Assembly (NCBI RefSeq): GCF_037914945.1
Contig: NZ_CP149787.1
Span: forward strand, 744,001-808,000
Direction of reading: 5' to 3'
Source: Haloterrigena sp. KLK7
GTDB lineage: Archaea; Halobacteriota; Halobacteria; Halobacteriales; Natrialbaceae
Length of the DNA: 64,000 nucleotides
Shown here: positions 1-64,000 of the stretch, one piece after another
Layout of the letters: each line of letters starts with the position of its first letter
Numbering within the stretch: the first letter of the stretch is position 1
Translations under genes and position numbers: made by a program
Notes under the pieces: generated by a model
Database searches by the model: none
What the model was told of the DNA's origin: nothing
Seen by the model: only the letters and a program-made list of their open reading frames with translations

Positions 1-2
1 CC

Positions 3-464
3 GCCCTCGGCGAGGCGATCCGGAGCCGCCCCGACCGGTTCGACCGCACCTGGGAGAGCAAGTCCCGATACGCGATGGACTGGTTCTATCCCGTCCTCTG
101 TGGCGTGGTGACCGGCGACGCGGCGCGCGAGCGCCTCGAGGCCGGGACGGAGCGCTTTCTCGAGGAGGGGCTGGGCTGTCGCTGCGTCGCCGACGAGCCG
201 TGGGTGACCGTCGCCGAGTCCTGCGAACTCGTGCTCTCGCTGGCCGCGATCGGCCGAACGGAGCGCGCTCGAGAGATCTACGACTGGCTCTTCCGATGGA
301 CCGACGACGACGGGATCTTCTGGACGGGCTACCAGTTCGAGGACGAGGCGTTCTGGCCCGGCGAGCGGCCGACCTGGACCGGCGCGGCCGCGGTGCTGGC
401 CGCGGACGCCCTTTCGGGGCTGTCCCCCGCGGGGGATCTCTTCACCGACCCGCGGCCGGAGTGA
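3..464 (+). CDS. Prenyltransferase/terpene-cyclase-repeat-like protein, C-terminal part
   Basis: The reading frame is already open at the window edge (first full codon at base 3), so only the last 153 residues are visible and the start lies upstream. The fragment is rich in Trp, Gly and acidic residues, with segments such as MDWFYPVLCGV, ESCELVLSLAAIG and DDGIFWTGYQ. These resemble the alpha-alpha-barrel repeats of prenyltransferase/squalene-oxidase-type proteins that sit in haloarchaeal glycosylation-type clusters. The phosphatase-like and methyltransferase genes at 1.1-3 kb would fit such a cluster, but they are on the other strand. Fold assignment is moderate; the substrate is unknown. Confidence 0.55.
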   Translation, partial: ALGEAIRSRPDRFDRTWESKSRYAMDWFYPVLCGVVTGDAARERLEAGTERFLEEGLGCRCVADEPWVTVAESCELVLSLAAIGRTERAREIYDWLFRWTDDDGIFWTGYQFEDEAFWPGERPTWTGAAAVLAADALSGLSPAGDLFTDPRPE

Positions 465-509
465 GATCGGATCGGTGACGCTCCTCGAGCCGGATACCGT
501 TCGAACGCA

Positions 510-644
510 CTATTTGTCCGTGAACACTCTGAGCGCGATCCCGGCGAGTATCAGGGTCGCTCCGAGAACGATCCCCAACGGCGGCGGGAGCGGCGTGAAC
601 CGCACGAGTCCGACGAGGATGACGATAGTCGAGAGTCGAACCAC
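510..644 (-). CDS. Micro membrane protein (44 aa)
   Basis: A 44-residue frame starts at a GTG (644) and ends in TAG. It is almost entirely hydrophobic: a helix VRLSTIVILVGLV, a short Pro-rich turn (FTPLPPPLG), and a second helix IVLGATLILAGIAL, ending FTDK. This is a two-helix hairpin typical of small haloarchaeal membrane proteins. It lies 45 nt beyond the stop of the convergent upstream gene. No function can be assigned. The GTG start is inferred because no ATG lies nearby in frame. Confidence 0.5.
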   Translation of the reverse strand: MVRLSTIVILVGLVRFTPLPPPLGIVLGATLILAGIALRVFTDK

Positions 645-862
645 GGGGTCCCTAGCACGAACGCACTGAAAAGGTCGCTGCGCGCGTTACGCAAGGGAAC
701 GTCGTCCGAGCGCGTCCCCGCGCGTCACTTAGGTGAGTTCGCTCAGTCCGTCCCCACGGACGCGTTCGCTCACTCCGTCCTCACGGACGACGGAATCCGT
801 GCGAGTCCCATAGGGACAGCGCGGATGAGGAGGTGGGGAGTCGTACCTGGCGCGACTCACCG
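645..862. other. Intergenic stretch with two small hairpins
   Basis: No reading frame with a haloarchaeal protein profile is seen. It contains two copies of a hairpin-forming element, CGTCC-(4 nt)-GGACG, at about 749-762 and 776-789. Each is preceded by TTCGCTCA plus a C or G, so the two are direct repeats of each other as well as inverted repeats. They could be terminator-like or simply a common haloarchaeal spacer motif. Confidence 0.4.
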
Positions 863-1039
863 TCAGATAGCTGCATCGTCCACGACGAACTCAACGAGTG
901 AAAGAACGACGAAGCCTCCCGCCAAGAGAACGCTTTCCAGGAATCCATACTGGAAGGGATAAACGGAGAGTCCGAGGAAAATCAACGCACCGATGAATGC
1001 GATCACGCTGATCAGAATCGTCTGCGTCATCTGCTCCAT
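863..1039 (-). CDS. Micro membrane protein (58 aa)
   Basis: A 58-codon frame runs from an ATG at 1039 to TGA. It has two clear hydrophobic helices: residues about 6-25 (TILISVIAFIGALIFLGLSV) and 34-53 (LESVLLAGGFVVLSLVEFVV), joined by YPFQYGF, with an acidic tail VDDAAI. Codon use is less GC3-biased than in neighbouring genes. It is a second two-helix micro-protein in the same 500 bp as the one at 510-644, same strand, possibly co-transcribed. No recognised family. Confidence 0.6.
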   Translation of the reverse strand: MEQMTQTILISVIAFIGALIFLGLSVYPFQYGFLESVLLAGGFVVLSLVEFVVDDAAI

Positions 1040-1119
1040 ACGCCAGCTATGGGACTACAGTAAAAAAATGTGCGTCTATCAACCGATTCGCCGCCACCGA
1101 CACGAGTTCGCGTCGAGCG

Positions 1120-1866
1120 CTATCGTGATTGCCGCCCGATTCCCGTATCGCAGACCACGCACGACTGTAATCCGTTTTCCTCGGTAAACCGATCGAACAG
1201 TCGCGAGAGCCGTACGTCGTGACTCGCCAGCACCCCGCCTGGCTCGAGGTGGGAGAGCGCCGTCTCGTACTCGAAGCGCATGTGGGGTAGCCGGTGGTCC
1301 GAGTCGTGCAGGAAGAGGTCGACGGGGCCGACGCTCTCGAGCAGGTCCGGCAAGACCGCCCGCGCGTCACCCCGATGCAGCTCCCAGCGCTCCCGACACC
1401 GATCCGGAATCAGATGGCCGTACTCGAAGGGGCCGGGCGGCCCGCCGGGGAGGTCGACCGAATGCAGCGTCCCGCCGCCGTTGGCCTCCATCGCCGCCAG
1501 CACGTGCGCGTCGAACGAGCCGAACAGGACGCCCGTCTCGACGGCGGTCTCGACCTCGAGGGCACGACAGACGACGTAGAGCGTCACCCCGTCGCGCCAG
1601 TGAGTGGTGTTGGTCGCGACGCCGGCATCGTGGATCTCAGCGACGCGGTCGGCGTAGGTCTCGTGGAACCACTCGAGGGCCTCGTACTCCCGTTCGTATT
1701 CGCGCAGTTCCGCGACGGAGGCTGGAAGGACGCCCGCCAACCGCTCGGCTCGCTCCTCGGTCTCGCGACCGTAATCGAGACGGCGGCGCTCGAGGCCCAG
1801 CCGTGCCGTCCGGAGCGCGTAGACGGCGTCCCGCAGGCGACCGGGTAGCGGGTCCGTCGCCGTCAC
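1120..1866 (-). CDS. Class I SAM-dependent methyltransferase (Methyltransf_24 type)
   Basis: The 248-residue protein has a Rossmann methyltransferase core after a basic, helical N-terminal segment (about 1-75). The SAM-binding motif I region is VETGVLFGSFDAHVL (109-123), followed by strand LHSVDLP (134-140) and the motif DLFLHDSDH (183-191), then GGVLASHDV near the end. This pattern matches the Methyltransf_24 group often found beside sugar-modifying genes. Its ATG overlaps the stop of the upstream phosphatase-like gene in an ATGA arrangement, so the two are surely co-transcribed. The acceptor substrate cannot be read from sequence. Confidence 0.8.
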   Translation of the reverse strand: MTATDPLPGRLRDAVYALRTARLGLERRRLDYGRETEERAERLAGVLPASVAELREYEREYEALEWFHETYADRVAEIHDAGVATNTTHWRDGVTLYVVCRALEVETAVETGVLFGSFDAHVLAAMEANGGGTLHSVDLPGGPPGPFEYGHLIPDRCRERWELHRGDARAVLPDLLESVGPVDLFLHDSDHRLPHMRFEYETALSHLEPGGVLASHDVRLSRLFDRFTEENGLQSCVVCDTGIGRQSR

Positions 1867-2954
1867 CGGTACCCCAGCGCCTCGAGGCGCGATTCGACGT
1901 CATCGTCGCCGTCGCGCTCGTCGCTCGCGCGGCCGCCCGCGCCGTCGCGGTCGCCACCTTCGCTGATCGCGTCCGGGAGCGCCGGGTCGCAGGTCCCCCG
2001 ATCCACCCCGTCGCGGACCACCCACGGGACGCGTCGCACGGCGGGCACCGGCGTCCCGGGCGGGTGCGACCAGACGCCGAACTCGCCGAGGGCGTTACCG
2101 TGGTCGCTGGTCATCGCGACCCGGCCGTCGCAGTTCTCGAGCAGGCGCGCGACGTCGTCCAAGACCCACTCGAGGTTGTCCCGGTAGGCCCGCCAGACCG
2201 CCTCGACGGAGAGGTCGCCGTCGCGGACCCGCAGCCAGGGGTCGTTCGTCGAGCCCTCGTCGTCGTCGGCCTCGGCGAAGGCCTCCAGCGCCTCCCGTTC
2301 CTCGGGCGTGAGGTCCTCGAGGTCGAGGTCCGCGTCGTCGCCCTCGACGTCCCCGCCGTCGGTGAACTGGCCCCAGTGTTCGATGTCGGCCGAGCCGAAG
2401 AACCACTCCGGCTGCGATCGGAAGGGCGCGTGGGGCTGCATGTAGTGGACGAGGACGCGATCGACGCCGAGCTCCTCGCGGCGGCGCCAGATCGCGACCG
2501 CGGCGTCGGTCAGCGACTCGGGCGGGATCGTCGAGATGTCGTCGTCGACCCAGTCGTCCCGCCAGGCCTCGTGGAAGACGCCGAAGTCGGCGTCCGAGAG
2601 CGGTAACACCTCGTCGGAGGTGACGAGGATGTGTTCGCAGGACTGCGAGGAGAAGGGATTGCCGGTCACGTAGGCGGTTCGATCCATCTCCGCCCGGTGT
2701 GCGGGCGCGAAGGTCCGGTCCATCCACTCGGCCGACTGCGAGCCGACCGACCACAGCGAGTCGACCCCGTCTGGCCCCGGCAGCGTCTCGTGGCCGGCCG
2801 CGGCCGCCTCGCGCATGAGATCGAGGCGACAGCCGTCGAGAACACAGCAGACGTCCCACTCGCGGTCCCAGACGGCCGTCGCGGGCACGAGCCGCGAGAG
2901 CGCGCGGCCGAGACGACCGGTCGCGATCGGTTCGGATAGCCTCGCGAGATCCAT
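1863..2954 (-). CDS. Alkaline-phosphatase-superfamily (sulfatase-like) hydrolase
   Basis: The start at 2954 (MDLARLSEP) is preferred over an upstream in-frame ATG, because the extra 50 residues are basic and low complexity and do not look like a haloarchaeal protein. The 363-residue product has the superfamily metal-site signatures: VCCVLDGCRLD (about 35-45), VHYMQPHAPF in the middle, and MTSDHGNALGE with a following WSHPPG motif towards the C-terminus. An acidic loop rich in Asp/Glu sits between them. It is likely a cytoplasmic or surface-associated hydrolase of a phospho- or sulfo-ester. It overlaps the methyltransferase gene by 4 nt, so both probably belong to one glycan or lipid modification unit. 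Substrate unknown. Confidence 0.75.
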   Translation of the reverse strand: MDLARLSEPIATGRLGRALSRLVPATAVWDREWDVCCVLDGCRLDLMREAAAAGHETLPGPDGVDSLWSVGSQSAEWMDRTFAPAHRAEMDRTAYVTGNPFSSQSCEHILVTSDEVLPLSDADFGVFHEAWRDDWVDDDISTIPPESLTDAAVAIWRRREELGVDRVLVHYMQPHAPFRSQPEWFFGSADIEHWGQFTDGGDVEGDDADLDLEDLTPEEREALEAFAEADDDEGSTNDPWLRVRDGDLSVEAVWRAYRDNLEWVLDDVARLLENCDGRVAMTSDHGNALGEFGVWSHPPGTPVPAVRRVPWVVRDGVDRGTCDPALPDAISEGGDRDGAGGRASDERDGDDDVESRLEALGYR

Positions 2955-3107
2955 CGGCGTCGGCTCCTGTCTACTGGCTCGAGGCGATTCTGTTAGTAGC
3001 TTTTGATCGGCGAACCGACCGGTCGCCGACTCGACGGTCGGCCGTCGCCGCCGAGCGTCGGCTCGAATCGCATCCCGAGACGGAGATATGTGATGCGGTA
3101 ACAAGGC

Positions 3108-3117
3108 TTATAATATA
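3108..3117 (+). promoter_or_regulatory. TATA box for the 3168 gene
   Basis: TTATAATATA is an archaeal TATA box about 50 nt before the ATG at 3168. That implies a 5' leader of about 20-25 nt. Confidence 0.5.
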
Positions 3118-3167
3118 TCAGTTCGTAGCGTTGGCTGAGGACCGACGAAACAGGTCCGTGTGACGTA

Positions 3168-3491
3168 ATGAGTTCACAACCACCGGAAACCGAGACGCAC
3201 GAAGTCACGCTCTCCAGAGACGAGCAATGGGTCGTTCACGCCGTCCTCGTCGGGTATATCGACGATTCCCTCGACGAGGACGAGACGCCGCCGGCGTGGG
3301 CGCTCGAACTGCTCGAAGCGATCGAAGCCAGTGACGGCACGGAAGTGTTCACCGGGCTTCAAACGCGACGACTCGCCGACGTGATGGACGACTATCTCGG
3401 GCGCGAGGAGATTCCGGATCAGGACTACGTCCACGGATCGGACGTCGCCGACCGACTCGAGGGCCACCTCGAGTCCCCCGGGACGGCGTAG
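3168..3491 (+). CDS. Conserved haloarchaeal hypothetical protein (107 aa)
   Basis: A small, strongly acidic soluble protein. It begins MSSQPPETETHEVTLSRDEQ, has a helical middle (WALELLEAIEAS) and a helical C-terminal half (LQTRRLADVMDDYLG), and lacks Cys, signal peptide and membrane segments. Composition and GC3 are those of a genuine haloarchaeal gene, and a TATA box lies upstream at 3108-3117. I recognise the general type of short haloarchaeal DUF but cannot name it with certainty. It stands alone between opposite-strand genes. Confidence 0.7.
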   Translation: MSSQPPETETHEVTLSRDEQWVVHAVLVGYIDDSLDEDETPPAWALELLEAIEASDGTEVFTGLQTRRLADVMDDYLGREEIPDQDYVHGSDVADRLEGHLESPGTA

Positions 3492-3578
3492 TCCGTCCCG
3501 ATCGACGGCTCGAGGTAGCGGCGACGACGCGCACTTCGGTCGAGTACGTATTTTTCGAGACGGAATGCGAAGCCGGCG

Positions 3579-3869
3579 TCAGGGACGGGTCGTTCCCCAG
3601 ACGGCGGTAAGGGCGAGGAGCACTGCGGGGAACAGCGGCAGGCTCAGCAGTGCGAAGCGGTAGCCGACGTCCGGCGGCCAGAACGTGATCGCCACCGGTG
3701 CGACGATGAACGTGACGACGATCATGCCGACGACGACCCAGCCGCGCCAGTCGAACTCCCGGTCGACCGCGTCGGGATGAGGCGGGTCAGCGGCCGACTC
3801 GGTCTGCGTCCCGTCCTCGTCGAACGCGGCCGGATCGTGGACGTAGCCGCCCTCGTCACTCGAGGTCAT
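3579..3869 (-). CDS. Small two-helix membrane protein (96 aa)
   Basis: The start at 3869 (MTSSDEGGYVHD) is chosen over one 12 codons upstream because the acidic N-terminus begins there. About 42 acidic cytoplasmic residues precede two transmembrane helices: about 46-63 (WVVVGMIVVTFIVAPVAI) and 71-90 (FALLSLPLFPAVLLALTAVW). The product ends in a short TTRP tail. Many haloarchaeal DUFs share this layout. No function is suggested by neighbours. Confidence 0.65.
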   Translation of the reverse strand: MTSSDEGGYVHDPAAFDEDGTQTESAADPPHPDAVDREFDWRGWVVVGMIVVTFIVAPVAITFWPPDVGYRFALLSLPLFPAVLLALTAVWGTTRP

Positions 3870-4133
3870 ACGCGGCGCTTCCGAGGCTATGGTGAAAGCC
3901 CTCACGGTTCCGGACGGATTTCGCGACGACCGAATTTGTTCGGCCTGGAACTCGAAAAATTGAGACGGAGAGAGTGGGGCTGCTATCGCGGAACGGGGAT
4001 CGTGGCTCCCGCTTCGACCGATTCGCTCGAGCAGTGTCGTCGGCTCCCCTCACCTGCTCGGTCGGCCGACAGCGCGCGAGAGCGCACCGGTCCGGAGCGG
4101 TCTTTCTCAGTCTCTACCGAACGGGAGTCGCGT

Positions 4134-5159
4134 CTACAGTTCGCTGTCTGGCCTCACGACGACCTTCCCGAATCCCTCCCGGTTCTCGATGATCTCGTGG
4201 GCGCGGGGCGTCTCGCTCATCGGCAGCTCCTCGCGGATCGCGGGCTCGAAGGTGCCGTCCCAGACGAGGTCCATCACCTCGTCGACCTGGTCGGGCGTGG
4301 CCATCGTCGAGCCGATGATCTGGAGCTGTTCCCAGAAGATCCGCGGGATGTCGGTCTCGGGGTTCCCCCCACCGGTACCGCCGCAGGTGACCAGCCGGCC
4401 GCCCTTGGTGAGGCTCTTCAGCGAGTCCTGCCAGGTGGGCGCGCCGACGTGTTCGACGACGACGTCGACGCCGCGGCCGTCCGTCTCCGCTAAGACCCAG
4501 TCGGCGAAGTCCTCCTCCTCGTAGTTGCAGACGTGGTCGGCGCCGTGCTCGCGGGCGTAGTCGAGTTTCTCCTCCGTACTGCCGGTCGCGTAGACCTCCG
4601 CGCCCGCGTAGTCGGCGATCTGGAGGGCGGCGTGGCCGACCCCGCCGCTGGCGCCCAGCACGAGGACCTTTTCGCCGGCCTCGAGGTCGGCGCGGTCGAT
4701 CAGCATCCGCCACGCGGTCTGGAACACCAGACAGCTCGAGCCGGCGACCGCCCAGTCGACGTCCTCGGGGACGGGGATCAGGTTATCTTCGGGGACCGCG
4801 GCGTACTCGGAGTGGACGCCCTGGACGTGCTCGCCGATGATGTGGAACCGGGGATCCAGCGTGGGATCGTCCATCCGCAGGTCGCCGACTCCGGCCGTGA
4901 CGGCGACGCGGTCGCCTTCCTCGAAGCGAGTGACGTCGGCGCCGACCTCCTCGACGACGCCGGCGGCGTCGCTGCCCGGAACGTGGGGCATCTCGAGGTC
5001 GATCCCCGGCATTCCCCGTCGCGTCCAGATGTCGAGGTGGTTCAGCGCCGCCGCCTTCACGTCGACCAGCACCTCGTCGCGGTCGACCTCCGGGTCCGGA
5101 TACTCCCCGTACTCGATGACGTCGGTGTCGCCGTGCTCGGTGATCTTGACTGCCTGCAT
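4134..5159 (-). CDS. MDR-family NAD(P)H:quinone oxidoreductase / zinc-type dehydrogenase homologue
   Basis: The first Met that makes a standard medium-chain dehydrogenase start is at 5159 (MQAVKITEHGDTDVIEYGE); the longer open frame upstream is not homologous-looking. The 341-residue protein has the GroES-like N-domain (NHLDIWTRRG, HVPGSDAAGVVEEVG) and a Rossmann domain with nucleotide motif VLVLGASGGVGHAALQ. The usual zinc-ligand GHE motif is replaced by GSD, which favours the zinc-independent quinone-oxidoreductase branch, although annotators often call these alcohol dehydrogenases. It is divergent from the ABC operon at 5302, and the palindrome at 5230-5246 lies in the shared upstream region. 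Confidence 0.75.
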   Translation of the reverse strand: MQAVKITEHGDTDVIEYGEYPDPEVDRDEVLVDVKAAALNHLDIWTRRGMPGIDLEMPHVPGSDAAGVVEEVGADVTRFEEGDRVAVTAGVGDLRMDDPTLDPRFHIIGEHVQGVHSEYAAVPEDNLIPVPEDVDWAVAGSSCLVFQTAWRMLIDRADLEAGEKVLVLGASGGVGHAALQIADYAGAEVYATGSTEEKLDYAREHGADHVCNYEEEDFADWVLAETDGRGVDVVVEHVGAPTWQDSLKSLTKGGRLVTCGGTGGGNPETDIPRIFWEQLQIIGSTMATPDQVDEVMDLVWDGTFEPAIREELPMSETPRAHEIIENREGFGKVVVRPDSEL

Positions 5160-5229
5160 ACTCGCGTATGACGGAAACTCCGTCCATAACAGTTGGGCTA
5201 CCAGCACGCCGTCGGCGGTCGACGCTCGG

Positions 5230-5257
5230 ACTTTGTGACACAAAGTAACTTTGTGAC
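5230..5257. promoter_or_regulatory. Palindromic operator plus third half-site
   Basis: ACTTTGTG-A-CACAAAGT (5230-5246) is a perfect 8+1+8 inverted repeat. A third copy of ACTTTGTG follows immediately at 5248-5255, 18 nt (nearly two helical turns) from the first. The site lies between the divergent oxidoreductase (start 5159) and the ABC operon (start 5302), next to the TATA-like AACTATTATG at 5261-5270. It is the natural operator for the winged-helix regulator encoded at the end of the operon; that pairing is inferred. Confidence 0.7.
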
Positions 5258-5301
5258 GGAAACTATTATGTGCTGAGAACGTGTCAGCAGTAATAAGAAT
5301 A

Positions 5302-6174
5302 ATGTCAACGGAGACACACGGCGGTCGCGACCCGACCGACGACCTCGAGGGGAGCCGACGGGGGCGAGACGTCCGGCGCTGGCTCGCACAGGCGAGCGCG
5401 TTCACCGGACGGAGCATACAGGAGGTCCGCAACAGCTGGCTGATGCTGGGCTGGGTGATCGCGTTTCCGGCGATCATGTACCTGTTTTTCGTCGCACAGG
5501 GAACGGAGGGGCCGGCGACGGCCGACGCGATCACATCGATCGGCATCGGCGTCATGGGCGCGCTGTTCGTCTGTCTCTACCTCTTCGGCGACCAGCTCGC
5601 GGGCGACCTCGAGGACCGTCGGTACGCGGCCTACCGGTCGATGCCGCTGTCGCCCGCGGCCGATCTCGCCGGACGGATGGCCGCCGGACTCGTCCTCGCG
5701 GTCGCCGCGTTCGCGGCGACGATCCTCGCGGGGGCGGCGACCGGCGCCGAGTACGGGCTGCGCGGGCCCGAGTCGATCCCGATCGTCGCCGTCGCGGGGC
5801 TGCTGACCTGCGTCTTCTGGATGGTCGTCGCGATCCCGATCGTGCTGGCCGCCGACAACGAGCGCGTCGCCGAGTGGCTGACGTCGATGGTCGCGGTCGG
5901 CGCCTTCGTCCTCACCGGCTTCAACGGCGCACTGGCCGAGCTCTCCCCGATCGAGGGCGAGGTGCTGAACTACCTCCCGAACACCCTTCCGACGCGGCTG
6001 CTCGTCTACCATCTCGTCCCCGCCGAAAACTGGGCCGAACTCGGCGCCGCGCCGCCGGCGATGCCGACCGGCCTCGAGTTCGTCGCCCTGCTGGCCGGCT
6101 ACGCGATCCTCGCGCTCGCCGTCGGGACGGCCCTGTTGAACCGGTACGGCTACGACCGGGGGTGGTGGCCGTGA
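5302..6174 (+). CDS. ABC-2 type exporter permease
   Basis: An ATG at 5302 is preferred to an in-frame GTG at 5281, since the protein then begins with a polar tail (MSTETHGGRDPTDD) before the membrane part. The 290-residue product has six hydrophobic segments, among them LMLGWVIAFPAIMYLFFV, IGIGVMGALFVCLYLFGDQL, LVLAVAAFAATILAGAA, VFWMVVAIPIVLAA and FVALLAGYAILALAVGTALL, as expected for ABC2-membrane proteins. Its stop overlaps the GTG of the ATPase gene by 4 nt. It forms the membrane channel of an efflux or membrane-stress exporter whose cargo is unknown. Confidence 0.85.
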   Translation: MSTETHGGRDPTDDLEGSRRGRDVRRWLAQASAFTGRSIQEVRNSWLMLGWVIAFPAIMYLFFVAQGTEGPATADAITSIGIGVMGALFVCLYLFGDQLAGDLEDRRYAAYRSMPLSPAADLAGRMAAGLVLAVAAFAATILAGAATGAEYGLRGPESIPIVAVAGLLTCVFWMVVAIPIVLAADNERVAEWLTSMVAVGAFVLTGFNGALAELSPIEGEVLNYLPNTLPTRLLVYHLVPAENWAELGAAPPAMPTGLEFVALLAGYAILALAVGTALLNRYGYDRGWWP

Positions 6175-7073
6175 GCGACGCCGTCGTCACCGCGACCGGC
6201 GTCCGGAAGTCCTTCGACGAGGAGGGCGTCCTCGAGAACGTCGATCTCACGGTCGAGGACGGCGAGCTGCTGGTACTGATGGGGCCGAACGGCGTCGGGA
6301 AGTCGGTGCTGCTCTCCTGTCTGGCCGGCAGCGACCGCCCCTCGAACGGTTCGGTCTCGGTCCTCGGCGAGCCGGCGACGGCCCGCACGGACACGACGAG
6401 TTTCCTCCTGCAGGACGCGCTCTGCCACGAGAAGCTCACCGGCCGGGAGAACGTCGCGTTCTACGACCGGCTCCACCCCGACTTCACCGACGCGTGGCGC
6501 GACTACGTCGAGCGGTTCGAAATCGACGACGCCCTCGCAAAGCCCGTCGAGGACTACTCCGGCGGAATGAAACGCAAGCTCGAGCTCTCGATCGCGGCGA
6601 GCATCGACGTCCCGATCTACCTCCTCGACGAGCCGACCGCCGCGCTGGACCTCACGACGATCCAGACGGTCCACGAGCTGTTCCGCGAGAAGCGGGCCGC
6701 GGGGAAGACGCTCGTCGTCGCCAGCCACCGGCCGATGGACGCCGACGTCGCCGATCGGATCGCCTTCCTCGCCGACGGCGGTATCGCCGCGACCGGCACG
6801 CCCGACGAGCTGCTGGCGTCGCTGCCGGCGATCGTCGAGACGGGCACCGCGCACACCGGCGAGCTGACCGACGCGATCGCGGGCGAGCCCTACGCCGTCG
6901 CCGGCAACGTCCGCGGATTCCTGCCGGCCCGCGGCGACGTGGACGACCGCGACGGGGCGGCGCTCGTCACCGAGACGGCCGCCGCGGCCGGCATCGAACC
7001 GGACGCGCTCGAGGTCGTCGAGCCGACCTACACCGACCTCTTTAACTACTACACGAACGCTGATGCGAACTAA
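6171..7073 (+). CDS. ABC transporter ATP-binding protein
   Basis: GTG at 6171 sits in a GTGA overlap with the permease stop, giving a 300-residue ATPase. Walker A is GPNGVGKS, the Q-loop is LLQDALCHEKLTG, the signature is YSGGMKRKL (a close variant of LSGGQ), and Walker B is IYLLDEPTAALD with H-loop VVASHRP. A C-terminal extension of about 80 residues, rich in Ala and Asp, follows the nucleotide domain, as in many ABC-2 ATPases. It energises the permease encoded upstream. Confidence 0.9.
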   Translation: MSDAVVTATGVRKSFDEEGVLENVDLTVEDGELLVLMGPNGVGKSVLLSCLAGSDRPSNGSVSVLGEPATARTDTTSFLLQDALCHEKLTGRENVAFYDRLHPDFTDAWRDYVERFEIDDALAKPVEDYSGGMKRKLELSIAASIDVPIYLLDEPTAALDLTTIQTVHELFREKRAAGKTLVVASHRPMDADVADRIAFLADGGIAATGTPDELLASLPAIVETGTAHTGELTDAIAGEPYAVAGNVRGFLPARGDVDDRDGAALVTETAAAAGIEPDALEVVEPTYTDLFNYYTNADAN

Positions 7074-7094
7074 CGCTCGCGGGAGGTGACCACG

Positions 7095-7673
7095 ATGACC
7101 GACGAAAGGAGAGACGTCGATCCGGCCGCTCTCGAGGCGGAACTGGCCGAGATCAAGGGAGCGATCGGACTCGCCGAGGACCACCCCTACTGGTGGCGGT
7201 TCTGGCTCGTCGAAGGGGTCGGTGCCGGGCTCTGTTTCACGCTCATTCAGTTCTGGTTCCGCGGCGGTCCCCGCCTGTGGATCCTCGCCGCCGTCGCCGG
7301 CCTGCTCGGTCTCGAGACGCTCGTCAAACGGCGAATCAAGGCGGCCTACGAACCGCCGACGAGGGGACTGCACGATACGCGGCTCTGGCTGCTCGCCGCC
7401 CTCGCCGGCATCGGCGCCGTGATCGTGGGTCTCCTCCCGGTCTTCGATGCGCTCGGCGACCGGAACGCGATCCGGCTCGCGCTGGTCTCCGCGGGGGCGA
7501 TCGTCGGCAGCGGCTACATCTATATGGGCCAGTTGCTCGGCGCGTACGACATCCGCGCGATCGACCGCTACGCGTTCTACGCCGGCGGCGCGTGGATCCT
7601 CGTCCTCGCGGCCGTCATCCCCCACGTCCCCGCCGCCGAGGGCTGGGAGTACGCCGTCCTCGCCCGGCGCTAA
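7095..7673 (+). CDS. Integral membrane protein of the ABC operon
   Basis: The ATG at 7095 is preceded by GGAGGTGA (7082-7089), a strong Shine-Dalgarno sequence for an internal operon gene, so it is chosen over the GTG at 7086, which lies inside that motif. The 192-residue protein has a 20-residue acidic N-terminus and then five hydrophobic helices in the region 36-185, including LWILAAVAGLLGLETLV, LLAALAGIGAVIVGLLPVF and AWILVLAAVIPHV. It lies between the ATPase and the regulator, so it may be an accessory or sensory membrane subunit. No family name is claimed. Confidence 0.75.
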   Translation: MTDERRDVDPAALEAELAEIKGAIGLAEDHPYWWRFWLVEGVGAGLCFTLIQFWFRGGPRLWILAAVAGLLGLETLVKRRIKAAYEPPTRGLHDTRLWLLAALAGIGAVIVGLLPVFDALGDRNAIRLALVSAGAIVGSGYIYMGQLLGAYDIRAIDRYAFYAGGAWILVLAAVIPHVPAAEGWEYAVLARR

Positions 7674-7674
7674 C

Positions 7675-7971
7675 ATGGAACTCGACAAACTCGTCCACCA
7701 GCCGACCCGCCTTCGCATCTTCGCCCACCTCTACGCCACCGGCGAGACGAGCTTTACGGAACTGACCGAGGAACTGGAAATCACCGAGGGGAACCTCGCC
7801 ACACACATCGAGCGGATGGAGGACGCCGACTGCGTCGCCGTCGACAAGGAGTTCGTCGACCGCAAGCCGCGGACCAGCTACCGGCTCACCGAGCGCGGCG
7901 AGGAGCTCTTCGAGGACCACATCGAGACGCTCGAGGCGCTGATCGACGGCCTCGAGACCGACGACGCGTAG
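7675..7971 (+). CDS. Winged-helix transcriptional regulator (98 aa)
   Basis: The gene begins 1 nt after the preceding stop. The protein is a single winged helix: MELDKLVHQPTRLRIFAHL, the helix-turn-helix SFTELTEELEITEGNLATHI, and a wing with RKPRTSYRLTERGEELFEDH. This is the short MarR/ArsR-like type (HTH_34) that dimerises through its C-terminal helix. Being the last gene of the exporter operon, it is the likely repressor acting at the palindrome at 5230-5246; autoregulation is inferred from position. Confidence 0.88.
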   Translation: MELDKLVHQPTRLRIFAHLYATGETSFTELTEELEITEGNLATHIERMEDADCVAVDKEFVDRKPRTSYRLTERGEELFEDHIETLEALIDGLETDDA

Positions 7972-8031
7972 CGGTCCGCGCGTGAGGGCGGGTGGACAGC
8001 GTTTTACCCGCCGGCGCTCGAACGACGGGAC

Positions 8032-8775
8032 ATGACCGAGACGGACTCGAGCGAGGACCGGGAGACCGAAGGGACCGAGGAGGCCCCGGAAGCGCCGCCG
8101 GGGGAAAATCGCGACGCGGACGAGCAGCGATCCGACGAGAGAGACGAGATCGACGGCCGCACGCTCGGCGTCAGCGTCGTGACGATCGCGACGGACCGGT
8201 CGCTCGAGTCCGACCCGGCCGGCGAGGCGATCGTCACGGGGCTGAAGAAGGCCGACCACGAGATAGTCACGCGGGAGCACATCGGGAGCGAGCACGACCG
8301 CGTCCAGTCGATCATCTCGCGGATGCTCGACCGCGACGACATCGACGTCATCGTCACCGGCGGGTCGACCAGCGTCGAACCCGGCGACGTCACCGTCGAG
8401 GCCGTCGAACCGCTGCTCGGGAAGCGGCTGGCCGCGTTCGAGGACCTGTTCACCTCGCTGGCCTACGAGGCGGTCGGCACTCGCGTCATCGCGGCGCGGA
8501 CAATTGCCGGCGTCACCGAGGGAACGCCGGTGTTCTGCCTGCCCGGGAACGAGGACGCGGTGCGACTCGCCCTCGACGAGATCATCCTGCCGGAGATCCA
8601 CAACCTCGTCAGCCTCGCTCGCGAGGACATCGCACAGGACAGGTGGGCCGTCGACGAAGCCGCGCTCGAGGACGGCGAGGCGACCGAGGACGAACGCGAG
8701 ACCGAGACGACGGACGCGGACGAGAGCGAGCCCACCGAGGAACCCGCATCCGAACCCGACGACGGAGGCGAGTGA
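8032..8775 (+). CDS. moaB: MoaB/MogA-family molybdenum cofactor biosynthesis protein
   Basis: The central part of this 247-residue protein (about 40-190) matches MoaB: LGVSVVTIATDR at the start of the fold, DVIVTGGSTSVEPGDVTVEA (the molybdopterin-binding GG-S/T loop) and FCLPGNEDAVRLALDEIILPE. Family members adenylylate molybdopterin or bind it. The N-terminal 40 and C-terminal 45 residues are acidic, low-complexity, halophilic extensions. A TATA-like GTTTTACC lies about 28 nt upstream, so transcription is probably leaderless. The next gene starts 1 nt after its stop. Confidence 0.85.
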   Translation: MTETDSSEDRETEGTEEAPEAPPGENRDADEQRSDERDEIDGRTLGVSVVTIATDRSLESDPAGEAIVTGLKKADHEIVTREHIGSEHDRVQSIISRMLDRDDIDVIVTGGSTSVEPGDVTVEAVEPLLGKRLAAFEDLFTSLAYEAVGTRVIAARTIAGVTEGTPVFCLPGNEDAVRLALDEIILPEIHNLVSLAREDIAQDRWAVDEAALEDGEATEDERETETTDADESEPTEEPASEPDDGGE

Positions 8776-8776
8776 G

Positions 8777-9517
8777 ATGGGCGGTTCCGATACCACCGAG
8801 ACCACCGACGGCGTCGACAAGGAGACGATCCGCGAGCGCGTCTGGGACGACCTCGAGGAGAGCGGCGAGGCGCGGTTCCCCTTCCCGCCCCACGGCCGCA
8901 TCCCGAACTTCGCCGGGGCGGACGACGCCGCCGGCCGCCTCGCAGAGCAGCCCGAGTGGGCGGACGCGACGACGATCAAGGCCAATCCCGACGCGCCACA
9001 GCTGCCCGTCCGGCGGCGCGCACTGCGCGAGGGGAAGACCGTCTACATGGCCGTCCCGCGACTCGCCGACGAGGAGTGTTTCCTGAAACTCGACCCCGAC
9101 GTCCTCGAGGACTACGACGCGGCGACGACGGTTTCGGGCTCGTCGAAACACGGCGAGCGGGTCGGTCCCGACGCGGTCGACGAGATCGATCTGATCGTCT
9201 CGGGGAGCGTCGCCGTGACCGGTGACGGCGGTCGAGTCGGCAAAGGAGAGGGGTACAGCGACCTCGAGTACGCGATCCTCCGGGGGCTGGACCTCGTCGA
9301 CGACTCGACGACGGTCGCGACGACGGTCCACGAACGACAGCTCGTCGACGACGCCGTCGCGATCGGCGACCACGACGTCTCGATGGACCTCGTCGTCACG
9401 CCCGAGCGGACGCTCCGCCCAGAGAGCCGCGCCCAGCCGACGGGGATCGACTGGGAACTGCTCGACGGCGAGCGTCTCGAGGAGATTCCGGTCCTGCAGC
9501 GGCTGCAGCCGTCGTAG
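8777..9517 (+). CDS. 5-formyltetrahydrofolate cyclo-ligase family protein
   Basis: The 246-residue protein has the family's hallmarks. An N-terminal basic/acidic region is followed by VRRRALREGKTVYMAVPRL and the nucleotide/folate-loop motif GKGEGYSDLEYAILRGL, with TTVHERQLVDD downstream. Members convert 5-formyl-THF to methenyl-THF; haloarchaea use folates in one-carbon metabolism. It is translationally linked to moaB by a 1-nt gap. Some archaeal relatives have uncertain substrates, so the exact reaction is less sure than the fold. Confidence 0.8.
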   Translation: MGGSDTTETTDGVDKETIRERVWDDLEESGEARFPFPPHGRIPNFAGADDAAGRLAEQPEWADATTIKANPDAPQLPVRRRALREGKTVYMAVPRLADEECFLKLDPDVLEDYDAATTVSGSSKHGERVGPDAVDEIDLIVSGSVAVTGDGGRVGKGEGYSDLEYAILRGLDLVDDSTTVATTVHERQLVDDAVAIGDHDVSMDLVVTPERTLRPESRAQPTGIDWELLDGERLEEIPVLQRLQPS

Positions 9518-10011
9518 TCCGATTGGAGGAATCAGCGACGTCCGCGGTCGTCACTGCGAGTGCGAAGCGCATCGAGAACCATCTCGAGGGCCGGAAAACG
9601 CCGGCGCCTCGAGTGCCAACCGCAGGTGGAGACGCAGGCGGGTGCAAGGCCTGCGTCGGTACCGGGAATCGGTACGGTGTGGCAGTGGTGGGGGAAGGGT
9701 GCTGTGGGTGGATTGGAAGTCACGGGAACAGGCGGTGGATGCCTCGGTGGGGTCTGCCCGTCGACCTCCATCTATCGATAGCCGCGGAAGCCACTTCAAC
9801 GGGGGCGATGGTATTCGACGGTTATCCCGGATTCCGGCGGTTTCAATCCCAGTTTACGCGGTCGATATCGCCCTCGAGAGCGTTTATCACGTGGCTCCTC
9901 GAGTCAACGAGCAGTTATCCGAGACTGATCGGTTCGCGTACTGGTCCGAAGCCGGCGTGAACGGCGACGGTCCGAGCAGAACTACGGGAACGGGTCGATC
10001 GCCGCCGGCAG
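9518..10011. other. Long intergenic region
   Basis: Almost 500 nt between two genes that both end here. Open frames exist on both strands, but none has the acidic composition or GC3 pattern of neighbouring genes. I see no RNA gene, repeat or clear promoter. It may be decayed sequence. Confidence 0.4.
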
Positions 10012-10338
10012 TTAGCCGGTCAGTTCGTCGGCGACGATCGCGGCGTCCATCAACTGCGGGTCGACGGCGAGGTCGAGCTGGCCCTTGACGAACTCCGGCA
10101 CCGTGTCGCGGGCGTAGACGACCGTCCGAACGTCCTCGGAGAGGTCACAGACGATCGGGATCGTCGTCGCCTGCCCGATGTCGGTCAGGACGTAGAGGTC
10201 GGCGTCGACGATCCCGGCTTCCTCGAGGGCGGGCCGCGAGATGACGCCGTTGAGGCGGGCGACGGTGGCCCCCTCCTCCTCGAGGGCGGCAGTGATGTCG
10301 TCCTCGTCGGGGCCGGCGACGATTACGTCCATGCTCAT
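10012..10338 (-). CDS. Conserved haloarchaeal protein downstream of GMP synthase (DUF7126-like)
   Basis: The 108-residue product begins [21 protein letters not shown], and its ATG overlaps the guaAb stop (ATGA). It looks like a small Rossmann-like alpha/beta domain: VIVAG strand, then [28 protein letters not shown], and [17 protein letters not shown], reminiscent of a TrkA-N-like fold without a full glycine-rich loop. It forms the third gene of the pyrG-guaAb unit, so a role tied to nucleotide metabolism is possible but unproven. Confidence 0.75.
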
Positions 10339-11252
10339 TCGTACTCGATCGTTGCCGGGGGTTTGTGAGTCACGTCGTAGACGACGCGGGCGACGTTGTC
10401 GTTCTGGCCGGTGATTCGCGACTGAATGCGCTGGAGGGTGTCCCAGTCGATCTCCTGTGCGCGGGCGGTCATCCCGTCGCGGGACTCGACCGAGCGAACG
10501 GAGACGACCCAGCCGTGAACGCGGTTGTCGCCTTTCACGCCCGTCGCCTTGCCGATCACGGCCGCGAGCGCTTGCCACGGCTCGTACTCCTCGAGTTCCT
10601 CCTCGACGACGTGGCAGGCGTGGCGGGCGACCTCGAGTTTCTCCTCGGTGACCTCGCCGATCACTCGCACCGCCAGGCCGGGGCCGGGGAACGGCATCCG
10701 CTCGGCGACGATCTCGTCCAGACCGAGGTGGCGCGCGACCTCGCGGACCTCGTCCTTGTAGAGGTCGCGGACGGGTTCGACGATCCCTTCGAAGTCGACG
10801 ACCTCCGGCAGACCGCCGACGTTGTGATGGGACTTGATCCCGCCCTCGCTCTCGATGCGGTCGGGGTAGATCGTCCCCTGGACGAGGTAGTCCGCGTCGG
10901 CGTCTTTCGCCTCGCGCTCGAACTCGCGGATGAACTGCTCGCCGATGATCTCGCGCTTCTCCTCGGGGTCGGTCACGCCCTCCAGGGCGTCGAGGAACCG
11001 ATCCTTGGCGTCGACGATCCGCAGCGACTCCATGTAGTCGAAGGTCTCGCGGATCTGGTCGGTCTCGCCCTTGCGCATCAGGCCGGTGTCGACGTAGACG
11101 GGCGTCAGTCGGTCGCCGATCGCCTCGTAGGCCAGCGCCGCGGCGACCGACGAGTCGACCCCGCCGGAGAGCGCGATGACCGCGTTCTCGTCGCCGATTT
11201 CGTCGCCGATCTCTGCAACTGCCTCTGGAACGAACGTCTCGGTGTCTACCAT
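10335..11252 (-). CDS. guaAb: GMP synthase, ATP-pyrophosphatase subunit (GuaAb)
   Basis: This is the C-terminal half of bacterial GuaA as a separate 305-residue archaeal subunit. It carries the PP-loop [30 protein letters not shown], the lid motif [35 protein letters not shown] and the dimerisation domain ending [16 protein letters not shown]. It uses ammonia supplied by a separate glutaminase subunit to aminate XMP to GMP; that subunit is not in this window. It overlaps the pyrG stop by one nucleotide (TGATG), so it is translationally coupled. Confidence 0.96.
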
Positions 11253-12946
11253 CAGTGGGTTACCTCCGTTTCCGCGTCGGTGTCAGCGTCTTCGTCTGCG
11301 TCTGCGGACTCCGCGCCGTCCGCATCGGGCCCCTCGAGGACGGCCTCGACCAGCCCGAGGAACGGCGGACTGGGCTGGCCGGGACGGGACGTGTACTCGG
11401 GGTGGAACTGCGTCCCGAGGAAGTAGGGGTGGTCCTCGAGTTCGAGGATCTCCATCCGGTTGCCCGCTGTGCCGGAGAAGACGAGCGGTTCGTCCTCGAA
11501 GGCGTCGAAGTACTCGGGGTTGACCTCGTAGCGGTGGCGGTGGCGCTCGCTACAGGAGGTGTCGCCGTACAGGTCGTAGGCGAGCGTCTCGGGTTCGATG
11601 ACGGTCGTATGCTCGCCGAGTCGCATCGTCCCGCCCATGTCCTCGACCTCGTACTGTTCGGGCAGGATGTCGATGACCGGGTGGGGCGTGTCCTCGACCA
11701 TCTCGGCGGAGTGGGCGCCCTCGAGGCCCAGCACGTTCCGGGCGTACTCGACGACGGCCATCTGGAAGCCGAGACAGAGCCCGAGGAACGGAACGTCGTT
11801 CTCGCGGGCGTAGCGGACGGCCTCGATCTTGCCCTCGGAGCCCCGCATCCCGAAGCCACCGGGGACGATGATCCCGTCCATTCCCTCGAGTTGGCCCTCG
11901 TGGCCGTCGGCCAGTTCGTCGGCCGGCACCCAGTGGCGCTCGACGTCGACGCCGACCTCGAAGCCGGCGTGCTTCAGCGACTCGTGGATCGACATGTACG
12001 CGTCCTCGAGGTCGTACTTGCCGACCAGCGCGATGTCGACCGTGCCGCTCTTCTCGGTGGTGACGATCTCCCGCCAGTCGTTCGCCCGCTCTCCCTCGGG
12101 CAGGGCCTCGTCGGCCAGCCCGAAGTGTTCGAGGACGTACTGGTCGAGCCCCTCTTCTTCGACCATCAGCGGGACGTGGTAGACGTCCTCGACGTCGGGG
12201 TTCGAGAACACCGCTTCCGTGGGAATGTCACAGAACAGCGCGATCTTCTCCTTGGTCTCGGGGTCGAGGCGGTCCTCGCAGCGGCCGACGATGATGTCGG
12301 GCTGGAGGCCGATCGAGCGGACCTCCTTGACCGAGTGCTGGGTCGGCTTGGTCTTCTGCTCGCCGTTCTTCGAATAGGGAACGAGCGTGACGTGGGTGAA
12401 GAGGACGTTCTCCTCGGGTTCCTCGTGGGCGAACTGGCGCAAGGCCTCGAGGTAGGGCATCCCCTCGATATCACCGACGGTGCCACCGACTTCGATGATA
12501 CAGACGTCAGTGCCTTCGGCGGCCTCCCGAATGCGACGCTTGATGTCGTCGGTGATGTGGGGGATGATCTGGACCGTCTTGCCCAGGTAGTCGCCGGCGC
12601 GTTCCTGCTCGATGACGTGCTGGTAGGTCTTCCCCGTAGTGATGTTGTGATCCGAGGTCATGTCGATATCGAGGAACCGCTCGTAGTTCCCCAGATCGAG
12701 GTCGACCTCGCCGCCGTCCTCGAGGACGTACACCTCCCCGTGTTGGTAGGGATTCATCGTCCCCGCGTCGACGTTCAGGTACGGGTCGATCTTCACCGCG
12801 GTGACGTCGAACCCGGCGTTCTTGAGGAGTCGGCCGGTGCTCGCGGCCGTAATCCCCTTGCCGAGTCCCGACATGACGCCGCCGGTGACGAAGATGAACT
12901 TGTTCCCCAGCGAGGGGTCATAATGAGTGTCCGATTCCGTCGGCAT
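11252..12946 (-). CDS. pyrG: CTP synthase
   Basis: Start at 12946 ([20 protein letters not shown]) gives 564 residues, standard for PyrG. The synthase domain has [15 protein letters not shown] and [10 protein letters not shown]. The C-terminal glutamine amidotransferase has [27 protein letters not shown] with its catalytic Cys, and [13 protein letters not shown] with the catalytic His-Glu pair. It converts UTP to CTP with glutamine. It heads an operon with guaAb, linking de novo CTP and GMP synthesis. The acidic C-terminal tail is a halophilic addition. Confidence 0.97.
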
Positions 12947-13121
12947 ACCGAGTGTGCGCGCGACCGGTTGAAAACGATTTCGGGACCGCACCGCCTCCGA
13001 CAGGCGTTGTCATCCCTCGAGTACGGGACCGACCGCTCGACCGCTGGCTCCCCGGCCCACGGTCGCCGAACGGGGCCGATGACCCGTCCCGTACTCGAGG
13101 CGACGTCTAGCGAATCGGGGC

Positions 13122-13547
13122 CTACGGTTCGTCGTCCATGGGCGCCTTCCCCTGGGGATCGTCCTCCTTGGATACTTTCCCCTCGGCTTCCTCCTCTCGT
13201 ACTTCCATGTCTTGTACTTCGACGATCTCGGCCTGATCGATGAACTCGATGCCGCCGCCCATGCGCAACTGGAGCGTCTGCCCCGGCAGGTCCGGATCGT
13301 CCTCGTCGGTCGGTTCCTGCGGGACGGAGACGGCGGTGACCCCCTCGATCGTGACGGAGCGGCGCTCGATCGGGTCGCCCTCGTACTCGATCGTATCCCA
13401 CGTCTCGACGTCGAACTCGTCCATGTCTTTGCCGAAGTAGTCCTCCGCGTCCGGGTTGACCGCGTCCTCGGTCTGGGACTCGCCCGTCGTCCTGTTATCG
13501 TCGAACTGGACCTCCTCGTGTTTGTACTGGCGGAGATGCACGAGCAT
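13122..13547 (-). CDS. Conserved haloarchaeal hypothetical protein (141 aa)
   Basis: The start at 13547 (MLVHLRQYKHEEVQFDDN) is chosen over a longer frame that begins with basic, un-haloarchaeal sequence. The protein is acidic and probably all-beta. It includes EDYFGKDMDEFDVETWDTI, ERRSVTIEGVTAVSVPQEP and LPGQTLQLRMGGGIEFIDQ, and ends in a charged tail (EEEAEGKVSKEDDPQGK). No catalytic motif, Cys pairs or membrane helix are visible. I do not recognise the family with certainty. Confidence 0.7.
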   Translation of the reverse strand: MLVHLRQYKHEEVQFDDNRTTGESQTEDAVNPDAEDYFGKDMDEFDVETWDTIEYEGDPIERRSVTIEGVTAVSVPQEPTDEDDPDLPGQTLQLRMGGGIEFIDQAEIVEVQDMEVREEEAEGKVSKEDDPQGKAPMDDEP

Positions 13548-13753
13548 AGTGGGTGCCACCAGCAACACCCAGTTAATGCTTTTAGTGGGAGGTTCAACCG
13601 TTTCATAGGTGCCGCGGAGGGATCGCCGGTCGAAACGGCGGATACTCGCCGACAGCGATCGCACCGATGGCGAACTCTCGTCGCGTCCGCGATAGTGCGA
13701 CTCGAGCCCGTCGGTCTCCGGACCGATGCGTTAGCTATTCGTCACGTCCGCAT

Positions 13754-13763
13754 TTATTTTATA
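13754..13763 (+). promoter_or_regulatory. TATA box for the 13789 gene
   Basis: TTATTTTATA lies 26-35 nt before the ATG at 13789, the normal distance for a leaderless haloarchaeal transcript. Confidence 0.6.
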
Positions 13764-13788
13764 CCCGGCGTTCGTAGTACACCAACGT

Positions 13789-14694
13789 ATGGTGGCGTCT
13801 CACGAACGACGAACGGCCCTCGAGTTCGACGAGCCGGACATCGGCTTTCAGGCCGGGTTCGGGTTCTACCTCGGTCTCGTCGCGGCCGGCGTCGCGGCGA
13901 TCGCGGGGCTCACGGCCGGCACCGCTACCGAAACGCTGCTCGGGATCCTGCCGACGACGGTGACGGCGGTGGCGATCGTCGGCCACATCCTCGCGAGACG
14001 GGCCCACGGCCTGCCCGAACGGATCGGTCGGAGCCGACGGCGCCGGCTGGCGTGTTACGCGCCGCCGATAGCGTTCGCGGCGGCGCTGGCCGTTCCGCTC
14101 GTCGCACCGCTCGAAGCGTCCGGTCGGTTCGTCGTCGTGACGCTCGCGGTGACGGTCGTGACCGGCGTCGCGGCGTTCGGGGTCGATCGGATGGCCCGCA
14201 ACCGGTACATCGACGCGATCACCGCCGACGAACCCGTTACGACCTGGACGTGGCAGCGGACCGGCTTCGCCTCCGGCGAGACCGTGTTCGCCGTCTGTAT
14301 GATGATCACGATCGGCGGTGGCCTCGCCATGGCGTGGTCGGGGTCAGTCTACGGCCTGTTCATGGCCGCCTACGGCGTCTTGCTCTACGGCATGGATCGG
14401 TTCGATCTGGGCGACGAATGGAGCGCGTTCGATCCCGCCGAGCAGTGGAACCCGCCGACCATCCGCGCTCACGAGGCGGGGCTCGTCCTCGAGCGATCCG
14501 CCTCGAACGCGTTCGTCCCGTGGGACGACATCGCGGACGTCCGGCTGACCGACGACGCACTCGTCCTCGAGCGCCGGTGGCTCGACCTCCGCTGTGACCG
14601 CGCGACGATCGACGACCCCGAGTCGGTGCTCGAGGCAATCCAACGCGCTCGCGGGCGAGCGGACGCGACGCGGCGGACGGACCTCGCGGATTGA
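13789..14694 (+). CDS. Polytopic membrane protein with C-terminal soluble domain
   Basis: The 301-residue protein has an acidic N-terminus and about six transmembrane helices between residues 20 and 205. Examples are FGFYLGLVAAGVAAIAGLTA, TTVTAVAIVGHILA, PPIAFAAALAVPLVAP, VVVTLAVTVVTGVAAFGV and VFAVCMMITIGGGLAMAW. A soluble C-terminal domain of about 90 residues follows (PTIRAHEAGLVLERSASNAF, VPWDDIADVRLTDDALVLE) whose beta-rich pattern resembles a small PH-like domain of bacterial membrane proteins. A TATA box at 13754-13763 gives a leaderless transcript. Function unknown. Confidence 0.75.
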   Translation: MVASHERRTALEFDEPDIGFQAGFGFYLGLVAAGVAAIAGLTAGTATETLLGILPTTVTAVAIVGHILARRAHGLPERIGRSRRRRLACYAPPIAFAAALAVPLVAPLEASGRFVVVTLAVTVVTGVAAFGVDRMARNRYIDAITADEPVTTWTWQRTGFASGETVFAVCMMITIGGGLAMAWSGSVYGLFMAAYGVLLYGMDRFDLGDEWSAFDPAEQWNPPTIRAHEAGLVLERSASNAFVPWDDIADVRLTDDALVLERRWLDLRCDRATIDDPESVLEAIQRARGRADATRRTDLAD

Positions 14695-14720
14695 AGGGAC
14701 GTCCGTCCGTGGACCCTCGC

Positions 14721-15095
14721 ATGACCGATCTCACCGTTACCGTCGGCGATCGAACGCTCGCGGCCGACTGGACCGACGACGCCCCCGAGACGAGAGCAGC
14801 GCTCGAGGCGGCCCTGCCGGTCGCCGGCGACGCCGTCCGCTGGGGCGACGAGTTGTATTTCGGCGTCTCGCTCGACGTCCCGCCAGAAAACGCCCGCGAA
14901 GTCGTCCCTGAGGGCGCGGTCGCGTACTGGCCGACGGGCGAGAAACTGTGTCTGTTCTGGGGCGAGACGCCGGCCAGCGTCGACGGGGAACCGCGGGCCG
15001 CCGCGCCCGTGACGGTCGTCGCGCGCGTTACCGAGACGAAGCCGCTGACCGGTCTCGAGGGCGGGGCACGGATGCGACTCGAGCGCGCGGAGTGA
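14721..15095 (+). CDS. Cyclophilin-like fold protein (COG2164 type)
   Basis: ATG at 14721 (MTDLTVTVGDRTLAADWTDD) gives 124 residues; an ATG 30 nt upstream adds only a basic tail and overlaps the previous gene. Features are the compact beta-barrel signatures of archaeal cyclophilin-like proteins: WGDELYFGVSLDVPPENARE, EGAVAYWPTGEKLCLFWG and a C-terminal VTVVARVTE strand. Members have a peptidyl-prolyl-isomerase-like fold without proven isomerase activity. It follows the membrane protein gene closely and may share its transcript. Confidence 0.75.
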   Translation: MTDLTVTVGDRTLAADWTDDAPETRAALEAALPVAGDAVRWGDELYFGVSLDVPPENAREVVPEGAVAYWPTGEKLCLFWGETPASVDGEPRAAAPVTVVARVTETKPLTGLEGGARMRLERAE

Positions 15096-15104
15096 GTTCC
15101 GTCC

Positions 15105-15317
15105 TCAGGTGCGATTCCGCGGCGTCCGTCCCGGCGTCCGCACTCGACTACCGGTTCTCGAGAGGAGCAGCCACTGGGGAACGCCCAGCAGCGCGAGTAA
15201 CGCGGCAGCGCCGAGAGAGACCGCCGCCGAGTCGATCGCGAGCCCGTAGAAGAGCGCGGTCCCGAGCGCGACGTACGACGTGGCGAGTATCCAGACGATA
15301 CGGTTCATGAGAGTCAT
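15105..15317 (-). CDS. Small two-helix membrane protein
   Basis: The 70-residue frame (alternative start three codons later at 15308, MNRIVW) has two hydrophobic helices, IVWILATSYVALGTALFYGL and AAVSLGAAALLALLGVPQWL. A basic Arg-rich tail (RTGSRVRTPGRTPRNRT) follows and would lie in the cytoplasm. It lies just upstream of, and on the same strand as, nothing obvious; the next gene, infB, ends 76 nt away on that strand. No family recognised. Confidence 0.6.
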   Translation of the reverse strand: MTLMNRIVWILATSYVALGTALFYGLAIDSAAVSLGAAALLALLGVPQWLLLSRTGSRVRTPGRTPRNRT

Positions 15318-15392
15318 AAGGAAGACGTCACAATAAGGGTAGCGGCCCGTCGGACGTCGGTTCCGCCGGGGTCGGCCGACTCCGCGCCGTCC

Positions 15393-17192
15393 CTACTTGC
15401 CCCAGAACGGGTCCCGGTTGCGCTGCTTGTCGAGGTACATGTTCAGCGCCTCGAGTTCGTCGGCGGGGATCTCGTCGGCCAGTTCCTGCTCTAGGATCTT
15501 GGCGTGTTTCTCGGGGATCTGGATCCAGAGCTCGTCGTCCTCCTCGATCTGGCGGCCGACGGTCGGTCCGTCGATGGCGACCGAGACGCGGTTGCCGGCC
15601 CGGGCCTCGTCGACATCCTCGCCCTGTTCCTGAATGCCCTTGATCTGGCCGACGCGTTCGGGCTCGTTGCCCTCGAACTTCACGACGTTGGCGTTGTTCT
15701 GGACGGTCCCGGAGTTGACCTCGACGCCGACGACCGCGGGGTCGTTCTGGCGGAACGTGTGATCCGGCAGGATGCGGAACCGCGCGGGCCGCGAGATGTT
15801 CTCGAGGATGGTGTCCTGCTGGGCCTGCTCGATCCCCTCGACGTACTCGTCGTACTCCTCGACGAGCTGGTAGATGACCTCGTCGGTGAAGATCGTCACG
15901 TCGTCGGTCTCGGCGCGGTGCTCGGCGTCGGAGAGGACGTCGACGTTGAACCCGAGGATGACCTGCTGTTTCGGGTCCTCGGCCGTCGACGCGACCGAGA
16001 TGTCCCGCGGCGCGACGTCGCCGACCTCCGCGCGGACGATCGGCACCTCCGCCTCGTCCAGGGCGTCGGCCATCGCCTCGAGGCTCCCCAGCGTGTCGGC
16101 CTTGACGACGACCCCCTCTTCGGCGGTGTCGACCGCGATCGAGGCGAGTTCGGCCTGGACCTCCTCGATGACGTCCTCGAGATCCCGGTCGCGGACGACA
16201 CGGACCGGCGCGCCGGCCATCGCGTCACCGAGTTCGGGCGCGGCGACCTTGATCCCGGCCGCGGCGCCGACCTCGTCGACGTTCTCGAAGCGGCTCTCGG
16301 TTCGGATCTCCGCGAGCGGCCGGGGCTGGAGCAGCGCGCGGACCTCGGTGACGATCGGATCGTTCTGGCCGCCGACGACGATCGTGTCGTCTTCCTTGAT
16401 CGTCCCGTCGTAGAGGACGATGTCGACCGTCTTCCCGAACCCTTTCTCCTCTTTGACCTCGAGGACGGTGCCGACGCCGGGGCCGGAGACGTCGATCTCC
16501 ATCTCCTCTTTCATGTACCGCTGGGAGAGCCCCATCATCACGGTCAGCAGGTCAGGGACGCCCTCGCCGGTCATCGCCGAGACGGGGACGACACCGACGT
16601 TGCGCTGGAAGTTCTGGACGCGCCAGTAGAGGTCGGCGGAGAAGCCCTCGTCGCTCAGATTGCCGATGATCTCGTAGAGTTTCTCGTCGAGTCGCTGGCG
16701 GACGCGGTCGGACTGGTCCTCGTAGGTGTCGTTGATCGGCGTGTCCTCGTTCGGGTCCCAGCCGGGGACGGTGTCGATCTTGTTCGCCGCGACGATAAAC
16801 GGCGTCTGGGAGCGCTTGAGGATGTCGAGGGCCTCGAGGGTCTGGGGCTGGAAGCCGTCGTTGACGTCGACGACGAGGATGGCGATGTCGGCCAGCGCGC
16901 CGCCCCGGGAGCGCAGCGTCGTAAAGGAGTGGTGGCCCGGCGTGTCGATGAACAGCAGGCCGGGCAGGTCGAAGTCGTCGGGGTCGACGAGGTCGCCCGC
17001 GATCGTGGAGATGATATCCAGCGGAACGGCCGTCGCGCCGATGTGCTGGGTAATCGCGCCTGCTTCACCCTCGATCACTGCGGAACCGCGTATTTTGTCG
17101 AGGAGACTGGTCTTGCCGTGATCGACGTGTCCGAGGACGGCGACGATCGGAGTTCTGAGAGATGTTGGGTCGTGCGTATCCGTATTCGACAT
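15393..17192 (-). CDS. infB: Translation initiation factor aIF5B (IF-2 homologue)
   Basis: The 599-residue GTPase is of normal length for archaeal IF5B. G1 is GHVDHGKTSLLDKI, G3 is DTPGHHSFTTLR, and G4 is AANKIDTVPGWD. Domain II follows, and the typical C-terminal part includes RFRILPDHTFRQNDPAVVGV and a final LNMYLDKQRNRDPFWGK. It promotes subunit joining and Met-tRNAi placement at the ribosome. A GGTGG stretch 7-12 nt before the ATG may serve as ribosome-binding site. The PRC-barrel and Nob1 genes are divergent from it, an arrangement I associate with haloarchaeal infB loci. Confidence 0.97.
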   Translation of the reverse strand: MSNTDTHDPTSLRTPIVAVLGHVDHGKTSLLDKIRGSAVIEGEAGAITQHIGATAVPLDIISTIAGDLVDPDDFDLPGLLFIDTPGHHSFTTLRSRGGALADIAILVVDVNDGFQPQTLEALDILKRSQTPFIVAANKIDTVPGWDPNEDTPINDTYEDQSDRVRQRLDEKLYEIIGNLSDEGFSADLYWRVQNFQRNVGVVPVSAMTGEGVPDLLTVMMGLSQRYMKEEMEIDVSGPGVGTVLEVKEEKGFGKTVDIVLYDGTIKEDDTIVVGGQNDPIVTEVRALLQPRPLAEIRTESRFENVDEVGAAAGIKVAAPELGDAMAGAPVRVVRDRDLEDVIEEVQAELASIAVDTAEEGVVVKADTLGSLEAMADALDEAEVPIVRAEVGDVAPRDISVASTAEDPKQQVILGFNVDVLSDAEHRAETDDVTIFTDEVIYQLVEEYDEYVEGIEQAQQDTILENISRPARFRILPDHTFRQNDPAVVGVEVNSGTVQNNANVVKFEGNEPERVGQIKGIQEQGEDVDEARAGNRVSVAIDGPTVGRQIEEDDELWIQIPEKHAKILEQELADEIPADELEALNMYLDKQRNRDPFWGK

Positions 17193-17493
17193 GGTGAACC
17201 ACCCGAGAAGGTCTTATCTAAGAGGTCGGTAGAGCGGTAGTTAAACCCATCGTCATCCGCGCTGTTCTCGCCGGTCTGACTGGTCGCTCGACGCGAAACT
17301 GAGTCCGTCCGAACCGGCGCCGATCGGACGTCCCTCGAGCGGCTATCGAACCGGAACCGGGTCGCTTCGAACGGGCCCGGCTCGAGTCGAATCGCCGTTC
17401 GGCGGTCTCGCTCGAGCGGCGCGACGATGGCGGAAACGGCGGCTCGCTACCGACCCCGTGGACTTTAATACCGATTAGTAAGTACGGGTACGC
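17193..17493. other. Divergent promoter region between infB and the PRC-barrel gene
   Basis: About 300 nt without a gene. TTTAATA at 17464-17470 is the TATA box for the leaderless gene starting at 17494. Towards infB, GTTTAAC (minus strand, near 17240-17247) is the only AT-rich element, implying a leader of about 25-40 nt for infB. Nothing else is recognised. Confidence 0.5.
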
Positions 17494-17739
17494 ATGAGCG
17501 ATATACTCGCTGAAAATCTCTCGGGGAAGTCCGTCATGGGTTCCGACGGCACCGAGCTCGGACTGCTCTATAACATCACGATGGACCTCAAATCCGGCAA
17601 GCTCCACGATCTCGTTATCGATCCCGACGACGAAGTGTCCCAGCGAACGGTCGACTTCGACGTCGACGACGCCGGCCGCTTCCTCGTCCCCGTCAACCGC
17701 GTCCAGGCGGTCAAAGACTACATCGTCGTCCAGCGCTAA
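17494..17739 (+). CDS. PRC-barrel domain protein
   Basis: An 81-residue single-domain PRC-barrel protein: MSDILAENLSGKSVMGSDGT, LGLLYNITMDLKSGKLHDLV and VPVNRVQAVKDYIVVQR at the end. The PRC barrel is an RNA- or protein-binding beta-barrel shared with RimM and reaction-centre H subunits. Here it is immediately upstream of nob1 (4 nt gap) and divergent from infB, which supports a ribosome-related role. It is probably leaderless, using the TATA box at 17464-17470. Confidence 0.9.
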   Translation: MSDILAENLSGKSVMGSDGTELGLLYNITMDLKSGKLHDLVIDPDDEVSQRTVDFDVDDAGRFLVPVNRVQAVKDYIVVQR

Positions 17740-17743
17740 CGGT

Positions 17744-18202
17744 ATGTACGTTCTCGACTCCTCGGCGTTTATCCACGACTTTCACACGACAGAACAGACT
17801 GCAACCATCCCGCTCGTCCGCGAGGAACTCGAAGACGAGAGCGCCTATCGCTACGACGCGATGGAGGGCTCGGGGATGCACATCCACATCCCCAACGACG
17901 ACACCACCGAGAAGGTCCAGCGCGCGGCCCGCGAGTCCGGCGACCTCGACGTCCTCTCCGACACCGACGTTCGCCTCGTCGCGGCGAGTTTCGAACTCGA
18001 CGGGACGCTCGTGACCGACGACTACGCGATGCAAAACGTCGCGGAGAAGCTCAACGTCGACGTGGAGGTGATCGCCCGCGAGGGCATCGACGAACAGCGC
18101 CGCTGGCAGTATCAGTGTCAGGGCTGCGGTCGCGAGTTCGACGAACAGAAGGACCGCTGTCCGATCTGCGGCTCGGAACTGGCCCGCAAGAACCCGTCAT
18201 AA
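17744..18202 (+). CDS. nob1: Ribosome maturation endonuclease Nob1 (PIN + zinc ribbon)
   Basis: The 152-residue protein has an N-terminal PIN domain, with acidic catalytic residues in VLDSSAFIHDF, the region VREELEDESAYRYDA, and LVTDDYAMQNVAEKL. A C-terminal zinc ribbon has two CxxC knuckles: CQGCGREFDEQKDRCPICG. This is the archaeal Nob1 layout; the enzyme makes the 3' end of 16S rRNA. It lies 4 nt after the PRC-barrel gene, in one operon opposite infB. Confidence 0.93.
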   Translation: MYVLDSSAFIHDFHTTEQTATIPLVREELEDESAYRYDAMEGSGMHIHIPNDDTTEKVQRAARESGDLDVLSDTDVRLVAASFELDGTLVTDDYAMQNVAEKLNVDVEVIAREGIDEQRRWQYQCQGCGREFDEQKDRCPICGSELARKNPS

Positions 18203-18235
18203 CTTCGTAATTATCGACGACGATCGACGAGTTTC

Positions 18236-19360
18236 TCACACGAGATACTCGACGAAGATCAGCGCGTTGTAACAGCCGTGGACCAGCGCCGGCACCAGCA
18301 GATTGTCCGTCCGCTCGTAGATCGCTCCGAGGACCAGTCCGAGCGCGAACACCAGCGAGAGGCTCGCGAGCATCGCTCCCGGTCCCGCGGTCGCGTACGC
18401 GGTCACGTGGACGAGCATGAAGACGAGGCTTCCCACGAGGACGGCGCCGGCGCGCGAGAACCGCTCGTAGAGGGACTTCTGGATCACGTTCCGGTAGAAC
18501 AGCTCCTCGAACGGGCCGACGAACAGGAGCATCGACGGGACGGCGACCATCGCCAGTTCGGGATTCTCGGCCAGCCGCTGGGTGGTGCTGTGATCCGAGG
18601 GATCGATTCCGAGCGCCGTCATGAGCTGCGAAATCGCGATGTTCGCGGCGAATATCAGGACCAGCCCGAGCACGATCCAGCCGACCGTCCGGAGCGTCGG
18701 TCGCTCGAGGTCGACGAACGACCGGTCGCGACCGCGGTAGGCCAGATAGCCCGCCGCGACCCCGCCGAGGCCGAGCGCGTAGGCGGGGTACTCGATCAGT
18801 GACTGCTGGAGCGCCGTGGGTTCGCCGACGAGGGCGCTCACCGGCAGCGAGAGGAACAGCGCGGCGATCGAGATGCTGAACAGTCCGACGACGGCGAGTA
18901 CGCTCACTTCGACCGTCAGTACGAGTCGGCGGTACAGTCCGCGGCCCGAGATGCCGCCGCGATCGGCGATCCCGACGCCGACCGTCCCGATCGCAGCGAT
19001 CAGCGCGACGAACAGCAGCGAGATCGACCCCTCGAGGCCCGGAACGACGATCGATCCCAGCACGCCCTGGGTGATCGCGTACCCCGCGAGGGCGACGACG
19101 AGGAGGCTCCCGCCCGCCGCGGCCGGACCGCTGACGCGGCGCTCGAGCAGTCCGTGCCGACGACCGACGAAGGCGCCCGTGGCGACGAGGGCGCCGACCG
19201 CCGCGAGCCAGACAGCGGGAGCGTCGACGCCGCGGCGGACCGGAAGCAAGAGCGCGACGAGAACGACGGCCGAGAGGACGGTACCGACGGTCGGGACGAC
19301 GGCGGACGCGGCCGAGCCGGCGTCGCCGTCACCGTCGGCGGAACGGGTGAGATCGCTCAT
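18236..19360 (-). CDS. CPBP-family intramembrane metalloprotease
   Basis: Start at 19360 (MSDLTRSADGDGDAG) gives 374 residues; a longer frame adds 13 basic residues. At least eight hydrophobic helices are present. The C-terminal CPBP (CAAX-protease/bacteriocin-processing, ABI) domain shows all motifs: the glutamate pair in FEELFYRNVIQKSLYERF, the His in LVHVTAYATAG, and HGCYNALIF (HxxxN). These residues form the metal site of a membrane-embedded protease. Targets are unknown. It stands alone between the nob1 and pgi genes. Confidence 0.88.
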   Translation of the reverse strand: MSDLTRSADGDGDAGSAASAVVPTVGTVLSAVVLVALLLPVRRGVDAPAVWLAAVGALVATGAFVGRRHGLLERRVSGPAAAGGSLLVVALAGYAITQGVLGSIVVPGLEGSISLLFVALIAAIGTVGVGIADRGGISGRGLYRRLVLTVEVSVLAVVGLFSISIAALFLSLPVSALVGEPTALQQSLIEYPAYALGLGGVAAGYLAYRGRDRSFVDLERPTLRTVGWIVLGLVLIFAANIAISQLMTALGIDPSDHSTTQRLAENPELAMVAVPSMLLFVGPFEELFYRNVIQKSLYERFSRAGAVLVGSLVFMLVHVTAYATAGPGAMLASLSLVFALGLVLGAIYERTDNLLVPALVHGCYNALIFVEYLV

Positions 19361-19526
19361 ACGTGATCCTTCGAGCGCGTGCCCATAGGCGCACCGCAAC
19401 GAAACCGTCGGCCGCCGGCTTCGGTCCCGTTCGGTGTGGGACTCGAGGCGTCGCGAGTCGGTGCTGGGCGGCTCGGATCGCCACTGCGGGGAGCGAGTCG
19501 TCGCGAGTCTCCGGCGGCCCGACGCG

Positions 19527-20828
19527 CTACCGTTCGATTCGAAGTTCGGTCTTCTCGGCGACGGCGTCGGCCTCCTCGAAGTCCCCGCCGCCGAGCAGGC
19601 CGCGGGTGGCCTTCTTGGCCCACTCGACGGCCGGCTGTTCGAACGTGTTGACGCCGTAGAGTTCGCCCGCGAGGACGCAGGCAGCCTCCATTCCGTACAG
19701 GAGCCCGCCGAGTTCGTACTCGTCGACGCCCTCGAGTTCGATCCGGACGTTCGGCCGGTCGGCCGCCGCGAGGCTGGCCTCGGTCGCCTCGAACTCCGCC
19801 TCGAGCAGTTCGCCGAGCGTCGCGTCGCCGAGGTACGCCAGCTCCTCGACGTCGGTGTCGGGGATCGGTCGGTCGTCGGTCTCGCCCGGCGAGACGAAGG
19901 TGACGAGCTTGTCCCGCGGACCCGCCCGATAGAGCTGTAACTGGGAGTGCTGGTCGGTCACGCCGAGGGCTCGCACCGGCGTCTGGCCCAGGTCGTCCTT
20001 CCCCAAACTTTCGGCCCACAGCTGGGCGAACCACTCGGCGAAGGTCTCCAGCGACTCCGCGTAGGGGACCATGGCGTTGATTCCAGCACCGCGCTGATCG
20101 AGCGCGTAGGCCGTCGCCCCGTAGGCGTAGGCCGGGCACTCGAACAGCGAGCCGGTCAGGGTCTCGCGCTCGGCGGCGGCGCCCTCGAGGAGCGCCTCGA
20201 GGTCGTGGCCGCAGACGGCCGCCGCGACCATGCCGACCGCCGACAGCGCCGAGAAGCGACCCGGAACGCCGTCGGGGACCTTCAGCGACGGCAGGTCGTG
20301 GCGGTTCGCGAGGTTCCGGAGCGGGCCGGACTCGCCCGTCGTGACGATCGTGCGCTCGGTCCAGTCGACGCCCGCGGCCTCGAAGGCGTCGCGGACGACG
20401 AGGAAGTTCGCCAGCGTCTCCGCCGTCGTTCCCGACCGCGAGACCACGTTGATCGCCGTCTCCTCGAGGGGCAGTCCCTCGAGGTGGTTCGACACCCACT
20501 CGGGATCGACGTTGTCGAGGTAGACGGCCTCGGTGTCGCTCTCGTCGGCGAGCGCGTCCGTGATCGTCGCCGCGCCCAGCGCGCTGCCGCCGATGCCGAC
20601 CGTGATCAGGGCCTCGGCGTCGGCGACCGGTTCGACGGCCGCTCGGATCTCCTCGGGGTCGGTTCGCTCCGGGAGGTTGAGGGCCTCGTAGCCGTGCTCT
20701 CCGTTTTCCATGCCCTCCGCGATGCGCTCGTGAGCGTCCGCGACCTGTTCGTCCAGGCGCTCGAGGGCGTCCCTCGAGGCGCCCGGCGACGCGACGGACG
20801 CGAGCGCGTTACCAATGTCGACGTGCAT
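19527..20828 (-). CDS. pgi: Glucose-6-phosphate isomerase
   Basis: The 433-residue protein is the normal length for the bacterial-type Pgi found in haloarchaea. Signature regions are ITVGIGGSALGAATI (phosphosugar-binding SIS domain), NVVSRSGTTAETLANF, VPDGVPGRFSALSAVG, VTDQHSQLQLYRAGP and the catalytic-end motif NTFEQPAVEWAKKATRGLL. It interconverts glucose-6-phosphate and fructose-6-phosphate, serving gluconeogenesis and polysaccharide synthesis. It is monocistronic, starting at the first Met (MHVDIGNALA). Confidence 0.96.
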   Translation of the reverse strand: MHVDIGNALASVASPGASRDALERLDEQVADAHERIAEGMENGEHGYEALNLPERTDPEEIRAAVEPVADAEALITVGIGGSALGAATITDALADESDTEAVYLDNVDPEWVSNHLEGLPLEETAINVVSRSGTTAETLANFLVVRDAFEAAGVDWTERTIVTTGESGPLRNLANRHDLPSLKVPDGVPGRFSALSAVGMVAAAVCGHDLEALLEGAAAERETLTGSLFECPAYAYGATAYALDQRGAGINAMVPYAESLETFAEWFAQLWAESLGKDDLGQTPVRALGVTDQHSQLQLYRAGPRDKLVTFVSPGETDDRPIPDTDVEELAYLGDATLGELLEAEFEATEASLAAADRPNVRIELEGVDEYELGGLLYGMEAACVLAGELYGVNTFEQPAVEWAKKATRGLLGGGDFEEADAVAEKTELRIER

Positions 20829-20891
20829 ACGCGAGAAGGCGACCGCCTGCGGTAAAGGCGTTCCGTCAGCGAGCGACCGTCGACGCGGGCG

Positions 20892-21707
20892 TCACGCTCC
20901 CGGGTCTTCCATCGCGGAGAGGCCGGCCGTTACGAGTCTGCGCAGGAGCACGACGACCCCGTTCTGGAGTCCCTTGGCGAACACGGCCTGCTCTTTCGCT
21001 TTGCCACTGTCGGCGTCGGGATAGTAGGTACCGATCAGCAGCGTCTCCCGGTCGACGAGCAGGATCCGGCTGATCGCGACCTCGGCGTCCAGTTCGCTTC
21101 CGGTGAGCCAGTCCATATCGGTTTCGAACACGCGCGTCTCGGGGAGCCGCGCCTCCAGCGTCGCCGTCGTCTCCGTGGTCTGGCCGCCGAGAACGACGGT
21201 GAGGTCGCGCCCGATCGCCTGCTGGACGCCGTCGAACAGCGCCTCGGAGAGAACGTCGTCGTCGACGACGAGCAGCGCGATCTCCGACTCCGCGTTCCCG
21301 ATCAGTTCGAGCGTCCGCGACTCGATCGCCTCGTGGCCGCTCAGCGACCAGATCTCCTGGACGTGATCGTCGTCCTCGGGCTCCTCGACGTCCGCCTCCT
21401 CGAGATACGTCTCGAGCGTGTCGATCCGATCGTTGTACTTCTCGCGCAGAATCCGCGTCGCCTCGCTGATCCCGACGGCGCGGTACCGCTGGGGGCTCGA
21501 GTGCTGGACTTCGACCAGGCCCTGCGACTCGAGGACGCGAATGGCGTCGTACACCCGCGTTCGCGGCACCTCGGAGATCTCGTGGATCTCCTTTGCGGTC
21601 CCGTTGGGGAGTTTATTCAACGCTATAAAACAGCGTGCTTCGTACTCCTGCAGACCGAGGTCCTGTAACAGACTAATCGCCTCTACCGTTGTTTCGTCCT
21701 GTGTCAT
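20892..21707 (-). CDS. TrmB-family transcriptional regulator
   Basis: Start at 21707 (MTQDETTVEAISLLQDLGLQ) gives 271 residues. The N-terminal TrmB winged helix is clear: LGLQEYEARCFIALNKLPNG, EVPRTRVYDAIRVLESQGLV and SPQRYRAVGI. A coiled segment (EKYNDRIDTLETYLEEADVE) leads to a C-terminal effector domain with HEAIESRTLELIGNAESEI and a PLD-like/regulator fold, as in haloarchaeal TrmB relatives. The adjacent convergent gene is pgi, but other sugar genes are lacking, so the effector is unknown. The long 380-nt upstream region is its promoter. Confidence 0.85.
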   Translation of the reverse strand: MTQDETTVEAISLLQDLGLQEYEARCFIALNKLPNGTAKEIHEISEVPRTRVYDAIRVLESQGLVEVQHSSPQRYRAVGISEATRILREKYNDRIDTLETYLEEADVEEPEDDDHVQEIWSLSGHEAIESRTLELIGNAESEIALLVVDDDVLSEALFDGVQQAIGRDLTVVLGGQTTETTATLEARLPETRVFETDMDWLTGSELDAEVAISRILLVDRETLLIGTYYPDADSGKAKEQAVFAKGLQNGVVVLLRRLVTAGLSAMEDPGA

Positions 21708-22091
21708 GGCCCAACCACGAATTCGGATAACCGAACACCGGATATACGGCGCGCGCATGGAAAAGAATTCGTGTTCTCGAAAACAGCGTTTGACTCCGAC
21801 AAACCGTGAAACCGACGAAACGTGGAATTTTCCCGTTCACTCAGATTATCACACAAGCTACTTGGGGATCGGTTCAGTAGAGGGTAGTGGCAGGTCCCAT
21901 TAGGCCCAACCACGATGGGGCCTGTCGATTCTCTGAGGAACGACTATCCGTGAGTCCAGTAGCTACGTCTCAATAGAACTCCATTCCCGATACCCGCTCA
22001 CGGGGCGGCCGAGCCGATAATCGGATCGGACCCGGCCAGTCGGGTGTTCGATCGCACCGGCCGCGTGGTTCGGGCGAGCGACGGCCTCAAA
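21708..22091. other. Promoter-side intergenic region with a repeated 13-mer
   Basis: No gene is seen. GGCCCAACCACGA occurs at 21708-21720, touching the trmB-like start, and again at 21903-21915. The second copy lies inside an imperfect hairpin whose arms are CAGGTCCCA and TGGGGCCTG (21892-21925). The middle part is AT-richer than the surroundings. Confidence 0.45.
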
Positions 22092-22562
22092 TCACGCTGA
22101 AACCGGGGGGAGGCGCGCCTGCTCGAGCCAGAAGCGTTCGATCCCTTCGACGAGCGAGACGTACCCGCTCAGGTCGGTCGGCTTCGGTAGAGACGCGTTG
22201 GCTCGGGCCTCGTAGCAGCGCACGATATCGTCCGTCCGATCCGCTTCGGTGAGGGCGACGACCGGAAGCCGCCGCAGTTTCGGGTCGTCGGCGAGCGCCT
22301 CGAGGATCGCGACCCCGTCGTGGGTCGGCACGTTCAGATCCAGAAGAGCGAAGTTCGGCGGTGAGTCCGACTCGGACTCGACCGATCGACAGAGGAACGA
22401 CAGCGCGTCGCTACCGCTGGTTACAGCGTGCAGTCTGGTCTCGCGATTCCGCTCCGCGATCGCGAACGCTTCCCGAAGCAGGTCGACGTCGCGCGGGTCG
22501 TCTTCGACGAGCAGGACGTCGATCGGTTCGTCGGCACCGCTTCGATGAGTGAAGGAGGACAT
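22092..22562 (-). CDS. Stand-alone response-regulator receiver protein
   Basis: A 156-residue CheY-like domain with no output domain: acidic pocket LLVEDDPRD (18-25), phosphoacceptor Asp75 in FALLDLNVP, the T in ALTEADR, and the conserved Lys in SLPKPTDL. This is the haloarchaeal 'Rcp1-like' form, usually paired with a large sensor kinase. No kinase gene is nearby. A DUF7344-type winged-helix gene lies 38 nt upstream on the same strand. Confidence 0.9.
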   Translation of the reverse strand: MSSFTHRSGADEPIDVLLVEDDPRDVDLLREAFAIAERNRETRLHAVTSGSDALSFLCRSVESESDSPPNFALLDLNVPTHDGVAILEALADDPKLRRLPVVALTEADRTDDIVRCYEARANASLPKPTDLSGYVSLVEGIERFWLEQARLPPVSA

Positions 22563-22600
22563 ATACTATCTCTAATGTCTTTTCGGTCGGCACCGGTCCG

Positions 22601-22903
22601 CTATCCCCGTATGGCCGGCAGGAGTTCCCGGTTGTCGGCGACCACTCGCAACATCGGTTCGATCTCCGCGAACCGAGGCCCCCGCACGACGGTGTCCGTT
22701 CGCCGATCCCACTCGATAAAGCCGTACTCCTCCAGTTTGGGGAGGTGAACGTGCCGTCGCTCGACCGCCGCGCTGTACCGCTCCTCGATGCCGTCCGGCG
22801 GCGAATCGATATCGACCCCCTCCCGCTCGAGCAGGGCAAACAGTATTCGTCGCTGTTGCCCGTCCGACAGCGCATCGAACAACAGGTCTCGTATCTCTCC
22901 CAT
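22601..22903 (-). CDS. DUF7344-like winged-helix protein
   Basis: With the start at 22903 the protein has 100 residues (an alternative Met 15 codons earlier is possible). It begins MGEIRDLLFDALSDGQQRRI, then LFALLERE, a glutamate-rich linker, VERRHVHLPKLEEYGFIEWD, and a wing ending DTVVRGPRFAEIEPMLRVVA. This is the haloarchaeal DUF7344 pattern, a single winged helix probably acting in transcription or signalling. Co-orientation with the receiver gene downstream suggests a joint signalling unit. Confidence 0.8.
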   Translation of the reverse strand: MGEIRDLLFDALSDGQQRRILFALLEREGVDIDSPPDGIEERYSAAVERRHVHLPKLEEYGFIEWDRRTDTVVRGPRFAEIEPMLRVVADNRELLPAIRG

Positions 22904-23078
22904 GCGGAGGGCTATTTGGTTCAGATACGGTTGACACCCCGTCATTTTCACGCGAATCTGAGTTTTGAGTAACTGAGTGAACGTCTCCGTCGCGAGTGAT
23001 GCAGTCGGCGAGCGGCGCCCGTCGCCGTCTCGATCGAAAGCCGAAACCCCGAAACCCGACCACCGCCTACGACCGTTC

Positions 23079-23552
23079 ATGACCGAACAGACGAGCACGT
23101 TCGTCGTCACCCACGCCGAGAACGAGTCGGCCGTCGTCCGCGACGTCGAGACCGCACAGGTCCACACGCTCGGCTCGAACCCCGGTCTCGAGGTCCACGA
23201 CGTCCTCGAGGCGACCGTCGCTCCCGAGCCGCCGCTGGAGGTCACCTGGGAAGTGATCGACGTCGCCGACCGACGATCGATCGAGCTAGTCGACAGCGAC
23301 CTCGCGCCGACCCAGCACGCGACGGAGCTGGCCGCCGACGCCGACGTCGGTGACCTGATTCAGGAGGAGCGGGCCGGAACCGGCGAGATACACGTCTTCC
23401 GCGTTCCCGAGGACGAGGTGGAGTCGGCGGCGCAGGACGTTCTCGACGACGCGGAGACCATCGCGCGGGCGGCCCGACTCGAGGCGGTCCGCGTCGAGGT
23501 CCGTCGGTCGGCCGACGACGGCGTGTTGAGCGTGCGGTATCTTCCCGACTGA
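23079..23552 (+). CDS. DUF5812-like haloarchaeal protein
   Basis: Start at 23079 (MTEQTSTFVVTHAENESAVV) is chosen because the 34 codons upstream are basic. The 157-residue acidic protein has a beta-rich N-terminal half (DVLEATVAPEPPLEVTWEVI) and a helical C-terminal half (AAQDVLDDAETIARAARLEA) ending in strands VRVEVRRSADDGVLSVRYLP. I recall this profile as DUF5812; function is unknown. It is convergent with the small gene at 23576. Confidence 0.7.
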   Translation: MTEQTSTFVVTHAENESAVVRDVETAQVHTLGSNPGLEVHDVLEATVAPEPPLEVTWEVIDVADRRSIELVDSDLAPTQHATELAADADVGDLIQEERAGTGEIHVFRVPEDEVESAAQDVLDDAETIARAARLEAVRVEVRRSADDGVLSVRYLPD

Positions 23553-23575
23553 ACTGGCCGGCCCCGCGCCGGGCG

Positions 23576-23908
23576 TCACTCGTCCTCGAGTCGTCCGTCC
23601 TCGCGAGTCACGTAGCCGAGTTCGGTCTCGTCGACGATTTCGGCGCCGCCGTCGACGCGTTCGACCCGCAGCGACACGTCGCGCGTGGACCCACAGCCCA
23701 CGCCGACGAACTCTTCCCAGACGTCGCCCACACGGGCCTCGTCGTGGGTCTTGTGGAGGTACGACCGGAACGACTGCGTCTCGAGTTGCCGCCGGGCCGT
23801 CTCCGAGAGGGCGGCCGAATACGAGACTACGACGCGTTCGGCGGTCACCTCGTCCGACCGATCTGACCGCGCGCCTGATCGTCCGGACTGCCGATTGGAT
23901 TCGGTCAC
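23576..23908 (-). CDS. Conserved haloarchaeal hypothetical protein (110 aa)
   Basis: A short acidic protein with an N-terminal polar tail, a strand (AERVVVSYSAALSETARRQL), TQSFRSYLHKTHDEARVGDV and a C-terminal half with GVGCGSTRDVSLRVERVDGG. A single Cys pair is absent and there are no membrane segments. It is divergent from secF with about 120 nt between, and its composition is normal for the genome. Not recognised further. Confidence 0.65.
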   Translation of the reverse strand: MTESNRQSGRSGARSDRSDEVTAERVVVSYSAALSETARRQLETQSFRSYLHKTHDEARVGDVWEEFVGVGCGSTRDVSLRVERVDGGAEIVDETELGYVTREDGRLEDE

Positions 23909-24029
23909 GATACTCGAGCGGACGGCCTCGAGCGGCTTCAGCCTACGGTATTTCTCACTGCCGGTCTGATTGAAACATGCTGCAGAAATTGAGAAGGCTT
24001 ACCTCAGGGGCCATCCAGTGGTCGAGTAT

Positions 24030-24914
24030 ATGGGGTATTTCGACGTACCGGAACTTCCCTACACCCGGTACAGCAACCGCCAACTCGCGGCGGTGCCGCT
24101 CGCGGTACTCGCGGTTGCATTGCTCGTTCTCACCGGCACGTTCCTCATGACGGGAACGCCGGTACCGCTGGGGATGGACTTCGCCGGCGGCTCCGAACTG
24201 ACTATCCAGACGACCTCCTCGCAGGAGGAGATCGCGAACGCCTTCGACGAGGAACCCGAGTCGATTCAATCGGTCTCGGCGCCCAACTCCCAGAACCAGT
24301 ACGTCGTCCAGTTCACCTCGACCGACCTCGAGTCGCTGAGCCAGCAGGCCGAGGAGAACTTAGAGCAGGACGGCGACAACGACGTCGTCCAGCTCCAGTC
24401 GACGGTTTCGGGGAGCTTCGGTCAACAGACCCAGCAGACGGCGCTGCTGGGGATCGCCGTCGCCTTCGTCGGGATGAGCGTCATCACCTTCCTGCTGTTC
24501 CGGACGTTCGTGCCGTCGATCGCCATCGTCCTCTCGGCGTTTTCGGACCTGGTGATTCCGCTGGCGTTCATGACGATCGCCGACATCTCCCTGTCGCTGG
24601 GAACAGTCGCGGCCCTACTGATGTTGATCGGCTACTCGGTCGACTCCGACATCCTGCTGAACAACCACGTCCTGCGTCGGCAGGGTGACTTCTACGAGAG
24701 CACCCACCGCGCGATGCGGACCGGGATCACCATGACGGTGACGTCGATGGCGGCGATGCTCGTCATGGGCGTCACCGCGGGGCTGTTCGGCGTCGAACTG
24801 CTCTCGTCGATCGGGATCGTCCTCTTCGTCGGTCTCGCGGCCGACCTGATGAACACCTACATGCTCAACCTGAGTCTGCTTCGCTGGTACAAGTTCGAGG
24901 GGATCCGCTCATGA
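24030..24914 (+). CDS. secF: Protein-export membrane protein SecF
   Basis: ATG at 24030 (MGYFDVPELPYTRYSNRQ) matches the usual haloarchaeal SecF start; an upstream in-frame ATG at 23970 adds an unusual tail. The 294-residue protein has TM1 (LAVPL-like helix 22-40), the first periplasmic SecDF signature with GMDFAGGSELTIQTT, and five more helices carrying IADISLSLGTVAALLMLIGY and SIGIVLFVGLAADLMNTY. SecDF uses ion gradients to help Sec translocation. Its stop overlaps secD by 4 nt (ATGA). Confidence 0.95.
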   Translation: MGYFDVPELPYTRYSNRQLAAVPLAVLAVALLVLTGTFLMTGTPVPLGMDFAGGSELTIQTTSSQEEIANAFDEEPESIQSVSAPNSQNQYVVQFTSTDLESLSQQAEENLEQDGDNDVVQLQSTVSGSFGQQTQQTALLGIAVAFVGMSVITFLLFRTFVPSIAIVLSAFSDLVIPLAFMTIADISLSLGTVAALLMLIGYSVDSDILLNNHVLRRQGDFYESTHRAMRTGITMTVTSMAAMLVMGVTAGLFGVELLSSIGIVLFVGLAADLMNTYMLNLSLLRWYKFEGIRS

Positions 24915-26536
24915 CTGGGCCGGTCGCGTTCGTCAAAGCCCACTGGCGGCTGCTGCTGCTTGCCGTCTTCATCACCGGCGCGATGGTCTCCCTGTTCGTC
25001 CCCGGCGGCGTCATGGGGGACAACAGCTACGTCGAGACCCAGGACAGCGGGGCCACGAACCTCGAGTACGGGCTCGACCTCGAGGGCGGGACGCGAATCA
25101 GCGCTCCGGTCACCGGGATGACCGCCGAGAACATCGACGCCGGCGCCGTCAGGGAGAACGGCAGCGTCGATCGGGAGCGACTCACCGAAATCGAGCGGAC
25201 GCTGTACGACGAAACCGGCCTCGAGACCGGGAACGTCCGCGTCAGCGTCGACGACGACGGGAACGCCCACGCGGAACTGTTCACCGAGAACGTGAGCGAG
25301 GCGGAGTTCGCCGCCGCGCTCGCCGAGGCCGGCGTCGAGGTCGATCCCGACGAGGACATCCGCGACGGCGTGACGGCGGAGACCCGCCAGCAGATGGTCG
25401 ATACGATCCAGTCGCGGATCAACGCGGCCGGGCTCTCCGGCGGCAACGTCTACGAGTCGGCCAGACTCGGCGGCGGCTACTACATCGTCACCGAGGCACC
25501 AGACATGGGCGCCGAGGAACTCCGAAACCTGCTCGCCGAGCGAGGGATCGTCGAGGTGCGGGCCTACTACCCGACCGACGACGGTAACCACACCAACGAG
25601 ACGGTCCTGACCGGAAACGATATCGCGAACGTCGATCCGCCGGAGATCGACCAGAGAACCGGGAGCAGCGTCGTTCCCGTCCAGGTCGACAGCAACGCCG
25701 CACCGGAGTTCCAGTCGCGGTTGAACGAGCTCGGCTTCACCGATGAGGGCATCGGCCAGTGTGATCTCCGTGGTAACGGTGAGACCATCTCCTTCCAAGA
25801 GGAGTACAATCGAGATCAGTACTGTCTCGTGACCGTCATCGACGGCGAGCCCGTCGACGCCCACTCCATGGGACCTGATCTCGCGAGCTCGATGAGCGCC
25901 GGCTCCTGGGAGAACAATCCCACGTTCCAGATGGGCGCACAGAACACCGAGCAGGCCCAGTCGCTCTCGGTGAACCTCCAGTCCGGTTCGTTGCCCGCGC
26001 CGCTCGACTTCAGCGAGGACCAGACCTACTCGCTGTCGCCGGCGCTGGCCGATCAGTTCAAACTCTATTCGCTGGTGATCGGCGCACTGGCGGTGATCAC
26101 CGTCAGCGGCGTGGTCTTCCTGCGATATCGGAACCCACGCGTCGCCGCGCCGATGATCGTCACCGCGATGTCGGAGGTGATCATCCTGCTCGGCTTCGCG
26201 GCGCTGATACGCATGCCGCTGGATCTCTCCCACGTCGCCGGGTTCATCGCGGTGGTCGGCACCGGGGTGGACGACCTCGTCATCATCGCCGACGAGGTGA
26301 TGGACCAGGGCGACGTCAGCTCGAGGCGGGTGTTCGAGTCCCGCTTCCGCAAGGCGTTCTGGGTCATCGGCGCCGCCGCGGCGACGACGGTCATCGCCAT
26401 GTCGCCGCTGGCCGTCCTGAGCCTCGGCGACCTCCGCGGGTTCGCCATCATCACCATCCTCGGCGTGCTCGTGGGCGTGCTCATCACCCGGCCCGCCTAC
26501 GGGGACATCCTCCAGCGGCTGCTGACGGACAGGTAA
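24911..26536 (+). CDS. secD: Protein-export membrane protein SecD
   Basis: The 541-residue protein has one N-terminal helix (LLLLAVFITGAMVSLFVPGG), a large extracytoplasmic region with the SecD motif YGLDLEGGTRISAPV near residue 60, and a C-terminal block of five helices with VAGFIAVVGTGVDDLVIIAD and LGDLRGFAIITILGVLVG. It is the partner of SecF, which precedes it; SecF-then-SecD is the gene order usual in haloarchaea. Translational coupling is by ATGA overlap. The insertion QCDLRGNGETISFQEEYNRD is an acidic loop of the periplasmic domain. Confidence 0.95.
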   Translation: MTGPVAFVKAHWRLLLLAVFITGAMVSLFVPGGVMGDNSYVETQDSGATNLEYGLDLEGGTRISAPVTGMTAENIDAGAVRENGSVDRERLTEIERTLYDETGLETGNVRVSVDDDGNAHAELFTENVSEAEFAAALAEAGVEVDPDEDIRDGVTAETRQQMVDTIQSRINAAGLSGGNVYESARLGGGYYIVTEAPDMGAEELRNLLAERGIVEVRAYYPTDDGNHTNETVLTGNDIANVDPPEIDQRTGSSVVPVQVDSNAAPEFQSRLNELGFTDEGIGQCDLRGNGETISFQEEYNRDQYCLVTVIDGEPVDAHSMGPDLASSMSAGSWENNPTFQMGAQNTEQAQSLSVNLQSGSLPAPLDFSEDQTYSLSPALADQFKLYSLVIGALAVITVSGVVFLRYRNPRVAAPMIVTAMSEVIILLGFAALIRMPLDLSHVAGFIAVVGTGVDDLVIIADEVMDQGDVSSRRVFESRFRKAFWVIGAAAATTVIAMSPLAVLSLGDLRGFAIITILGVLVGVLITRPAYGDILQRLLTDR

Positions 26537-26988
26537 CCCACACGCGATCCCAGCGGTCTTTTCAGCGCTCGTCGACTTCGCTCGAGCGCCGGCGAATCGA
26601 TCGGACAGCGACGCGCAGTGGAGACCGAGCCTCAGTAGCTCAGTCTGATCCCGAAAGACGACGTGCAGTCCCGCTACCTCGCCGACCAGGCTATCCGTCG
26701 GTGGCGCGCGCTGGCGTCGCACCTGAGCGTTGCGAAGGTGCGTCGGTAAATCCGCGCGAGGGATGAGCGAACGAGCAGAGCGAGTGAGCGAATCGGCTGG
26801 GGAGGGTGTGGCAATTCCTCGTCACCGCGAGAGCAGAACGCTTCTCATCACCGTCCGTATCGATCGAAGCGCCGTTCGACTCGAGTCGTTCACAGAGCGG
26901 CTCCGCCGCTCGATCCGTCGTGCGACACGGCACGGTGCCGAGAACTCCCCGCTACCGCTCGCGAGCAGAGACGGTTCGGATACCGACG
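26537..26988. other. Intergenic region
   Basis: About 450 nt with no convincing gene. Near 26761-26800 it has a run of GAGYGAAC-type repeats (GAGCGAACGAGCAGAGCGAGTGAGCGAA), written here only as the repeat unit GAGCGA/GAGTGA. Such runs are common in haloarchaeal intergenic DNA. Confidence 0.4.
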
Positions 26989-27096
26989 TTACGTCGCGTC
27001 TCGGCACCGCGGGCACCAGTTGACGGTTCCGTCGTCACCGTAGACGCGCTCGAAGTCGAGAGAGACGGGGTTGTCGCAGTTCGTGCAGACTGGCAT
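26989..27096 (-). CDS. Zinc-finger micro-protein (35 aa, CxxC...CxxC)
   Basis: A 35-codon frame with ATG and TAA: it begins MPVCTNCDNPVSLDFERVYG and ends NWCPRCRDAT. Two CxxC knuckles (C4/C7 and C28/C31) frame a short beta hairpin, typical of the haloarchaeal DUF7563-like small zinc fingers. Codon use is GC-rich at the third position, supporting a real gene. Function unknown; such proteins may bind nucleic acid or other proteins. Confidence 0.75.
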   Translation of the reverse strand: MPVCTNCDNPVSLDFERVYGDDGTVNWCPRCRDAT

Positions 27097-27199
27097 ATTG
27101 AACGTCGCAACTGATCGCTCCGACGGGAAAAGCGGAGCGCCTGCGAGTGCAGCGACGGGTCGGGAACGCGAGGAGCCGCCGATCGCTGCGATCCGCGTC

Positions 27200-28213
27200 T
27201 CACGTCGGGACGACGTTCGTCGCGCCGACGCTCTCGAGGAGCAGCCAGACGACGAACAGGCCGTAGAGCCCGAGCAACAGCCGCGCCTCGCGCTTGGAGA
27301 GCAGCATCTCTGTCCGGATGACGGTGAAGAAGACGATCGTCGCGAGGATCAGGAAGCCCATCATCGGAACGATGTGCGTGAAGGTGATCGACAGGGTCCC
27401 GGCGACCAGCACGCCGGCCGGCACCGCGACGAGCAGGTCGAAGACGTTACTGCCGAGCACGTTCGCGAGACTGACCGACGAACGGCCCGACCGGGCGGCG
27501 GCGACGCTGACGAAGGCGTCGGGGACGCTCGAGCCCGCGGCGACGACGGTCATCCCCCAGAGGAACGCGGGGGTGCCGAAGGCCTCGCCCAGCCCGACCG
27601 CGGCCCGGACCAGTCCCTCGACGCCGACGACGATCACCGCCAGTCCGAGCCCGAACCAGAGCCAGGCCCGCCCGAGGGCGACGTCGCCGTCGGCCGTCGT
27701 CTCGTCCTCGGTAGTGTCCAGATACTGGGTAAACACGTAGAGCCCGTACAGGACCAGCGGGAACAGCGCGAGCGGTCGGGTGACGTCTCCCTGCAGCCCC
27801 GCTCCTTCGGCCGGGTAGTAGATGACCGCCAGCGAGAACGTCAACAGCAGGGAGGCGACCGCGAGCATGTAGAACAGCGCCTCCTTGTACACCAGATCCC
27901 GACCCGTCGACATCCCGCCGTCGTCGGCCGCGAGGACCGAGACGGCCGGGATCGCCAGCAGGTTGAACACGGCCGAGCCGACGATCGTGCCGATACCGAT
28001 CTCGAACTCACCGTGTAACAGCGTCGAGACGAGCACGCTCACCAGTTCCGGCATGCTCGAGCCCGCGGCGGCGATAATCGCCCCCTGGACGACCGCCGGC
28101 ACGCCGTAGCCCGCCGCGAGACGGTTCGCGGACGTCTCGAGCCACGTGCTTCCCTTCCAGACGACGGCCGTTCCGACGGTCGCGAGCGCGAGCAGTCCGA
28201 CCACGTCGAGCAT
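27200..28213 (-). CDS. Sodium/calcium exchanger (CaCA family)
   Basis: The 337-residue membrane protein has two homologous halves of about five helices each. The alpha-repeats carry AAAGSSMPELVSVLVSTLLH with FEIGIGTIVGSAVFN in half 1 and AAGSSVPDAFVSVAAARSGR with SSVSLANVLGSNVFD in half 2, the cation-binding signature of the NCX/YrbG group. It presumably exchanges Ca2+ or another cation against Na+ across the membrane. An acidic loop (DTTEDETTADGDVALGRA) separates the halves. Confidence 0.92.
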   Translation of the reverse strand: MLDVVGLLALATVGTAVVWKGSTWLETSANRLAAGYGVPAVVQGAIIAAAGSSMPELVSVLVSTLLHGEFEIGIGTIVGSAVFNLLAIPAVSVLAADDGGMSTGRDLVYKEALFYMLAVASLLLTFSLAVIYYPAEGAGLQGDVTRPLALFPLVLYGLYVFTQYLDTTEDETTADGDVALGRAWLWFGLGLAVIVVGVEGLVRAAVGLGEAFGTPAFLWGMTVVAAGSSVPDAFVSVAAARSGRSSVSLANVLGSNVFDLLVAVPAGVLVAGTLSITFTHIVPMMGFLILATIVFFTVIRTEMLLSKREARLLLGLYGLFVVWLLLESVGATNVVPT

Positions 28214-28302
28214 GCTCGAGACGTGGGTCCACGAGTATTATAAAACGGTCGACACGTGTTCGCCGGCACCGATCGGCCCGCCTCGAGCGCGCCAGTCGAC
28301 GT

Positions 28303-29052
28303 TCAGAACTGCTCGAGGCCCGTTTGCTGAGCCTCGGCGAGCAGATCCTCGCAGGTCGACCACGTCTCGCGCGCGAACGGGGGCAGGTCGCCGTGCTCGT
28401 CGACGTAGGACGCGAGGAACTCGCGGGTGTTCGGATCGCTCGGGTAGCCGCTGCCGACGGGGCCGTACTCGTCGGCGATGGCGGCGACGTGAGCGTCGCG
28501 TTCGACCTTCGCAACGACGCTGGCCGCGCCGACGATCGGCGACTCGTCGTCAGCGCCGTGGCGGGCCTCGATCTCGAGGGCGTCCGCCAGCGGGTCCGGG
28601 AGCGAGGGGCGTGACCCACAGGCCGACGCGACGCGGCGAGCGAAGCGGTCCTCGTCGGTATCGCAGGCGTCACAGAGCCCAGTGATTCGGTCGGACGTGG
28701 CCTCGAGCGCGTCAGTGGGATGGGCCTCGAGCGCGTCGGCTTCGGCTCCGTCCGACTCGAGATCGAGGTCCTCGAGCGCGCCGCCGATCGCCTCGGCGTG
28801 GGCCGCGACGGCCAGCGAGTTCATGTCCGTCTCCGGATCGTCGATCCGCGTTGGCGTGATCTCGGCGACGCCGACGTGAAGGCGCTCGTCATCGCGGATC
28901 GTCGCCGCCAGTTCCTCGCGGCGCTCGGGCGCGAGTCGCTTCGAGTCCGCGATTCCGTCCGGGAGATCGGCGGGATCCTCGCAGTAGACGGCCGCGGCGA
29001 ACATCGACCCGAGCGCGGGTCCCTTCCCGGCTTCGTCGACGCCGAATGGCAT
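28303..29052 (-). CDS. rnhB: Ribonuclease HII
   Basis: The 249-residue protein starts MPFGVDEAGKGPALGSMFAA, with the catalytic DEAGKG at residues 6-11. It then has IADSKRLAPERREEL and further acidic catalytic positions in VAAHAEAIGGALEDLDLE and GAASVVAKVERDAHVA. It removes RNA from RNA-DNA hybrids and misincorporated ribonucleotides. A halophile-type acidic insertion near residues 95-125 makes it longer than most archaeal RNase HII. It lies 86 nt from pus10 on the same strand. Confidence 0.95.
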   Translation of the reverse strand: MPFGVDEAGKGPALGSMFAAAVYCEDPADLPDGIADSKRLAPERREELAATIRDDERLHVGVAEITPTRIDDPETDMNSLAVAAHAEAIGGALEDLDLESDGAEADALEAHPTDALEATSDRITGLCDACDTDEDRFARRVASACGSRPSLPDPLADALEIEARHGADDESPIVGAASVVAKVERDAHVAAIADEYGPVGSGYPSDPNTREFLASYVDEHGDLPPFARETWSTCEDLLAEAQQTGLEQF

Positions 29053-29138
29053 ACCTCGAGGGTCCGTGGCCGACGGCTAAATCGTTGCGCTGTTCGGTCG
29101 TGGGCTCGCAAAAGACTAACCGCCGATAAGTCGTCTCG

Positions 29139-30512
29139 TCAGGCGTCCGCCGAGGCCGCCTCGCCGTCGTCCCGCGGCTCGTCGAGGAAGTACTCCTCGA
29201 GTTCGAACGGCTCGTCCTCGCCTTCGACGCCGGTGACGTCCAGCGCGGTCACCTCGGCGTCGGTCTCGAGGACGCCCGCCAGACTCGGCTCCGTGCGGCC
29301 GTCGTCGCTGCTGATCAGTTCCTTGACGTACAGTCCCCCTTCGCCGTGGAGGCGGACCTCGGCCTCGGTCGGCGACCGGAGCTCGCCGTCGATGTCGTAG
29401 ACGGTCCGCTCGCGGGTGAGATCGGCCCGCCGGTGGTCGACGCGCTGGGGCGTGTCCTGCTGGACCGTGGTTCCGGTCAGCTCCTCGAGGGCGGCCTCGA
29501 AGTCGGCCTCGTCGACGGGGTCGGCGAACTCGACGTCAGCGCGGTAGCGCTTGCTCGCGTCGTGTTCCTTGACGCGCTCGACCATCTCGTAGGTCGCGAG
29601 GCGGAGTCCCTCGACCTCGACGCTCCCCTCGGCGGCGTCGTTGATCTCGCGCTCGAGTTCCGCGGCGTCGGGGTCGCGGGTCTTGGGTCGCTTGACCTCG
29701 AGGACGAACGGGCGACCCTCCTCGAGCATCCGGGCGTCGACGTCCTCGCGGCCGGCGCCGTGGAAGGTGCCCTCGTCGCCGTCCATTGCGTCGACGACGT
29801 GCGGGCGGACGGTCTGTTCGACGCTGGTGTCGTACATGTAGCCCGAGCCGCCACAGTAGTCGCAGGGTTCCTCGCCGTCGTCGCTCAACTGCGTTCCGCT
29901 GCCGCCACACTCCCGGCAGGGCCACTCGGTCTGCGGGATGTCCCGCTCGAGTTTGCGGTAGCGGCCGTAGACGAAGGCGGGGTTGAGCTGGACGTCGACC
30001 GCGTGGCCCGTGACCGTCCCCGACTCGAGGGCCTCGAGGGGATCGAACGCCTCCAGATCGACGATCGCCAGCACGTCGGGGCGATCGAAGTCGACGTCGG
30101 TACCGGTCTTCGCGCCGACGCGCCGACCCACCTCGCGGTTGATTTCGCGTTTGAACGACTCGCCGACGTCGGGCTCGAGGCCGGCGTCCTCCCGGAGGAG
30201 CCGGTCGTTCTCCTCGACCAGCGGCGGGACGCGGCTCCCGACCTGATAGGTCGCGAAGTCGGCGTCCTCGAGGGCGTCGACGACGGTCTCGGCGATCGCG
30301 TCGACGGCCCCCGAGTACCCCTCGCAGACCCAGCAGTCGGCGGGCTCGTCGGGCTCGAAGTCGGCGTCGTCGGCCATCGCGATCGTCGTCCGCAGCGCCC
30401 GGCCGCGCTCGGCGTTGGTCAGTCCGAAGCTCCGCTCGGCGAAGGGGCGACCGAGACAGGAGTCACAGACCGGCCCCGTCTCGAGCAGCGCGCGGGCGTC
30501 TTCCGTGATCAT
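29139..30512 (-). CDS. pus10: tRNA pseudouridine synthase Pus10
   Basis: ATG at 30512 (MITEDARALLETGPVCDSCL) gives 457 residues. The N-terminus has two cysteine pairs (C16/C19 and C60/C63), a THUMP-like middle (DVLAIVDLEAFDPLEALESG), and a four-Cys zinc site around C199/C202 and C217/C220 with CGGSG loops. The catalytic region is GREDVDARML (254-263) followed by RPFVLEVKRPK. Pus10 makes pseudouridine at tRNA positions 54 and 55. The TrmY methylase that acts on the product at position 54 is encoded at 33012, also in this window. Confidence 0.93.
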   Translation of the reverse strand: MITEDARALLETGPVCDSCLGRPFAERSFGLTNAERGRALRTTIAMADDADFEPDEPADCWVCEGYSGAVDAIAETVVDALEDADFATYQVGSRVPPLVEENDRLLREDAGLEPDVGESFKREINREVGRRVGAKTGTDVDFDRPDVLAIVDLEAFDPLEALESGTVTGHAVDVQLNPAFVYGRYRKLERDIPQTEWPCRECGGSGTQLSDDGEEPCDYCGGSGYMYDTSVEQTVRPHVVDAMDGDEGTFHGAGREDVDARMLEEGRPFVLEVKRPKTRDPDAAELEREINDAAEGSVEVEGLRLATYEMVERVKEHDASKRYRADVEFADPVDEADFEAALEELTGTTVQQDTPQRVDHRRADLTRERTVYDIDGELRSPTEAEVRLHGEGGLYVKELISSDDGRTEPSLAGVLETDAEVTALDVTGVEGEDEPFELEEYFLDEPRDDGEAASADA

Positions 30513-30691
30513 ATGGCGGGAATCGGGCGGCCGCGGGTAACACGTTTTCCCTTCTGGCCGTCGGCCCGCGGAGACGAAATCGCGAGGATCGATCTCCCGA
30601 CCGGCGTATCGTTCTGCCTCGACTGATAGTAATGATAAACAGACGGTCACGCGTCCCGGACGTTCAAATGGGTCGAGTGCGAGTCCCGAGT

Positions 30692-31807
30692 ATGAACGGA
30701 TTTCGACCGGATCGCCGCGAGTTCCTCGCGCTCGCCGGTTCCGGTCTCGTCGGTGCTATCGCCGGCTGTGCCGAGCCCCGCTCGGCCGACTCGATGGAGG
30801 GCTCGTCCTCGGCTTCGATCGAGCGGACGATCGACCCGGACGACCGCGCGGACGGCTCGACGTTCACCGACGTCTACGAGGGGGTTATCGACGCAGTCGC
30901 ACAGGTACGAGCGCTGGGCTCCGGGAGCCCGTACAGCAGCGAACGGGGCGGGGGACAGGGCTCCGGCTTTCTCGTCGACGACTCCCACCTGGTCACGAAC
31001 GAACACGTCGTCGCCGACGCCGACACCGTCGATCTCCAGTACATCAACGGCGACTGGTCCGACACCGAGGTCGTCGGCACCGACTTCTACAGCGATCTGG
31101 CCGTCCTGAAAGTCGACCAAGTCCCCGACGAGGCGACGCCCCTCGAGCTGGCCGCCGAACGCTCCGTCGTCGGTCAGGAGGTACTCGCCGTCGGCAATCC
31201 CTACGGGTTCCGGGGGTCCATGTCGAAAGGCATCGTCAGCGGCGTCAATCGCACGCTCGACATGCAGGGCCGGGCGTTCTCGTTTTCGAACGCGATCCAG
31301 ACGGACGCCGCGGTCAACCCGGGCAACAGCGGCGGGCCGCTGGTCGATATGAACGGCGAGGTCGTCGGCGTCATCACCGCCGGCGGCGGGGACAACATCG
31401 GCTTCGCGATCCCGGCGACGATCGCGAGTCGCGTCGTCCCCTCGCTGATCGAGACCGGGACGTACGACCACGCCTACATGGGGATCACCCTCGCGACCGT
31501 CGACCGATACATCGCCGAGGCCAACGACCTCGCCGAGGCGACCGGCGTCATCGTCACGGGGGTCGAGCCCGGCGACCCGGCCGACGGCGTCCTCCGGCCC
31601 GCGAAGCCCCGCCCGCGGGACTCGATCCCCGTCGGCGGCGACGTCATCTACGCGATCGACGGCAAGCCGATCCCCGACCGCCACGCGCTCTCGAGCCATC
31701 TCGCGTTACGGACCAGTCCGGGCGACACGATCGAGATCGAGTGTCGGCGCTACGGCGACGAGACCACGGTATCGCTGACGGTGGGGTCCCGACCCCCAGC
31801 CAGATGA
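30692..31807 (+). CDS. HtrA/DegP-type serine protease, Tat lipoprotein
   Basis: ATG at 30692 gives 371 residues. The N-terminus is a Tat lipoprotein signal: DRREFLALAG with lipobox AIAGC and Cys26. The trypsin-like domain has His in TNEHVVADAD, Asp in YSDLAVLKVD and Ser in PGNSGGPLVD. A single C-terminal PDZ domain follows (GVIVTGVEPGDPADGVLRPA). It should sit outside the cell, lipid-anchored, and degrade or refold damaged proteins. The longer ORF start upstream would add 20 basic residues and lose the signal-peptide layout. Confidence 0.9.
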   Translation: MNGFRPDRREFLALAGSGLVGAIAGCAEPRSADSMEGSSSASIERTIDPDDRADGSTFTDVYEGVIDAVAQVRALGSGSPYSSERGGGQGSGFLVDDSHLVTNEHVVADADTVDLQYINGDWSDTEVVGTDFYSDLAVLKVDQVPDEATPLELAAERSVVGQEVLAVGNPYGFRGSMSKGIVSGVNRTLDMQGRAFSFSNAIQTDAAVNPGNSGGPLVDMNGEVVGVITAGGGDNIGFAIPATIASRVVPSLIETGTYDHAYMGITLATVDRYIAEANDLAEATGVIVTGVEPGDPADGVLRPAKPRPRDSIPVGGDVIYAIDGKPIPDRHALSSHLALRTSPGDTIEIECRRYGDETTVSLTVGSRPPAR

Positions 31808-32092
31808 GAGCGCGCGGACGCGGCCGCCAGCCGCCGGCATCGCTGGCGATGAACCGATCGAAACCGTTTGAAATCGATGCTTAGCCGGACGGAACCGGTA
31901 GTTTCACAACTGCAATCCGCCGTATTCGGGCCGTACAGGTCAGATTACGTGTTCGTCAGGAATTCGTGAACGATTGGGGTGAACTGGGACTGAACTGACC
32001 GTAATCGGTACGCGTTGCGGTTTAGCGGGTCGATAACAATAGGTGAGACTGCGGTAGCTATCGGTAGCGCGATCATCCATCGCCTGTCACGC

Positions 32093-32284
32093 ATGACTCC
32101 GGACGCCGACACCGCCCGCCAGACCGACGCATCGCTGACCGAACTCGATCACGTCACGATCGAGAACGACGACGCCCCCGACGAGTGTGCGATCTTCCCT
32201 CGGGAGGCGAGCGACGAGAAACTGGACTCCGCCTGGATCGTCGCCTACGACGACGGGTTCGTCCCGCTCGAGTCGATGCGCTAA
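32093..32284 (+). CDS. DUF7511-like small protein
   Basis: ATG at 32093 gives 63 residues, starting MTPDADTARQTDASLTELDH. The core ENDDAPDECAIFPREASDEK then ends AWIVAYDDGFVPLESMR. It is a small acidic alpha/beta domain common in haloarchaea (DUF7511). A second member lies at 43014 in this window with the same order of conserved positions. The next micro-membrane gene starts 16 nt downstream, so the two are likely co-transcribed. Function unknown. Confidence 0.75.
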   Translation: MTPDADTARQTDASLTELDHVTIENDDAPDECAIFPREASDEKLDSAWIVAYDDGFVPLESMR

Positions 32285-32300
32285 GCTCCGATCTCCGAGA

Positions 32301-32489
32301 ATGCACTTCGGCAACTCCGTCACCGCAGTCGGGTTCTGGATCGGCACCCTGTTGCCGGTCGTCTATCTACCCGTCTTTCTCTCCGGCATCGACTCCGCCG
32401 GATCCCTGTCGCTCGTCGTCGGCCTCCTCGCGACCCACGCCCTCGCTCTGATCGTCGGCCACGATTACTCGGGATCGCGATCGCGGTGA
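32301..32489 (+). CDS. Small two-helix membrane protein (62 aa)
   Basis: ATG at 32301 gives 62 residues: MHFGNSVTAVGFWIGTLLPV then VYLPVFLSGIDSAGS and a second helix LSLVVGLLATHALALIVG, with a polar tail GHDYSGSRSR. Two transmembrane helices and 16 nt spacing from the DUF7511-like gene suggest a small operon. Typical of unnamed haloarchaeal membrane micro-proteins. Confidence 0.65.
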   Translation: MHFGNSVTAVGFWIGTLLPVVYLPVFLSGIDSAGSLSLVVGLLATHALALIVGHDYSGSRSR

Positions 32490-32615
32490 CGGAGCGAGGA
32501 GCCGACACCGGACGGTCTCTGAATCAGCTATTCGACGCGTTCAGATGATCGCTGCGACTGTTCTCGTCCGCGCTCAGTTTGCGAAAAGCGTGAAATCGGC
32601 AAATCGCTGCCGGCG

Positions 32616-32801
32616 TTAATCGCCCGGCTGCCACAGCTGGGCGTGCGGCGTGTCGCAGCTGTCACAGATCGCCGCCTGCTTGTCCTTGTAGCTCCCGCGC
32701 TCGAGTTCGCCGTCCGAGCAGTACGGACACGGTCTGCCCTCGAGGATCGCAAGCAACTTCGGATCTTCGCTGTCCGTCGCTGACGACTGTGATTTCGCCA
32801 T
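32616..32801 (-). CDS. Zinc-finger micro-protein (61 aa, HVO_A0556-like)
   Basis: The 61-residue frame begins MAKSQSSATDSEDPKLLAIL, then has CPYC and CDSC knuckles (in EGRPCPYCSDGELERGSY and AICDSCDTPHAQLWQPGD). I recall this pattern, with the final AQLW, from the haloarchaeal HVO_A0556 family of CPxCG-type proteins. It is probably a metal-binding regulatory micro-protein. No co-transcribed partner is visible. Confidence 0.8.
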   Translation of the reverse strand: MAKSQSSATDSEDPKLLAILEGRPCPYCSDGELERGSYKDKQAAICDSCDTPHAQLWQPGD

Positions 32802-33011
32802 AGTAGCATTTCACTCCCGAGAGGGGGGAAACGGTTGGCCATGCCTATGCAGTGTTAACGAGGACGAAATACCGCGTCTCGGCGACACGGAGCGACGGTG
32901 TTCGCGGGTACGGATCCGACTACCGCGCGATCCGGTCTCTGAACGGGCAGTCGGCGGCGCTCGGTCGCGACGAACCGTGGCGGCTATCCCCCCGGACCTC
33001 CGCGTACCGGT

Positions 33012-33611
33012 ATGCGCCAGTTCGTCTGCATCGGCCACGACGTCCCGACCGAGCCCGACTTCTCGCTGGACGACCTCGCGGGCGGGGCCGGCCGCCTCGA
33101 CGCGCTCTGTCGATCGATCACCGCCTCGTTCGTCACCTCCCACGGGATCCGCGAGGACGTCCGGACGCATCTCGTCGTCCGGGACGAGCTCACGATCACC
33201 TTCGACGGGAGCGAGCTGCGCCGGCTCAACCCCGACGAGCGAAGCACCGCGGCGCTGGTTCGGACCGCCCTCGAGCACCGGGACGAGGCCATCGGCGCGC
33301 TGCCCGCGGAGCCCAGTCCGGGCATCGAGGTGTATCGGAGAGGGTTCGAGGGGACGCTCGAGGCGATCGCCGACGGAACCGTCGTGCAGTTACACGAGGA
33401 CGGCGACGCCGTGGTCGACGTCGGCGTGGAGGGCCTCGCAGACCCCGTCTTCGTGTTGTCCGACCATCGGGACTTTACTGACGCGGAGGAACAGGTACTC
33501 GAGGAGGTCGTCGATCAGCGCCTGCGGCTGGGTCCGGAGCTGTTGCACGCCGATCAGGCGATCACGGTCGCACACCATTACCTGGACACCGAGGGCTACG
33601 AACGGTTTTAG
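33012..33611 (+). CDS. trmY: tRNA (pseudouridine-54-N1)-methyltransferase TrmY
   Basis: The 199-residue protein starts MRQFVCIGHDVPTEPDFSLD and has the SPOUT-fold motifs DALCRSITASFVTSHGIRED, a middle VQLHEDGDAVVDVGVEGLAD and the knot region LSDHRDFTDAEEQVLEE followed by LGPELLHADQAITVAHHYLD. TrmY N1-methylates pseudouridine 54 made by Pus10. The tRNA-Pro gene follows 91 nt downstream. No operon partner. Confidence 0.93.
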   Translation: MRQFVCIGHDVPTEPDFSLDDLAGGAGRLDALCRSITASFVTSHGIREDVRTHLVVRDELTITFDGSELRRLNPDERSTAALVRTALEHRDEAIGALPAEPSPGIEVYRRGFEGTLEAIADGTVVQLHEDGDAVVDVGVEGLADPVFVLSDHRDFTDAEEQVLEEVVDQRLRLGPELLHADQAITVAHHYLDTEGYERF

Positions 33612-33670
33612 GGCAGGGGCTCGAGGCAGTGAATCGCTAGCGGGCGGCAGGGGGACTCCTTTCGCAAGCG

Positions 33671-33677
33671 TTAAACA
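33671..33677 (+). promoter_or_regulatory. TATA box of the tRNA-Pro gene
   Basis: TTAAACA lies 26-32 nt before the first base of the tRNA, the normal archaeal TATA distance. Confidence 0.6.
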
Positions 33678-33702
33678 ATCGGACGCTCTCAGTTGGAGAT
33701 GC

Positions 33703-33775
33703 GGGCCGGTGGGGTAGCTTGGTATCCTTCGGCCTTCGGGTGGCCGTAACCGCGATTCGAATTCGCGCCGGCCCA
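33703..33775 (+). tRNA. tRNA-Pro (anticodon CGG)
   Basis: The 73-nt sequence folds into a cloverleaf. The acceptor stem GGGCCGG/CCGGCCC is perfect, with discriminator A. The anticodon stem CGGCC/GGCCG closes a loop TTCGGGT with anticodon CGG. The T stem CGCGA/TCGCG closes a TTCGAAT loop. No intron and no encoded CCA. A run of T residues (CACTTTTC) follows as a likely terminator. It reads CCG proline codons. Confidence 0.95.
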
Positions 33776-33964
33776 CTTTTCCCGCATCGCAAACCGAGGA
33801 GCGACGCGTGGCGCATTAGCGCTACGGATACGCGAATGGCGAAGAAGTGAGTAAAATGATAAGTCTGCGGTGCAGGTAACTAGACCCAAGCAGATTCGAA
33901 TCAGGGAGGACTCTGTGTCTACCTGGTTGAAAGAGCAAGTTATCGAAAATGGAGTGGCCCTTCG

Positions 33965-34753
33965 TCACATACAACTGTTTTCTATAGCAGATTCTATACC
34001 CTCGTCTTCTATCCCGACTATGAGAATATGATAGGGTTTTCCCATTTCCATTGCCGACGGTCCCTCTGTATAATTTTCGAATGCGTGAAGAGCATTGTAA
34101 TATTCTGAACCAAATTGATTCAACTCAATATGTTTTACCTCAGAATTCCTACTATCGTTAACGTACCAATCAAATGATGCAGATACCTCTGGCCGAGGGC
34201 TAAAAGCTCTTAGCACATCACATTTCTCGAACTTTTGAGATATTACAAACTCAACTGCAAGGGTATTATCTGGAGCTAATTTCTCCTTTTTTATCCTAAA
34301 CGAGCAATTTTTCTCACTTACACATGCATCTCCTGTAGTTTGGACTCGCGTTGTGAGGAGAGGGTAGATCACATAATTACCACCGATTGTATCGTCATCT
34401 GTATTTGTATAAACACTATATCCAGGTAGAGGAATATCTAATTTCAAATTTTCAATATCAGATTCTCCATTATTGGACGCGACGAAGCGATAAACACTAT
34501 ACTCATTGTCCCACTCTAAACCATCATAGCATTCGACAGACTCTCCTTCTTGGTATATGGATCTCTCTTTTACTACGGTTACATCTAATTCAGGTGACTC
34601 GTATTTTGGCGCCTCGATAGAGACATACATGGATGTGACAATCGAGGATACATACGGTCCGATAAAGGCTTGAAGTATCATTCCGACAAGTGCACCCAAT
34701 ACGATGCTGATTAGGTTAAGATCCCAAGCAACCGGGTCCAGTAATTGTGCCAT
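33965..34753 (-). CDS. AT-rich membrane-anchored orphan protein beside tRNA-Pro
   Basis: A 262-residue frame whose codons are visibly AT-rich (ATA, AAT, TAT, AGA) against the GC-rich neighbours. One N-terminal helix (SIVLGALVGMILQAFIGPYV) is followed by a soluble, beta-rich, Ig-like region: ELDVTVVKERSIYQEGE, SVYRFVASNNGESDIENLKL and LAVEFVISQKFEKCDVLRAF. Four Cys (CYDG, ACVSEKNCSF, KCDV) could form disulfides. The predicted topology is an anchored extracytoplasmic or cytoplasmic domain. No homologue is recognised; the low GC suggests recent transfer next to the tRNA gene. Confidence 0.75.
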   Translation of the reverse strand: MAQLLDPVAWDLNLISIVLGALVGMILQAFIGPYVSSIVTSMYVSIEAPKYESPELDVTVVKERSIYQEGESVECYDGLEWDNEYSVYRFVASNNGESDIENLKLDIPLPGYSVYTNTDDDTIGGNYVIYPLLTTRVQTTGDACVSEKNCSFRIKKEKLAPDNTLAVEFVISQKFEKCDVLRAFSPRPEVSASFDWYVNDSRNSEVKHIELNQFGSEYYNALHAFENYTEGPSAMEMGKPYHILIVGIEDEGIESAIENSCM

Positions 34754-34785
34754 AAATTAATTAGATCGTATGTCTGCTTCGCTAT

Positions 34786-34798
34786 GAAATATATCTTG
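34786..34798 (-). promoter_or_regulatory. Probable TATA box of the AT-rich orphan gene
   Basis: On the minus strand ATCAAGATATATTTCATAG lies about 35-50 nt before the ATG at 34753. GATATATTTC is the best TATA match and implies a short leader. Confidence 0.4.
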
Positions 34799-34877
34799 AT
34801 AAAATGACGATAGCAGGATTACGATCGACCGTACGGGCTCGTCCCCGTGGGTTCCCTCAATCCTGTCGCGTATCGAC

Positions 34878-36458
34878 TCACTCGAGCACAACCTCAATCA
34901 ACGCCAACTCGTCCGACGGCACGGCCTCGCTAAACGCGTCCGCCACCTCGTCCCACCCCTCGGGTCGATACGCTTCGATACCGAAACTCTCCGCGAACGT
35001 CACCAGATCCGGATTCGACAGTTCGGTCCCGGTGTGCTCGCCGCGGTGACCCTCCTGCTTCTCGGAGATCAGTCCGTAGTCGTTGTCGTTGAACACGACC
35101 GTCGTAAAGCTACAGTCCAGCCTCGAGGCGGTCTCGAGTTCCGCCGCGTTCATCATGAACCCGCCGTCGCCGGTCCCGGCCACCACGTTGGCGTCCACGG
35201 CCAGATCGGCCGCCAACGCGCCGGGGACGGCGATGCCCATGGTCGCCAGCCCGTTCGAGATCACGCAGGTGTTGGGCTCGTAGGTCGGGAACGACTGGGC
35301 GATGGCCATCTTGTGGCTGCCGACGTCCGAGACGAGGACGTCCGAGTCGGCCATGGCCTCGCGCAACAGGGGTAGGGCGTTCTCGACCGTGACCGGATCG
35401 TCCTCGGCCGGCGGCTCGGTCACCGACTCGAGGAGGCGGTCGTGCAGGTCGTCACACCACAGCGAGCAGGCGTCGTCGGACAGGCGCTCGTCGATGGCCG
35501 ACAGCGCGGCGCCGACGTCGGCGACGATCTCCACGTCGGGGTTGTAGTGGCGGTAGACCTCTGCTGGTTCGGAGTCGACGTGAACGATGGTCTTCTCGAG
35601 GTCGGGGTTCCACCCTTCGGGGTCGTGCTCGGCGATATCGTAGCCGACCGCGATCACGCAGTCGGCGCGGTCGATCGCCAGCGCGGCCTCCTCGTCGGGC
35701 CCCGAGTCGAGGGTCATCAGCGAGGCCGACTCGCGGTCCGAGATCGCCCCCTTGCCCATGTACGTCCCGACGACGGGGAGCCCGACGCGGTCGACCAGCG
35801 CGCGGATGGTCTGGGACGCGCGCGTCCGCACGGCGCCGTTGCCCGCGAGGAGGATCGGCCGCTCGGCCTCCTCGAGCAGTCGCGCCGCGCGCTCGGCGGA
35901 CTCGTCGTCCGGGTCCGGCCGGCGGACGGGGTCGCGGACCTCGATCGGCTCGGACTCGATCTCCTCGGCGGCGACGTCCTCGGGAAACTCGAGGTGGGTC
36001 GCGCCGGGCTTCTCGTACTCGGCGAGCTTGAACGCCTTTCGGACCGATTCGGGCGCGATTTCGGGCTCGCCGATCTGGGTGTTCCAGGTGACGATCGGCT
36101 CGAAGACGTCGACGACGTCCAGCGCCTGGTGGCTCTCCTTGTGCAGTCGCTCGCGGCCCCCCTGACCGGTGATCGCTACCAGCGGGCTCTTGTCCAACTG
36201 GGCGTCGGCGACGCCGGTCATGAGGTTCGTCGCGCCGGGGCCGAGCGTCGACAGGCAGACGCCGGCCTCGCCGGTCAGCCGGCCGTGGACGTCGGCCATG
36301 AACGCCGCCCCCTGTTCGTGGCGCGTCGGGAGAAAGCGGATCGGCGACTCGCGCAGCGCGAACAACAGATCCTCGATCTCTTCGCCCGGCACGCCGAAGA
36401 CGCGCTCGACGCCTTCCGCCTCGAGACAGTCGACGAGCAGTTCGGCTGTGGTCGCCAT
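34878..36458 (-). CDS. Thiamine-diphosphate enzyme, acetolactate-synthase-like large subunit
   Basis: Start at 36458 (MATTAELLVDCLEAEGVERV) gives 526 residues. The N-terminal PYR domain has FGVPGEEIEDL and the catalytic Glu in RHEQGAAFMADVHGRLTG. The middle domain includes LLAGNGAVRTRASQTI. The C-terminal PP domain has the TPP motif GDGGFMMNAAELETASR with NDNDYGL. This is the fold of acetolactate synthase. Other TPP enzymes such as benzoylformate decarboxylase-like or sulfoacetaldehyde enzymes share it, so substrate is open. No small regulatory subunit (IlvN) lies nearby, and a divergent Lrp gene may regulate it. Confidence 0.8.
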   Translation of the reverse strand: MATTAELLVDCLEAEGVERVFGVPGEEIEDLLFALRESPIRFLPTRHEQGAAFMADVHGRLTGEAGVCLSTLGPGATNLMTGVADAQLDKSPLVAITGQGGRERLHKESHQALDVVDVFEPIVTWNTQIGEPEIAPESVRKAFKLAEYEKPGATHLEFPEDVAAEEIESEPIEVRDPVRRPDPDDESAERAARLLEEAERPILLAGNGAVRTRASQTIRALVDRVGLPVVGTYMGKGAISDRESASLMTLDSGPDEEAALAIDRADCVIAVGYDIAEHDPEGWNPDLEKTIVHVDSEPAEVYRHYNPDVEIVADVGAALSAIDERLSDDACSLWCDDLHDRLLESVTEPPAEDDPVTVENALPLLREAMADSDVLVSDVGSHKMAIAQSFPTYEPNTCVISNGLATMGIAVPGALAADLAVDANVVAGTGDGGFMMNAAELETASRLDCSFTTVVFNDNDYGLISEKQEGHRGEHTGTELSNPDLVTFAESFGIEAYRPEGWDEVADAFSEAVPSDELALIEVVLE

Positions 36459-36906
36459 GGGAATCCCGTCCACACCGCTGTCATTAGTCGTCCGCCCTGC
36501 ATACACGGCCCGGCGGACCGTTCGGGCAACCGCTCGCTACGGCGTCGCACCGTCCGCCCGCCGAGCGGGTAGGGACTGCCGATAGGCCGCGGTGTGGGAC
36601 GGTCCTCGCTCTCGGTTCGAAAGCGAAGGGAGGGGGCGGTCGATATCGCCGGACTCGATCTCGACGACCGGGAGACGTCGGTGACCGTCACCCGCGACGG
36701 CGACGCGGTCAACATGGAGAAGGCCAACATCGAACGGCGTGTGCGGACGACGACGGCAACACGGAAGCGACGCTACGCGCCGCTGGTTCCGGTCCCCCTT
36801 TTGAAGGGGAACCGATCGACGCGAGACGCGGTCAGGTGTGTGCGTACGCCCCGCTTACCCGCCCCAGACCCGAAGGCCCTTTAGCGACTGCTCGGATACC
36901 CTGAGT
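36459..36906. other. Intergenic region with a possible relic reading frame
   Basis: About 450 nt between the divergent TPP-enzyme and Lrp genes. A plus-strand frame from 36594 contains the haloarchaeal-looking segment AGLDLDDRETSVTVTRDGDA and VNMEKANIERR (about 36648-36740), but the flanks are basic and unlike real proteins. It may be a decayed gene or a small real one with another start. Confidence 0.35.
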
Positions 36907-37386
36907 ATGGCCGCCGACGGACTCGACGAAATCGATTACGGAATCCTCTATCTCCTCCAGCAGAACGCCCGAGCGACGACGCCGGTCGACATGGCCGAAC
37001 AGTTACCGGTGACGGACACGACGATCCGCAACCGGATCGAGCGACTCGAGAAGGACGGGGTCATCGAGGGCTACGTACCGATCATCGACTACGAGAAGGC
37101 CGGATTCCCGATCCGGCTCCAGTTTTCCTGTACGGCCGCGACCGAGGACCGCCACGAGGTCGCCGAGCGAGCGCTCGAACTCCCCCGCATCGTCAAAGTC
37201 GACGAGATGTTGAGTGCACGGGAGAACATTCAGGCGCTGGCGGTCGCCAACGACACCGAAGAGGTCAACGAGGTCACCGCCCGACTGGACGACCTCCCGC
37301 TGACGATCGAGCGGGAACGCCTCTTACGGAAGACGCGGAGTCTCCCCTTCGACTATTTCGCCGGGGACGCCATCGGGGAAAAGTGA
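36907..37386 (+). CDS. Lrp/AsnC-family transcriptional regulator
   Basis: ATG at 36907 (MAADGLDEIDYGILYLLQQN) gives 159 residues. The N-terminal HTH is VDMAEQLPVTDTTIRNRIER, with LEKDGVIEGYVPIIDYEKAG bridging to the C-terminal RAM-type effector domain (LELPRIVKVDEMLSARENIQ). The same type of protein is encoded at 50014. It is divergent from the TPP enzyme with 448 nt between, an arrangement that suggests control of it. Confidence 0.85.
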   Translation: MAADGLDEIDYGILYLLQQNARATTPVDMAEQLPVTDTTIRNRIERLEKDGVIEGYVPIIDYEKAGFPIRLQFSCTAATEDRHEVAERALELPRIVKVDEMLSARENIQALAVANDTEEVNEVTARLDDLPLTIERERLLRKTRSLPFDYFAGDAIGEK

Positions 37387-37444
37387 GTGGGAGCGCCGGT
37401 CAATAAATCTCCCTCTGATAGCTTCGAAATTTAAAACTCATATA

Positions 37445-37458
37445 AGTAACCGGTTACT
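37445..37458. promoter_or_regulatory. Perfect 14-bp palindrome beside a TATA-like element
   Basis: AGTAACCGGTTACT equals its own reverse complement, and ATATAA lies immediately upstream. It is a good candidate binding site for a dimeric regulator, perhaps the adjacent Lrp protein itself (inference). Confidence 0.5.
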
Positions 37459-37486
37459 CTCCAAATAGTTTAGGGAGAGGGTTTTT
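37457..37486 (+). terminator. Terminator-like hairpin with T-run
   Basis: CTCTCC and GGAGAG arms with an AT-rich loop, followed by TTTTT, lie about 70 nt after the Lrp stop. Haloarchaea mostly terminate at T-runs, so the T-run may be the active part. Confidence 0.45.
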
Positions 37487-37714
37487 GTGGTGTCGAACAA
37501 GTCGTGGACAATGACTGTCGTATCGAGTCAAAGAGTGGCCGCCTCCCGACACCATATCTTGACCGGAAGCACCGACCAGCACGAGAACGCGAATCGTTCG
37601 TCGACCATCACGAGACACCCGGACAGTCCATGAACAGCACTGCATCCGTCCCCGCGACCGTCACCCGCCTCGTTCCACCGATAGTCAGTACCCGACCCTC
37701 ACGAGCGTCGATCG

Positions 37715-37945
37715 ATGAGTGAGGACCTCTACAGGTGCGTCTGTCATACCTGCGGCACGGAACGACTCGTCGAGGGCCTCGAGGACGCACAGGCGTTTTT
37801 CAATCGGCACGCCGAGCGCACCCACGAGGTGGAGCTGCTCAACCAGCAGACTCGGTGCCGGTATTCGAACGCGTCGTCCGCTGGCGAGAACGAGACGGAC
37901 GATTCGATCGGCGACGCGACGGATACCGACGTCGATGAGGCGTGA
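37715..37945 (+). CDS. Small Cys-containing haloarchaeal protein (76 aa)
   Basis: The 76-residue protein starts MSEDLYRCVCHTCGTERLVE, continues GLEDAQAFFNRHAERTHEVE and ends in an acidic tail (DDSIGDATDTDVDEA). CVC and CHTCG supply three Cys and, with the His residues of RHAERTH, could make a zinc finger. GC3 and acidity are normal for the genome. It is one of several small putative zinc-binding proteins in the window. No name is claimed. Confidence 0.75.
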   Translation: MSEDLYRCVCHTCGTERLVEGLEDAQAFFNRHAERTHEVELLNQQTRCRYSNASSAGENETDDSIGDATDTDVDEA

Positions 37946-37969
37946 CGGCGATGGACTCGACGGGAGCGG

Positions 37970-38377
37970 TCAACTCGAGTCCTGGGCGTCGACGATTTCG
38001 TCGACTCGGATCCGCAGAACGACCCGCTCGGTTTCGATCGGGGCCCCGTACTCGTCTTCGCCCGTATACCGCTGGGCGAGTTCGTCGATGTGATCTCGAG
38101 CGCCCTCGGTCGCGAGCTCCTCGACCTCGCCGATGATCGAGAGCCGCCGGTACGGGTCCTCCGGATCGATCATGCTGACGCCCACCGACGGATCCTCGCG
38201 GACGTTGCGCTCCTTGCGGCGGCCGCGTTCGGTGTTGATCAGGAGGCGCTCGTCGTCGGCGTCGTAGTCGATCCAGACCGGGGTGACGTGGGGATCGGTC
38301 TCCTCGGTCAGCGTCGCGACGTGAGCGAACGTTTGCTTCTCGAACAGATCGTGGAAAGCGTCGGGAATGGACGTCAC
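37970..38377 (-). CDS. PPOX-class F420-dependent oxidoreductase / flavin-binding split-barrel protein
   Basis: The GTG at 38377 (VTSIPDAFHDLFEKQTFAHV) is a better start than an ATG 54 nt upstream, since the split-barrel domain begins there. Motifs are ATLTEETDPHVTPVWIDYD, RRKERNVREDPSVGVSMID and YRRLSIIGEVEELATEGARD, matching the pyridoxamine-phosphate-oxidase-like F420 enzymes. Cofactor F420 rather than FMN is the usual assignment in haloarchaea. The protein is 135 residues. Substrate unknown. Confidence 0.85.
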   Translation of the reverse strand: MTSIPDAFHDLFEKQTFAHVATLTEETDPHVTPVWIDYDADDERLLINTERGRRKERNVREDPSVGVSMIDPEDPYRRLSIIGEVEELATEGARDHIDELAQRYTGEDEYGAPIETERVVLRIRVDEIVDAQDSS

Positions 38378-38507
38378 GGACGACGCTTCACTCGCGTCGG
38401 GTTTTTGCCTACTGCCTACGTGGGGAGGCACGACCCACTGATTCCCGTCGCCACGCGCGAGAGAAGATTAATAGCTATCGTCGGGAACCGGCAGCTAATA
38501 ATAATAC

Positions 38508-38756
38508 ATGTACGCGCGCAACCCCGAGCGCGACGCGATATGGAACGACGCCCTCGAGTGGATGATCTGCCGGGGACTCCCGTTACGTCCCCGCGAGATC
38601 GAGGGCTACGATCCGACGCTCGTCCGGGGGGTGTTAAAAACGATGGTCATCGAGGGCTGGGTCGCTTCCGACGAACGCGGGGACTTCTTCGAACCCGGGC
38701 CTCGAGTCGAGCAGTTCGACGCCGGCGGGAGATCCCCCTGTCGACGCACCTGGTAA
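38508..38756 (+). CDS. Small helix-turn-helix-like protein (82 aa)
   Basis: The frame begins MYARNPERDAIWNDALEWMI, then CRGLPLRPREIEGYDPTLVR and GVLKTMVIEGWVASDERGDF. This alternation suggests a helix-turn-helix with a following wing. The last 15 residues (AGGRSPCRRTW) are basic and less convincing. AT-rich AATAATAATAC directly precedes the ATG. Codon use supports a real gene, but I do not recognise it. Confidence 0.5.
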   Translation: MYARNPERDAIWNDALEWMICRGLPLRPREIEGYDPTLVRGVLKTMVIEGWVASDERGDFFEPGPRVEQFDAGGRSPCRRTW

Positions 38757-38908
38757 CCCCACGGGCTGTGAAGCAGCCGGCTCCAGCGTTCGCCTCTCCT
38801 TCGTGACTCCTCGAGTCGACCCGTCGCCGTCCGCTCCCTTAGCGACGGAGTTCGACCCACGCGAGTGTCGGCTATCGACTTATCGGCCTCGGGATAGTTG
38901 CACGTGAT

Positions 38909-39226
38909 ATGAGTCCACGGAATCGGACGCGACGACGGCTGCTGCAGGTAACGGGTGCGACGGCGGCGACGGCGCTGGTCGCCGGCTGTGGCGGCCCGGG
39001 CAGCGGTGGCGGGGGAGACGACGAACCGGCCGCCGAAGAGGGAACGGGGAACGGACAGGACCAGGACGAAGACGAGGGACTCGTCAACGACAGCGGCGGG
39101 AGCAATCCCGAGGTCGGCGAGGACGAGGACGGGAGCCCGACGAGGGAAGAGGAGGGGGACGCCGGTAACGACAGCGGCGGCGAGAACAACGGTACCAACG
39201 AGAGCAACGACAGCGAATCGGAGTGA
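38909..39226 (+). CDS. Tat-type lipoprotein with a low-complexity acidic body
   Basis: A 105-residue protein. The N-terminal signal has RTRRRLLQVTGATAATALVAGC, with the twin-Arg motif RRRLLQ and lipobox Cys27. The mature part is Gly/Asp/Glu/Asn-rich (GSGGGGDDEPAAEEG, NDSGGSNPEVGEDEDG). Several N-x-S/T sequons near the end (NDS, NGT, NES, NDS) suggest N-glycosylation. No folded domain is visible. It precedes a cluster of secreted proteins. Confidence 0.7.
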   Translation: MSPRNRTRRRLLQVTGATAATALVAGCGGPGSGGGGDDEPAAEEGTGNGQDQDEDEGLVNDSGGSNPEVGEDEDGSPTREEEGDAGNDSGGENNGTNESNDSESE

Positions 39227-39348
39227 CGTGACGGTCCGCAGCGCGGCTCGAGACGCCGGATCCGAACTCGAGGAGCGGCGGCAGCTACGGGTCCGCGGTC
39301 GCGCTATCGCGCCAATAACAATCCCCTCGCGGGTTCGATCGGGTCCGC

Positions 39349-40566
39349 ATGAGACGGCGGACGTACCTCGCGGCGGCGACCGCGGCCGCGATGGCCGGCT
39401 GTACCGACGGCGATGACTCCGGCGCGACGGGAGCCACCACCGACGACGACCCGCCGCCGCTCGAGGGGCCCGACGCGGACGGAACGATCGACGACTTCGC
39501 CGACTTCGGCGCGTGGTCGGTGCTTGCCGGACGGGCGTCGCTGGTCGACGACGAGGCGTCCGTCGGTGATCGATCCGTTCTCCTCGCGGCCGACGGCGAC
39601 GACGAGGCGGCCCGGATCGTCCGCGAACTCCCCGAGCCGGTCGATTTCTCCGGGGTGAGCCCCGGGCTGGCGGTGGCGACCGCGGAGACGGCCACGCCGA
39701 TCGTCCAGCTGTTCGACGGCGACGGGAACGCGATCGAGTTCCGAGCGACGGTCCACGGCGGGACCGACCTGCGACGGTGTAATTTCGGCGTGACCGGCGT
39801 CGAGAGCGAGGCGAACCTGCGCGAAATCACCGAGATCCACGTCGCCGTCGTCGCCGCCGGCGACGCCGAACGCGAGCTCCGACTCGACGACCTCCACCTC
39901 GTCTCCCGACCCGATGACGGACTGGTCACCCTCCAGTTCGACGGCGGCGACGAGTCGATCCACGGCGAGGCGCTCCCGGTGCTCGAGGAGTACGGCTTCT
40001 CGGCGACGGCGTTCGTGCCGACGGACCTGATCCGCGCGTCGCCCGATCACGACGGCGATCGGATGACGGAATCGCAACTCGAGGAGCTCGCCGACGCCGG
40101 TTGGACGATCGGCAGCTACACGGCCAACGGGAGACTGCTTCCGGAGCTCGGCCCCGACGAACAGGCCGCCCAACTCGCCGACGCTCGCGAGTGGCTCGAG
40201 GAGGCGGGATACGGGGACGGCGCCCGGTTCGTCTCCTACCCGGCCGGGCGGTACGACGACGACGCGCTCGAACTCGTCGGCGAGACCTACGACCTCGGCT
40301 TCGCCGCGGGCCAGCCGGTCCAGGGTCGCGTCGTCGATCCGGTTCGCTATCCGCGCGTCGTCGACCCCGACGCCGCCGAGGAACTGCTCGAGCGGACGGC
40401 CGATCTGGGCGGCATCACGGGGCTTTGTTACCACGGGCTCGAGGGCGACGCCATCGATCGCTTCGAGGAAACGATGGCGTTCCTCGACGCGCTCGTCGCC
40501 GAGGGCGACCTCGAGGTCGTGGGGCCGGACGCGATCGCGTCCGAGTACGCCGCCGAGACCGGGTAG
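39349..40566 (+). CDS. Polysaccharide-deacetylase-like lipoprotein, probably inactive site
   Basis: The 405-residue protein has an N-terminal lipoprotein signal (RRRTYLAAATAAAMAGC, Cys18), a beta-sandwich-like region (about 45-185), and a C-terminal NodB-type domain: LVTLQFDGGDES (193-203), WTIGSYTANGR (252-262), FVSYPAGRYDDD and GLCYHGLEG. In active NodB domains these positions are TFDDG and HxxxH. Here the second Asp is Gly and both metal-binding His of motif 2 are missing, so catalysis is doubtful. It may bind rather than cleave glycans. The ORF is intact. Confidence 0.75.
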   Translation: MRRRTYLAAATAAAMAGCTDGDDSGATGATTDDDPPPLEGPDADGTIDDFADFGAWSVLAGRASLVDDEASVGDRSVLLAADGDDEAARIVRELPEPVDFSGVSPGLAVATAETATPIVQLFDGDGNAIEFRATVHGGTDLRRCNFGVTGVESEANLREITEIHVAVVAAGDAERELRLDDLHLVSRPDDGLVTLQFDGGDESIHGEALPVLEEYGFSATAFVPTDLIRASPDHDGDRMTESQLEELADAGWTIGSYTANGRLLPELGPDEQAAQLADAREWLEEAGYGDGARFVSYPAGRYDDDALELVGETYDLGFAAGQPVQGRVVDPVRYPRVVDPDAAEELLERTADLGGITGLCYHGLEGDAIDRFEETMAFLDALVAEGDLEVVGPDAIASEYAAETG

Positions 40567-40630
40567 GTTCGACGTCCCGAGACCGATCCGAGACGCAACT
40601 GGTATCGGGCTCCGGTCCCTCTCACAGCTG

Positions 40631-41359
40631 ATGACCGAGGGACTCGAGACGGACGTCGAGGGGATGGCAGACGTCGCCCAGCGACGCGACGAACTGGCGG
40701 CCCGCGTCCGGACCCACGCCGGCGAAATCGCGCGAGAACTCGCCGTGTTTCAGGGCGGCGACTACGGCCAACAGGCGTTCCAGACCGACGCGGGAACCTG
40801 GACGATCAAGTACGAGGCCGGCGACGTCCAGTACCTCCGGTTCGAGCCGAAATCGGGCGAGGAGACGTACGTCGTCTCGAGCAAACAGCCGCCCGAACCC
40901 GAGGCGCTCGAGACGGCGATGGCCGACTACGGGGCGTTCGTCGCCGCGTACAACGAGTACGTCCGCTCCTTCGAGGGGATGCTCGCGGACGTTCCCGACG
41001 AGTTCCCCGAGATCGAATCGACGTCGGAGCTGGTCGCCGAGCGCGATCGAATCCTCGAGCGGATCCGAGACGTCGGGAACGCGATGGCGAGCGAACTCTA
41101 CCGCTACGAGGGCGAGTACGGCACCTACGCGACGACGGTGTCGGGCAGTCGCTGGGAGCTCAAGTTCGACGGCGACACCGCGAGCTACCTGCGGGTCGGC
41201 GGATCGGACGGCGTCTACCTCATCTCGCAGTACGGCCCCCCGCCGGCGACCGAGGTGCGGCGGCTCGCCGACGACGTGGCCGCGTTCGTCGAGTCGTTCA
41301 ACGAACACGTCGACGACCTCGAGGCGGATCTGTCGACGGTGTCGCTCAGGGATAACTGA
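40631..41359 (+). CDS. Haloarchaeal protein with tandemly duplicated domain
   Basis: The 242-residue soluble protein contains two copies of a domain of about 100 residues. Copy A (about 17-118) and copy B (about 138-236) share, in order, a helix (ELAVFQGGDYG vs ELYRYEGEYG), a strand pair (TWTIKYEAGDVQYLRFE vs RWELKFDGDTASYLRVG), YVVSSKQPPEPE vs YLISQYGPPPATE and a closing helix ending VAAYNEYV vs VESFNEHV. No Cys, signal or membrane helix is visible. The fold is not recognised. It lies 65 nt after the lipoprotein gene and probably is co-transcribed. Confidence 0.75.
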   Translation: MTEGLETDVEGMADVAQRRDELAARVRTHAGEIARELAVFQGGDYGQQAFQTDAGTWTIKYEAGDVQYLRFEPKSGEETYVVSSKQPPEPEALETAMADYGAFVAAYNEYVRSFEGMLADVPDEFPEIESTSELVAERDRILERIRDVGNAMASELYRYEGEYGTYATTVSGSRWELKFDGDTASYLRVGGSDGVYLISQYGPPPATEVRRLADDVAAFVESFNEHVDDLEADLSTVSLRDN

Positions 41360-41515
41360 CACGGCCATCACTGGTCAGTCCCGAGACGCCGCTGTAGGGT
41401 CGTCTTTCGCTCGTTACGGGACGATTACAGCGGACCGATTCGAGTAAACGAGGCGACAATCAGGCCAACTGACTGAGCCGTTTTTGCCGATTTCGCTCCC
41501 CCTGATTGACGTAGT

Positions 41516-42808
41516 ATGACACTATCACGACGTTCGACAATCAAGGCGATCGGTGTCGTCGGAACCGGATCGACGCTCGCCGGAACCGCCCTGGGTGTCG
41601 CCCAAGACGACGAACAGGCCACCGACGAGGCGCCGGCCGGCGACGAGGAACTCGGCGCGATTCGCGTCGGTCACTTCCTCCCCGACGCGCCGAACGTCGA
41701 CATCTACGTCGACGACCAGCAGATCCTCTCGGATGTCGGCTACGCCGAGCTCTCGCCGTATCTCGAGATCGTTCCCGGCACGTACTCGATCGCGATCACG
41801 CCCGCCGGCTACGACGACGCGATCTACGAGGGGACCATCGCCGTCGGGTCGGAGTTTTACACGGCCGCCGCGGTCGGCGAGTTCGAGGGCGGATCGGCTC
41901 CCGGAGGGACGGGCGATGACAGCGGCCTCGGCGGCGCAGGAAACGAGACCGCCGCCAACGAGTCGGCCGCGCTCGCGAACGAGTCGAACGACCTCGCGAA
42001 CGAGTCGAACGGGCTCCAGAACGAAACCGCTGCTAACGAGTCGGCCACCGGGACCGGTATCGACGCCGAGGAGGGGTTCGACGCGAACGGGTTCGACGTC
42101 CTGCTGCTCGTCGATTCCCAGACGGACGACGCCGAGGAGGGGACGGCGCCGCTACGGCTGGTCCACGCGGTCCCGGACGCGCCGACGATCGACATCGCCG
42201 ACGGGGAGACCGGGCAGACGATTTTCGAGGACGTCGGCTTCACCGAACCGTCGGGCTACGTTCCCGTCGAGCCGGGGACGCAGACCCTCGAGATCTTCCC
42301 GGCCGACGAGGACGACCGCGCCGGAGACACCGAGAGTGAATCCGACGGCTCGGACGCGAACGCCACCGAGACGGACGGCGGAAACGCGACCGACGGCAAC
42401 GAGACCGATGTCGGGAACGGGATCATCTCCCAGCCGGACCCGGTCGTGACCGTCGACCTCGAACTCGAGGCGGACACGGCGTACACGGCGTACGCCATCG
42501 GGTACCTCGAGGAACAGGACGACACGGAGCTGACGGTCGACGAATCGGAGGGCGCGACCGACGGCGAGTCCAACGACGGTGAGGGCGATGGGGAGACCAA
42601 CCGCGCGTTCGACGTGTACCTCGCCGTCGACGGCGAGATGAGCGACGGGCAGGAGACCGACGGCTCGAGTGCCGAAAACGAGGGCGGTGAGTCCGACGAC
42701 GAATCGATGGACGCGAACGAGTCGACTGCCGACGAACTGGAATCCGACGACGGGATGAACCGCACGGACGAGCGCGCTGCGAACGAATCGGCGACGGCCG
42801 ACCACTGA
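41516..42808 (+). CDS. Secreted DUF4397-domain protein with Tat signal and sequons
   Basis: The 430-residue protein begins MTLSRRSTIKAIGVVGTG, a Tat signal without lipobox. Two DUF4397-type beta domains are visible: one near 47-125 (IRVGHFLPDAPNVDIYVDDQ) and a second near 210-265 (LRLVHAVPDAPTIDIADG). DUF4397 is a bacterial/archaeal surface Ig-like domain. The second continues into an acidic, Asn-rich part with many NxS/T sequons (NATET, NATDG) before a final strand region FDVYLAVDGEM. Abundant sequons and acidity suggest a secreted, glycosylated protein. Confidence 0.8.
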   Translation: MTLSRRSTIKAIGVVGTGSTLAGTALGVAQDDEQATDEAPAGDEELGAIRVGHFLPDAPNVDIYVDDQQILSDVGYAELSPYLEIVPGTYSIAITPAGYDDAIYEGTIAVGSEFYTAAAVGEFEGGSAPGGTGDDSGLGGAGNETAANESAALANESNDLANESNGLQNETAANESATGTGIDAEEGFDANGFDVLLLVDSQTDDAEEGTAPLRLVHAVPDAPTIDIADGETGQTIFEDVGFTEPSGYVPVEPGTQTLEIFPADEDDRAGDTESESDGSDANATETDGGNATDGNETDVGNGIISQPDPVVTVDLELEADTAYTAYAIGYLEEQDDTELTVDESEGATDGESNDGEGDGETNRAFDVYLAVDGEMSDGQETDGSSAENEGGESDDESMDANESTADELESDDGMNRTDERAANESATADH

Positions 42809-43013
42809 GATCGGAACGGCGCTGACGGTCGAGTAGCCCCTTTTCGATCGATTCTCGCTGCACACGTCGTTCTCGCACGGCCGTTCGTCTCGACCGGCCG
42901 GTGATCCCGGAGACGCGGTGGCGACCGGTCGTTCGTGACCGGTCGCGATCAGGAGCCGTTTTGTCCGTTCCGCTCCTAGAGACGGTGTTGCGTCAGGGAC
43001 GCTTCGGACGATC

Positions 43014-43253
43014 ATGGACGAGATACCCGATGGACGGATGGAAACTGACACTGCCGACGCGTGGACGACCGACCCCGACGAGCGGCGAGACGGTCCCGAA
43101 CGGGACGACCGGCTCGAGGCGATCGTCGTCCGGTACAGGAACGGACGGGATCGCTGTACGTTCGTACCGCGAGACGGGGCGCCGGAGTCGATGCTGACGG
43201 CGTGGCTCAGCACGGACCTGGAGGCGGTCGTCGCTCTCGAGGAGGCCCGGTAG
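43014..43253 (+). CDS. DUF7511-like small protein, second copy
   Basis: The 79-residue frame (alternative ATG at 43038) ends with a domain matching the one at 32093: LEAIVVRYRNGRDRCTFVPR, then SMLTAWLSTDLEAVVALEEA. Compare DECAIFPRE, SAWIVAYDDGFVPLESMR in the other copy. Both share the D-x-C-x-F/I-x-P-R core. An acidic N-terminus of about 30 residues precedes it. Function unknown. Confidence 0.7.
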   Translation: MDEIPDGRMETDTADAWTTDPDERRDGPERDDRLEAIVVRYRNGRDRCTFVPRDGAPESMLTAWLSTDLEAVVALEEAR

Positions 43254-43341
43254 TCGAGACGAGCCGCGACGGACGACCGGTGATGGACGCTCCGCTGGAC
43301 GGCTGAGTACGTGCGTCAACGTGGAGAACGCTCAGGAGCGG

Positions 43342-43617
43342 TTAGACGTCGACGTACTGGTCGACCCACTCCTGGCGGCGCTGGAGGGCCCGTCGCCCCT
43401 TCGGCGTCAGCGCGTAGTAGTTCGTCCGCCGGTCGAGTTGCCCCTTCTCGACGAGTTCCTTCTCGACGAGCGTGTCGAGATTAGGATACAGCCGGCCGTG
43501 GGTGACCGGCTGATCGATATAGGTGTTGATGTCGTCGAGTATCTCCTGACCGGACGGCCGGTCTTTGCCTGCGATCACGTACAGCAAGTCGCGTTGGAAA
43601 CCAGTTAGTTGATCCAT
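43342..43617 (-). CDS. PadR-family transcriptional regulator
   Basis: The 91-residue protein is a one-domain PadR regulator: LTGFQRDLLYVIAGKDRPSG, the recognition helix region DDINTYIDQPVTHGRLYPNL, DTLVEKELVEKGQLD, and the wing RTNYYALTPKGRRALQRR. This short haloarchaeal PadR is often encoded alone. On the minus strand the palindrome-like GAGTGAACGTCGTTACTC (43630-43647) lies just upstream of the ATG and CTCTATAACAAAG (43655-43668) is the TATA region, so autoregulation is likely. Confidence 0.9.
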   Translation of the reverse strand: MDQLTGFQRDLLYVIAGKDRPSGQEILDDINTYIDQPVTHGRLYPNLDTLVEKELVEKGQLDRRTNYYALTPKGRRALQRRQEWVDQYVDV

Positions 43618-43629
43618 GGATCACCCTCT

Positions 43630-43668
43630 GAGTAACGACGTTCACTCATCTGTGACTTTGTTATAGAG
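43630..43668 (-). promoter_or_regulatory. padR promoter with imperfect palindrome
   Basis: TATA region CTCTATAAC lies about 45 nt before the ATG. The imperfect inverted repeat GAGTGAACGTCGTTACTC lies between it and the start and could be the autoregulatory operator. Confidence 0.45.
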
Positions 43669-43793
43669 CCGGTACGGGCGCCCGGCGAGTCGGAACGTTC
43701 GACGTAGGCCCAGTAACGACTCCCATCACCCGGCAGATTCGAGCCGCCTCCCGTGACGGGGCGTTTTTGAGAGCCACGGCCGTACGGCCCGGT

Positions 43794-44348
43794 ATGCCGA
43801 CGGATCCACTCGCCTGGGAGACCCGCGATCGACAGATAGCCTATACTTGTCCGGGCTTCGACGTCGTTAACGAACGCGTTCGACTGCCCGACGGTACCGA
43901 AACGGAGTTCGACTACCTCTCGGAACCCGCGAGCGTCTGCGTCCTCCCGTTCACCCCCGACGGCGACGTCGTCTGCATCGAGGAGTGGCGCCAGGCCGTC
44001 GACCGGGTCAACCGGGGGCTTCCCGTCGGCGGCACCGAACCCGACGACGACGATCTCGAGGCCGCCGCCCGGCGCGAACTGGCCGAGGAGACGGGTCACG
44101 AGGCCGACCGGCTCGAGCCGCTAGTGACCGTCGAGCCCGCGAACGGAATCGCCGATTCCGTCCTGCACTTCTTCGTCGCCCACGGCTGTCGGCCGACCGC
44201 CGAACAGCGACTCGATCACAACGAGAGCATTCGGGTGGCGCCGACGGCGTTCGAAGAGTTGCTCGAGGCCGTCCGCGACGGCGAGATCCGCGACGGACGG
44301 ACCGTCCTCGCGATGTCGTATTACCAGCTGTTCGCGGCCGAGGCGTAG
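43794..44348 (+). CDS. NUDIX hydrolase (ADP-ribose-pyrophosphatase-like)
   Basis: ATG at 43794 (MPTDPLAWETRDRQIAYTCP) gives 184 residues. The Nudix box reads GTEPDDDDLEAAARRELAEE followed by TGH; the usual first Glu (G-x5-E) is Asp here, while the catalytic REL-x-EE-x-G part is intact. Flanking regions (ASVCVLPFTPDGDVVCIEEW, RQAVDRVNRGLPVGG) resemble the ADP-ribose pyrophosphatase group. It hydrolyses a nucleoside-diphosphate-linked substrate, using Mg2+; which one is open. Confidence 0.88.
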   Translation: MPTDPLAWETRDRQIAYTCPGFDVVNERVRLPDGTETEFDYLSEPASVCVLPFTPDGDVVCIEEWRQAVDRVNRGLPVGGTEPDDDDLEAAARRELAEETGHEADRLEPLVTVEPANGIADSVLHFFVAHGCRPTAEQRLDHNESIRVAPTAFEELLEAVRDGEIRDGRTVLAMSYYQLFAAEA

Positions 44349-44513
44349 CCTCGAGACCGGTCGGTCGACCGACACTGACGCGAAAATTGATCGGCGGGTC
44401 GGGCGGTCGATTGCGCGATCGGTGCCCCCGATCGAACCGACCGCGCTCGCGTTCGGACCGACCGGGTCGAAGCCGTGGTAGACTTCTCCGTCTCGTTCCC
44501 GTCGATGACGGTA

Positions 44514-45560
44514 CTACGTCTCGTTCCCGCCGGTCTCGTTAGCGCCCGTCTCGTTGGCAGCGGTTTCGTTCGCTTCGCCGCTCGCCTGTACGGCGGCCTC
44601 GAGATCGCTCGCGTCCTCGAGGGCGACGGTGTTAGCGTCCAGCGTCTCGATCGAGATCGCCGTCGCGGAGGCCTCGGAGACCGTCTCTCCGGTCTCGTTC
44701 TCGGCCGTCGCGTTGTCCGGAGCCGTCTCGTTCGCTTCGGACGCGTTCGCGTCGGTCTGATTGCCGGCCTCCTCGATCGACTGGATCGACATCGTATCGA
44801 CCGAGACGGTCTCGACGTCGAACTGCTCGATCGTGAGCGCCTCGATCTCCTCGCCGGTCGACTCGTTGGCGGTGTCGTTCGCCGAACCCTCACCGTCGCC
44901 GCCACCGAAGATACCGCCGATGAAGTCACCGATCTCGCTCAGGATCCCGCCGTCCTCTTCGGTTTCGATGGAGTCGATCGTCATCTGCTGGACGTCCATC
45001 GTCTCGATGGTGAGGTTCTGGACGGAGAGCGTGTTGGCGTCCTCGCTGATCACCGGTTGCTGTCCGTCGGTCGCGTTCTCGCTTTCGTTCTCACCGGTCG
45101 CGTTCTCATCGGTCGCGTTCCCGTTGGACGCGTTCTCCTCGGTGCTTCCCACCGGTTCGCCGTCGAACTCGAGGTCCGTCAGCGAGACGTTCTCGAGCGC
45201 GAGCCGCTCGAATTCGACGTTGGAGATGTTCACGCCGGTTCCGGTATCGTTCTCGGCGCCGGTCGCGTTCTCGCCCTCGCCGGATCGTTCGACCGACTCG
45301 TTGAGCTGCTCGAGGTCCTCCTGTGCGGCGTCGAGCTGCTCGATGTTCAGCTCCTCGATGGTCGCGTTCTCGACGGTCGCGTTCTCGAGTTCGAGCGTCG
45401 CGACCTGTACGTTCTCGAGCGTCGCCGCGGTGCTCGCATCGCCCATGTCTCCGGTGTCGGCGTTCGTCCCCGTCGCGGCACCCGCGAGGGCGGGCCCCCC
45501 TGCGAGCGCGACTGCTAACGCGACGAACACCGCACCGAACGTTTTCGCTCGTGAAGCCAT
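44514..45560 (-). CDS. Secreted Asn-glycosylation-rich repeat protein, paralogue 1
   Basis: The 348-residue protein has an N-terminal signal (KTFGAVFVALAVALAGGPALA, shown in two parts: KTFGAVFVALAVALAGG and PALAGAATG). Five beta-blocks of about 25 residues follow, near 47-77, 110-132, 175-200, 237-263 and 298-322, e.g. TLENVQVATLELENATVENA. They have alternating hydrophobic/polar residues like a beta-solenoid and are separated by acidic linkers with about two dozen N-x-S/T sequons. A Gly-rich hydrophobic patch (FIGGIFGGGDG) occurs near 213-223. No anchor is seen. It is paralogous to the gene at 45881 and shares its promoter. Confidence 0.75.
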   Translation of the reverse strand: MASRAKTFGAVFVALAVALAGGPALAGAATGTNADTGDMGDASTAATLENVQVATLELENATVENATIEELNIEQLDAAQEDLEQLNESVERSGEGENATGAENDTGTGVNISNVEFERLALENVSLTDLEFDGEPVGSTEENASNGNATDENATGENESENATDGQQPVISEDANTLSVQNLTIETMDVQQMTIDSIETEEDGGILSEIGDFIGGIFGGGDGEGSANDTANESTGEEIEALTIEQFDVETVSVDTMSIQSIEEAGNQTDANASEANETAPDNATAENETGETVSEASATAISIETLDANTVALEDASDLEAAVQASGEANETAANETGANETGGNET

Positions 45561-45880
45561 TGCAGTCGGACGTACCGGCGGTCTCCGGCTAAAACGAGGC
45601 GACTGTTACAGGGTTGTGGCGGGGAAACGCTGCGTTTGAGATTGACTAGCGGCCGATAATCAGCCGTTCATTCCCCGGCTAACGGCGATTTCGTCGACGA
45701 TTCGAACCGATCGAGACCGGTGGCTCGCGGCTGCCAACGACGGAACCCGCGCCGGCGACGATAGCAGTTCGCCCGCGATCGACGACGGGCGGAGACGTCA
45801 CTCTCGATCGGTGGTGTCCGGCAAAAAAGCGCAATTACAGGGTGGTCGGAACGGAAGCGATCGCGTGGCGTTCGTTCCGA
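45561..45880. other. Promoter of paralogue 1 and 3' side of paralogue 2
   Basis: Contains the 24-nt element 45584-45607 that is identical to 47395-47418 (see findings). Nothing else coding is seen. A T-run and CCCCGG-rich stretch near 45675-45690 could mark termination of neighbouring genes. Confidence 0.5.
45584..45607 (-). promoter_or_regulatory. Conserved promoter element of the sequon-rich pair, copy 1
   Basis: The 24-nt sequence is identical to that at 47395-47418, and both begin exactly 24 nt upstream of the respective ATG. On the minus strand it reads AACAGTCGCC, then TCGTTTTAGCCGGA; TTTTAG is the TATA box position for a leaderless start. Identity far exceeds what spacing alone would require. 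Confidence 0.8.
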
Positions 45881-47371
45881 TCAGCCCAGCAGTCCGCCGT
45901 CGTCCTCGCTGTCGTTCTCGGAGTCTTCGGTCTCCGTCATGTTGTCGTCAGTCGCGTTGTCGTCAGTCGTCAGGTTGTCTTCTTCCGTCTCGTTGTCCTC
46001 AGTCGTCGTCACGTTGTCTCCGGGCTCCTCGCTCCCGATCTCGTCGAGTTCGCTCGCGTTGCCCAGCGTCAGCGTGTCGACGCTCGAGTTACCGATCGTG
46101 ATCGAGGAAGCGGAGAGGTTAGCGATGGTTTGACCCTCGCTCTCGTTTTCCATCGTCGCGTTCGTCTCGTTGGTCGCGTTGTCTTCCGTCTCGTTGTCGT
46201 CCTCGAGACCGATGCCGTCGTCCTCGTCTTCCTGGATCGCCGCGGCGGTGTCGGTCTCGTTGTCGTCCTCGAGGATGCCGAGACCGTCGTCGGACTCGTT
46301 GTCCTCGGTCGCGTTCATCTCGTCGGTCGCGTTCATCCCGCCGTCGGCCTCCTCGACGGAGGTGACGTTCATCGACTCGATCGTGATCTCCTCGACGTCG
46401 AAGTGTTCGATCGTGAGGTTCTGGAACTCCTGCGTCGCGTTTTCGGTCTCGTTCGTCTCGTTGGTCGCGTTCGTCTCGTTGGTCGCGTTGTCGTCCTCGT
46501 CGTCGAGACCGATGCCGTCGTCTTCGTCTTCCTGGACCGCCGCAGCGGTGTCGGACTCGTTGTCGTCTTCGAGGATGCCGAGACCGTCGTCGGACTCGTT
46601 GTCCTCGGTCGCGTTCATCTCCGACTCGTTCGCGGAGGCGTTCATCTCGGCGTCGTCGCCGACGTTCAGCTCGTCAACGGTCAGCTCCCCGACCTCCATC
46701 GTCTCGATGGTCAGGTTCTGGATCGTGACGTTCTCGGTGCTCTCGTTGATCAGATCCTGACCGGAGGATTCGTTTTCGGTCGCGTTGTCTTCCGTCGCGT
46801 TGTCGTCCTCGTCGTCGAGACCGATGCCGTCGTCCTCGTCTTCCTGGACCGCCGCAGCGGTGTCGGACTCGTTGTCGTCACCGAGGATGCCGAGACCGTC
46901 GTCGGACTCGTTGTCCTCGGTCTCGTTCTCGGACGCGTTCATCGCCGAGTCGTTCGTCGACTCGTTCTCCGACTCGTTCATCTGCTCGAATTCCTCGAGT
47001 TCGACGTCCTCGAGTTCGAGCGTCTCGAACTGGATGTCGGTGAGGTTCGCTTCGCCAGTCGCGTTGCTCTCGTTAGTGGCGTTCGTCTGGTTACCGTCCA
47101 GTTCCTGCTGTAGCGCCGTCACGTTCGCGTCGAACTCCGAGACGTTCAGCTCCTCGATCGTCGCGTTCTCGACGGTGACGTTGTCGAGCTCGAGCGTCTC
47201 GACCTGCACGTTCTCGAGTGTCGCGCTCGACTCGCCTACGTCTCCGGCGTCGCCCATGTCTCCGGCGTCGTCGTTCGCGCCCGATGACGCACCAGCCAGG
47301 GCAGGACCCCCGGATAGTGCGACCATCAGTGCGACGAACGCAACGCCGAGCTTCTGTAGTCGTGAAACCAT
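45881..47371 (-). CDS. Secreted hyper-sequon repeat protein, paralogue 2
   Basis: Start at 47371 (MVSRLQKLGVAFVALMVALS) gives 496 residues; the promoter element at 47395 sets this start. After the signal, five beta-blocks at about 51-78, 109-129, 213-237, 316-341 and 416-442 match paralogue 1 in order and sequence (TLENVQVETLELDNVTVENA; IQNLTIETMEVGELTVDEL; FQNLTIEHFDVEEITIESM). Between blocks 2-5 lie three near-identical acidic modules (151-193, 255-297, 355-394) containing DDGLGILEDDNESDTAAA and QEDEDDGIGLDDEDDNAT. The repeats sit at a period of about 100 residues. About 50 N-x-S/T sequons are present. No anchor is seen. Confidence 0.8.
   Translation of the reverse strand: MVSRLQKLGVAFVALMVALSGGPALAGASSGANDDAGDMGDAGDVGESSATLENVQVETLELDNVTVENATIEELNVSEFDANVTALQQELDGNQTNATNESNATGEANLTDIQFETLELEDVELEEFEQMNESENESTNDSAMNASENETEDNESDDGLGILGDDNESDTAAAVQEDEDDGIGLDDEDDNATEDNATENESSGQDLINESTENVTIQNLTIETMEVGELTVDELNVGDDAEMNASANESEMNATEDNESDDGLGILEDDNESDTAAAVQEDEDDGIGLDDEDDNATNETNATNETNETENATQEFQNLTIEHFDVEEITIESMNVTSVEEADGGMNATDEMNATEDNESDDGLGILEDDNETDTAAAIQEDEDDGIGLEDDNETEDNATNETNATMENESEGQTIANLSASSITIGNSSVDTLTLGNASELDEIGSEEPGDNVTTTEDNETEEDNLTTDDNATDDNMTETEDSENDSEDDGGLLG
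46190..46309 (-). repeat. Acidic module repeat 3 within paralogue 2
   Basis: Codes for TEDNESDDGLGILEDDNETD and following residues to DDNE. Differs from the others by NETD for NESD and AAAIQ for AAAVQ. Confidence 0.8.
46481..46609 (-). repeat. Acidic module repeat 2 within paralogue 2
   Basis: Nearly identical in sequence to repeat 1 and repeat 3; offset 312 nt from repeat 1 and 300 nt from repeat 3. Confidence 0.85.
46793..46921 (-). repeat. Acidic module repeat 1 within paralogue 2
   Basis: First of three copies. It has GILGDD where the others have GILEDD. Copy-to-copy nucleotide identity is high, so the repeats are recent or homogenised. Confidence 0.85.
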
Positions 47372-47722
47372 TGCGATAGATCCTACCACCGGTTTCCGGC
47401 TAAAACGAGGCGACTGTTTCGAGATTATCTCGGAGAAAAGCAGTGTTGGAATCGTGCAACGGTCCCTAACCTCGCGTTCACCTGTCTCGATCGATGATGA
47501 TCATGGCTCTCGAGATGAACGAGGCGAATCGGATAGTAATTGTCACCTCGGTGAGTGAAATCGAACTTGTGCTTGCAGGCGATGGTTGATTATATCAGCC
47601 CGGAGGGAACGAGACATTTACCGGCGCGTTCGGCGCCGTCATCCACAGGAGTTATAGATTCTCGACAGCTGATCGGTTGCAAACCTTTACTGACTTACGT
47701 CCGACGGCCGAAGGGGCGGTCG
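47372..47722. other. Intergenic region: paralogue-2 promoter and tgtA upstream region
   Basis: The minus-strand promoter element is at 47395-47418. Towards tgtA the sequence becomes AT-richer; GCAAACCTTTACTGACTTACG (about 47680-47700) may hold the TATA box (CCTTTACTG). No separate gene seen. Confidence 0.5.
47395..47418 (-). promoter_or_regulatory. Conserved promoter element of the sequon-rich pair, copy 2
   Basis: Identical over 24 nt to 45584-45607 and at the same distance from the start codon, which supports the MVSRLQ start for the paralogue-2 gene. Confidence 0.8.
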
Positions 47723-49198
47723 ATGCGCGAGTGCTTCGAACTCCGGGACACCGACGCCGGCGGCCGCATCGGCGAGCTCACCGTGCCGCGGGCCGACGTC
47801 ACCGTCGAAACGCCGGCGCTGCTCCCGGTGATCAATCCGAATCTGGACACGATCGCCCCTCGTCGCCTCGCCGACGAGTTCGGCGCCGAGATCCTCATCA
47901 CGAATTCGTATATCATCCACGGGACCGACGACGTCCGCGAGCGGGCCCTCGAGGACGGCCTCCACGAGCTGCTCGATTTCCCGGGCGCGATCATGACCGA
48001 TTCGGGCTCCTTCCAGCTCTCCGAATACGGCGATATCGACGTCACGACCGAGGAGATCCTCGAGTTCCAGCGCGCGATCGGCTCCGATATCGCCACGCCC
48101 GTCGACATCCCGACCCCGCCGGACGTCCCCCGCGAGCGCGCCGAAGCCGAACTCGAGACGACCCAGGAACGCCTCGAGGTCGCCGAGGACGTCGACACGG
48201 GCGACATGCTCGTCAGCGCGCCCGTGCAGGGATCGACGTATCCGGACCTCCGCGAGGCGGCCGGACGTCACGCCGACGGCACTGACCTCGACGTCTTCCC
48301 CGTCGGTGCGGTCGTCCCGCTGATGAACGACTACCGCTACGACGACATGGTGGACGCCGTCGCCGCCGCCAAACGCGGCCTCGGCGCCGACGCACCGGTC
48401 CACCTCTTCGGCGCCGGCCACCCCATGATGTTCGCGCTCGGCGTCGCGATGGGCTGTGACCTGTTCGACTCCGCCGCGTACGCGCTCTACGCCCGCGACG
48501 ACCGCTACCTGACGGTCCGGGGGACGCGGCTGCTCGAGGACCTCGAGTACCTGCCGTGTTCGTGTTCCGTCTGTACCAGCCACTCGCCGGACGACCTCCG
48601 CGCGCTCCCCGACGACGAGCGCGAGGAGGAACTCGCCGCCCACAACCTCCACGTCACGTTCGCGGAGATCCGCCGGATCAAGCAGGCCATCCGCGCGGGC
48701 AACCTGCTGGAACTGGTCGAGCAACGCGCCCGTTCGCACCCGACGATGCTCGACGGCTACCGGACCCTGCTCGACCACGCCGAACAGCTCGAGCGCTCGG
48801 ATCCCGTCTCCAAGGGCGCGTTCTTCCACGTCTCGTCGGAGAGCGCCCGCCGGCCGGAGGTCGTTCGCCACCACCAGCGCCTCGAGCGCCTCTCCGTCCC
48901 CGACTCGCTGTTTCTCACCGAGGGACAGCCGGCCCGGGGCGACGAGTTCGACGACTCCTGGCGGGTCGAACCGCCCTTCGGTCCCTTCCCGCGGGCGCTC
49001 TCGCGGTCCTACCCGCTCACGGCCGAGGTGCCCGACCGGACCGACCGCGCGGCCCTGTCGGCCGCGGCGGACGGCGTCGCGCGACTCGCGGAGGCGAATC
49101 CGGACGCCGCTCTCACGCTCGGCCACCGCAGTTGGCCCGCCGGCGTCCTCGAGCGCGTTCCCGAGTCGGTCGAGTTGATCGATCTCACCGCGGATTGA
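47723..49198 (+). CDS. tgtA: Archaeal tRNA-guanine(15) transglycosylase
   Basis: ATG at 47723 ([20 protein letters not shown]) gives 491 residues; the longer frame upstream lacks the profile. The catalytic TIM barrel has [39 protein letters not shown] with the first catalytic Asp, and the zinc site CSCSVC in [17 protein letters not shown]-terminal segment after about 350 is the archaeal extra domain. The enzyme inserts preQ0 at G15 of tRNA, the first step of archaeosine synthesis. The second-step enzyme ArcS is encoded at 51328. Confidence 0.95.
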
Positions 49199-49543
49199 GC
49201 GGGTCGCTGCTTTTCGGTTCATCCCGTCTCGGAGAGATCACGCCGATCAGTGCAGACGGAGGCGTTACCGCTGCGGTCGAACCGCAAGCGCCGCACCCGC
49301 GAGCGACCAACGGGAGCGAGCGGCCTTTTTCATCGAAGTTTTTGCGCCCAGCGAGGGACGCTCCGCGTCCCTCGAGCCGTGTGAGCGGACTCCGTCCGCG
49401 AACAGAGAGCGGTTCCGTGCGAAGCGCGGAATCCCGAGGCAGAAAGAGTTCGTTGTGCTATAACTGCGGACGATCGAAAAGGCGTAATTCAACGGTTGGC
49501 TGACAAGTGGGTGCGGCGGTGGCGCCAGCGGCCGATCGGCGCT
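49199..49543. other. Intergenic region with three tight hairpins
   Basis: No coding gene seen. Three hairpins with triloops lie at 49353-49373 (GAGGGACGC-TCC-GCGTCCCTC, 9 bp), 49385-49399 (GCGGAC-TCC-GTCCGC, 6 bp) and 49411-49434 (GGTTCCGTGC-GAA-GCGCGGAATCC, imperfect). A T-rich TTTTTCATCGAAGTTTTTGC (about 49326-49345) precedes them and could be the tgtA terminator. Confidence 0.55.
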
Positions 49544-49900
49544 TCAGGCGTCGGTACGGGATTCGGCGAATCGCTCGGACCTGCCGGCCGAAACCGGTTC
49601 GGCCGTCGTCGAGGTGCCGTCGACCGAGATCTCGAGGTCGGAGCCGCACTCGACGACGACCTCGTGGCCGGCGTAGGTGAACTCGAGTCGGCCGCGCCGG
49701 GGGCCGCCCGTTCGCGTCGGCGCGAAGAGGGCGTCCAGGGCGTCGGGGTCGAGCGACTCGTAGAGGGGCGGCAGTTCGGTCGGCTCGACGCCACGTTCGG
49801 ACGCGATCGCAGTGACGACGGCGATACTGATGTCCCCGTCGAACCCGTTGTCGGTCGAGCCGATGAATGAATTACTCACGTCGTACTCAACCGCCCCCAT
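49544..49900 (-). CDS. HalOD1 output-domain protein
   Basis: The 118-residue protein begins MGAVEYDVSNSFIGSTDNGF and contains the HalOD1 pattern: SIAVVTAIASERGVEPTELP, LYESLDPDALDALFAP, then RLEFTYAGHEVVVECGSDLE and a final strand IEISVDG-like region. HalOD1 (haloarchaeal output domain 1) is associated with signalling. It appears as a stand-alone domain here. No two-component gene is adjacent. Confidence 0.85.
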   Translation of the reverse strand: MGAVEYDVSNSFIGSTDNGFDGDISIAVVTAIASERGVEPTELPPLYESLDPDALDALFAPTRTGGPRRGRLEFTYAGHEVVVECGSDLEISVDGTSTTAEPVSAGRSERFAESRTDA

Positions 49901-50013
49901 GCATAAAAGGGCAGCGGGTAAACCTAACTTACCGAAGCGATTGTAGAATATATATCGGTTTCCGAAATCTATTCAGTATTTTGCTGTGAAACCGACAAGG
50001 GGCGAGATTCCGA

Positions 50014-50487
50014 TTAGCTATCGACGGCGTCGGTCCCGAAGTGATCGAACGGTTGGTGGTACTCGGCTTTGATGAGTTCCTCCTCCTCGATCTCGAAGCC
50101 CGCGCGCTGGAGGCGGCTGACGGCGGCCGTGATCTCGTCGCTGTTCTCGGCGGCGAGATCGATCCGGAGGTTCCGATGGCCGGTCATGAGTTCGCGGACG
50201 CCGATGACGCCGTCGATCTCGAGCGCCGTCTCCGCCAGCTCGCCGCGCTCGTGGATCGGCACCGTACACTGGACGACCATGTGCATCGACTTCGCCGTCC
50301 GCTCGTAGTCGATGATCGGCACGTAGCCGGCGATCACGCCCGCGTCCTCGAGCCGCCGGATCCGGTTTCGGACGGTGTTGGCCGTGACGCCGACGTCGCC
50401 GGCGATGTCCGCCGCCGTCGTGTGGCGGGCGTCGTCCTGCAACCGGTGGAGGATCCCTCTGTCGATCTCGTCGAGTTCGAACGCCAT
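50014..50487 (-). CDS. Lrp/AsnC-family transcriptional regulator, second copy
   Basis: ATG at 50487 gives 157 residues: HTH in ADIAGDVGVTANTVRNRIRR, LEDAGVIAGYVPIIDYERTA, then the effector domain LEIDGVIGVRELMTGHRNLR. It shares the layout of the regulator at 36907, including IEGYVPIIDYE vs IAGYVPIIDYE. It is divergent from the TRAM gene (114 nt apart), and the region between probably carries both promoters. Its regulatory ligand is unknown. Confidence 0.88.
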   Translation of the reverse strand: MAFELDEIDRGILHRLQDDARHTTAADIAGDVGVTANTVRNRIRRLEDAGVIAGYVPIIDYERTAKSMHMVVQCTVPIHERGELAETALEIDGVIGVRELMTGHRNLRIDLAAENSDEITAAVSRLQRAGFEIEEEELIKAEYHQPFDHFGTDAVDS

Positions 50488-50601
50488 ACCCCCAGTTTCG
50501 GAGCCAGCAGCAAGCGCTTTCGGTTCCGGCGCCGTCGCGGGCCGCGACGACGGCGGCGAGGCATCGGAACAGCAAAGGTGCGGGCGGCGCCACCGTCGCG
50601 T

Positions 50602-50979
50602 ATGTTCGGCGTCGCGTCGCCCGTCGGTGCGCTCGTCCTGGTCGCGGGTGTGTTCGTCGTTCTCGTCGTCGGATCGCGGCTGCGCAAGCGCGTCCGGGGC
50701 GGTCGATCGGCGGGACGACGACAGTCCTACGAGAAACACAAGGCGGCCCAGGAGCGCGAGCCGCCGGTCGATCTCGGCGACGTCAGGGAGGCCGCCGTCC
50801 GCGAGTTCACGGAGCACCACTCCGGCGAGCGACGGGCCGTCTGCAAGATCGAGGGGTTCGTCGTCTTCGTCGAGGAGATTCCCGGCGACCTCGCGGTCGG
50901 CGACGTGATCGAGATCGAGATCCTCTCGTTCAACCGCGGACACACGTCGGCGACGGCGCGGTTTCTCGGAACCGCGTGA
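50602..50979 (+). CDS. TRAM-domain protein with N-terminal membrane anchor
   Basis: The 125-residue protein has one N-terminal helix (VGALVLVAGVFVVLVVG) followed by a basic linker (SRLRKRVRGGRSAGRRQS) and a TRAM domain: VCKIEGFVVFVEEIPGDLAV then GDVIEIEILSFNRGHTSATA. TRAM domains bind RNA; the haloarchaeal forms are sometimes anchored and linked to RNA handling or cold response. It is the first gene in the direction of the arcS locus. Confidence 0.85.
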   Translation: MFGVASPVGALVLVAGVFVVLVVGSRLRKRVRGGRSAGRRQSYEKHKAAQEREPPVDLGDVREAAVREFTEHHSGERRAVCKIEGFVVFVEEIPGDLAVGDVIEIEILSFNRGHTSATARFLGTA

Positions 50980-51065
50980 ACTGGCGCGGTTTCTCGGCCC
51001 CGCCTGAACCGATCGCGTCGCTCGTCGGGAGGAGTAATCGACGCGAGAATCGACGAATTCGTCCT

Positions 51066-51179
51066 CTAGTCGGCGCTGTGAAGCGGGACGGTTCCGCAGT
51101 CGGGACACCCGTTGTGCTTCGTCGTCTGATAGTGGAGTTCGGACCCGCAGTGCGTGCACTTGTAGTGAGTCGCTGGCAT
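51066..51179 (-). CDS. Zinc-ribbon micro-protein (37 aa)
   Basis: A 37-codon frame from ATG 51179 to TAG: MPATHYKCTHCGSELHYQTT then KHNGCPDCGTVPLHSAD. Two Cys pairs (CTHC, CPDC) form a zinc ribbon. It lies 149 nt before arcS on the opposite strand. Third positions are mostly GC, supporting a coding gene. Belongs to the CPxCG-related group of haloarchaeal micro-proteins. Confidence 0.75.
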   Translation of the reverse strand: MPATHYKCTHCGSELHYQTTKHNGCPDCGTVPLHSAD

Positions 51180-51327
51180 TGAATGGAGGCAGCGCGGCGA
51201 TGATTATATGGCTTCTGGGAGACGGGTTCGCAAGCGATACTGTGACATCCTATCGCGGCCCAATCCCTCGCGAACCGACCGGACCGCGACCGACAGCCTC
51301 TTTCGCGCTCCCCCGCCCATATCGGGT

Positions 51328-53085
51328 ATGACCGACTACTTCGAAGTCCACGAGCGCGACGGGGCCGCTCGCGTGGGCGAACTCCGCCTCGAGTCGCCCG
51401 TCACGACCCCCGCGCTCGTCGACGACGTGCTCGAGGACGCGGGGTCGCTGTGGAGCGCCGATCGGGACCTCCCCGAGGGCGACGAGTCGACGCTCACCGT
51501 CCTCCCCCATCGGGCGTTCCCCGGCGGCACCGCCGACGAGGTTCGGGAATCCTTCGCCGTCGACCAGCCCGACGTCGACTACCCCAGCGTCGCCGTCGTC
51601 TCGAGCGAGAGCGCCGAGGCGCAGGGCACCGACGCCTACGCCGTCTCGGACGTCCAGTCGATCACGGGCCACGGCGCGGCGCTGGTCGAGGCCGTCGTGA
51701 ACGTCCGCGAGGCGATTCCGACCGACACCGCGCTCTACTTCTCTGGCGTCGCCACGCCGCGCAACGTCGCCGTGCTGGCCTACGCCGGGGTCGACCTCTT
51801 CGACGAGACCGCGGCCGTCGTGAAGGGCACCGAGGGGCGCTATCTCACGACGGACGAGGCGTACTTCCTCGAGGACCTCGAGGAATTACCCTGCTCGTGT
51901 TCGGCCTGTCAGAAACCCCGCGAGGAGTTCACGCGCGAGGACTGCGCCGAGCACAACCGAAACGCCCTCGCGGCCGAACTGGCGATCGTTCGCCGGCGGA
52001 TCCGCGACGGCCGCCTCCGCGATTACGTCGAGGGGCAGGCCCGCCACGACCAGTGGCTCACCGCCGCCGTTCGCGAACTGGACTCGGAGTGGGGCTACCT
52101 CGAGGAGCGCACGCCCATCCTCCGGGACGCGGAGATCGACGCCGCGACCGAGGACACCCTCCGCCGCGTCGAGATCCAGCGGTACGCCGACCGCGTGACG
52201 ACGCGGTACCAGAATCGCTTCAAGAATCCGTTGGTGCTGGTCCCCTGCTCGGCGACGAAACCGTACAGCGAGTCCCAGAGCCACGGCCAGTTCCACGACG
52301 TCATCCAGTGGCGCGCCCACCTCGTCTCCATGACGAGCCCCATCGGCGTCGTCCCGCAGGAACTCGAGACGACCTACCCGGCCCAGCACTACGACACCGT
52401 CGTCACGGGTCGCTGGTCCGAAGACGAGAAGCAGTTCGTGAGCGAGGTCCTCCGGCGCTACCTCGAGCGCAACGACTACCCCGAGATCATCGCCCACGTC
52501 CCCGACGAGGGGTACCGCGACATCGTCTCCCGCGTCGAGGAGGCCCTCGACCTCGACATCACGTACACGGTTCCCGAGGGCGGTCACCCGACCGACGACG
52601 AGTCGCTCTCGAATCTCGGAACGGCGCTGGACGGCGAACTGAAGTACTCCAAGCGCGAGCGCGAGCACAACACCGTCCGCGCCATCGCGGACTACCTGCT
52701 CGGCGACGGCGCCGGCGACGACCTCTTCGAGGACATTCAGACGACGAGTCGCTACCCGAAGATCCAGGTACGGGACAGCGAGGAGACCCAGCTGGCGACG
52801 ATGGTGCCCCAGTACGGCACCCTCTCGTTCACGCTCGAGGGCGCCCGACGCTGGGTCGAGAGCGATGCCCCCACGAAGCGCGTGGAAATCGACGGCTTCG
52901 TTCCCCACGGCAGCGTGCTCGCGCCGGGCGTCGTCGACGCCGACGACGAGATTCGCGTCGGCGACGAAGTCGTCGTCGAGGGGCCGTCGGCCTTCGCCGT
53001 CGGTCGCGCGGAGATGTTCGGCCGCGAGATGCGCGAGAGTTCCCGCGGGATCGCCTGCGAGATCCGCCACGTCGAGGAGAAGTAA
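51328..53085 (+). CDS. arcS: Archaeosine synthase alpha subunit ArcS
   Basis: ATG at 51328 (MTDYFEVHERDGAARVGELR) gives 585 residues. The N-terminal half is TGT-like without the catalytic site (CSCSACQ zinc ligands are kept, in LPCSCSACQKPREEF). The middle has the ArcS signature PCSATKPYSESQSHGQF. The C-terminal PUA domain is VEIDGFVPHGSVLAPGVVDA with GDEVVVEGPSAFAVGRAEM. It amidinates preQ0-tRNA on the archaeosine path (with lysine-linked chemistry and RaSEA). It lies in the same region as tgtA. Confidence 0.95.
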   Translation: MTDYFEVHERDGAARVGELRLESPVTTPALVDDVLEDAGSLWSADRDLPEGDESTLTVLPHRAFPGGTADEVRESFAVDQPDVDYPSVAVVSSESAEAQGTDAYAVSDVQSITGHGAALVEAVVNVREAIPTDTALYFSGVATPRNVAVLAYAGVDLFDETAAVVKGTEGRYLTTDEAYFLEDLEELPCSCSACQKPREEFTREDCAEHNRNALAAELAIVRRRIRDGRLRDYVEGQARHDQWLTAAVRELDSEWGYLEERTPILRDAEIDAATEDTLRRVEIQRYADRVTTRYQNRFKNPLVLVPCSATKPYSESQSHGQFHDVIQWRAHLVSMTSPIGVVPQELETTYPAQHYDTVVTGRWSEDEKQFVSEVLRRYLERNDYPEIIAHVPDEGYRDIVSRVEEALDLDITYTVPEGGHPTDDESLSNLGTALDGELKYSKREREHNTVRAIADYLLGDGAGDDLFEDIQTTSRYPKIQVRDSEETQLATMVPQYGTLSFTLEGARRWVESDAPTKRVEIDGFVPHGSVLAPGVVDADDEIRVGDEVVVEGPSAFAVGRAEMFGREMRESSRGIACEIRHVEEK

Positions 53086-53165
53086 CGACGCCCTCGAGCC
53101 GTCGACGACGCCTGCACCGCGTGAACCGAAAACCGACGCCCGTGACTCGAGGCGGGACTGCGCGA

Positions 53166-53309
53166 TCAGGCCGTGAGAACCGTCTCGCAGCCACACTCGT
53201 CGCTGACGGTCTCCCGACAGGACGGACACCGACAGCCGTTCACGAAACGGTTCACCGATCGGCCACACTTCGGACACTCCCAGAGCCGAGAGCCGTGCTG
53301 TCCCGTCAC
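53166..53309 (-). CDS. Cys-rich micro-protein with GTG start (47 aa)
   Basis: The GTG at 53309 opens a 47-codon frame that ends TGA. It reads ECPKCGRSVNRF, CRCPSCRETV and ECGCETVLTA: CPKC plus CRCPSC plus CGC give two zinc-ribbon-like sites. An in-frame stop lies two codons upstream of the GTG, so no earlier start is possible. It is counted as a gene from its Cys pattern; function is unknown. Confidence 0.6.
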   Translation of the reverse strand: MTGQHGSRLWECPKCGRSVNRFVNGCRCPSCRETVSDECGCETVLTA

Positions 53310-53448
53310 TGGTCAGTGTGAGTCCAACGGTCCGCATAGCGTTTTCCCCGCGTCTCACTGCGAGAGAACGATTCCGTACCCCCACGAACGATGGAAAAAC
53401 GCGATCGTACGGATTCGTCCGCACGCCCTCGAGACGCCGGTCCGCTGC

Positions 53449-54384
53449 TCACGCGCCGTCGTCCGTCCGGTTCCGGTCGGCCCAGGGGCGGAGGATCGCG
53501 TGGACGGCCTCGTTCATCGGCGCGTCGACGCCGCAGTCGGCCGCGTGCCGGACGACCGAGCCGTGCAGCGCGTCGAGCTCCATGGGCTTCTCGTGAGTCA
53601 GATCGTACTGCAGCGAGGAGTACATCTCCGGATCCAGCTCCCGCGCAAAGTCGAGCCACTCGTCGACGAGTCCGTCCGGGAGATCGACGCCTTCCGCCCG
53701 CCCGACGGCGGAGACTTCCTCGAGGAGCCGACGATACATCTCCCACGAGGCGTCGGTGTCCCGGATCTCGCCGACCGGGAGCCGGGTCGCGGCGGTCATC
53801 CCCGCCTGCGCGCAGATGAAGGCGAACTTCCGCCACAGCTCGACGCGGACGTCGTCGGCCAGCACCGCGTCGACGCCCTCGCACTCCGACAGCGCGTCGT
53901 CGAGCGCCTCGATCCGGTCCGTTCGCCGCCCGTCGAGTTCCCCGTAGACGAATCGGGCCGGACCGCCGGTGTGCTCGACGACGCCCGGCTCACCGATCGT
54001 CGAGAAGATGTAGGCCACGCCGCCGACGACGTGCTCGTCACCGATCTCCTCGGCGAGCCACCGCTCGTTGTCGACGCCGTTCTGGAACGAGACGACGGCC
54101 GTTCCGTCCTTGAGCAGCGGCTCGAGATCGGCGGCGGCGTCGCGCGTATCGTACGACTTCACGCAGAACAGGACGCAATCGCACGGACCGATCTCGGTCG
54201 GGTCGTCGGTCGCGGGCAACTCGACCGTCGCGTCGCCGGCGACGCTCTCGAGTCGCAACCCGTCGCCCCGAAGGGCCTCGAGGTGGTCGCCACGCGCGAC
54301 GAGGTGGACCTCGTGGCCCGCGTCGGCGAGTCGCGCGCCGAGGTAGCCGCCGACACCGCCGGCACCGAACACGGCGAATTTCAT
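53449..54384 (-). CDS. panE: 2-dehydropantoate 2-reductase (PanE/ApbA family)
   Basis: The 311-residue protein begins MKFAVFGAGGVGGYLGARLA, the NADPH-binding GxGxxG motif. VVSFQNGVDNERWLAEEIG and GGVAYIFSTIGEPGVVEH are the family's catalytic regions, and ELDALHGSVVRHAADCGVDA with PMNEAVHAILRPW is in the C-terminal helical domain. It reduces ketopantoate in coenzyme A synthesis. Archaea often use other CoA enzymes, and KARI-like relatives exist, so the exact substrate is a little less certain. Confidence 0.88.
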   Translation of the reverse strand: MKFAVFGAGGVGGYLGARLADAGHEVHLVARGDHLEALRGDGLRLESVAGDATVELPATDDPTEIGPCDCVLFCVKSYDTRDAAADLEPLLKDGTAVVSFQNGVDNERWLAEEIGDEHVVGGVAYIFSTIGEPGVVEHTGGPARFVYGELDGRRTDRIEALDDALSECEGVDAVLADDVRVELWRKFAFICAQAGMTAATRLPVGEIRDTDASWEMYRRLLEEVSAVGRAEGVDLPDGLVDEWLDFARELDPEMYSSLQYDLTHEKPMELDALHGSVVRHAADCGVDAPMNEAVHAILRPWADRNRTDDGA

Positions 54385-54457
54385 ACGGGCCGTACGGACG
54401 GCCCGCTGAAAGCGATTGCGGGCGGCGTGAGGTCGGCGTTCGGACTCGGATCCGCGA

Positions 54458-54604
54458 TCAGCGGCCCGGACACTCCTTCAGCAGGTGCTCGCGGTAGATC
54501 GCCGCGGGCACGGACTCCCCGCAGACCTCGCACTCACGACGGGCGTCGACCTCGTCGCTGTCGTCGTCGCTGCGAGCGTCGGGCCCGTCCGTCTCGTCGG
54601 TCAC
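54458..54604 (-). CDS. C2HC zinc-finger micro-protein (48 aa)
   Basis: A GTG start at 54604 opens a 48-codon frame. It has an acidic N-terminus (DETDGPDARSDDDSDEVD) followed by one zinc finger: CEVCGESVPAAIYREHLLKE then CPGR, i.e. C-x2-C-x12-H-x5-C. Such short fingers recur in haloarchaea. The acidic tail is normal for the group. Stop TGA is at 54458-54460. Confidence 0.65.
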   Translation of the reverse strand: MTDETDGPDARSDDDSDEVDARRECEVCGESVPAAIYREHLLKECPGR

Positions 54605-54759
54605 GGCCGAGCGTACGCTCGACGGCAACCTCGACCTTTCGGTCGCCGAACCCGTCCCTCCCGTGGAGTGTCTCGATTTCGGACGAATATTCGGCCCGAA
54701 TGGCGCGAGTAACAAAGGGTGGAATGCCGGTAGTCCGCTGCATGTCCGGGGGTGGACAG

Positions 54760-55602
54760 ATGGCGGTCGGCGTACTGGCGGAACCGTCCCTCTACGAGTG
54801 GCAAGTCCGCGCGCTCGAGCGACTCCGCCGCGAGACCGCGGTCGAGATTCCGCTCGTCGTCCACAACGCCGCCGGCACGGAAGTCGGGGACGAGTCGTGG
54901 GACGAGGGGAAGGATCGCCTCTCGCTCGCGGACGTCGTCGAGTTCGTCGACGTCTTCCGCGAAGAGCGAGCGTGGACGTTCGTTCTCGCGGAGCGGAGTC
55001 TCGGACGAGTGTTCGGCGACGAGCGGCCGCTGTGGCACCGACGCGCGACCGCGAGCGTCGACGCGCTCTCCGACGCGGATCACGTCCGGTGTCGGCCGCG
55101 GACCGACGACGGCTGGAACGAACTCCCGCCGGGGATCGTCGCCCGGATCGCGGATCGCTGCGACGTCGTCGTCCGCTTCGGATTCGGCCTGATCCGCGGC
55201 GACGTCCTGACCGCGCCGGAACACGGCGTGGTGAGCTTCCATCCGGCGGACATCCGTCGCTATCGCGGCATGGGGCCGCCGGCGATCTTTCACGACGGAC
55301 GGGACCGCGCCGGAGCGACGCTCCAGCGACTGAACGAGTCGATAGACGGCGGCGAGATCGTCGCCTACCAGGAGACGAGTATCGCCGACTGTCGGACGCT
55401 CTGGGACGTCTTCGACCGCCTCGCGGCGCTCCAGATCCGTCTCCTGCCCGAGGGCATCGAGGCCCTGCGCGAACCGACCGTCGAACCCCAATCCGTCCCC
55501 GATGCGGAGCTCGGACCGTTCTATTACCGGGACCGGCGGCGGACGCTCCGATTCTCGAGTCGCGTCCTCCTGCGGAACCTCGCCGGTCGACTTCGCCGCT
55601 GA
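54760..55602 (+). CDS. Formyltransferase-fold protein of unknown substrate
   Basis: ATG at 54760 (MAVGVLAEPSLYEWQVRALE) has a GGGGGTGG sequence 5 nt upstream as ribosome-binding site. The 280-residue protein has the formyl-transferase N-domain: FGFGLIRGDVLTAPEHGVVS, FHPADIRRYRGMGPPAIFHD and QRLNESIDGGEIVAYQETS. The canonical NxH catalytic motif is SxH here (SFHPADIRRYRG) and the Asp in SIDGGEI is kept. Archaea do not formylate Met-tRNA, so this is probably a sugar or other formyltransferase relative; loss of the Asn makes activity uncertain. Confidence 0.75.
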   Translation: MAVGVLAEPSLYEWQVRALERLRRETAVEIPLVVHNAAGTEVGDESWDEGKDRLSLADVVEFVDVFREERAWTFVLAERSLGRVFGDERPLWHRRATASVDALSDADHVRCRPRTDDGWNELPPGIVARIADRCDVVVRFGFGLIRGDVLTAPEHGVVSFHPADIRRYRGMGPPAIFHDGRDRAGATLQRLNESIDGGEIVAYQETSIADCRTLWDVFDRLAALQIRLLPEGIEALREPTVEPQSVPDAELGPFYYRDRRRTLRFSSRVLLRNLAGRLRR

Positions 55603-55902
55603 CTCGAGCCGGTGCGGTCGTCGGACGGAACGACCGACGCGATGACGGAACCGTCGAGCGAGTGAGCGCCCGGCCGATGACGGCGGCCGCGGGGATCGAC
55701 GAACGCCGTCGTACTCCGTCGCGATCGGCCTCCGAACGGTCTCGGTCGCGGGCGAATCCGATCGTCCGGTTGCGTTCCCGAACGCGTACTGCATCCCGCC
55801 CGAGGCCCCTCGGCGGTTCGGCGTCGAGCGACCGTCGGCGTGGGCGAGCGGCCGAACGAGATAGTCGCAACTACTTTAACGGTTTAGGTTAGCCTAAATC
55901 GT
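55603..55902. other. Intergenic region with the DtxR-type regulator promoter
   Basis: No gene is seen before 55870. The 3' part holds TTTAAC (near 55875-55880) as TATA box and the DtxR box at 55883-55898. Confidence 0.5.
55883..55898. promoter_or_regulatory. DtxR/IdeR-type iron box
   Basis: TTTAGGTTAGCCTAAA contains TTAGGTTAGCCTAA, the core of the bacterial DtxR consensus and like the reported Idr motif in Halobacterium. It is palindromic (TTTAGG...CCTAAA) and starts 20 nt before the ATG at 55903, so it overlaps the expected transcription start after the TTTAAC TATA element. The regulator gene follows directly (see 56027), implying autoregulation. Confidence 0.8.
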
Positions 55903-56034
55903 ATGGACAAGGATTCGGTCCGGGGACGGGCGACGAGACGCTCGTCCGCTCCGTCGTCGCACGGTTCGCCGCTCGAGTCGGTCTATCGGGGTGCAGCAAC
56001 TCGTCTGCGCGCCCCACTCGTCGCGTATGACTGA
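55903..56034 (+). CDS. Possible 43-codon leader ORF upstream of the DtxR-type gene
   Basis: An ATG at 55903, 20-27 nt after the TATA-like TTTAAC, opens a 43-codon frame (MDKDSVRGRATRRSSAPSSH...) that ends TGA at 56032-56034 and overlaps the regulator ATG (56027) by 8 nt. It is basic and Ser-rich, unlike the genome's proteins, so it may be a non-functional frame. If translated, it would couple initiation of the regulator. Low confidence. Confidence 0.3.
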   Translation: MDKDSVRGRATRRSSAPSSHGSPLESVYRGAATRLRAPLVAYD

Positions 56035-56428
56035 CGCGCCCCGGTACCTCCTCGCGATCTATCTCGCGACGCGGGAGGGCGGCGAGACCGAACCGATCGC
56101 GCCCGGCTACGTCGCGAGCGAACTCGACCGGTCGCCGTCGACCGCGACGGAAACGCTCCAGCGACTCGAGGAGCGGGGGTATCTCACGTACGAACCGTAC
56201 GAGGGGGCGACGCTCACCGATCGGGGACGAGAGACGGCCGCCGAGCTCCACGAGCGCTACGTCGTCCTGTCGACGTTCTTTCGGGAGGTGCTCGAACTTC
56301 CGGATCCGGACGAAGAAGCGATGGAACTCGTTGGAAGCGTCAGTTCGGTCGTCACCGAACGAGTCGCCGAAACGCTGCTCGAAGCAGGAACGGGGGGAGA
56401 CGACGAACGTCTCCCTCGTGTCGAGTAG
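56027..56428 (+). CDS. DtxR/MntR-family metal-dependent regulator
   Basis: ATG at 56027 gives 133 residues; a GTG at 55991 would add 12. It starts MTDAPRYLLAIYLATREGGE. The HTH is PGYVASELDRSPSTATETLQ with RLEERGYLTYEPYEGATLTD, then a second helical metal-binding/dimer segment TLLEAGTGGDDERLPRVE. It lacks the C-terminal SH3-like domain of full DtxR, as many archaeal short forms do. The box at 55883-55898 and the neighbouring dpsA gene both point to iron or manganese control. Confidence 0.85.
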   Translation: MTDAPRYLLAIYLATREGGETEPIAPGYVASELDRSPSTATETLQRLEERGYLTYEPYEGATLTDRGRETAAELHERYVVLSTFFREVLELPDPDEEAMELVGSVSSVVTERVAETLLEAGTGGDDERLPRVE

Positions 56429-56458
56429 TCGCGAGCGGTCCGTCGACTGCGAGCCGCG

Positions 56459-57004
56459 TCAGTTTGTCGCCGACTCGAGGACGAGCGTGTCGTCCTCGAG
56501 GTAGTGCTCGATGTGGTGAGCGTGCTCCTCGATAGTCGTGAGTTGCTCGCGGAGCATCTGGGCGGTCGCGTGGTCGCCGAGGTTCTCGGCGAGTTCGATG
56601 TGCTGGCGGTTGCTCTCGATGATGTCGCCCATCATCTCGAGGTCGTTTTCGAGCGACGTCCGGATGTCGTAGACGTCCTCGTCCTCGGGCTCGACGGTCG
56701 CCTTCTCGGCCAGCGTCGTCATGTTCGCGTGCGGAACGCCGCCCAGCGCCTGCAGCCGTTCGGCGAGGTCGTCGGCGGCCTCCTCGACGTCCTCGTAGAC
56801 CTCCTGGAGGAAGACGTGGATATCGAGGAACTCGGCGCCCTCGACGTTCCAGTGGTGCTTGTGGAGCTGGTGGTAGAGGACGTAGGAATCCGCGAGGTCG
56901 CGGTTCAGCGCCTCGATGATCTGTTCGGCCTTCTCGGGCTCGAGTCTGAGCGCGTTCTCCTCGACGGTGCCGGCTTCCTGCTGAACGGACTTCTGCGTAT
57001 TCAT
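56459..57004 (-). CDS. dpsA: DNA-protection ferritin DpsA
   Basis: The 181-residue protein begins MNTQKSVQQEAGTVEENALR and has the Dps four-helix pattern with ferroxidase residues in HKHHWNVEGAEFLDIHVFLQ, EVYEDVEEAADDLAERLQAL and HIELAENLGDHATAQMLREQ. DpsA stores iron and protects DNA from hydrogen peroxide-driven damage. On the minus strand AGTTATATGT (57031-57040) is its TATA box for a leaderless transcript. It lies convergent to the iron-type regulator. Confidence 0.94.
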   Translation of the reverse strand: MNTQKSVQQEAGTVEENALRLEPEKAEQIIEALNRDLADSYVLYHQLHKHHWNVEGAEFLDIHVFLQEVYEDVEEAADDLAERLQALGGVPHANMTTLAEKATVEPEDEDVYDIRTSLENDLEMMGDIIESNRQHIELAENLGDHATAQMLREQLTTIEEHAHHIEHYLEDDTLVLESATN

Positions 57005-57030
57005 TACATCCTAGTAGATGGCTCCCACCT

Positions 57031-57040
57031 ACATATAACT
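57031..57040 (-). promoter_or_regulatory. TATA box of dpsA
   Basis: AGTTATATGT on the minus strand, 27-36 nt before the ATG; the surrounding 57031-57070 is strikingly AT-rich. Confidence 0.6.
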
Positions 57041-57182
57041 TTTCAAAATCTTTATAATTTTTCGCATGACCTAAAACTCCGCTCGCGGTCGGTCCGGCGT
57101 CCGGCTAGCGAGTACGCGGAGAGATCTCTCTCGATCGTGATCGGTAGTCAACCCGAATCGAAAACCGGGATGCGGTCAGCGA

Positions 57183-58877
57183 CTACTGTTCGCCGAGCAC
57201 CGAATCGAAGAACTTCCGCTCGGCCGTCCGGAGGTGCTGGTTGAAGGTCGCCGGCGCGATACCGAGTCGCTCGGAGATCTCCTCGCCGGTGCTCTCGCGG
57301 GGCCAGTCGAAGTAGCCCGCGAAGTAGGCCGTCTCGAGGGCCGCCCGCTGTTTCTCGGTGAGGTCGTCCTCGAGGACCGACGACGAGCCCGAATCGCTGC
57401 GGTCGCCGCGCTCGCGGGTCCGCTGGGCGAGGTAGGTGACGTCGTCGCGCTGTTCCCTGATGAGTTCGATCATCTGGCGGGTGTCCCGACCGCGCGGGAG
57501 TTCGACGACGAAGCGGAACTCGCCGTCGTCGACTGTCGCGGACTGGACGCGACCGCCGTGGGTCGCGATCGTCTCGAACAGCGAGACGGCCGCCGGCGCC
57601 ACGAGTTCGAACTCGAAGGCGTCGCGCCTGACCGCGAGGAAGCGGACGTCACCGAACCCGTCGGTCTCGTCGACCGCTTCGCGGAACTCCTCCTGATCGA
57701 CGTCGTGGGCCGAACCGTACGCGAGCAACGTCTCGTCCCCGTGGATCAGCTGCTCGAACTCGATCGTACACTCCTCCGCCGTCGACAGCTGAATCAGCGG
57801 CTGGGCCAGTTCCTCGACGCGGAACTCGAGTTCGATGACGGCGTCGCTGACCAGCGCGTCCTTGCGCTCGATCGCCGTGATCGCGTGGGCGATGACGTCG
57901 CCGATCCGGGAAAGGATGGTCGTCTCCGGCCCCTCGAACGCCCGCGGTGACTCGGAGTAGACGTTCAACACGCCGTAGACCAGGTCCTCGTGGACGATCG
58001 GGATCGCCGCCGAGGAACGGTAGCCGCGCTCGACCGCCTCCTCGCGCCACGGCTCGAACTCGGGATCCGATTGGATGTCGCTCATCACCTGCACCGAGCC
58101 GGTTCGAATTGCCGTTCCGGCCGGCCCCTGACCGGTTACGTCATCCTCGGCGACGCTGACGTCGATGGCGTCGAGATAGCCGTCCTCGATTCCCGCTGCC
58201 GCCTTCGGAACCACGCGGTCGCTGCCGGGGTTGACGCCGCCGATCCACGCGAACCGGTAGGCGTCGGACTCGGCAAGGCGGTCGCAGACCCGTTGCTCGA
58301 GGTCCGCTCGCGTTTCGGTCGTGATCACCGCGTGGGTGATGTCGTGGCCGATCCGGTTGAGCCGGTTGAGCGCCTCGAGTTGCTCGCGCTGGCGCCGGCG
58401 TTCGCGTTCCTGCCGGGCGCGTTCGATGGCGTGATGGATCGTCCGCACGAGCAGTTCGCTGGTCACCTCGTCCTTGACGAGGAAGTCCTGTGCGCCCCGC
58501 TGGATCGCCTGCACGCCGACCTGCTGGTCGCGGACGCCCGTCAGCACGACGATCGGCGTCGACTCGCCCTCGGCGTGGACCGTCTCGAGGGTCTCGAGTC
58601 CCTCGCTGTCGGGCAAGTTCAGGTCCAGTAGGACGACGTCGACCGGCGTCGCCTCGAGCGTCTCGAGACCGTCCTCGAGCCGGTTCTCGCGGGTGATCTC
58701 CGGCGTTCGGCCGGCCGACTCGTCGGAGCTGACCCGCTGGGCGAGCTCCTCGGTTCCCCGGAGCATCTCCTGGATCAGCCGCGCGTCGCCGGGGTTGTCC
58801 TCGATCAGCAGGATTTCCAGCGTGTCGACCTCGGCGGTCGCCTCGTCGGTGTCGGCCCGCGTGTTCGTCTCGCTCAT
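57183..58877 (-). CDS. Receiver-GAF-HTH-10 regulator (bacterioopsin-activator type)
   Basis: The 564-residue protein has an N-terminal receiver domain ([12 protein letters not shown], Asp85 in [13 protein letters not shown], and K in [10 protein letters not shown]). A GAF domain follows (about 185-330; [20 protein letters not shown]), then a BAT-like GAF/HTH linker ([20 protein letters not shown]) and the HTH-10 domain at the end: [40 protein letters not shown]. It is overlapped ATGA with the receiver gene upstream. Likely a phosphorylation-linked transcription activator. Confidence 0.9.
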
Positions 58878-59338
58878 TGGCCCTCACCCTCGGGCGGGAG
58901 CCGAACGACGGAGAACCAGAACTTCTCGAAGGCCCGAACCGTCTCGATGAAGTCGTCCGGATCGACCGGCTTCGTGAGGTAGGCGTTGGCGTGGAGTTCG
59001 TAGGACCTGACGACGTCCTCCTCGGCCCGGGAACTCGTCAGGACGATCACCGGAATCGATCGCAGTTCCTGATCCCCCTTGAGCTCCTCGAGGACGTCCT
59101 CGCCGTCCTTCCGGGGCAGGTTGAGGTCCAACAGGATGAGATCCGGCCGCGGCGCGTCCTCGTACTCGCCGCGCTGGTAGAGGAACTCCAGCGCCTCGTT
59201 GCCGTCCGAGACGACGTGGAGGTCGTTCTCGATGCGGCCCTGTTTGAACGCTTCTTCGGTCAGTCGGACGTCCCCGGGATTGTCCTCGACTAACAGGATC
59301 TGTGCTGGCTCCGGCTTGAACTGTCTCGAATCACTCAT
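58874..59338 (-). CDS. Stand-alone receiver protein (Rcp1-like)
   Basis: ATG at 59338 ([20 protein letters not shown]) gives 154 residues. The receiver fold has [12 protein letters not shown], Asp71 in [25 protein letters not shown] and [12 protein letters not shown]. It is 4-nt overlapped with the HTH-10 regulator, so the two are co-translated. It should act as an intermediate or competing phosphate acceptor. The cognate kinase seems to survive only as the fragment at 59339-59600. Confidence 0.92.
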
Positions 59339-59600
59339 TTTCGATCGTGGTTCCAGTCGCGGTCTCGGCGCCGTGGCGCTCGACGATACAGTGACGGAGC
59401 GTACCCGATCCCGGTGCCCTCGTACTCCTGACCGCCGTGGAGTCGATCGAACACCTGGAGACGCGATCTGCGCCCATCGGATCGATCCCGATCCCCCGAT
59501 CGCGAACTGAAATCGTCCACTCTTGTCCCCACTTATCCGCGAGCACAGATATACGTGGGGTCTGCCGACCGGCGCACGCGATCGCGTCGTTCGGCAGCCC
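59339..59600 (-). pseudogene. Decayed histidine kinase C-terminus (HATPase) with frameshifts
   Basis: On the minus strand one frame reads [20 protein letters not shown] then [20 protein letters not shown], the N- and G1-box region of a histidine-kinase ATPase. The next segment, [17 protein letters not shown], is in another frame, and [18 protein letters not shown] is back in the first. Two frameshifts and lack of the PAS/HisKA part mark it as a relic. It lies directly upstream of the receiver gene, where a kinase gene is normally found. Confidence 0.7.
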
Positions 59601-59909
59601 CCGCTCGCCGAGGTCCGTGACGGCCTCTCGACGGCGAACGCGAGACCGAAACCGGCGAGTCGGGGAATCAGAGGGTGCCATGTACGATTGCTATCCAAAA
59701 ATCGACTGACGAGTATAAAGGTAGTGCTCGAACGCGTCGCCCGCGATCAGTCTCATCATCGCCCGACAGTCGCTGGGACGGACATTAGGTTCGCCGTCGA
59801 CCGCCCTCCAGTCGACGATTGCCGGCGGAGCGACTCTCGCCGGCTGTTCCCCACGCTTCGCGGGCCCAATCCGATCCGGCTTCGACCCCGATCGACCCCG
59901 ATCGACTCG
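59601..59909. other. Intergenic region between kinase relic and Orc1/Cdc6 gene
   Basis: About 300 nt; GAGTATAAAGG (59711-59721) is TATA-like, but no gene follows it. Nothing else recognised. Confidence 0.35.
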
Positions 59910-60929
59910 CTATTCCCGGCCGATCGCGTCGTCGACGAGCCGGTAGGTCCGCCCGCGGCGCTCGCCGACGGCCTCGATCAGGTCGTAGTGGACCATTTTC
60001 GTCAGATAGTTGCGCAGCGTCCGCTCGGTCTTGGGGTCGTCGACCCGACGCTCGTACTCGTCGTAGAGGTCGCCCGGATCGATCTCGCCGGCCTCGGCGA
60101 TGACGTCGTACAGCACCCGCTGGTGTTCGATCAGTCCCTCGACGGTCTCGCGCCGGATCGCCGTCCGCGCGTCCGGGATCGCCGCCTCGAGGACGTCGTC
60201 GGTCACCGACTCGAGTCCCTGCCGGCTCGCTCGGCGGGCGGCCGACCGGAGGACGCCGATCCCCACGCGGGCGTCGCCCGACGCGGCGTCGGCGATCGTC
60301 CGCAACTGGCCGTCGCTCACGGCGCCGGGCTCGAGGGCCTTGTCCGCCCGTTCGGCCAGGATCGCGGCCAGTTCGTCGGTCCCGTAGCGGTCGAACCGGA
60401 CGCGGGTCCCCGCACGCAGCCGCGACCGGACCCGATCGTCGAAGCTCGCGAACAGTTCCTCCTCGCGGTTGGCGATCAGCACCAGCGAGACGTGACCCAG
60501 TCGGTGGAGGTCGTAGAGCGCGGCCGTCTCCTCGAGCTGGTCGACCTCGTCTAAAATAACCACCACGGGTCGGGCGTCCGTCTCGCGCAACCGATCGAAC
60601 AGTTCGTCCTTCGGCGTCGACCGGTGGATGTCGACGGTTCGGCCGACCGCCTCGAGGACGCCGTAGAGCACTCGAAACCGGGTGTACTCCTGCCAGCAGT
60701 TAACGTAGGCGACGTCGATCGACGGCTCCTGTTCGCGCAACTGGCCGAGGGCGTACCTGGCGATGCAGGTCTTCCCGACGCCGGTCGGGCCGAACAGGAA
60801 CGCGGGGTCGGCCCGCCGATCGGACAGCAGCGGCTCCAGCGATTCCGAGAGGAGGTTCACCTCGTCGTGTCGGTGAACCACCTCGCTGGGCACGAAGTCC
60901 TCGCGCAGGACGCGACCGTCGACGATCAC
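59910..60929 (-). CDS. Orc1/Cdc6-family replication initiator (short form)
   Basis: The 339-residue protein has Walker A GPTGVGKTCIARYALG, Walker B VVVILDEVDQLEE, sensor regions VLIANREEELFASFDDRVRS, and a winged-helix C-terminus (LIEHQRVLYDVIAEAGEIDP, RTLRNYLTKMVHYDLIEAVG). It is shorter than main chromosomal Orc1 proteins and resembles plasmid/accessory Orc1-Cdc6 types. Its 5' side faces the region 60930-61050 where an origin would lie. It is the first gene of the plasmid-like end of the window. Confidence 0.9.
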   Translation of the reverse strand: MIVDGRVLREDFVPSEVVHRHDEVNLLSESLEPLLSDRRADPAFLFGPTGVGKTCIARYALGQLREQEPSIDVAYVNCWQEYTRFRVLYGVLEAVGRTVDIHRSTPKDELFDRLRETDARPVVVILDEVDQLEETAALYDLHRLGHVSLVLIANREEELFASFDDRVRSRLRAGTRVRFDRYGTDELAAILAERADKALEPGAVSDGQLRTIADAASGDARVGIGVLRSAARRASRQGLESVTDDVLEAAIPDARTAIRRETVEGLIEHQRVLYDVIAEAGEIDPGDLYDEYERRVDDPKTERTLRNYLTKMVHYDLIEAVGERRGRTYRLVDDAIGRE

Positions 60930-60980
60930 ACCGATTCGGTTACACGTCGGTCGTTGTAAACGATGCCGTCCCGATTCCGA

Positions 60981-61046
60981 AATTTCCGAAACGATTGGGG
61001 ATTCTATATCGCTATATGTGGTTTATGGAGGGTGTTTCGGCTCATT
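60981..61046. other. Candidate origin-recognition-box pair (putative origin)
   Basis: Upstream of the Orc1/Cdc6 gene, TTTCCGAAACGATTGGGG (about 60983-61000) faces, in inverted orientation, TGAGCCGAAACACCCTCC (the reverse of about 61028-61045). They share CCGAAAC and a G-string on the proper side, and between them lies AT-rich ATTCTATATCGCTATATG. Inverted ORBs flanking an AT-rich unwinding element are the general haloarchaeal origin layout. The match is short, so this is a hypothesis. Confidence 0.35.
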
Positions 61047-61998
61047 ACAGGACGGGAGCCGCAGACTCGAGCAGCGTTAATTGGGGAAGTCTATCGGACG
61101 GTACGGTCGCTCGCGGATGCGAACGCGGCCGTTCGACGGATGCGAGCCCAGCCGACCGACGGACGTGAACCCGTCCGTCCGATACAGTGATCATCGTCCG
61201 GCCGATCCGAGCGAGAAGCGGTCGGTCCAACGCGCTCGAAGTCGGCCGTCGACCGAACCAGCGAACTTCGCCGATCCAGCCGTTACTCGGGACGGATACC
61301 GGTTCGACGACCGACTCGGTCGCGCGGTGATCGATACGGGAACGGTCGCCGATCCGCGGTCGCCGAACCGAGATCGTCCGGCACCGAACCATGCAGAACC
61401 ATCGCATCGCGGCCGACGGCGCTCGGTTCGGGAACGCCGGCGAGCGCCGGTCGATTCGACCCTCGAACCCCGTAGCTCGAGGCGGTAGAATGGTCCTCGA
61501 GATCAGAATACCTGATATCGCGTCTCGCGCACTCGTCGGACCGAAGCGATGGGGCTGCCGGGCAGCCAATCCCGTCGGAACGCCCATAGTGTAACACAAA
61601 CTAAACGTGCTTCTCCAGTCGATCGGTCGATCGTTGACCTATAGGATCTGGTCGACAGCGTGGCTCGGACGATCGGTCGCGTTCGCTTGCACAGTCGACG
61701 ACGCTGTCTGTCCGTCGGCGAGCGGTATGGACCCGGTTCCCGCGTTCGATACCGCATTCTGAATCGATTCGAACCGGGTACACCGCTAAAATCACCCCCG
61801 TGTGGTCGGGAGACGAGAACCGCGAGCTGCCGTGGCGAGGGAATCGACTCGAGAACCCGTTCTCAGTCCGTTTTTTCCGAGTCTACGACGAGTCGCTGCG
61901 AGTGAATCCACAGCCCTACCAGCACTCGATAAATTACATAGCGCGATATAGAATAGCTCTTCCGACGGTATGCGAATTCGAAGAACGGAGGACCGACA
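61047..61998. other. Long region without a convincing gene
   Basis: About 950 nt. Several ORFs exist but are basic and lack typical profiles. CCCATAGTGTAACACAAAC (near 61585) includes a short GTGTAACAC palindrome. Sequence towards 61930-61980 turns AT-rich (ATAAATTACATAGCGCGATATAG) and likely holds the promoter of the ParA relic. Confidence 0.4.
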
Positions 61999-62690
61999 AT
62001 GAGCGACGATATTCTCTCGGCGGCGTTCTCCGTCCCGAAAGGCGGCATCGCAAAGACAACCAGCGCTGGGCATATGGCCGTCTCGGGACTCCACGATCAC
62101 AATCTCAATACGATCTTGATTGATCTTGCTGGCACGCAGAACGCTCTCGCCACTCAGTTCGGACTCAAAGACGAGGTTGCGGATCCAGATATCCCGATAT
62201 CGATCGTCTTCAGTGACAAGTGGGATTCGCTTCGGGACAACGCCGACGAGGTCGTCGACCGGATGGTCTATGAGACCGCTGAAGGCGTCGACCTCATTCC
62301 CGCGGACGACAGCCTTTCCGCGGAGGACAACGATCTCGTGAACGTCCCCCTCGAGGATCGGTATGATCGACTCGCATCGTTCATCGACGTGGAGATCACA
62401 CCGCGATACGACCTCGTGCTATTCGACCTTCCGGGGAAGGGGACAATATCACGATTAGCGGCCTCCACGCCGCGGAAAACGTGATCGCACCGCTGAAACC
62501 CGGCGCGTTCGAACGGTCACAATTGGAGAACCTCGAAGGAGAACTCGAGACGATCGCCGCCGACGACGACCACGATGCCGAACCGGAACTTCAGCTCGTG
62601 TTCGCGCGATGGTTGATCAGACGACGAACCTCTCGAGTGAGTTCGTTGACCGACTCGAAGAAGACTATCCGGGAATATTTCGAGCACTGT
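61999..62690 (+). pseudogene. ParA-type ATPase, frameshifted
   Basis: The first frame (61999-62484) starts MSDDILSAAFSVPKGGIAKT with Walker A KGGIAKTTSAGH and ends LVLFDLPGKG. In the +2 frame it continues DNITISGLHAAENVIAPLKP, GAFERSQLENLEGELETIAA to LQLVFA, and a third frame resumes MVDQTTNLSSEFVDRLEEDY. The joins near 62438 (a G-run) and 62606 imply two frameshifts. ParA segregates plasmids or chromosomes. The end is lost at an AT-rich junction near 62700. Sequencing error in the G-run could mimic one of the shifts. Confidence 0.75.
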
Positions 62691-62691
62691 A

Positions 62692-62898
62692 CTATGGAGT
62701 CATGTCCTTAAATATAATATAAGCGCCAGCCATCAAAATGAAATATGAAAGTATTCCTCCGAGAAGGAATAATAAAAAATCTGTTGAAATATTAATACTG
62801 ATTATGCCAAGGGTATTGAATGTATATGTGAAAAATGGAATGCCAAAAAATAACGCACTGAACATCGCACCTAGCTTTTTAAAATCCTCTTTCTCCAT
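62692..62898 (-). CDS. AT-rich small membrane protein (68 aa)
   Basis: The frame begins MEKEDFKKLGAMFSALFFGI, with two helices (about 10-28 and 39-63, e.g. FLLFLLGGILSYFILMAGAY) and ends YIIFKDMTP. Codons are unusually AT-rich, like those of the orphan gene at 33965, and unlike the surrounding sequence. It overlaps the lost 3' end of the ParA relic, suggesting insertion. Origin and function are unknown. Confidence 0.55.
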   Translation of the reverse strand: MEKEDFKKLGAMFSALFFGIPFFTYTFNTLGIISINISTDFLLFLLGGILSYFILMAGAYIIFKDMTP

Positions 62899-62986
62899 AT
62901 ATCCTGTATGGATTGAATAATATTAAAAGTTTTGACCAAATTTAGCTAATGATTGTAATCGTCGGGATGAAATTTACCTTGCTTTA

Positions 62987-63298
62987 GTGGAATTAGCAGT
63001 CTATCCATGCCTAAAGCCTGCGACGCCGCGATCTCTTCGAGCGGGCGCTCGGGTAGGTCGTCTGCAGCTCGAGAACGAGTACAAGAGCATCAAGAACGAC
63101 TTCTTGGCAGAGACCTCCTCGAAAGATTACCAAGTGCGGTTGTTCTACTTCGTGTTCGCGGTGCTGCTGCACAATATCTGGCGGCTCACCGATTTTCTGT
63201 TGAAGGCTGGTGTCGGTGGTGAGATCGATTATGCGCCGGTTCTGACGGCTGGTGAATGTGTCGAGTTGGTTTGCTCACCACTACTCCCACCCGACTAG
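62987..63298 (+). mobile_element. Transposase C-terminal fragment (IS4-superfamily, ISH-like)
   Basis: The segment LQLENEYKSIKNDFLAETSS and RLFYFVFAVLLHNIWRLTDF with YAPVLTAGECVELVCSPL resembles the C-terminal part of haloarchaeal IS4-type transposases, in which E of the YxxENEYK region belongs to the DDE site. The N-terminal half is absent; the upstream part of the frame (PATPRSLRAGARVG) is out-of-context. The natural end is at PPD. No terminal inverted repeats are recognised. It is therefore a remnant, not an active element. Confidence 0.7.
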
Positions 63299-63728
63299 CG
63301 CTCTACACCAGCTCGGACTGCCTGTTGTGAGTGGCGACACTCTGCGAGTGGTCGAATTTTTGGCTGTTTTCGCGTATTCGATGGCGTCTCACCGAGAACG
63401 GTGGTTGATGCGACACCGATGTGGCCGTCCGAACCACGAAAAGCCCTAGAAAAGCACAAAAATAACCCATCCCCCGAAACTCTGACGGTAACAATCAGCG
63501 ACTCGTGGCCGAACTACTACCGGCGGTTTCAGCAGCCTCGATCGGTCACTCGAGACGAAACCCGGTTGGCACCGCCGCGAACGGGGACCAACGCCCCTTC
63601 GTGGACGGATCCAACGAACAATTAGCGGTCCGCGGCCGCGAGGAACGACGGATTTCGATCGGCGTCATGGCCGATTGCGGAGCGATACGCCGTCCATAAT
63701 AATACCGGCCGTCGGTGGTCATGGGGGT
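63299..63728. other. Spacer after the IS fragment
   Basis: No gene is seen; frames here do not match the transposase and are out of the haloarchaeal profile. CATAATAATACC at 63695-63706 is the TATA box for the gene at 63729. Confidence 0.4.
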
Positions 63729-64000
63729 ATGAGCGCCCAGCCGCGGATGTCGCCCGAGGATCTCGACGACGAACTGGAACGGACGGTCTACGAGTACGTC
63801 GAACGAAACGGGGCCGTCGAGCCGGCCGAACTGGCGCGCGCGATCCGCATCGAATCGGGAACGACCCACTCGAAACCGGCCCGATCCGGCACCTACACCG
63901 AATCGGTCTGCCCGCCCGCCGAGGACCTCGAGTCCTGCATCGAGAGACTCACGGACCGGGGGTACCTGACCGAAACCGACGGGAAGGTCCGCCTCGCGCT
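63729..64000 (+). CDS. Winged-helix-like haloarchaeal protein, 5' part
   Basis: The gene starts MSAQPRMSPEDLDDELERTV and runs past the window end, so only about 90 residues are seen. YEYVERNGAVEPAELARAIR looks like a winged-helix start, then comes a linker (THSKPARSGTYTESVCPPAE) and LESCIERLTDRGYLTETDGK, which would be the recognition and wing part. A TATA box at 63695-63706 is 23-34 nt upstream. The overall protein is unknown. Confidence 0.65.
   Translation, partial: MSAQPRMSPEDLDDELERTVYEYVERNGAVEPAELARAIRIESGTTHSKPARSGTYTESVCPPAEDLESCIERLTDRGYLTETDGKVRLA

Follow-up and report, generated by a model that had tools for sequence, protein, structure and literature searches.

What reads the palindrome that lies between a reductase gene and an exporter operon in a haloarchaeal genome, and which of these genes does it serve? 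The window (the whole 64-kb stretch of DNA that we analyzed) comes from KLK7, a haloarchaeon close to Haloterrigena salina, whose regulator is 90% identical to the small regulator encoded here (REG). Open reading frames and domain matches bear out the layout proposed in a first-pass annotation of this DNA, with an MDR reductase, an exporter operon, and a winged-helix protein encoded last (Table 1). The exporter operon runs in the order permease, ATPase, MEM, REG and is followed by a MoaB-like gene. The match of the permease to its Pfam family was below the family cut-off (E 8e-5; 22.7 bits against 26.9), as was the best NCBIfam match of the ATPase, the DrrA-like TIGR01188.

Table 1. Features of the exporter locus, in window positions.
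Feature	Position	Strand	Description
Zinc-type MDR reductase	4134-5159	-	Divergent neighbor of the exporter operon, probably outside the circuit
O1	5230-5247	+	Perfect palindrome ACTTTGTG-A-CACAAAGT (5230-5246) plus A
O2	5248-5265	+	Degenerate repeat of O1 in tandem, ACTTTGTGACGGAAACTA, at a distance of 18 bp
Probable BRE and TATA	5258-5270	+	BRE GGAAA (5258-5262) and TATA-like TATTATG (5264-5270), assigned from conserved blocks and consensus
ABC-2 type permease	5302-6174	+	ATG at 5302, kept in close relatives; Pfam PF01061
ABC ATPase	6171-7073	+	GTG start, overlaps the permease stop; Pfam PF00005, E 8e-24
MEM	7095-7673	+	192-aa multi-pass membrane protein, the usual partner of REG
REG	7675-7971	+	98-aa winged-helix regulator; Pfam HTH_34; last gene of the exporter operon

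The palindrome is genuine and conserved, and chance falls far short of explaining it. Its half-site ACTTTGTG occurs three times in the window, every time at this site, while shuffled windows held a mean of 0.30 copies and none of 100 shuffles reached three. An operator matrix trained without the window gave its two top places in the 64 kb at 5229 (29.8 bits) and 5247 (23.2 bits), with the next at 7.6. Positions, shuffles, and matrix scores thus confirm the palindrome and third half-site of the first-pass annotation. The third ACTTTGTG, at 5248-5255 and 18 nt from the first, is more than a half-site: it begins a second full 18-bp operator, weaker than the first, and O1 and O2 form direct repeats with 83% identity. 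The exact 17-mer occurs once in the 4.64-Mb genome. As a family motif it proved too strict, being present in only 1 of 392 genomes of the order, that of KLK7 itself.

Our search for REG orthologs covered 125 genomes from the family and 392 from the order, and for the loci found we extracted the upstream DNA. Most of the haloarchaeal loci fetched keep the exporter genes linked to MEM and REG, and relatives carry the palindrome ACTTTG-N5-CAAAGT upstream of the permease. A symmetric 19-bp matrix was built from 33 family loci, with the window excluded, and tested against dinucleotide shuffles at P ≤ 0.01. The first-pass annotation had staked its proposal on finding the same site near homologous operons; we find it before 20 of 21 held-out operons from other haloarchaeal families, 19 of them at the P floor, and the single miss is a haloarchaeal paralog (L115). 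These 21 come from 36 fetched loci: L116 (the same locus as L005) and the divergent L143-L147 were set aside, and loci without a permease match were inspected only and lie outside this count. A search of the 125 genomes for the tandem-site pattern returned nine matches against none for the reversed control; by coordinate comparison, eight of the nine fall at the REG operon, the exception being in G039. Operons consisting only of MEM and REG have the operator directly before MEM (L049, L050, L058, and L126), and L119 has a site, though its MEM is unmatched by homology. The operator also accompanies a divergent subfamily whose members share about 37-39% identity with REG (L077, L078, L143, L144, and L147). 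Inspection of the region upstream of L061, a REG gene without a recognizable MEM, revealed no operator.

The same association is found among Bacteria. The first bacterial relatives, in Elusimicrobia (L007) and Dormibacteraeota (L008, whose phylum is named Chloroflexota in this analysis), have a site just upstream of the MEM-REG pair. The bacterial sample comprised these two, 22 plasmid-borne loci (the haloarchaeal L167 is uncounted), and the best-scoring 29 loci of L008's phylum. With the archaeal matrix at P ≤ 0.01, sites precede MEM-REG pairs in 14 of 19 plasmid loci, in both L007 and L008, and in 13 of 18 Chloroflexota loci; loci without MEM had none (0 of 2 on plasmids and 0 of 9 in Chloroflexota). 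In total, 29 of 39 MEM-REG pairs have a site as against 0 of 11 REG genes without MEM (Fisher P = 9e-6, kinship ignored), and the archaeal matrix accepted no site at the remaining 10 pairs. Note that "without MEM" here means no upstream open reading frame with three hydrophobic segments, a crude scan; Kocuria and Streptomyces NBC_00212, both scored in this way, have an annotated small upstream gene. The Chloroflexota loci without MEM number 9, not 11, as L183 and L191 were dropped: both lie near contig ends, where the scanned region was not upstream. L180 and L182, with fewer than 300 bases of upstream region, were counted as misses. No accepted site was found at these two, at L175 (P = 0.025, of the ACTCT type), or at five Chloroflexota loci with Gly42 that have upstream sequence and lack MEM. 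In the phylum of L007, the regulator occurs in 1 of 149 genomes.

Bacterial sites, mostly 25-86 bases upstream of the annotated MEM start, occur in Thermomicrobium, Bacteroides finegoldii, Persicobacter, Aureimonas, Streptomyces, and Rhodococcus, among others. On one Chloroflexota plasmid, the site starts at 1816, after a predicted promoter whose end is at 1803, and so lies just past the predicted -10, a blocking position that suits repression; a scan of the Thermomicrobium site found no promoter. A simple match count was unconvincing for the Chloroflexota regions (3 of 29 at 9 or more matches, against about 3% per region in shuffles). These sites were resolved by the matrix, with CTCTG and GTTTG halves permitted.

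REG matches the HTH_34 family (PF13601) at 79.2 bits, well over the cut-off of 27, and PadR (PF03551) only marginally, at 28.8 bits against a cut-off of 27. It falls below the cut-offs of the MarR family (PF01047, 23.0 bits against 24.6) and of the SdpR family (NF033789, 17.1 against 100). The predicted structure (pLDDT 90.2) is a winged helix with a long C-terminal helix, and the recognition helix spans approximately residues 38-50. The nearest solved structure is 1ub9, PH1061 of Pyrococcus horikoshii (profile E 1e-17; Foldseek E 4.8e-7), with which REG shares a T-x-GNL-x-x-H recognition helix; in a second structural aligner, PH1061 ties with PadR/LmrR and MarR-type regulators at Z of about 13. 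PH1061 was deposited as a hypothetical protein, and we found no operator for it in the literature searched.

We compared every REG column with every half-site base across the 102 loci with accepted sites, which form 33 clusters at 70% identity; kinship was corrected by weighting of these clusters only, and the sites were accepted by a CTTTG-trained matrix that is biased against other forms. For base -7 (the C in aCTTTG), the top column was residue 38 (z = 7.6, next 2.7), and for base -5 it was residue 42 (z = 10.7, next 4.1). Both residues lie within the predicted recognition helix. We disregarded the scans of bases -4 and -6, where z was high but information close to zero. Gly42 is present in all eight loci that have ACTCT on both half-sites and in none of the other 94. 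Where both half-sites have G at -7, residue 38 is non-acidic in all seven loci; where both have C, it is so in 3 of 66. The eight ACTCT/Gly42 loci belong to Chloroflexota and two actinomycetes (Hoyosella and Rhodococcus) that are less than 50% identical to the Chloroflexota ones, so Gly42 occurs in at least two far-apart groups. The window's own combination, E38 and A42 with ACTTTG, fits this code. Two residues of the recognition helix thus covary with two operator bases, which is our strongest ground for concluding that REG very probably reads the O1/O2 operator.

The same covariation speaks against an unlinked regulator reading the operator while REG acts elsewhere, an explanation to which we give next to no weight. 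The site is linked to the MEM-REG pair in both domains, and only two exact copies of CTTTGN5CAAAG exist in the KLK7 genome, the second at C1:241583. A different question is whether the operator also governs the divergent reductase, forming one detoxification regulon. The two transcription units do share an intergenic region of 140 bp, and a reductase at least 70% identical adjoins the operon in 15 of 40 fetched family loci, by our reading of the gene lists. Such a regulon is nevertheless very unlikely, since O1 begins 71 bp from the reductase ATG, beyond the reductase's own TATA-like element, and many exporter operons without an adjoining reductase retain the operator. All four genus genomes with the operon that we examined (G000, G024, G025, and G026) have the operator. 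The two that lack the operon, G023 and G027, have an intact reductase promoter and no operator (best matrix scores -6.5 and -8.9). Because these two genomes keep the reductase promoter without the operator, synteny assigns the operator to the exporter operon, not to the reductase. The first-pass annotation had suggested that the circuit might sense an electrophile or other stress handled by the reductase and exporter. That role is unsupported: synteny speaks against the reductase as target, and the sole cysteine of REG, C53, is restricted to one clade, which speaks against thiol sensing. From the "complete local circuit" it had described, the operator remains with the last-gene regulator as its likely reader, a pairing favored by the covariation of residues 38 and 42 and by the MEM-REG-site linkage; the reductase drops out, and MEM had been overlooked.

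How REG would act depends on where the operator lies relative to the promoter. PMC4983044 gives the haloarchaeal consensus as CGAAA for the BRE and TTWT for the TATA element. Among 69 haloarchaeal loci aligned on O1 (including the 33 training loci, without L115 and the duplicates L004-L006), an AAA block lies 12-15 bases beyond the O1 19-mer, and an A/T block (TATA) lies at 16-22. O1 sits just upstream of the BRE at a near-fixed distance, and O2, where present, usually merges with the BRE. A second operator unit is found in 35 of the 69 loci, exactly 18 bp away in 30 of them; the other 34 have O1 alone, which overlaps neither BRE nor TATA. In the window, GGAAACTA, which makes up the right half of O2, doubles as the exporter promoter's probable BRE. 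Across 67 operon promoters, scored without ordinary promoters as a control, the BRE matched CGAAA exactly in 2 and differed by one base in 14, by two in 41, and by three in 5; it was unrecognized in 5. Of the 62 promoters with a recognized BRE in this uncontrolled tally, 60 thus depart from CGAAA.

The closest known counterpart is TFB-RF1 (PF1088) of Pyrococcus furiosus. As described in PMC5937170, TFB-RF1 is an activator that recruits TFB and whose operator, TCTG-N5-CAGA, lies immediately upstream of a weak BRE. Its gene comes last in an operon, behind that of a protein with four membrane segments (PF1089), and a further operon that it activates encodes a multidrug-type ABC exporter. REG is likewise small, encoded last behind the gene of a multi-pass membrane protein, and probably autoregulated, and O1 resembles the TFB-RF1 operator in being a palindrome of 5-bp spacing that directly precedes BRE and TATA. 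The likeness is one of gene arrangement and of operator form and position. The window's half-sites differ (TTTG-N5-CAAA in place of TCTG-N5-CAGA), the operators are tandem instead of single, and the exporter is in the REG operon instead of a separate one. The TCTG operator form does occur with the Gly42 relatives of Chloroflexota and Actinomycetota. In the literature searched, mostly outside subscription journals, we found no description of HTH_34 (PF13601) operators, or of the TFB-RF1 circuit, in haloarchaea or bacteria.

We therefore consider, with a probability of about 0.5 for the reading as a whole, that REG controls its own operon by activating it from O1, while O2 acts as a brake and MEM supplies the input. 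A dimeric REG would bind the tandem O1 and O2 and control all four genes from permease to REG. On O1, it most likely assists TFB in reaching the non-consensus BRE, the way TFB-RF1 works in Pyrococcus. As REG accumulates, it would also occupy O2, the right half of which is the BRE itself, and close the promoter, so that the circuit would limit itself. MEM would bind or free REG in response to changes in the envelope or the exporter substrate; the signal most likely comes via MEM, as REG is too small to accommodate a separate sensor domain, and this role for MEM is one that we infer from gene order alone. Activation is only slightly favored over repression in our analysis, because the form and position of O1 match TFB-RF1 and the TCTG form is found in the Gly42 bacterial relatives. 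The near-fixed O1-BRE-TATA geometry and the presence of a CGAAA BRE in only 2 of the 67 promoters of the uncontrolled tally also suit activation.

REG might instead be a plain autorepressor, whose dimers on O1 and O2 block TFB/TBP until a ligand or capture by MEM frees the promoter, as with LmrR or SdpR-SdpI. This is a serious contender, to which we give a little less than an even chance. LmrR, of the PadR family, represses a multidrug ABC exporter. REG has the same fold class, with PadR/LmrR regulators among its structural neighbors, and belongs to an ABC exporter operon, but it fits HTH_34 far better than PadR. In Bacillus subtilis, SdpI sequesters SdpR at the membrane, the two being encoded by one autoregulated two-gene operon (PMC1626106). 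MEM and REG are similarly a multi-pass membrane protein and a small regulator, which makes that system a model of how they might work, although the gene order is reversed and the SdpR-family cut-off excludes REG. The overlap of O2 with the BRE puts it where a repressor classically sits, and the bacterial sites lie close to the MEM start codon; both count against activation. The missing sites at 10 of the 39 bacterial MEM-REG pairs and at L115 likewise weigh against the favored reading as a whole. Against autorepression stand the 34 of 69 haloarchaeal loci that have only O1, clear of BRE and TATA, and the fact that the single tested archaeal counterpart, TFB-RF1, activates (PMC5937170).

Activation from O1, if it holds, would extend the TFB-RF1 circuit, which has so far been studied in Thermococcales, to the genetically tractable haloarchaea. 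Whichever sign applies, a local observation becomes a testable regulator-operator family, from haloarchaea to Bacteroides and Streptomyces. A readable protein-DNA code would predict operators for many genes labeled merely "transcriptional regulator." The family would equally allow one small regulator to be tested directly on two transcription machineries. A bolder reading, which we hold to be rather unlikely, is that one cassette of operator, MEM, and HTH_34 regulator crosses Bacteria and Archaea under one code, in which residue 38 reads base -7 and residue 42 reads base -5. This would hold although Bacteria and Archaea differ in their promoter machinery, and the sign of the cassette's output would have switched, with promoter-blocking repression in bacteria, TFB-recruiting activation in archaea, and a tandem brake in many haloarchaea.

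MEM matched no Pfam family, and an HMM search for its homologs across domains returned only L007, marginally. Profile-profile comparison gave 90.8% between the haloarchaeal and Chloroflexota sets, 98% between the two bacterial sets, and 27% between the haloarchaeal and plasmid sets (the plasmid set included L007 and L008). Common descent of MEM across the two domains is likely on these profile comparisons. Its predicted structure, of low confidence (pLDDT 65.4), has a short N-terminal helix followed by five long helices.

Downstream of the exporter operon is a MoaB-like gene, which adjoins it in many genomes. In a genome of the same genus that lacks the operon (G023), this gene abuts the reductase gene, which marks the operon as an inserted or lost block.

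Coordinates of the features discussed
Feature	Position	Remark
MoaB-like gene	window 8032-8775	downstream of operon
L148 palindrome	G000:C1:241583-241597	host genome

The L148 palindrome, the sole exact CTTTG-N5-CAAAG in the host genome besides that of the window, has an operator score of 24.1 bits and is a possible second target of the winged-helix regulator (REG). TTATATGG directly follows it, resembling an operator set against a TATA box. Haloarchaeal promoters at L112-L114 apparently carry three or four operator-like units in succession.

Operators of the REG type were not found at Chloroflexota loci L188 and L194-L197, where regulators with glycine at residue 42 lack the membrane-protein (MEM) neighbor; these regulators may read a different operator. 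On a Bacteroides finegoldii plasmid (L160), the cell-envelope gene creD comes after an operator-bearing MEM-REG pair, and in Thermomicrobium (L157) the pair precedes an ABC ATPase and permease.

Follow-up and report, generated by a model that had tools for sequence, protein, structure and literature searches.

What kind of protein is built from five short conserved blocks separated by long linkers crowded with N-x-S/T sequons, and is it the blocks or the sequons that define it? The question is raised by two adjacent genes, P0001 and P0002 (Table 1), found in a 64-kb window (the whole stretch of DNA that was analysed). A first-pass annotation had described their products as secreted paralogues that share five beta-blocks in the same order, differ in the linkers, hold about 24 and about 50 sequons, show no clear membrane anchor and belong to no described family. 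We first consider the genes and their relatives, and then the core, the linkers and the role that the pair may play.

Gene pair, family and promoter

Both reading frames were confirmed on the minus strand, and for P0002 the ATG at 47371, with which the promoter spacing agrees, is preferred over an upstream GTG at 47389. Each product begins with a Sec-like signal (MxSR...VALxGGPALAGA) and is presumably exported by a Sec-type signal peptide, in keeping with the secretion that had been proposed. The mature parts contain two Lys and Arg residues in P0001 and none in P0002. The C-termini, read by eye, contain no membrane segment, PGF motif or PGF-CTERM-like tail of the kind found in archaeosortase-anchored proteins, and the absence of a clear anchor therefore stands for both proteins. 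An alignment with composition adjustment covers most of both proteins at E=1e-39, as expected of a paralogous tandem pair; the blocks are 49% identical and the linkers 20%.

Table 1. Features of the gene pair, in window coordinates
Feature	Position	Strand	Remarks
P0001	45560..44514	minus	type A paralogue, secreted, 348 aa, 24 sequons
P0001 block 1	45315..45425	minus	residues 46-82; six pentapeptides, then short helix
P0001 block 2	45159..45236	minus	residues 109-134
P0001 block 3	44955..45035	minus	residues 176-202
P0001 block 4	44763..44852	minus	residues 237-266
P0001 block 5	44586..44675	minus	residues 296-325; capping helix at end
Type A amphipathic motif GILSEIGDFIGGIF	44907..44948	minus	P0001 linker 3, residues 205-218
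Promoter element AACAGTCGCCTCGTTTTAG	45589..45607	minus	upstream of P0001
P0002	47371..45881	minus	type B paralogue, secreted, 496 aa, 53 sequons
P0002 block 1	47114..47224	minus	residues 50-86
P0002 block 2	46976..47053	minus	residues 107-132
P0002 block 3	46655..46735	minus	residues 213-239
P0002 block 4	46343..46432	minus	residues 314-343
P0002 block 5	46031..46120	minus	residues 418-447
P0002 linker cassette copy 1	46138..46321	minus	linker 4; reference copy
P0002 linker cassette copy 2	46438..46621	minus	linker 3; 86% identical
P0002 linker cassette copy 3	46750..46933	minus	linker 2; 72% identical
Same promoter element	47400..47418	minus	upstream of P0002

No credible relative of either protein was found in Pfam, NCBIfam or the PDB, or in the plasmid and viral collections, and thus no strong match to a named surface-protein family has emerged to set against the claim that the architecture is undescribed. 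Matches to a DNA-ligase OB-fold and to GlnRS were dismissed as composition noise, and one to PHROG 15785 (E=0.0003) covers linker only and was judged low-complexity. The proposed search of haloarchaeal proteomes for the blocks was more productive, with relatives in 99 of 125 Natrialbaceae genomes and 26 of 29 genera; all named loci with relatives belong to the Natrialbaceae, and a profile search adds divergent members, their block order preserved, from further families of the order. The linkers of these divergent members are rich in N-x-T, in Thr (as ETT words) or in TP/ET, and a weak CARDB/NEW3-like domain lies at the C-terminus of some distant members in other haloarchaeal families. A core-only profile run against the whole phylum also gave matches outside the order, of which those that were read proved to be either 15-nt tandem repeats or the DNA of true pentapeptide genes in another frame, neither of them homologues. 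In the host genome the family consists of P0001 and P0002 only. We file the pair as an undescribed family of putative surface proteins of beta-solenoid type.

In most two-gene loci that were read the type B gene comes first, followed by the type A gene. The two types group across genera in a tree of the core (5 changes, against 17 with shuffled labels), which indicates that the tandem duplication is old; the exceptions, Natronococcus pandeyae and Natrarchaeobius, look like local conversion or re-duplication. The pair occupies a single syntenic site with conserved surroundings, flanked on one side by a divergent tgtA, often with arcS as well, and on the other by NUDIX and PadR genes; a gene for a DUF4397 protein is often present too. 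This frequent neighbour, at 41516-42808 on the plus strand of the window, is secreted-looking, with a twin-arginine start and 12 sequons, whereas orthologues at those loci that were checked contain 0-1.

The pair also has a promoter element in common with family genes across the Natrialbaceae. Among 57 such genes the family-wide form, GTAACAGTCGnCTCGTTTTAGCC, stops 25-26 nt short of the start codon in 53. Its AAC, the T after AG and its TTTTA are invariant, and most other positions are conserved in at least 81%. The element occurs twice in the window, against 0.04 times in shuffled sequence, and only at these same two places in the whole host genome when up to three mismatches are allowed; among relatives nearly all sites precede family genes. 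With just two genomic occurrences, both before P0001 and P0002, it was rejected as the mark of a wider regulon. The TTTTA, about 30 nt before the ATG, may be the TATA box of a leaderless transcript or one with a very short leader, and a dedicated factor may recognise the additional conserved half, GTAACAGTCG. In the window GTAACAGTCGnCTCGTTTTAGCC lies at 45587-45609 and 47398-47420 (minus strand), with a weaker conserved stretch containing GATAAT just upstream.

An interrupted core with a period of five

The blocks follow the pattern [LVMAI]-x-[IVL]-[E/D]-x, and the hydrophobic autocorrelation of P0001 peaks at lag 5 (0.46) and lag 10 (0.38), a period that points to a coil since a flat strand would alternate with period two. 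Across 28 homologues the blocks keep fixed lengths of 37/26/27/30/30, apart from three rows that differ by one residue, and the intervening linkers range from 19 to 109 aa. The core alignment contains a single gap in 3,948 cells (141 columns), and its mean pairwise identity is 0.66 against 0.35 for the linkers. Both halves of the original description, common blocks and differing linkers, are borne out.

AlphaFold2 models give five strand segments of about 20-30 residues in each protein, at pLDDT about 80-92 and with pTM 0.51 for P0001 and 0.45 for P0002, the two runs having used one alignment of 28 close homologues and so not being independent. In both paralogues a short helix follows blocks 1 and 5. 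The linkers have pLDDT under 50 and are mostly disordered in the models, and over half of all residues fall below this value. Disorder over all the blocks is therefore not what the models predict for either protein, and the suggestion that the blocks are solenoid strands is supported in a refined form: the period is five, and each block would make up roughly one coil of the same interrupted solenoid and not a separate unit. On this reading the core would be one solenoid, putatively right-handed, in which about five coils are separated by protruding loops.

Structural searches with the full-length models found nothing significant, either for both proteins against the PDB (Foldseek, best E 1.8) or for P0001 against viral structures, probably because the long linkers break the alignment; nearly all entries in the P0002 list are right-handed beta-helices, though insignificant. 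A PDB search with the full alignment gave no match. The best match of a core-only profile was 3pet, a 'putative adhesin' (E=0.0016), this being a lone and weak match for a profile that is periodic; the entries ranked next were mostly polygalacturonases and isopullulanase. Most of the weak profile and Foldseek matches thus belong to the right-handed parallel beta-helix class, which includes polygalacturonases, phage tailspikes, RbmB and 3pet, and of which one coil would fit a block of 26-30 aa. Unlike these proteins, the family has no significant fold match or catalytic residues, and has long disordered loops and a regular period of five.

The other known system to which the core can be likened is that of the pentapeptide repeat proteins (PRPs; PF00805/PF13599), which share the five-residue period, the inward residues i-2 and i, and a predicted solenoid. 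PRPs with loop insertions between coils are known, as in Rfr23 (24 residues), HetL and AlbG, and the class is defined by at least eight contiguous repeats of its consensus (PMC8145042). In the present family the runs are mostly of four or five repeats, with one of eight in 225 stretches, and in the window pair no more than six clear repeats follow one another. Position i-2 is Leu/Val/Met and i mostly Ile/Val where PRPs have Ala and Leu/Phe; in place of the PRP consensus [STAV][DN][LF][STR]x the family has L/V/M at i-2, T/E/D at i-1 and I/V/L at i, and A(D/N)(L/F)-type words number 0.5 per family gene. The best score against the Pentapeptide models of Pfam is 15.7 bits, from a distant member, against a cut-off of 38. 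Also unlike PRPs, each coil is interrupted by a linker, and the family is secreted and polyanionic. As regards the right-handed quadrilateral beta-helix of PRPs, each strand segment in the models is about as long as one coil.

Linkers, sequons and habitat pH

Mature P0001 contains 24 sequons against 5.9 +/- 2.1 in 5000 shuffles (maximum 14), and mature P0002 contains 53 against 10.0 +/- 2.7 (maximum 20), in line with the earlier counts, although the repetitive linkers cause such shuffles to overstate significance. As much as 77% of all Asn in P0001 and 95% in P0002 sits in sequons. A 184-nt cassette recurs three times within linkers 2-4 of P0002 (72-86% identity), and linkers therefore probably grow through duplication of modules. 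Linker 3 of P0001 carries an amphipathic motif, modelled as a low-confidence helix at residues 210-217, that marks type A across the family as ILxxIGDFxxGIF. One distant member likewise carries an amphipathic motif, IIGGIVDFIRGLFGG, between its blocks 3 and 4, which suggests that the motif is ancestral.

Dense sequons had been taken as a defining trait of these proteins, a view that does not survive comparison, since linker sequons are bimodal across 78 genomes and it is the blocks that are conserved. The 46 rich genomes (62 genes) have 1423 sequons against 316 expected when each linker set is shuffled, and the 32 poor genomes (56 genes) have 12 against 77, ratios that are descriptive given that linkers are repetitive and genomes related. 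With 1296 linker Asn in the poor group and 1614 in the rich, the poor group has ample Asn, but x-S/T rarely follows it.

Sequon state agrees with lifestyle in all 30 genomes to which a lifestyle was assigned, neutral species being rich and haloalkaliphiles poor. The lifestyles come partly from published accounts, which place Natronorubrum among the haloalkaliphiles and Haloterrigena and Natrinema near neutral pH (PMC8530250), and Natrialba magadii among the haloalkaliphiles (PMC3403918); for the other genomes they follow the type descriptions. The closest contrast is between Halobiforma haloterrestris, with 11 and 11 sequons, and H. nitratireducens, with 0 and 2. Given the supported branches, sequon state must have changed at least five times; with just 3-4 independent neutral/haloalkaliphile pairs (sign test p=0.25), the link between linker sequon density and habitat pH is suggestive, not proven.

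Loss of AglB was rejected as the cause of sequon-poor linkers, as AglB is present in 19 of 19 genomes tested, rich and poor alike. As a crude control, secreted proteins were picked from 400 kb of each genome by simple ORF and signal rules, which gave 23-32 proteins per genome. Their observed/expected sequon ratio was 1.76 and 1.71 for two neutral species, whereas two haloalkaliphiles gave 0.94 and 1.00; cytosolic proteins stayed near 1 in all four genomes. As this enrichment is confined to the neutral species, the family may exaggerate a secretome-wide trend.

The features expected of an AglB-dependent N-glycoprotein, namely sequons above chance, secretion and an encoded AglB, are all found here. 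Like the S-layer and other AglB-dependent glycoproteins of haloarchaea, the pair is secreted and acidic; unlike them, it lacks S-layer domains and a visible PGF-CTERM anchor, its sequons lie mostly in linkers, and its glycosylation is predicted. In Haloferax volcanii, AglB glycosylates dozens of secreted proteins, and the GlcA/GalA glycan described for this species is an example of the uronic acids that haloarchaeal N-glycans can carry (PMC8241124).

Proposed role and competing explanations

We consider it slightly better than an even bet that P0001 and P0002 are secreted, interrupted right-handed beta-solenoids of the cell envelope or matrix, in which a rigid scaffold displays a polyanionic, hydrated spacer or brush that is N-glycosylated in neutral species and based on Asp/Glu in those of soda lakes. 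The function, location and glycosylation of the pair we infer from the features described above. An ancient tandem duplication would have given rise to the two versions, types A and B, expressed from a dedicated promoter and exported by the Sec-type signal peptide. The five blocks, free of indels and each amounting to about one coil with strands of period 5, would stack into one rod, from which the four linkers, long, acidic and disordered, and a tail would loop out between coils. In near-neutral lineages the linkers, built of N-x-S/T words, would probably be N-glycosylated by AglB, with negative charge and hydration coming in part from the N-glycans; in haloalkaliphilic lineages the same linkers, Asp/Glu-rich and nearly without sequons, would supply the charge directly. 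Either way the loops would form a hydrated polyanionic coat, carried within the cell envelope by a rigid scaffold. Neither an anchor nor a partner was found, and we therefore only assume that the proteins stay at the surface; the type A amphipathic motif may dock the protein to the membrane or S-layer.

Of the competing explanations, an unlikely one is that the core is a PRP-like (quadrilateral) solenoid whose faces bind a specific protein or glycan partner, the linkers being solubility spacers under weak selection. Such a binder would suit the two inward positions per five residues, the conservation of the core sequence and weak Pentapeptide_4 matches (E=0.016 and 0.034), but these matches lie far below the Pfam cut-off, the runs are shorter than PRPs need, and a 4.5-fold sequon enrichment in one group with depletion in the other is unexpected for weakly selected spacers. 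The 3pet match and the C-terminal domains of some distant members would instead accord with an adhesin or cell-cell or surface-recognition protein of the beta-helix adhesin type, its interaction tuned by glycans or acidic loops; we judge this quite unlikely, as the match is a lone, weak one to a periodic profile and neither P0001 nor P0002 has an added domain or anchor. It would be more surprising still if these were mostly disordered, low-complexity secreted proteins, their period-5 blocks being short acidic repeats with no common fold. Simple repeats would slip in length, whereas the core is free of indels, conserved across genera and confidently modelled, and this speaks against such an explanation despite the low pLDDT of over half the residues and the profile matches to simple 15-nt tandem repeats in other archaea.

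The family, being widespread, conserved and equipped with its own promoter element, is probably an abundant or important part of the Natrialbaceae envelope, and its design separates the fold from the chemistry of the surface. A broader idea, which we put forward tentatively and with a little less than even confidence, is that the Natrialbaceae switch sequon use in envelope proteins with habitat pH: neutral species would carry sequons densely in loops, and haloalkaliphiles, several times in parallel, would keep the scaffold and AglB, avoid sequons and use Asp/Glu. If true, selection for and against N-glycans would have left a natural record in the linkers. One possible reason is that a polyanionic coat can be obtained from acidic glycans or from the protein itself, and another that high pH makes exposed Asn chemically less stable. 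Orthologous loops of this kind would let one ask why lineages select or avoid N-glycan sites, and the purpose of archaeal N-glycans would become testable through comparison and loop swaps.
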